DNA from: an uncultured Macromonas sp.
Lineage (GTDB): Bacteria; Pseudomonadota; Gammaproteobacteria; Burkholderiales; Burkholderiaceae
Reading direction: 5' to 3'
Assembly (NCBI GenBank): GCA_946481585.1
Contig: CAMLOF010000098.1
Span: 1 to 9,489, forward strand
Length of the DNA: 9,489 bases
Shown: in pieces, positions 1 to 9,489 of the stretch
Numbering within the stretch: position 1 is the stretch's first letter
How the letters are laid out: each line of letters starts with the position of its first letter
The notes under the pieces: model-generated
What the model was told of the DNA's origin: nothing
What the model saw: the letters and a program-made list of their open reading frames with translations, nothing else
Databases searched by the model: none
Made by a program: the position numbers and the translations under genes

Positions 1-817
1 CGCCCAGGCTGTGGCTGAGCGAGTGCACGCAGCCCAGCCCTTTCTGGAAGGCCATGGCACCCTGCATGCTCGCGCTCATCATGTGCAGGCGGGCCTCGCG
101 GTCCTGTCCGTTGCGGGTGGCCCGTTCGATGTGGGCCCACCCGCGCTCCAGACCGTCCAGTGCGATGCCGTCTGCTGGCGGGTTGAAGGCTGCGGCCATG
201 AAGGTTTCCATGCAGTGGGCAATGGCATCCATGCCTGTGGCCGCCGTCAGCATGGGCGGCAGGCCCAGTGTGAGTTCGGGGTCGAGCAGGGCGGTCTTGG
301 GCACCAGGTGCCAGCTGTGGAAGCCCAGCTTGCGCCCATCGTCCACGATGATGATGGCGCCGCGCGCCACTTCACTGCCGGTTCCTGCCGTGGTGGGAAT
401 GGCGATCAGCGGGGGCACGCTGTCGGTGATGCGCGGCGAGCCGCCTTCGATGGTGGCGTAGGTCTTGAGCGGCCCTTCGTGCGCCACGGCAATGGCCACG
501 CCCTTGGCGCAGTCTATGCTGCTACCACCGCCCAGCGCGATCAGGCCGTCGCAACCCTGTGCCTGGTAGATGGCTGCTGCGGCACGCACGGCGGCCTCGG
601 TCGGGTTGGATGGCGTCTGGTCGAACACGGCATGGGGCAGGGGGCTGCCGCCCTGGGCCAATGCCGTGGTGGCCCGCTCCAGCAGGCCAGCGGCCTTGAC
701 GCCCACGTCGGTCACGATGAGCGGCTTGCTCATGCCGGTGCGCTCGCATTCGCCGCGCAGCAGGGCAATGGCGCCAAAGTCGATCTGGATGTTGGTGACG
801 TAAAGAATCTGCGACAC
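1..817 (-). CDS. Iron-containing alcohol dehydrogenase (partial, C-terminus off left edge)
   Basis: NAD(P)-dependent oxidoreductase of the group III (Fe-ADH) family, expected to interconvert an alcohol and an aldehyde or ketone in the cytoplasm. The first 272 residues of a family that is usually about 380 are present. Visible motifs are the glycine-rich nucleotide-binding turn ALGGGSSIDCAK (94-105), the IPTTAGTGSE loop (140-149), and the metal-binding TGMDAIAH segment with D197 and H201. The HSLSHSLG segment supplies H265 as a third ligand; by analogy with FucO the fourth His lies beyond the window. I chose the GTG at 817 because AGGAGA (828-823) sits 5 nt upstream and no in-frame ATG has comparable support. 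It is divergent from the hydrolase at 927. The exact substrate cannot be read from sequence; general alcohol, hydroxy-acid or maleylacetate reductase-like roles are possible. The family call is secure, the substrate unknown. Confidence 0.9.
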   Translation of the reverse strand, partial: MSQILYVTNIQIDFGAIALLRGECERTGMSKPLIVTDVGVKAAGLLERATTALAQGGSPLPHAVFDQTPSNPTEAAVRAAAAIYQAQGCDGLIALGGGSSIDCAKGVAIAVAHEGPLKTYATIEGGSPRITDSVPPLIAIPTTAGTGSEVARGAIIIVDDGRKLGFHSWHLVPKTALLDPELTLGLPPMLTAATGMDAIAHCMETFMAAAFNPPADGIALDGLERGWAHIERATRNGQDREARLHMMSASMQGAMAFQKGLGCVHSLSHSLG

Positions 818-858
818 GTTTGTCTCCTGTGGTTTTGTGGGGTCCGTCGTGTTCGCAC

Positions 859-894
859 AATATAAGAGTTGCCATGCTCAAAATGGTGTGAGCA
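859..894. promoter_or_regulatory. Dyad operator candidate and possible -10 box in the divergent gap
   Basis: The 109-bp gap between the divergent dehydrogenase and hydrolase genes contains a perfect inverted repeat, TGCTCA (875-880), 8 nt, TGAGCA (889-894), 20 bp in total. Just beside it the minus strand reads TATATT (864-859), a plausible -10 box for the dehydrogenase with no good -35 at normal spacing, as expected for an activator-dependent promoter. If that -10 is used, the dyad centre falls around -33. The length and symmetry suit a dimeric regulator; the LuxR-type protein encoded at 1944 is the nearest candidate (inference). The dyad is seen directly; its function is not proven. Confidence 0.45.
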
Positions 895-926
895 AGGCGA
901 CAGCACGATTGGCGACAATGCGGGGC

Positions 927-1907
927 ATGAATTCACACGTGAACCCCCGCGCGCTGTTGACGACGCAGATGCGCGGTGTCATTGACCGCATGGCTCGCGC
1001 TGGCCGCCCGCCGATGCATTGCCTGTCTCCCGAGCAGGCCAAGGCCTTTTACGAGGCAGGCGCTGGCGTGCTGGACATACCGCCTCACAAGATGGCGCGC
1101 GTCGAAGCGCTGAGCATTCCCACCCGCGACGGCGCCCGGTTGCATGCGGAACTGGTCGTACCCCACCAGACACACCAAGAGTCCGGCAGCGGGTGGCCGG
1201 TATTGCTGTACCTGCACGGTGGAGGCTTTACCGTGGGCAGCGTGGCCACGCACGCCAGCCTGTGCCGCCACCTCGCCCACCTGGCGCATTGCGCTGTGGT
1301 GTCGGTGGACTACCGGCTAGCACCCCAGCACAAGTTTCCCACGGCGGTGAACGACGCCTGGGACAGCCTGCAATGGTTGCATGCCCATGCCGCGTCTCTG
1401 GGGCTGGACGCGCAGCGCATCGCCGTGGGTGGTGACAGTGCCGGGGGCACCCTTTCCATCGTGTCGGCCTTGCAGGCGCGCGACGCAGGCTTGCCGCTGT
1501 GCCTGCAAATGCTGTTTTACCCAGGTTGTGCCGCCCATCAGGACACACCATCGCACCGCACCTTCGCGCACGGCTTTGTGCTGGAGGAACCCAGCATCAC
1601 GTGGTTTTTCAGTCAGTACCTCAACAGCCAGGCTGAGCGCGACGACTGGCGTTTCTCGCCGTTGAACGCGCCAGAGCTGGAAGGTGTCGCACCGGCGTGG
1701 ATCGGCCTGGCCGAGTGCGACCCGCTGGTGGATGAGGGGGTGATGTTCGCCGACCGCCTGCGCATGGCTGGCGTGCCGGTCGATATTGAGATTTACCGGG
1801 GTGTGACGCACGAATTCATCAAGATGGGCCGCGCCATCCCCGAGGCGCTGCAAGCCCATCAGGCTGCCGCCCGCGCCTTGCGGCAGGCATTTGACGGCGT
1901 CCAATGA
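927..1907 (+). CDS. HSL-family alpha/beta-hydrolase (esterase/arylamidase-like)
   Basis: Carboxyl-ester (possibly amide) hydrolase of the hormone-sensitive-lipase branch, 326 residues from the chosen start, typical for the family (about 300-340). It has the oxyanion-hole motif HGGG (97-100), the nucleophile elbow GDSAGG with Ser171, the acid in ECDPLVDEG (Asp265) and the catalytic His in GVTHEF (His295). No signal peptide is visible, so it should be cytoplasmic. The start is uncertain: ATG at 927 gives the usual short N-terminal cap helix, ATG at 918 adds three residues, and neither has a clear ribosome-binding site. The reading frame stays open upstream to about 837, but that stretch overlaps the dyad in the divergent gap and looks non-coding. 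The stop is 36 nt before the LuxR-type gene, so the two probably share a transcript. Members of this branch act on short-chain esters, aryl esters and some anilides; the natural substrate here is unknown. Confidence 0.9.
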   Translation: MNSHVNPRALLTTQMRGVIDRMARAGRPPMHCLSPEQAKAFYEAGAGVLDIPPHKMARVEALSIPTRDGARLHAELVVPHQTHQESGSGWPVLLYLHGGGFTVGSVATHASLCRHLAHLAHCAVVSVDYRLAPQHKFPTAVNDAWDSLQWLHAHAASLGLDAQRIAVGGDSAGGTLSIVSALQARDAGLPLCLQMLFYPGCAAHQDTPSHRTFAHGFVLEEPSITWFFSQYLNSQAERDDWRFSPLNAPELEGVAPAWIGLAECDPLVDEGVMFADRLRMAGVPVDIEIYRGVTHEFIKMGRAIPEALQAHQAAARALRQAFDGVQ

Positions 1908-1929
1908 CCTTGGCGCCAGGCAGCAGGTG

Positions 1930-1955
1930 ATGAGCGGCAACCCATGAGCGGAAAC
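1930..1955 (+). repeat. Tandem near-duplication of the start region, with a 5-codon leader ORF
   Basis: The 12-mer ATGAGCGGCAAC (1930-1941) is repeated 14 nt later as ATGAGCGGAAAC (1944-1955), 11 of 12 bases identical. The second copy is the chosen start of the regulator. The first ATG opens a five-codon reading frame (MSGNP) in another frame, whose TGA (1945-1947) overlaps the regulator ATG as ATGA. This may be a small duplication that moved the start, or a coupling leader; it may also be chance. Confidence 0.3.
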
Positions 1956-2804
1956 TACTGGCGCCTGCCTGCGGCCACCCCGGCAGCCGCACACGTGCAA
2001 CTGCCGTTGGGGCAGGTCACGGCCTTGCTGGAAAAGCTGGGGCTATCAGGCCGCCATGCAGTGGCTGAGGACCTGCTGCGCATCGTTGGTGCGCACGTGC
2101 CCATGGCCCAGTGCACCATCTTCTCTTACGAAGGACAGTCACCGCCACGCCTGGTGGCCGTGGGTGACCGTTCACGTACGGCGCGCTTGCCCAGTATTGC
2201 GCAGGACTACGTGACGCGCTTTCACCGCTTGGACGGCAGCCGCCTCGTCATGGAGGCGGAACTGGAACAGGCCCGCCGCGCCAGCGCCGCGCACCCTCAC
2301 ATCCTGCTGCACCGGCAGCGCCCGCAGGACATTACCCACCCCGAATACCGCGAGGTCTGCTACGAATGGCCGCGCGTGGCCGAGCGGTTGGCCATTTTGG
2401 CGCTATACGACGGCTGGCGTTGGCTGTCGGTGAACTTTTACCGAGGCGTGGAGCACGGCCCGCTGGACGATGCTGCTCTGCGCACGATGGAAGCCCTGGC
2501 GCCGCTCGTCATGCACGCGGTGCGCCTGCACTACGCTGGGCAGCTGTTCGATGCCGATCTGGCGGAGTGGCTGCTGGCCCGCCTGCACCGGCGCTACCCG
2601 GCCCTGACCAAACGCGACCTGGATGTGCTGCGCGCCTTGCTGGCAGGCCTGGAGACGGAAGCGCTGGCACAGCGGCTGGGCTTGGAGCTGTCCAGCGCAC
2701 GCACCTACCTCAAGCGCGTGTACCGCAAGCTGGGCATTGGCAGCCAGCGGGAGTTGCTGGGCCTGCTGGTGCAGCCCGACGGTGTAGAGCCCCCACCGGC
2801 CTGA
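1944..2804 (+). CDS. LuxR-type transcriptional regulator with GAF-like N-terminal domain
   Basis: DNA-binding regulator of 286 residues. The C-terminal 218-275 fits the LuxR/GerE helix-turn-helix: LTKRDLDVLRALLAGL, then LAQRLGLELSSARTYLKRVYRKLGI and SQREL. The N-terminal 20-195 has no receiver-domain Asp signature and looks like a GAF/PAS-like sensing domain, so it is more likely a ligand-responsive regulator than a two-component response regulator. It does not show the residue pattern I would expect of an acyl-homoserine-lactone receptor. It lies 36 nt downstream of the hydrolase on the same strand and ends 17 nt from the convergent ferredoxin gene. Likely targets are the hydrolase/dehydrogenase divergent promoter or the Rieske operon (inference). 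The start at 1944 lacks a strong ribosome-binding site and may be translated by coupling. The HTH call is firm; the sensed ligand is unknown. Confidence 0.85.
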   Translation: MSGNYWRLPAATPAAAHVQLPLGQVTALLEKLGLSGRHAVAEDLLRIVGAHVPMAQCTIFSYEGQSPPRLVAVGDRSRTARLPSIAQDYVTRFHRLDGSRLVMEAELEQARRASAAHPHILLHRQRPQDITHPEYREVCYEWPRVAERLAILALYDGWRWLSVNFYRGVEHGPLDDAALRTMEALAPLVMHAVRLHYAGQLFDADLAEWLLARLHRRYPALTKRDLDVLRALLAGLETEALAQRLGLELSSARTYLKRVYRKLGIGSQRELLGLLVQPDGVEPPPA

Positions 2805-2821
2805 AGCGCGGGGAAAGCCTC

Positions 2822-3151
2822 TCAGTACTGGCTCTTGGGCAGGCGCACCACCATGCCGTCCAGCTCTTCCTTGAGCGGGATCTGGCAGCTCAGTCGGCTG
2901 CCTGGCTCGCGCGCACTGGCTGCGAAGTCGAGCATGGAATCCTCGTCGGCCACCATGTCGGGCAGGCGCGTGGTCCATGGTGCGTCGATCATCACGTGAC
3001 AGGTGGCGCAGGTGAGCAAGCCGCCGCAGTCGCCCTCAATGCCTTTGAGGTTGGCCTGGATGGCGGCCTGCATGAGTGAGATGCCGGTGGGCGCAGTGAT
3101 GTCGGTCGCTAGGCCGTCGGCGTGGACGAAATGGATGCGGATGTCGGGCAT
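2822..3151 (-). CDS. [2Fe-2S] ferredoxin, putidaredoxin/adrenodoxin type
   Basis: Small cytoplasmic electron carrier of 109 residues, the normal size for vertebrate/bacterial-type [2Fe-2S] ferredoxins. The cluster cysteines are Cys42, Cys48, Cys51 and Cys89, in the pattern C-x5-C-x2-C-x37-C (DCGGLLTCATC, then LSCQI). It is the third gene of the minus-strand operon: its ATG lies only 6 nt after the stop of the glutamine-synthetase-like gene, and it has no clear ribosome-binding site of its own, so translational coupling is likely. Its position with a Rieske oxygenase suggests it feeds electrons to that enzyme, as the putidaredoxin-type ferredoxin DdmB does for dicamba O-demethylase. No ferredoxin reductase is encoded in the window, so one must come from elsewhere. 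Confidence 0.93.
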   Translation of the reverse strand: MPDIRIHFVHADGLATDITAPTGISLMQAAIQANLKGIEGDCGGLLTCATCHVMIDAPWTTRLPDMVADEDSMLDFAASAREPGSRLSCQIPLKEELDGMVVRLPKSQY

Positions 3152-3157
3152 GGTGGT

Positions 3158-4711
3158 TCAGAAAACAGAGAAGTATTCGCGGCGGTCCCAGTCCATTCTC
3201 GCCTGTGCCTGGGCCGACGCATCGCTGGCGGCCAGGGCTTGGTCAAGTCGCGCCAGTTCGGCGCGCTTGACGCGCACCATGTGGTTGACTATCGCATCAC
3301 CCAGGTCCTCGCGCAGCCATTCAGCGCCGGACAGGGCCGACAGGGCTTCGTCCAGGCTGGCGGGCAGGCGTGTGGCGTGGTCTTCGGCGTAAGGGGTGTC
3401 AGCAGCGCGCCCGGGGTGCGGGCGCTGGTCCAGGCCGCGCGCGCCCGCATGTACTTGCGATGCGAGGTAGAGGTAGGGGTTGGCCAGCGGTTCGCCCGCA
3501 CGGTTTTCAATGCGCGTGGCGGCGTCACCAGGCCCTTGGCCGATGACCCGCAGCATGGCGCCCCGGTTGTCGCGGCCCCAGAGCACGTGCTGCGGCGCCA
3601 TCACGCTGCCCTGGTAGCGGGCGTAGCCGTTGGCGGTGGGGCTGGCGAAGGCCGCCATGTCGCGGGCGTGGGCCAGCAGCCCGCCCAGGTAATGCACGCC
3701 GGTGGCTGACAGCAGGCTGGCGGCTTCCATCGGGTCGGGGTGGGGCGCTTCGGGAATCAACAGGTTGGTGCCGGTGTTCAAGTCCACCAGCGACTGGTGC
3801 AGGTGCCAGCCGCTGCTGATGACCTGCGGGAACGGCGGGCGGCACATGAAGGTGGCGTGGTATCCCGCACGGTGCAGCGCCTGCTTCACTGCAGATCGGA
3901 ACAGCACCATATGGTCGGCAGAAGTGAGCGCGTCTGTGGGGCCAAAGACGGCTTCCACCTGGCTGGGGCCCAGCTCGATTTCCAGCGAGGTCAAGGGCAA
4001 GTCGAGCGCCTGCGCTGTGCGCTGCACAATGCGCAGCGCGGGTTCCGCCATGTCAAACCACTGCTCTGTCAGGTGGTTGAAGCCGGGGTGCAGCAAACGA
4101 ACGGCGGGCGCCTCACCGGGCCAGCTGGCGTCTTGCGGCAGGGGCAGTTCGCCTTCGCGGCGGTAGATGTGGAACTCCACTTCCAGCCCGGTACGTAGGC
4201 CCATGCCACGTTCCAACAGGCGTTGCAGCGCGCGCCGGGCCTGGTGGCGCGGGTCCAGCTCTATGGGTTGACCGTTCGTGAAGTGCGCTTGGCACAGCAC
4301 CCAGCCGGTGCTTTCCGCCCAGGGCAGGACCTTGAAGGTGGTGGGGTCAGGCACCATTACCACGTCGGCCGCGCCGCCAAAGCCTTCCGGCGCCTCGCCG
4401 TTGTTCTGGAACACGGGGTATGCCGTGCGGTGCGAACTGTCCTTCAGCAGCAGCGTTCCCACCATGTTCACGCCGTTGCGCAGGGCAGAAATGGCTGCGC
4501 TGGCCACCAGTGTCTTGCCGCGCAGTACGCCGTGCAGATCGGCCCAGGCGAAGCGCACCAACTCCAAACCTTCCTCGCGGATACGGCGCTCCACCTCGCC
4601 GCACGCGGCGTGCTGTGTGTCGCTCCAGAGCCGGTGGCGGTCAACGAAACGCTGGCCGCTGTTGCTGGCGGTGGTGGGGCTCGTGTTCGGGTGTCGCATG
4701 GGCTCAGGCAT
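3158..4711 (-). CDS. Glutamine-synthetase-like gamma-glutamyl ligase
   Basis: ATP-dependent ligase of the glutamine synthetase superfamily, 517 residues from ATG 4711. Landmarks are WADLHGVLRGK (beta-grasp, about 57-66), EVEF with Glu177 and Glu179 (metal site), IELGPSQVE with Glu246 and Glu253, SGWHLHQSL with His303, WGRDNRGAMLR with Arg383 and Arg388, and RIENR with Glu402. The C-terminal region reads RLPASLDEAL in place of the NLYDLP adenylylation site of housekeeping GlnA, as in PuuA and gamma-glutamylanilide-synthase-like members. With a Rieske oxygenase upstream and a ferredoxin downstream, the likely role is glutamylation of an amine in a degradative pathway, not ammonia assimilation (inference). 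ATG 4711 overlaps the oxygenase stop by 8 bp (ATGCCTGA); ATG 4699, 4 nt after that stop, is equally possible. The open frame continues upstream to 4894 but is antisense-free overlap with the oxygenase and not homologous-looking. Confidence 0.88.
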   Translation of the reverse strand: MPEPMRHPNTSPTTASNSGQRFVDRHRLWSDTQHAACGEVERRIREEGLELVRFAWADLHGVLRGKTLVASAAISALRNGVNMVGTLLLKDSSHRTAYPVFQNNGEAPEGFGGAADVVMVPDPTTFKVLPWAESTGWVLCQAHFTNGQPIELDPRHQARRALQRLLERGMGLRTGLEVEFHIYRREGELPLPQDASWPGEAPAVRLLHPGFNHLTEQWFDMAEPALRIVQRTAQALDLPLTSLEIELGPSQVEAVFGPTDALTSADHMVLFRSAVKQALHRAGYHATFMCRPPFPQVISSGWHLHQSLVDLNTGTNLLIPEAPHPDPMEAASLLSATGVHYLGGLLAHARDMAAFASPTANGYARYQGSVMAPQHVLWGRDNRGAMLRVIGQGPGDAATRIENRAGEPLANPYLYLASQVHAGARGLDQRPHPGRAADTPYAEDHATRLPASLDEALSALSGAEWLREDLGDAIVNHMVRVKRAELARLDQALAASDASAQAQARMDWDRREYFSVF

Positions 4712-6056
4712 TGGCGGGTTCGCTGGCTTGGCGCCACGGCGCGCCGTCGCGCTTGGTGGCGTCCACCTTGCGCCAGTGCGCGTCCCATGCATCGGCTGGG
4801 GCAATGCTGTCCACGGTGGAGGGGCCTTGCATGGCCGCGGCCTGCTCGGGCGCCAGAACCATGGGCGGTGTGCCGCCTGCCTGCACCGTTTCAATCGCCT
4901 TGATCAGCAAGCGGCGGTAGGCCATGATGCCTTTGTCAGACGTGCCCAGGTGCTCGCGTGTGCGGTCCTGGATGGGGCCGGGCGACTCGACCGCCCACTG
5001 GTCGTGCACGTTGATGTCCTGACCCATGCCGGTGTAGGTTTCGGAGAGTTGTTCGTCCGCGTTGAAACCCCAGTCGTTGTGGCGGCCGACGCGGGGTTTG
5101 TAGTCGGGCAGGGTGTAGAGCGCCAGGCGCTGCTCGCGCATCTGCGCTTTGTTCAAAGGTTCGCGGAACCCTGTGAAGATGGCATACCAGTAGCAGTGCG
5201 TGTCGTCCACGGGCACGTGCCATTGGGTGATGGTGATGTCAGCCGACAAGGGGATGACGAAGGCTTGCGGGAATACCTGGTTGGTAACGCGCACGTGGGT
5301 GAGTTGCTCGTTCAGGTGGCGCAGAGCAATGAGCTGCAGGCCGTGGTCGGCGGGGTTCACGTGGATCTCGGGACGGCCGAACTCGCGCAACACCTTGGTC
5401 ATGGGCCAGTCAGACCCGGCTGAAGCGCCGCGGAACTGCTTGCCGTAGCTGGTCTCCAGCGACTCGTCCTGAAAGTAGCGGTGCAGGTAAGACGCGTGTG
5501 CGGGGTCGATGCCCACCTCCAGCGCCTGCAGCCAGTTGCAGTCCAGCCAGCCCTTGAAGGCGAATGTGTGGGTGTTGGGGGCGGTGAAGCAGTCGAAAGC
5601 CGGAAAGGGTGCGGGCTCCTGGCTTTCCGGGCCCATCCAGGCAAATAGGATGCCGCTTTTCTCCACCACCGGGTAGCTGCGCTGGCGCACGCGCTGGCAC
5701 AGCGTGCTGCCTTCCGGCTCTGCCGGAGTTTCGGTGCAGTGGCCGTGGGCGTTGAACTTCCAGCCATGGAAGGGGCAACGCACGCCGTCGCCCTCGTGGC
5801 GGCCAAAGGCCAGGTCTGCGCCACGGTGGGGGCAGTCACGGTCCAGCAGGCCCCAGCGGCCCTGGTCGTCCTTGAACAGCACCAGGTCCTGGCCCAGCAG
5901 GCGAACTGCCTTCATGGGGCGTTTGGCCATGCGCGGGTCAAGCGCCGGGTCGAACTCGTCAACCAATGCCACGGGCTGCCAGTAGTGCCGCAGCAGCTGG
6001 CCGCCAGGGGTGCCTGCGCCCACGCGGGTGATGAGTTCGTTCTGTTCAGCCTTCAT
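4704..6056 (-). CDS. Rieske non-haem iron oxygenase, phthalate-dioxygenase-type alpha subunit
   Basis: Terminal oxygenase of an aromatic-ring hydroxylating or O/N-demethylating system, 450 residues; phthalate 4,5-dioxygenase-type proteins are about 440. The Rieske cluster ligands are Cys75 and His77 (CPHRGADL) and Cys94 and His97 (CPFHGW). The catalytic domain has the family motif CNWLQALEVGIDPAHASYLH, giving His187 and His192 as mononuclear-iron ligands and Asp184 as the likely bridging acid between subunits. The protein should form an alpha-only trimer, and no beta subunit is encoded here. The start is ATG 6056, with AGGA 6 nt upstream; a TTG at 6071 would add five residues without benefit. 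It is first in the operon with the ligase and the ferredoxin, and divergent from the GntR/FCD gene. The substrate is unresolved: ring dioxygenation, monooxygenation or demethylation are all known in this family. Confidence 0.93.
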   Translation of the reverse strand: MKAEQNELITRVGAGTPGGQLLRHYWQPVALVDEFDPALDPRMAKRPMKAVRLLGQDLVLFKDDQGRWGLLDRDCPHRGADLAFGRHEGDGVRCPFHGWKFNAHGHCTETPAEPEGSTLCQRVRQRSYPVVEKSGILFAWMGPESQEPAPFPAFDCFTAPNTHTFAFKGWLDCNWLQALEVGIDPAHASYLHRYFQDESLETSYGKQFRGASAGSDWPMTKVLREFGRPEIHVNPADHGLQLIALRHLNEQLTHVRVTNQVFPQAFVIPLSADITITQWHVPVDDTHCYWYAIFTGFREPLNKAQMREQRLALYTLPDYKPRVGRHNDWGFNADEQLSETYTGMGQDINVHDQWAVESPGPIQDRTREHLGTSDKGIMAYRRLLIKAIETVQAGGTPPMVLAPEQAAAMQGPSTVDSIAPADAWDAHWRKVDATKRDGAPWRQASEPANA

Positions 6057-6095
6057 GTCTCGTCCTGCCAAATAGGATTGTGTACCAAAAAAGTA

Positions 6096-6111
6096 AAACG
6101 GTATACCGTTT
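6096..6111. promoter_or_regulatory. 16-bp perfect palindrome, probable GntR/FCD operator
   Basis: AAACGGTATACCGTTT is a perfect palindrome centred between 6103 and 6104, in the 81-bp gap between the divergent oxygenase and GntR genes. Its core GGTATACC resembles the GTATAC-type sites known for FadR-subfamily GntR proteins. Related half-site-like words, TGTACC (6081-6086) and TGTACA (6123-6128), lie on either side. The flanks are A/T-rich compared with the rest of the window. Binding by the adjacent regulator, controlling both itself and the oxygenase operon, is the simplest reading (inference). Confidence 0.7.
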
Positions 6112-6137
6112 CAAAAATCCAGTGTACAGTACCCGCC

Positions 6138-6860
6138 ATGAGCGTGCAAGAAACCGTTTTGATGCAACTGCGCGACCGCATCCTGCGGGGCGATTTCGCG
6201 CCCGGCCAGCGCTTGGCCGAGCAACAACTGGCTGAACAACTGGGTGCCTCGCGCACTCCCGTGCGCGCCGCGCTGGCCACGCTGGAGCAGGAGGGGCTGG
6301 TCGAGTCCAACGACACCGGCGGCTACTTGGTACGGCAGTACACCGCGCAGGAAGTGAGCGACGCCATTGCCGTGCGCGGCCATCTGGAAGGCATGGCCGC
6401 GCGCCTGGTTGCCGAGCACGGCGTGCCTCGCCAGTTGCAGGCCCAACTGCAGGCCTGCCTGGATGAAGGCGACCAGGTGCTGGCCGCCAACCCGCTCACG
6501 CTGGAAAGCTACGCAGCGTACGCAGACATGAACGACCGCTTCCACGCCTTCATTCTGGAAGCCAGCGGCAACCGCGCGCTGCAAAGGGCCGTGGCCATGA
6601 ACGACAAGCTGCCCTTCGCGCCCGCGTCTGCCATGCTGCCCATGCAGGGCACCCTGGCGCTGGACCGTGACTGGATGCTCTACGCACACCGCCAGCACCA
6701 CATGCTTTTTGACGCGCTACGCGCAGGGCAGGGCGCGCGCGCTCAGGCCCTGGCGGTGGAGCACACCGAAGTAGCGCAGATGAACATGCGCATGGCCCTG
6801 GAGCGTCGCACCGAGGCCGAACAGGTGCTGCCCGCCATACGGCTCGTCGTGGGGCGTTGA
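6138..6860 (+). CDS. GntR-family (FadR/FCD subfamily) transcriptional regulator
   Basis: Dimeric repressor-type regulator of 240 residues. Residues 1-66 form the winged helix-turn-helix, with the typical helix pair LAEQLGASRTPVRAALATLEQEGLV (31-55) followed by the wing ending GGYLVR. Residues 72-225 fit the all-helical FCD ligand domain: Arg80 in VRGHLEG, NDRFHAF with His136, HRQHHMLFDALRAG with His187, and His209, the three His being candidate metal ligands as in TM0439-like FCD proteins. FCD proteins usually sense small carboxylic acids, fitting control of a catabolic operon. ATG 6138 is the first start giving the canonical N-terminus; the frame remains open far upstream, but that part lies antisense to the oxygenase. 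There is no Shine-Dalgarno sequence. TACAGT (6125-6130) lies at a distance that would give a leaderless or nearly leaderless message. It is divergent from the oxygenase across the palindrome at 6096. Confidence 0.92.
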   Translation: MSVQETVLMQLRDRILRGDFAPGQRLAEQQLAEQLGASRTPVRAALATLEQEGLVESNDTGGYLVRQYTAQEVSDAIAVRGHLEGMAARLVAEHGVPRQLQAQLQACLDEGDQVLAANPLTLESYAAYADMNDRFHAFILEASGNRALQRAVAMNDKLPFAPASAMLPMQGTLALDRDWMLYAHRQHHMLFDALRAGQGARAQALAVEHTEVAQMNMRMALERRTEAEQVLPAIRLVVGR

Positions 6861-6914
6861 GCGGGGTAACCGCGTGCCGCCTGCATGTTGTCTGCGGGCC
6901 TTAAACTTTCGACC

Positions 6915-7592
6915 ATGAAGCTCTACAACTACTTCCGTTCGGGCACGTCCTTCCGCGTGCGCATCGCACTCAACCTCAAGGGTTTGCCTTACGAGTACGT
7001 GTCGGTGCATCTGGCCAAGGGCGAACACCGGCAGGACGCCTACCGCGCCGTCAGCCCCGACACGCTGGTGCCCGTGCTCGACCTGCAAGGCGACCCCGAA
7101 CAGGCGATGCTGAGTCAGTCCATGGCCATCATCGAATACCTGGACGAGACCCACCCCGAACCTGCGCTGCTGCCCGCCGATGCGCTGGGGCGTGCCCGTG
7201 TTCGCGCGCTGGCACAGACCGTGGCCTGCGAGATCCATCCCATCAACAACCTGCGCATCCTCAAATACCTGGGGGGAACGCTGGGCCTGAGCGAACAGCA
7301 GCGTGCCGACTGGTACAACCACTGGGTGTTGGAAGGGCTGCAGTCCTACGAGCGCCGCCTGCAGGACCTCCAGAAAGAGCGTGCCGCCGCAGGCCTGCCA
7401 CCCTCGGTGTACTCCTATGGCAGCACACCCACCCTGGCCGACTGCTGCCTGGTGCCGCAGGTCATCAATGGCCAGCGCTTTGGCTTGAAGTACGAAGGCC
7501 TGCCGTTGACCATGGCTGTCTTCGACGCCTGCATGAAGCTCGACGCCTTCCAGAAGGCGCATCCGCGCAACTGCCCTGACTTCGAGGCCTGA
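6915..7592 (+). CDS. maiA: Zeta-like GST isomerase: maleylacetoacetate or maleylpyruvate isomerase
   Basis: Glutathione-dependent cis-trans isomerase of 225 residues that acts after aromatic ring cleavage, in either the homogentisate (maleylacetoacetate) or the gentisate (maleylpyruvate) route. The N-terminal thioredoxin-like domain has RSGTSFRVRIAL (8-19), the counterpart of the zeta-class SSCSWRVRIAL motif, then LVPVL (51-55) and QSMAIIEYL (68-76) for glutathione binding. ACEIHPINNLRIL (104-116) is the conserved start of the helical domain. The RSGTS motif with Thr11 in place of Cys matches what I recall of the maleylpyruvate isomerase NagL, so the substrate assignment is open. The ATG at 6915 starts MKLYNYF; an upstream ATG at 6885 would add ten non-conserved residues. 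No ribosome-binding site is obvious. pgeF starts 4 nt after its stop. Confidence 0.88.
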   Translation: MKLYNYFRSGTSFRVRIALNLKGLPYEYVSVHLAKGEHRQDAYRAVSPDTLVPVLDLQGDPEQAMLSQSMAIIEYLDETHPEPALLPADALGRARVRALAQTVACEIHPINNLRILKYLGGTLGLSEQQRADWYNHWVLEGLQSYERRLQDLQKERAAAGLPPSVYSYGSTPTLADCCLVPQVINGQRFGLKYEGLPLTMAVFDACMKLDAFQKAHPRNCPDFEA

Positions 7593-7596
7593 TCGC

Positions 7597-8385
7597 GTGC
7601 AGGACTTGATGGTTGCCGGCACGCATTGGCCGGCAGGCGTGCGCGCCGCGTTTACCACCCGCAACGGCGGTGTGTCGGCACCGCCATTCAGCAGCTGGAA
7701 CCTGGGTGACCACGTGGGCGATGCGCCCGACGCCGTTGCTGAAAACCGCAGGCGCCTGGCCGAGCGTTTGCATGCTCGGCCCGTGTTTTTGCAACAGGTG
7801 CATGGCTGCGATGTGTTGCCTGTGACCGTTGACGCAGCCGACCAGAGCGTGGCCGATGCCTGCTGGACGAGCGAGCCCGGCGTAGCCTGTACCGTGATGG
7901 TGGCTGACTGTCTTCCGCTGCTCTTCAGCACTGCGGACGGTACCAGCGTGGCAGCCGTTCACGCCGGGTGGCGCGGCCTGGTGGGCCAGGGCGGCATCGG
8001 TGTCATCGAATCGCTTTGCCGCGACTGGCCTGGCGCGCAGTTACCAGCACAGCGTGAGCATGTGCAGGTGTGGCTCGGGCCTTGCATCGGTCCAACAGCA
8101 TTCGAGGTGGGTGAAGACGTGCGCTCAGCTTTCATTGAGCACGACCCCAATGCCGCTCGCCACTTTCAGGCCCAAGGCAGCAGCGCTGGGCCGAAGTACC
8201 TGTGCAACCTGCCAGCCCTTGCGCGAGACAGGCTGGCCCGCCTGGGCATCACGGCCATCCATGGAAACGATGGTTCCGAGCCGTGGTGCACCGTGAGCAA
8301 CCCGTCACTTTTCTTCTCGCACCGGCGCGACGCTGCCCGCCTCGGCAGCACCGGGCGCATGGCCGCCTGCATCTGGCGAGTCTGA
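7597..8385 (+). CDS. pgeF: Peptidoglycan editing factor / laccase-domain protein PgeF (YfiH)
   Basis: Cytoplasmic YfiH/DUF152 protein of 262 residues. In E. coli it removes mis-incorporated L-Ser from the muropeptide precursor; relatives are multi-copper-like laccase-domain proteins or purine nucleoside phosphorylases. The metal/catalytic residues are present: His69 in QQVHG, Cys105 in ADCLPLL and His122 in HAGWRGL, followed by LGPCIGPTAFEVG. The C-terminus SHRRDAARLGSTGRMAA is the usual family ending. GTG 7597 aligns with the E. coli YfiH N-terminus (MSKLIV-like spacing). ATG 7609, with AGGA 4 nt upstream, is an alternative giving four residues fewer. It begins 4 nt after maiA and is probably co-transcribed with it. 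Its last 81 bp overlap the convergent small membrane gene. Confidence 0.93.
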   Translation: MQDLMVAGTHWPAGVRAAFTTRNGGVSAPPFSSWNLGDHVGDAPDAVAENRRRLAERLHARPVFLQQVHGCDVLPVTVDAADQSVADACWTSEPGVACTVMVADCLPLLFSTADGTSVAAVHAGWRGLVGQGGIGVIESLCRDWPGAQLPAQREHVQVWLGPCIGPTAFEVGEDVRSAFIEHDPNAARHFQAQGSSAGPKYLCNLPALARDRLARLGITAIHGNDGSEPWCTVSNPSLFFSHRRDAARLGSTGRMAACIWRV

Positions 8386-8583
8386 AGCTGCCGTCTCAGC
8401 CGCCTTCGCGGCATCGTACTTGCGCTGCTTGCGGCTGATGAAATAAAGAATCAGCGAGACTGGCACGAAACCGTAAAGAATCAGCGTCACAATGGCACCC
8501 AGGATGGTGCCGTTGGCGCTGAAGGCTTCTGCAAGGGCCATCAGCACGGCCACGTAAACCCAGCCCAAAACCACGAGATACAT
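8305..8583 (-). CDS. Small membrane protein, two predicted helices, unknown function
   Basis: Hypothetical protein of 92 residues that I do not recognise by name. Residues 1-20 (MYLVVLGWVYVAVLMALAEA) and about 27-49 (ILGAIVTLILYGFVPVSLILYF) are two hydrophobic segments that would span the inner membrane. They are followed by a positively charged SRKQRKYD stretch and a low-complexity Ala/Asp/Glu-rich tail, which by the positive-inside rule should be cytoplasmic. Membrane-protein composition and the clean hydrophobic pattern support it as a real gene. Its 3' 81 bp lie inside the convergent pgeF, and those codons encode only the low-complexity tail. It has no visible ribosome-binding site; an in-frame ATG at 8601 is closed by a stop after four codons. 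It is divergent from phaC. Confidence 0.75.
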   Translation of the reverse strand: MYLVVLGWVYVAVLMALAEAFSANGTILGAIVTLILYGFVPVSLILYFISRKQRKYDAAKAAETAASDSPDAGGHAPGAAEAGSVAPVREEK

Positions 8584-8720
8584 GTGTTAACGTTCGGTCA
8601 TGTGTGAGAGAAATGTTGGTCTCGTCAGCCGGCCGCAATGCAAAGGCCCCAAACTGACAACCAGACACCCATATTGTGGGCCCCTTGCCGGTTGCCCGCA
8701 TGAACTTTTCGGAGACAAAC
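8584..8720. other. Divergent intergenic region between small membrane gene and phaC
   Basis: The 137-bp gap must carry promoters for both flanking genes. I see CTGACA (8654-8659), one base from a consensus -35, but the only TATA-like word after it, TATTGT (8672-8677), is at a 12-bp spacing, too short for sigma-70. A small 4-bp-arm hairpin, CCCA-TATTG-TGGG (8668-8680), is also present. No convincing promoter, terminator or operator can be claimed. Confidence 0.4.
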
Positions 8721-9489
8721 ATGACCTCTGACAATCCCTGGCTGCAGTCCGCCCAGCAGTTCCAGCAGTCGGCCATGCAGCAATGGACGCAGATGCTGCA
8801 GTCCGCGCAGGCGTCCGGTACGCCCACCCCCAGTTTTGCCCTGCCCAGCGGCGCCAACCTCTCAGAGCTGTTCGGCAAGATCACCGGTCAGCCCGTGAAG
8901 TTCGACCCCGAAAAGTGGGTCGAGATCCAGCAGACCTACATGAAGGATCTGGCCGAGCTGTGGAACCAGGGCCTGCAGGTCAAGCCGCCGAAGGACCGCC
9001 GCTTTGCGTCGGAAGCCTGGAACAACAACCCCATGGCGGCGTTTTCGGCAGCGGCCTACCTGCTCAACGCCCGCACCCTCATGGCCATGGCCGAAGCGGT
9101 GGATGCCGACGCCAAGACCAAGGCCCGCGTCAGCTTTGCGGTGCAGCAGTGGATAGACGCCAGCGCACCCAGCAACTTCATGGCCTTCAACGCTGAAGCG
9201 CAGAAAAAGGCGCTGGAAACGCAGGGCGAAAGCATCTCCAAGGGCATACAGAACCTGCTCAACGACATGAAGCAGGGGCAGGTGTCCATGACGGACCAGA
9301 ACGCCTTTGAGGTGGGCCGCAACGTGGCCACCAGCGAAGGCCAGGTGGTGTTCGAAAACGAACTCTTCCAGTTGCTGGAATACAAGCCGCTCACCGCCAA
9401 GGTGTACGAGCGTCCGTTCCTGCTGGTGCCGCCTTGCATCAACAAGTTCTACATCCTCGACCTGCAGCCCGAGAACTCGCTCATCCGCT
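8721..9489 (+). CDS. phaC: Class I poly(3-hydroxyalkanoate) synthase PhaC (partial, C-terminus off right edge)
   Basis: Polymerises (R)-3-hydroxyacyl-CoA into PHA at the surface of storage granules. The first 256 codons of a protein usually near 580-600 residues are present. They hold the alpha-helical N-terminal domain (WLQSAQQFQQSAMQQW, then FNAEAQKKALETQGESISKG) that class I enzymes carry before the alpha/beta-hydrolase core. The core begins at about 240 with RPFLLVPPCINKFYILDLQP, the very conserved entry strand. The catalytic Cys (lipase-like box), Asp and His lie outside the window. ATG 8721 is chosen because GGAGA (8711-8715) sits 5 nt upstream; an in-frame ATG at 8700 has no such support. 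The class I call rests on the long N-terminal domain and VPPCINK motif; the phaA/phaB genes often found next to it would lie beyond the edge. Confidence 0.95.
   Translation, partial: MTSDNPWLQSAQQFQQSAMQQWTQMLQSAQASGTPTPSFALPSGANLSELFGKITGQPVKFDPEKWVEIQQTYMKDLAELWNQGLQVKPPKDRRFASEAWNNNPMAAFSAAAYLLNARTLMAMAEAVDADAKTKARVSFAVQQWIDASAPSNFMAFNAEAQKKALETQGESISKGIQNLLNDMKQGQVSMTDQNAFEVGRNVATSEGQVVFENELFQLLEYKPLTAKVYERPFLLVPPCINKFYILDLQPENSLIR

Follow-up and report, generated by a model that had tools for sequence, protein, structure and literature searches.

A SadABD-type oxygenase, ligase and ferredoxin operon of an uncultured Macromonas sp., probably for the deamination of an acidic aromatic amine

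What does a Rieske oxygenase do beside a protein resembling glutamine synthetase (GS), and which amine would such a pair act on? The question is raised by a stretch of 9,489 nt from an uncultured Macromonas sp. (contig CAMLOF010000098.1; here called the window), in which profile searches assigned the minus strand between positions 2822 and 6056 to a phthalate-dioxygenase-type Rieske oxygenase, a GS-like ligase and a putidaredoxin-type ferredoxin. Published accounts of the tdn, atd, dca and npa systems describe a GS-like ligase that prepares an aromatic amine for oxidation by a Rieske dioxygenase. An earlier note on this DNA had proposed a similar, gamma-glutamylation-dependent amine oxidation, with an aminated aromatic acid as one conceivable substrate class and possibly by an undescribed pathway. 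Homology and gene context support the mechanism and the substrate class; the novelty of the pathway did not survive.

Operon layout and kinship with sadABD

Domain matches for all three proteins bear out the gene content described in the earlier note (Table 1), and so do the junctions. Counted from its ATG at 4711, the ligase gene shares 8 nt with the end of the oxygenase gene (ATGCCTGA), an alternative start being the ATG at 4699, and the gap between the ligase and ferredoxin genes is 6 nt. Equally in line with that description, a scan of 11 window proteins turned up no beta subunit, no gamma-glutamyl hydrolase or amidotransferase and no ferredoxin reductase. The window holds no ring-cleavage gene either.

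Table 1. Features of the operon and its upstream flank in the window
Feature	Position	Strand	Evidence
[2Fe-2S] ferredoxin, putidaredoxin type, SadD-like	2822..3151	-	Fer2 PF00111; matches to 4ltu and putidaredoxin chains; 56% identity to the L134 ferredoxin
GS-like gamma-glutamyl ligase, SadB-like	3158..4711	-	Gln-synt_C PF00120; 8wwu match; clade with inferred SadB
Pocket loop of the ligase (residues 83-101, numbered from ATG 4711) containing Lys90 and Arg95	4409..4465	-	gap-free alignment to NpaA1 V68-F86
Rieske non-heme iron oxygenase, alpha-only, SadA-like	4704..6056	-	PF00355 and LigXa_C PF19301; identity values
Likely GntR operator, a perfect palindrome of 16 bp (AAACGGTATACCGTTT)	6096..6111		conservation of the core upstream
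Divergent GntR/FCD regulator	6138..6860	+	PF00392, PF07729; 82% identical in L134
Maleylacetoacetate isomerase-type gene, syntenic context only	6885..7592	+	TIGR01262, 251.8 bits vs cut-off 171

The same three kinds of gene, in the same order, make up sadABD, which PMC5632844 names as the 4-aminobenzenesulfonate 3,4-dioxygenase of Hydrogenophaga intermedia PBC; the set is also discussed in PMC3704786. Judged by sequence, the window operon belongs to these sadABD-type gene sets, which are already in print, and the idea of an undescribed pathway therefore fails. One genome (G021) was taken to be H. intermedia from its 4-sulfomuconolactone hydrolase; a maleylacetate reductase query had been unable to single it out. 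The operon inferred to be H. intermedia sad (L134) matches the window with 67% identity in the oxygenase, 52% in the ligase and 56% in the ferredoxin, and the window ligase and the inferred SadB lie in one clade of 13 rows (support 100/99). Both operons share the flanking GntR, isomerase, pgeF and phaC genes, with one extra gene in H. intermedia, and the isomerase-type gene is the same neighbour in locus L001 as well. Downstream, L134 carries FAA-hydrolase and TRAP genes, whereas the window has a convergent LuxR-type gene there. The host of sadABD differs from that of the window, whose substrate we infer.

The oxygenase belongs with the alpha-only, phthalate-dioxygenase-type enzymes (7fhr, 7fjl, 9ina). 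It is 66.7% identical to the inferred SadA and 51.5-82.4% identical to the 25 family members compared, vs 32.9-36.8% to four other plasmid Rieske oxygenases, of which the three with annotated neighbours have no GS-like gene annotated beside them. The earlier note had treated placement of the oxygenase with a single characterised substrate family as a count against its reading; judged by identity, the family does hold one member of known substrate, SadA, and that substrate is a xenobiotic. On one plasmid of N. resinovorum SA1, described in PMC5632844 as a 4-aminobenzenesulfonate degrader, the oxygenase-ligase pair occurs together with 4-sulfocatechol genes. Among the papers listed by our search of the open-licence literature, none described another system with an oxygenase, GS-like ligase and ferredoxin set. 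The Comamonas mab cluster, with 5-aminosalicylate on its path, was considered and set aside; the terms "glutamine synthetase" and "ferredoxin" are absent from the main text of the paper on it.

Gene linkage in relatives

The earlier note had made its reading depend on linkage in relatives, and the gene order is indeed kept. Scanning with only the ligase as query retained 80 loci. In 79 of them the gene immediately upstream is the oxygenase, the single exception beginning at a contig end; the gene immediately downstream is the ferredoxin in 69, and one of the 11 exceptions lies at a contig end. Oxygenase and ligase are likewise adjacent in 21 of the 23 matches among 399 Burkholderiales genomes; the gene caller used on the relatives missed some ligases that tblastn recovered. 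The three-gene association exceeds chance. Deviating arrangements comprise an oxygenase-ferredoxin pair that is missing the intervening ligase (L154/L175) and three alphaproteobacterial plasmids (L086-L088) in which the ligase and oxygenase genes are not immediate neighbours in the same orientation. Of 11 plasmid relatives, 7 have an FAD reductase next to the ferredoxin.

The ligase pocket and the proposed reaction

The best match of the ligase among solved structures is 8wwu (362 bits), which we take to be the 1-naphthylamine ligase NpaA1. Both amine-binding Glu residues of NpaA1 are kept in the window ligase, but the pocket loop, hydrophobic in NpaA1, carries Lys90 and Arg95 instead. In the alignment, the Lys is present in 145 of 145 sad-type rows and the Arg in 134, whereas three aniline ligases have F/F/V and T/A/G at the two positions. 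An invariant Lys where aniline ligases have Phe or Val suggests an anionic ring substituent on the substrate.

We consider it probable that the operon encodes a SadABD-type deaminating dioxygenase whose substrate is a primary aromatic amine bearing an acidic group on the ring, with 4-aminobenzoate as the likeliest candidate. The ligase would use ATP to turn glutamate into gamma-glutamyl phosphate, and attack by the aryl amine, its acid group held by Lys90 and Arg95, would yield an N-gamma-glutamyl arylamide. The oxygenase would then dihydroxylate the ring at the carbon bearing the amine and at the adjacent ortho position, with electrons arriving via the ferredoxin and a reductase presumably encoded elsewhere, and departure of glutamine would leave a catechol-type acid, protocatechuate in the case of 4-aminobenzoate. 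The sad system has its separate reductase gene, sadC, elsewhere in the genome.

Substrate clues from gene neighbours

The natural substrate of sad-type oxygenases was left open in PMC3704786 (2013) and PMC5632844 (2017). Some distant relatives adjoin genes for 4-hydroxylaminobenzoate lyase, a nitroreductase or protocatechuate degradation: of 11 plasmid loci, 3 have PnbB near the operon and 3 a nitroreductase, pcaB and pcaDC are divergent from the operon in L169, and pcaBDGH lies near the ligase in L088. PnbB was found in 5 of 23 oxygenase-bearing genomes vs 16 of 399 overall (P 0.0012), and PnbB and pca genes stand beside the operon in a minority of loci only. On account of these neighbours, a route from 4-aminobenzoate to protocatechuate is our best guess, with about an even chance of being right.

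Less probable, yet deserving serious consideration, is that the same machinery serves another anionic aromatic amine, such as 3-aminobenzoate or aminosalicylate, whose product perhaps enters the gentisate route. Many near relatives have gentisate rather than protocatechuate genes beside the operon; among 83 grouped loci, 24 contain a gentisate-dioxygenase family, 34 an FAA-hydrolase family and 32 a TRAP binding protein, and representatives of gentisate dioxygenase and 3-hydroxybenzoate 6-monooxygenase score above their curated cut-offs. Gentisate dioxygenase also exceeds its cut-off in 17 of the 23 oxygenase-bearing genomes. Because it is enriched there too, ring-cleavage co-occurrence is a non-specific test of the substrate, and these tests did not separate the protocatechuate and gentisate routes. 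However, on chemical grounds a dioxygenase attacking the amine-bearing carbon plus an adjacent one should give an ortho-diol, whereas gentisate is a para-diol; moreover, no gentisate dioxygenase adjoins the operon at the inferred H. intermedia locus or at the Serpentinimonas loci, and the PnbB and pca neighbours of other loci speak for 4-aminobenzoate.

Within the preferred reading, 4-aminobenzenesulfonate would be a xenobiotic analogue of 4-aminobenzoate. More tentatively, and with slightly less than even confidence, we propose that the sad operon, whose name comes from a dye chemical, is a widespread 4-aminobenzoate dioxygenase system of freshwater and soil bacteria, which would convert this folate precursor to protocatechuate by glutamylation-primed dioxygenation, the lysine of the ligase pocket reading the carboxylate. 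If so, bacteria such as Limnohabitans, Polaromonas and Hydrogenophaga would obtain carbon and nitrogen from the vitamin precursor, and the pollutant pathway would have arisen through reuse of a 4-aminobenzoate system. In the open-licence literature searched, no title or abstract opening gave 4-aminobenzoate as a sad substrate. The context and pocket evidence make the question of the natural substrate specific and cheaply testable.

Order of steps and comparison with other ligases

It is improbable that oxygenation comes first and that the GS-like protein then removes or captures the amine, although this sequence of events has been proposed before: the original sad work, as cited in PMC3704786, hypothesised that SadB removes the amine from hydroxylated 4-aminobenzenesulfonate, and the alternative given in the earlier note, a ligase scavenging an amine made by the oxygenase, amounts to the same. 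The homologous AtdA1 and NpaA1, however, were reported to ligate before oxidation, for aniline and 1-naphthylamine, and in the alignment the window ligase retains the catalytic Glu, His and Arg as well as the residues with which a synthetase binds ATP, metal and glutamate.

It is very unlikely that the operon serves uncharged aromatic amines in an aniline-type pathway whose beta subunit, amidotransferase and reductase are encoded elsewhere. The ligase is 41-42% identical to three aniline-type ligases, but in the tree these form a separate clade, the pocket Lys and Arg set the window ligase apart from them, and the oxygenase is only 20% identical to an aniline-type alpha subunit. The tdn, atd, dca and npa systems carry, beside the ligase, genes for both oxygenase subunits (alpha and beta), for an amidotransferase and for a fused reductase (L180-L182); the last three are absent from the 11 window proteins scanned, and the distinction from aniline-type alpha/beta systems drawn in the earlier note holds.

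Least credible of all is an ordinary ammonia-assimilating or putrescine GS placed beside the oxygenase by chance, since, despite the Gln-synt_C domain (230 bits), none of the four NCBIfam matches comes close to its cut-off, including the top-scoring putrescine-ligase model NF045547 (224 vs 650 bits), identity is 26% to GlnA and 22% to PuuA, the GS ammonia-site and flap residues are lost in the alignment, and the ligase adjoins an oxygenase in nearly every locus of the ligase scan. GlnA D50, S53, E327 and Y397, the ammonia-site, flap and adenylylation residues, correspond to Q, G, M and A in the window ligase, the alignment near D50 being loose. The ligase does not group with GlnA in the tree either, a grouping that the earlier note had listed as counting against its reading.

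GntR regulator and operator

Among distinct upstream regions, the 12-base core of the palindrome recurs with at most one mismatch in 41 of the 54 whose loci carry a GntR homologue, vs 0 of 75 without one and 0 of 54 shuffles. The palindrome is likely the GntR operator, through which the regulator may control the divergent promoters, whether by activation or by repression.

Identity of the operon

As the earlier note had claimed, the Rieske oxygenase, GS-like ligase and ferredoxin genes form a three-gene operon in this order; it lies on the minus strand, with an 8-nt overlap between ligase start and oxygenase stop and a 6-nt gap between ligase and ferredoxin. It had also remarked on the lack of a beta subunit and a reductase, and none of the 11 window proteins scanned was a beta subunit, an amidotransferase or a ferredoxin reductase. 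Its chemical reading, gamma-glutamylation-dependent amine oxidation, is probably right, but instead of a possibly undescribed pathway the system belongs to a kind already described, the sad operon, as portrayed in the available parts of PMC5632844 (original paper, Gan et al. 2012, Microbiology 158:1933). There, sadA of Hydrogenophaga intermedia PBC encodes a 4-aminobenzenesulfonate 3,4-dioxygenase and sadB a glutamine synthetase, and there is a ferredoxin gene (a figure legend names the protein SadD, yet the ferredoxin is labelled sadC). The same parts describe the operon as fairly well conserved across all Hydrogenophaga genomes reported, its original substrate as thought to be a natural compound resembling 4-aminobenzenesulfonate, and 4-sulfocatechol genes as found only in H. 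intermedia. From this last statement and its 4-sulfomuconolactone hydrolase, we infer that the Hydrogenophaga-group genome G021 is H. intermedia; the hydrolase shares 64% identity with its Novosphingobium resinovorum SA1 counterpart (next best of 67 genomes, 41%), and a maleylacetate reductase gene adjoins it. The oxygenase, ligase, ferredoxin and GntR regulator of the sad locus in this presumed H. intermedia (L134) are 67%, 52%, 56% and 82% identical to those of the window, and isomerase, pgeF and phaC come after GntR in both, L134 having one extra gene. In E. coli sadB is reportedly essential, and the sad reductase gene is reported to be located elsewhere. Our analysis adds a sharper natural-substrate candidate, a candidate pocket residue and a likely operator.

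Features of the window around the sad-type operon
Feature	Position	Strand	Remark
Iron-dependent alcohol dehydrogenase	2-817	-	opposite flank; cut by window edge
LuxR-type gene, esterase			opposite flank of operon
[2Fe-2S] ferredoxin	3151-2822	-	third in operon
GS-like ligase	4711-3158	-	second in operon
Rieske oxygenase	6056-4704	-	first in operon
AAACGGTATACCGTTT, likely operator	6096-6111		between oxygenase and GntR starts
GntR/FCD regulator	6138-6860	+	divergent from operon
Maleylacetoacetate-isomerase-type gene, pgeF, phaC		+	past GntR

The alcohol dehydrogenase scored 491.5 bits against a 4-hydroxybutyrate dehydrogenase model with a cut-off of 500.

Gene linkage and oxygenase family

A search for this gene order in other genomes, proposed in the earlier note, found the linkage kept. 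Scanning genome contigs with the ligase alone gave 591 confirmed loci, of which the best 80 were kept, most of them under genus names of the Comamonadaceae. Of these 80, 79 had the oxygenase directly upstream of the ligase, 69 had the ferredoxin immediately downstream of it, and 35 had an upstream GntR gene. The oxygenase of a Caballeronia family member (E 1e-130) matched in 23 of 399 Burkholderiales genomes, and the ligase adjoined it in 21; one exception was cut by a contig end, and the other (L154/L175) had the ferredoxin after the oxygenase, without a ligase between. The oxygenase was present, with an E value of 1e-100 or better, in 53 of the 67 genomes that share a genus with one Hydrogenophaga genome. 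Among the 30 oxygenase matches listed from a plasmid collection (606 further), 13 records showed at least 49.8% identity and the remaining 17 showed 32-35%; all 13 recurred among the 30 ligase matches listed. On three of these 13 plasmids (L086-L088) the ligase was close to the oxygenase, yet without direct same-strand adjacency.

The window oxygenase is 51.5-82.4% identical to 25 family members, vs 32.9-36.8% to four other plasmid Rieske oxygenases and 20.2% to an aniline-type alpha subunit. His77, His97, Asp184, His187, His192 and Asp352, which we take to be the cluster and iron ligands and the bridge, were conserved in 25 or more of the 26 rows.

The ligase and its amine pocket

The ligase shares 26% identity with E. 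coli GlnA and 22% with PuuA; it keeps E129, E131, E212, E220, H269, R321, R339, R344, E357 and R359 (GlnA numbers), while D50, S53, E327 and Y397 are gone. In a 37-row tree it fell with the presumed SadB into a 13-row clade (100/99), and the three aniline-type ligases formed a separate group (100/100); the sad-like rows do not resolve as one clade, as four distant rows are placed outside the fork holding the aniline group, one of them with weak support (90/70).

The best solved match was 8wwu, presumably the 1-naphthylamine ligase NpaA1. Its residue numbers fit those of NpaA1 in the available parts of PMC11335346 at a constant offset of 15, and the amine pocket is described there as formed partly by a hydrophobic loop, V68 to M81. 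We compared two positions of this loop in 145 distinct sad-type rows, many of them close kin, with three aniline-type rows for comparison. The Phe75 position was Lys in all 145 sad-type rows vs F/F/V in the aniline-type rows, and the Ser80 position, T/A/G in the aniline-type rows, was occupied by Arg (134 sad-type rows), Lys (6), His (4) or Gln (1). Judging from the alignment, the basic residues would recognize a carboxylate or sulfonate.

Candidate substrates

Several contexts hint at 4-aminobenzoate, routed to protocatechuate, as the natural substrate. Near the operon, the 11 plasmid loci encoded PnbB, a 4-hydroxylaminobenzoate lyase, in three (L084, L089, L091), a nitroreductase in three (L081, L084, L089) and an amidotransferase-type hydrolase in four (L081, L082, L084, L091). 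Among 20 wider contexts examined, L169 has pcaB and a fused pcaDC divergent from the operon. In L088, where ~6 kb separate the ligase from the oxygenase, pcaBDGH lie close to the ligase. PnbB occurred in 5 of the 23 oxygenase-bearing Burkholderiales genomes vs 16 of 399 overall (hypergeometric 0.0012, kinship ignored), and a LigA or PcaH match above the curated cut-off, LigA not being specific to protocatechuate, in 21 of 23 vs 69 of 376 others.

Another anionic aromatic amine, perhaps degraded via gentisate, is the rival candidate, and the remaining context counts are either neutral or unfavourable to 4-aminobenzoate. Gentisate 1,2-dioxygenase exceeded its cut-off in 17 of the 23 genomes vs 20 of a 141-genome sample of the order that included some of the 23, and an intradiol N-terminal domain was present in 14 of the 23, counted in these alone. 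Oxygenase-bearing genomes are therefore rich in aromatic catabolism in general, and co-occurrence, in raw counts that ignore kinship, does not single out protocatechuate. A gentisate-dioxygenase family was found in 24 of 83 grouped loci. In both settings a TRAP binding protein is a repeated neighbour of the operon, consistent with uptake of an organic anion.

The oxygenase gene has a gentisate-dioxygenase-like cupin joined to it in three loci (L162:10406-11383, L164:10406-11383, L165:2436-3413); the L165 cupin reached the cut-off of neither the gentisate nor the 5-aminosalicylate dioxygenase model. Limnohabitans-type loci carry a divergent gene of the gamma-glutamylcyclotransferase family GGACT (PF06094) beside the oxygenase (L040:8023-8415; family in 17 loci), possibly a stand-in for the missing gamma-glutamyl hydrolase. 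A Ramlibacter MAG (L071:11903-18027) and a Nitratireductor plasmid (L086:16996-25314) have, close to the operon, genes that cluster with those annotated in L086 as FAD-dependent oxidoreductase, cytosine deaminase and creatininase; L071 also has nearby a gene clustering with an annotated hydantoinase/oxoprolinase of L087. On plasmid pSA3 of N. resinovorum SA1, folP (L128:768-1598) lies ~8 kb from the oxygenase-ligase pair; its product, dihydropteroate synthase, uses 4-aminobenzoate. The available parts of PMC6460240 report that Alcaligenes aquatilis QD168 can use 4-aminobenzoate for growth and that no genes of this pathway were identified by the authors.

A predicted operator

The element AAACGGTATACCGTTT is likely the operator of the system, as predicted from its distribution. 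Of 54 distinct upstream regions from loci with a GntR homologue, 41 contained its 12-base core with at most one mismatch, vs none of 75 from loci without one and none of 54 shuffles. Exact GGTATACC occurred 40 times in the 2.49 Mb of all loci; among the 68 loci with GntR (some fetched twice), 33 had it upstream of the oxygenase, vs 0 of 89 without.
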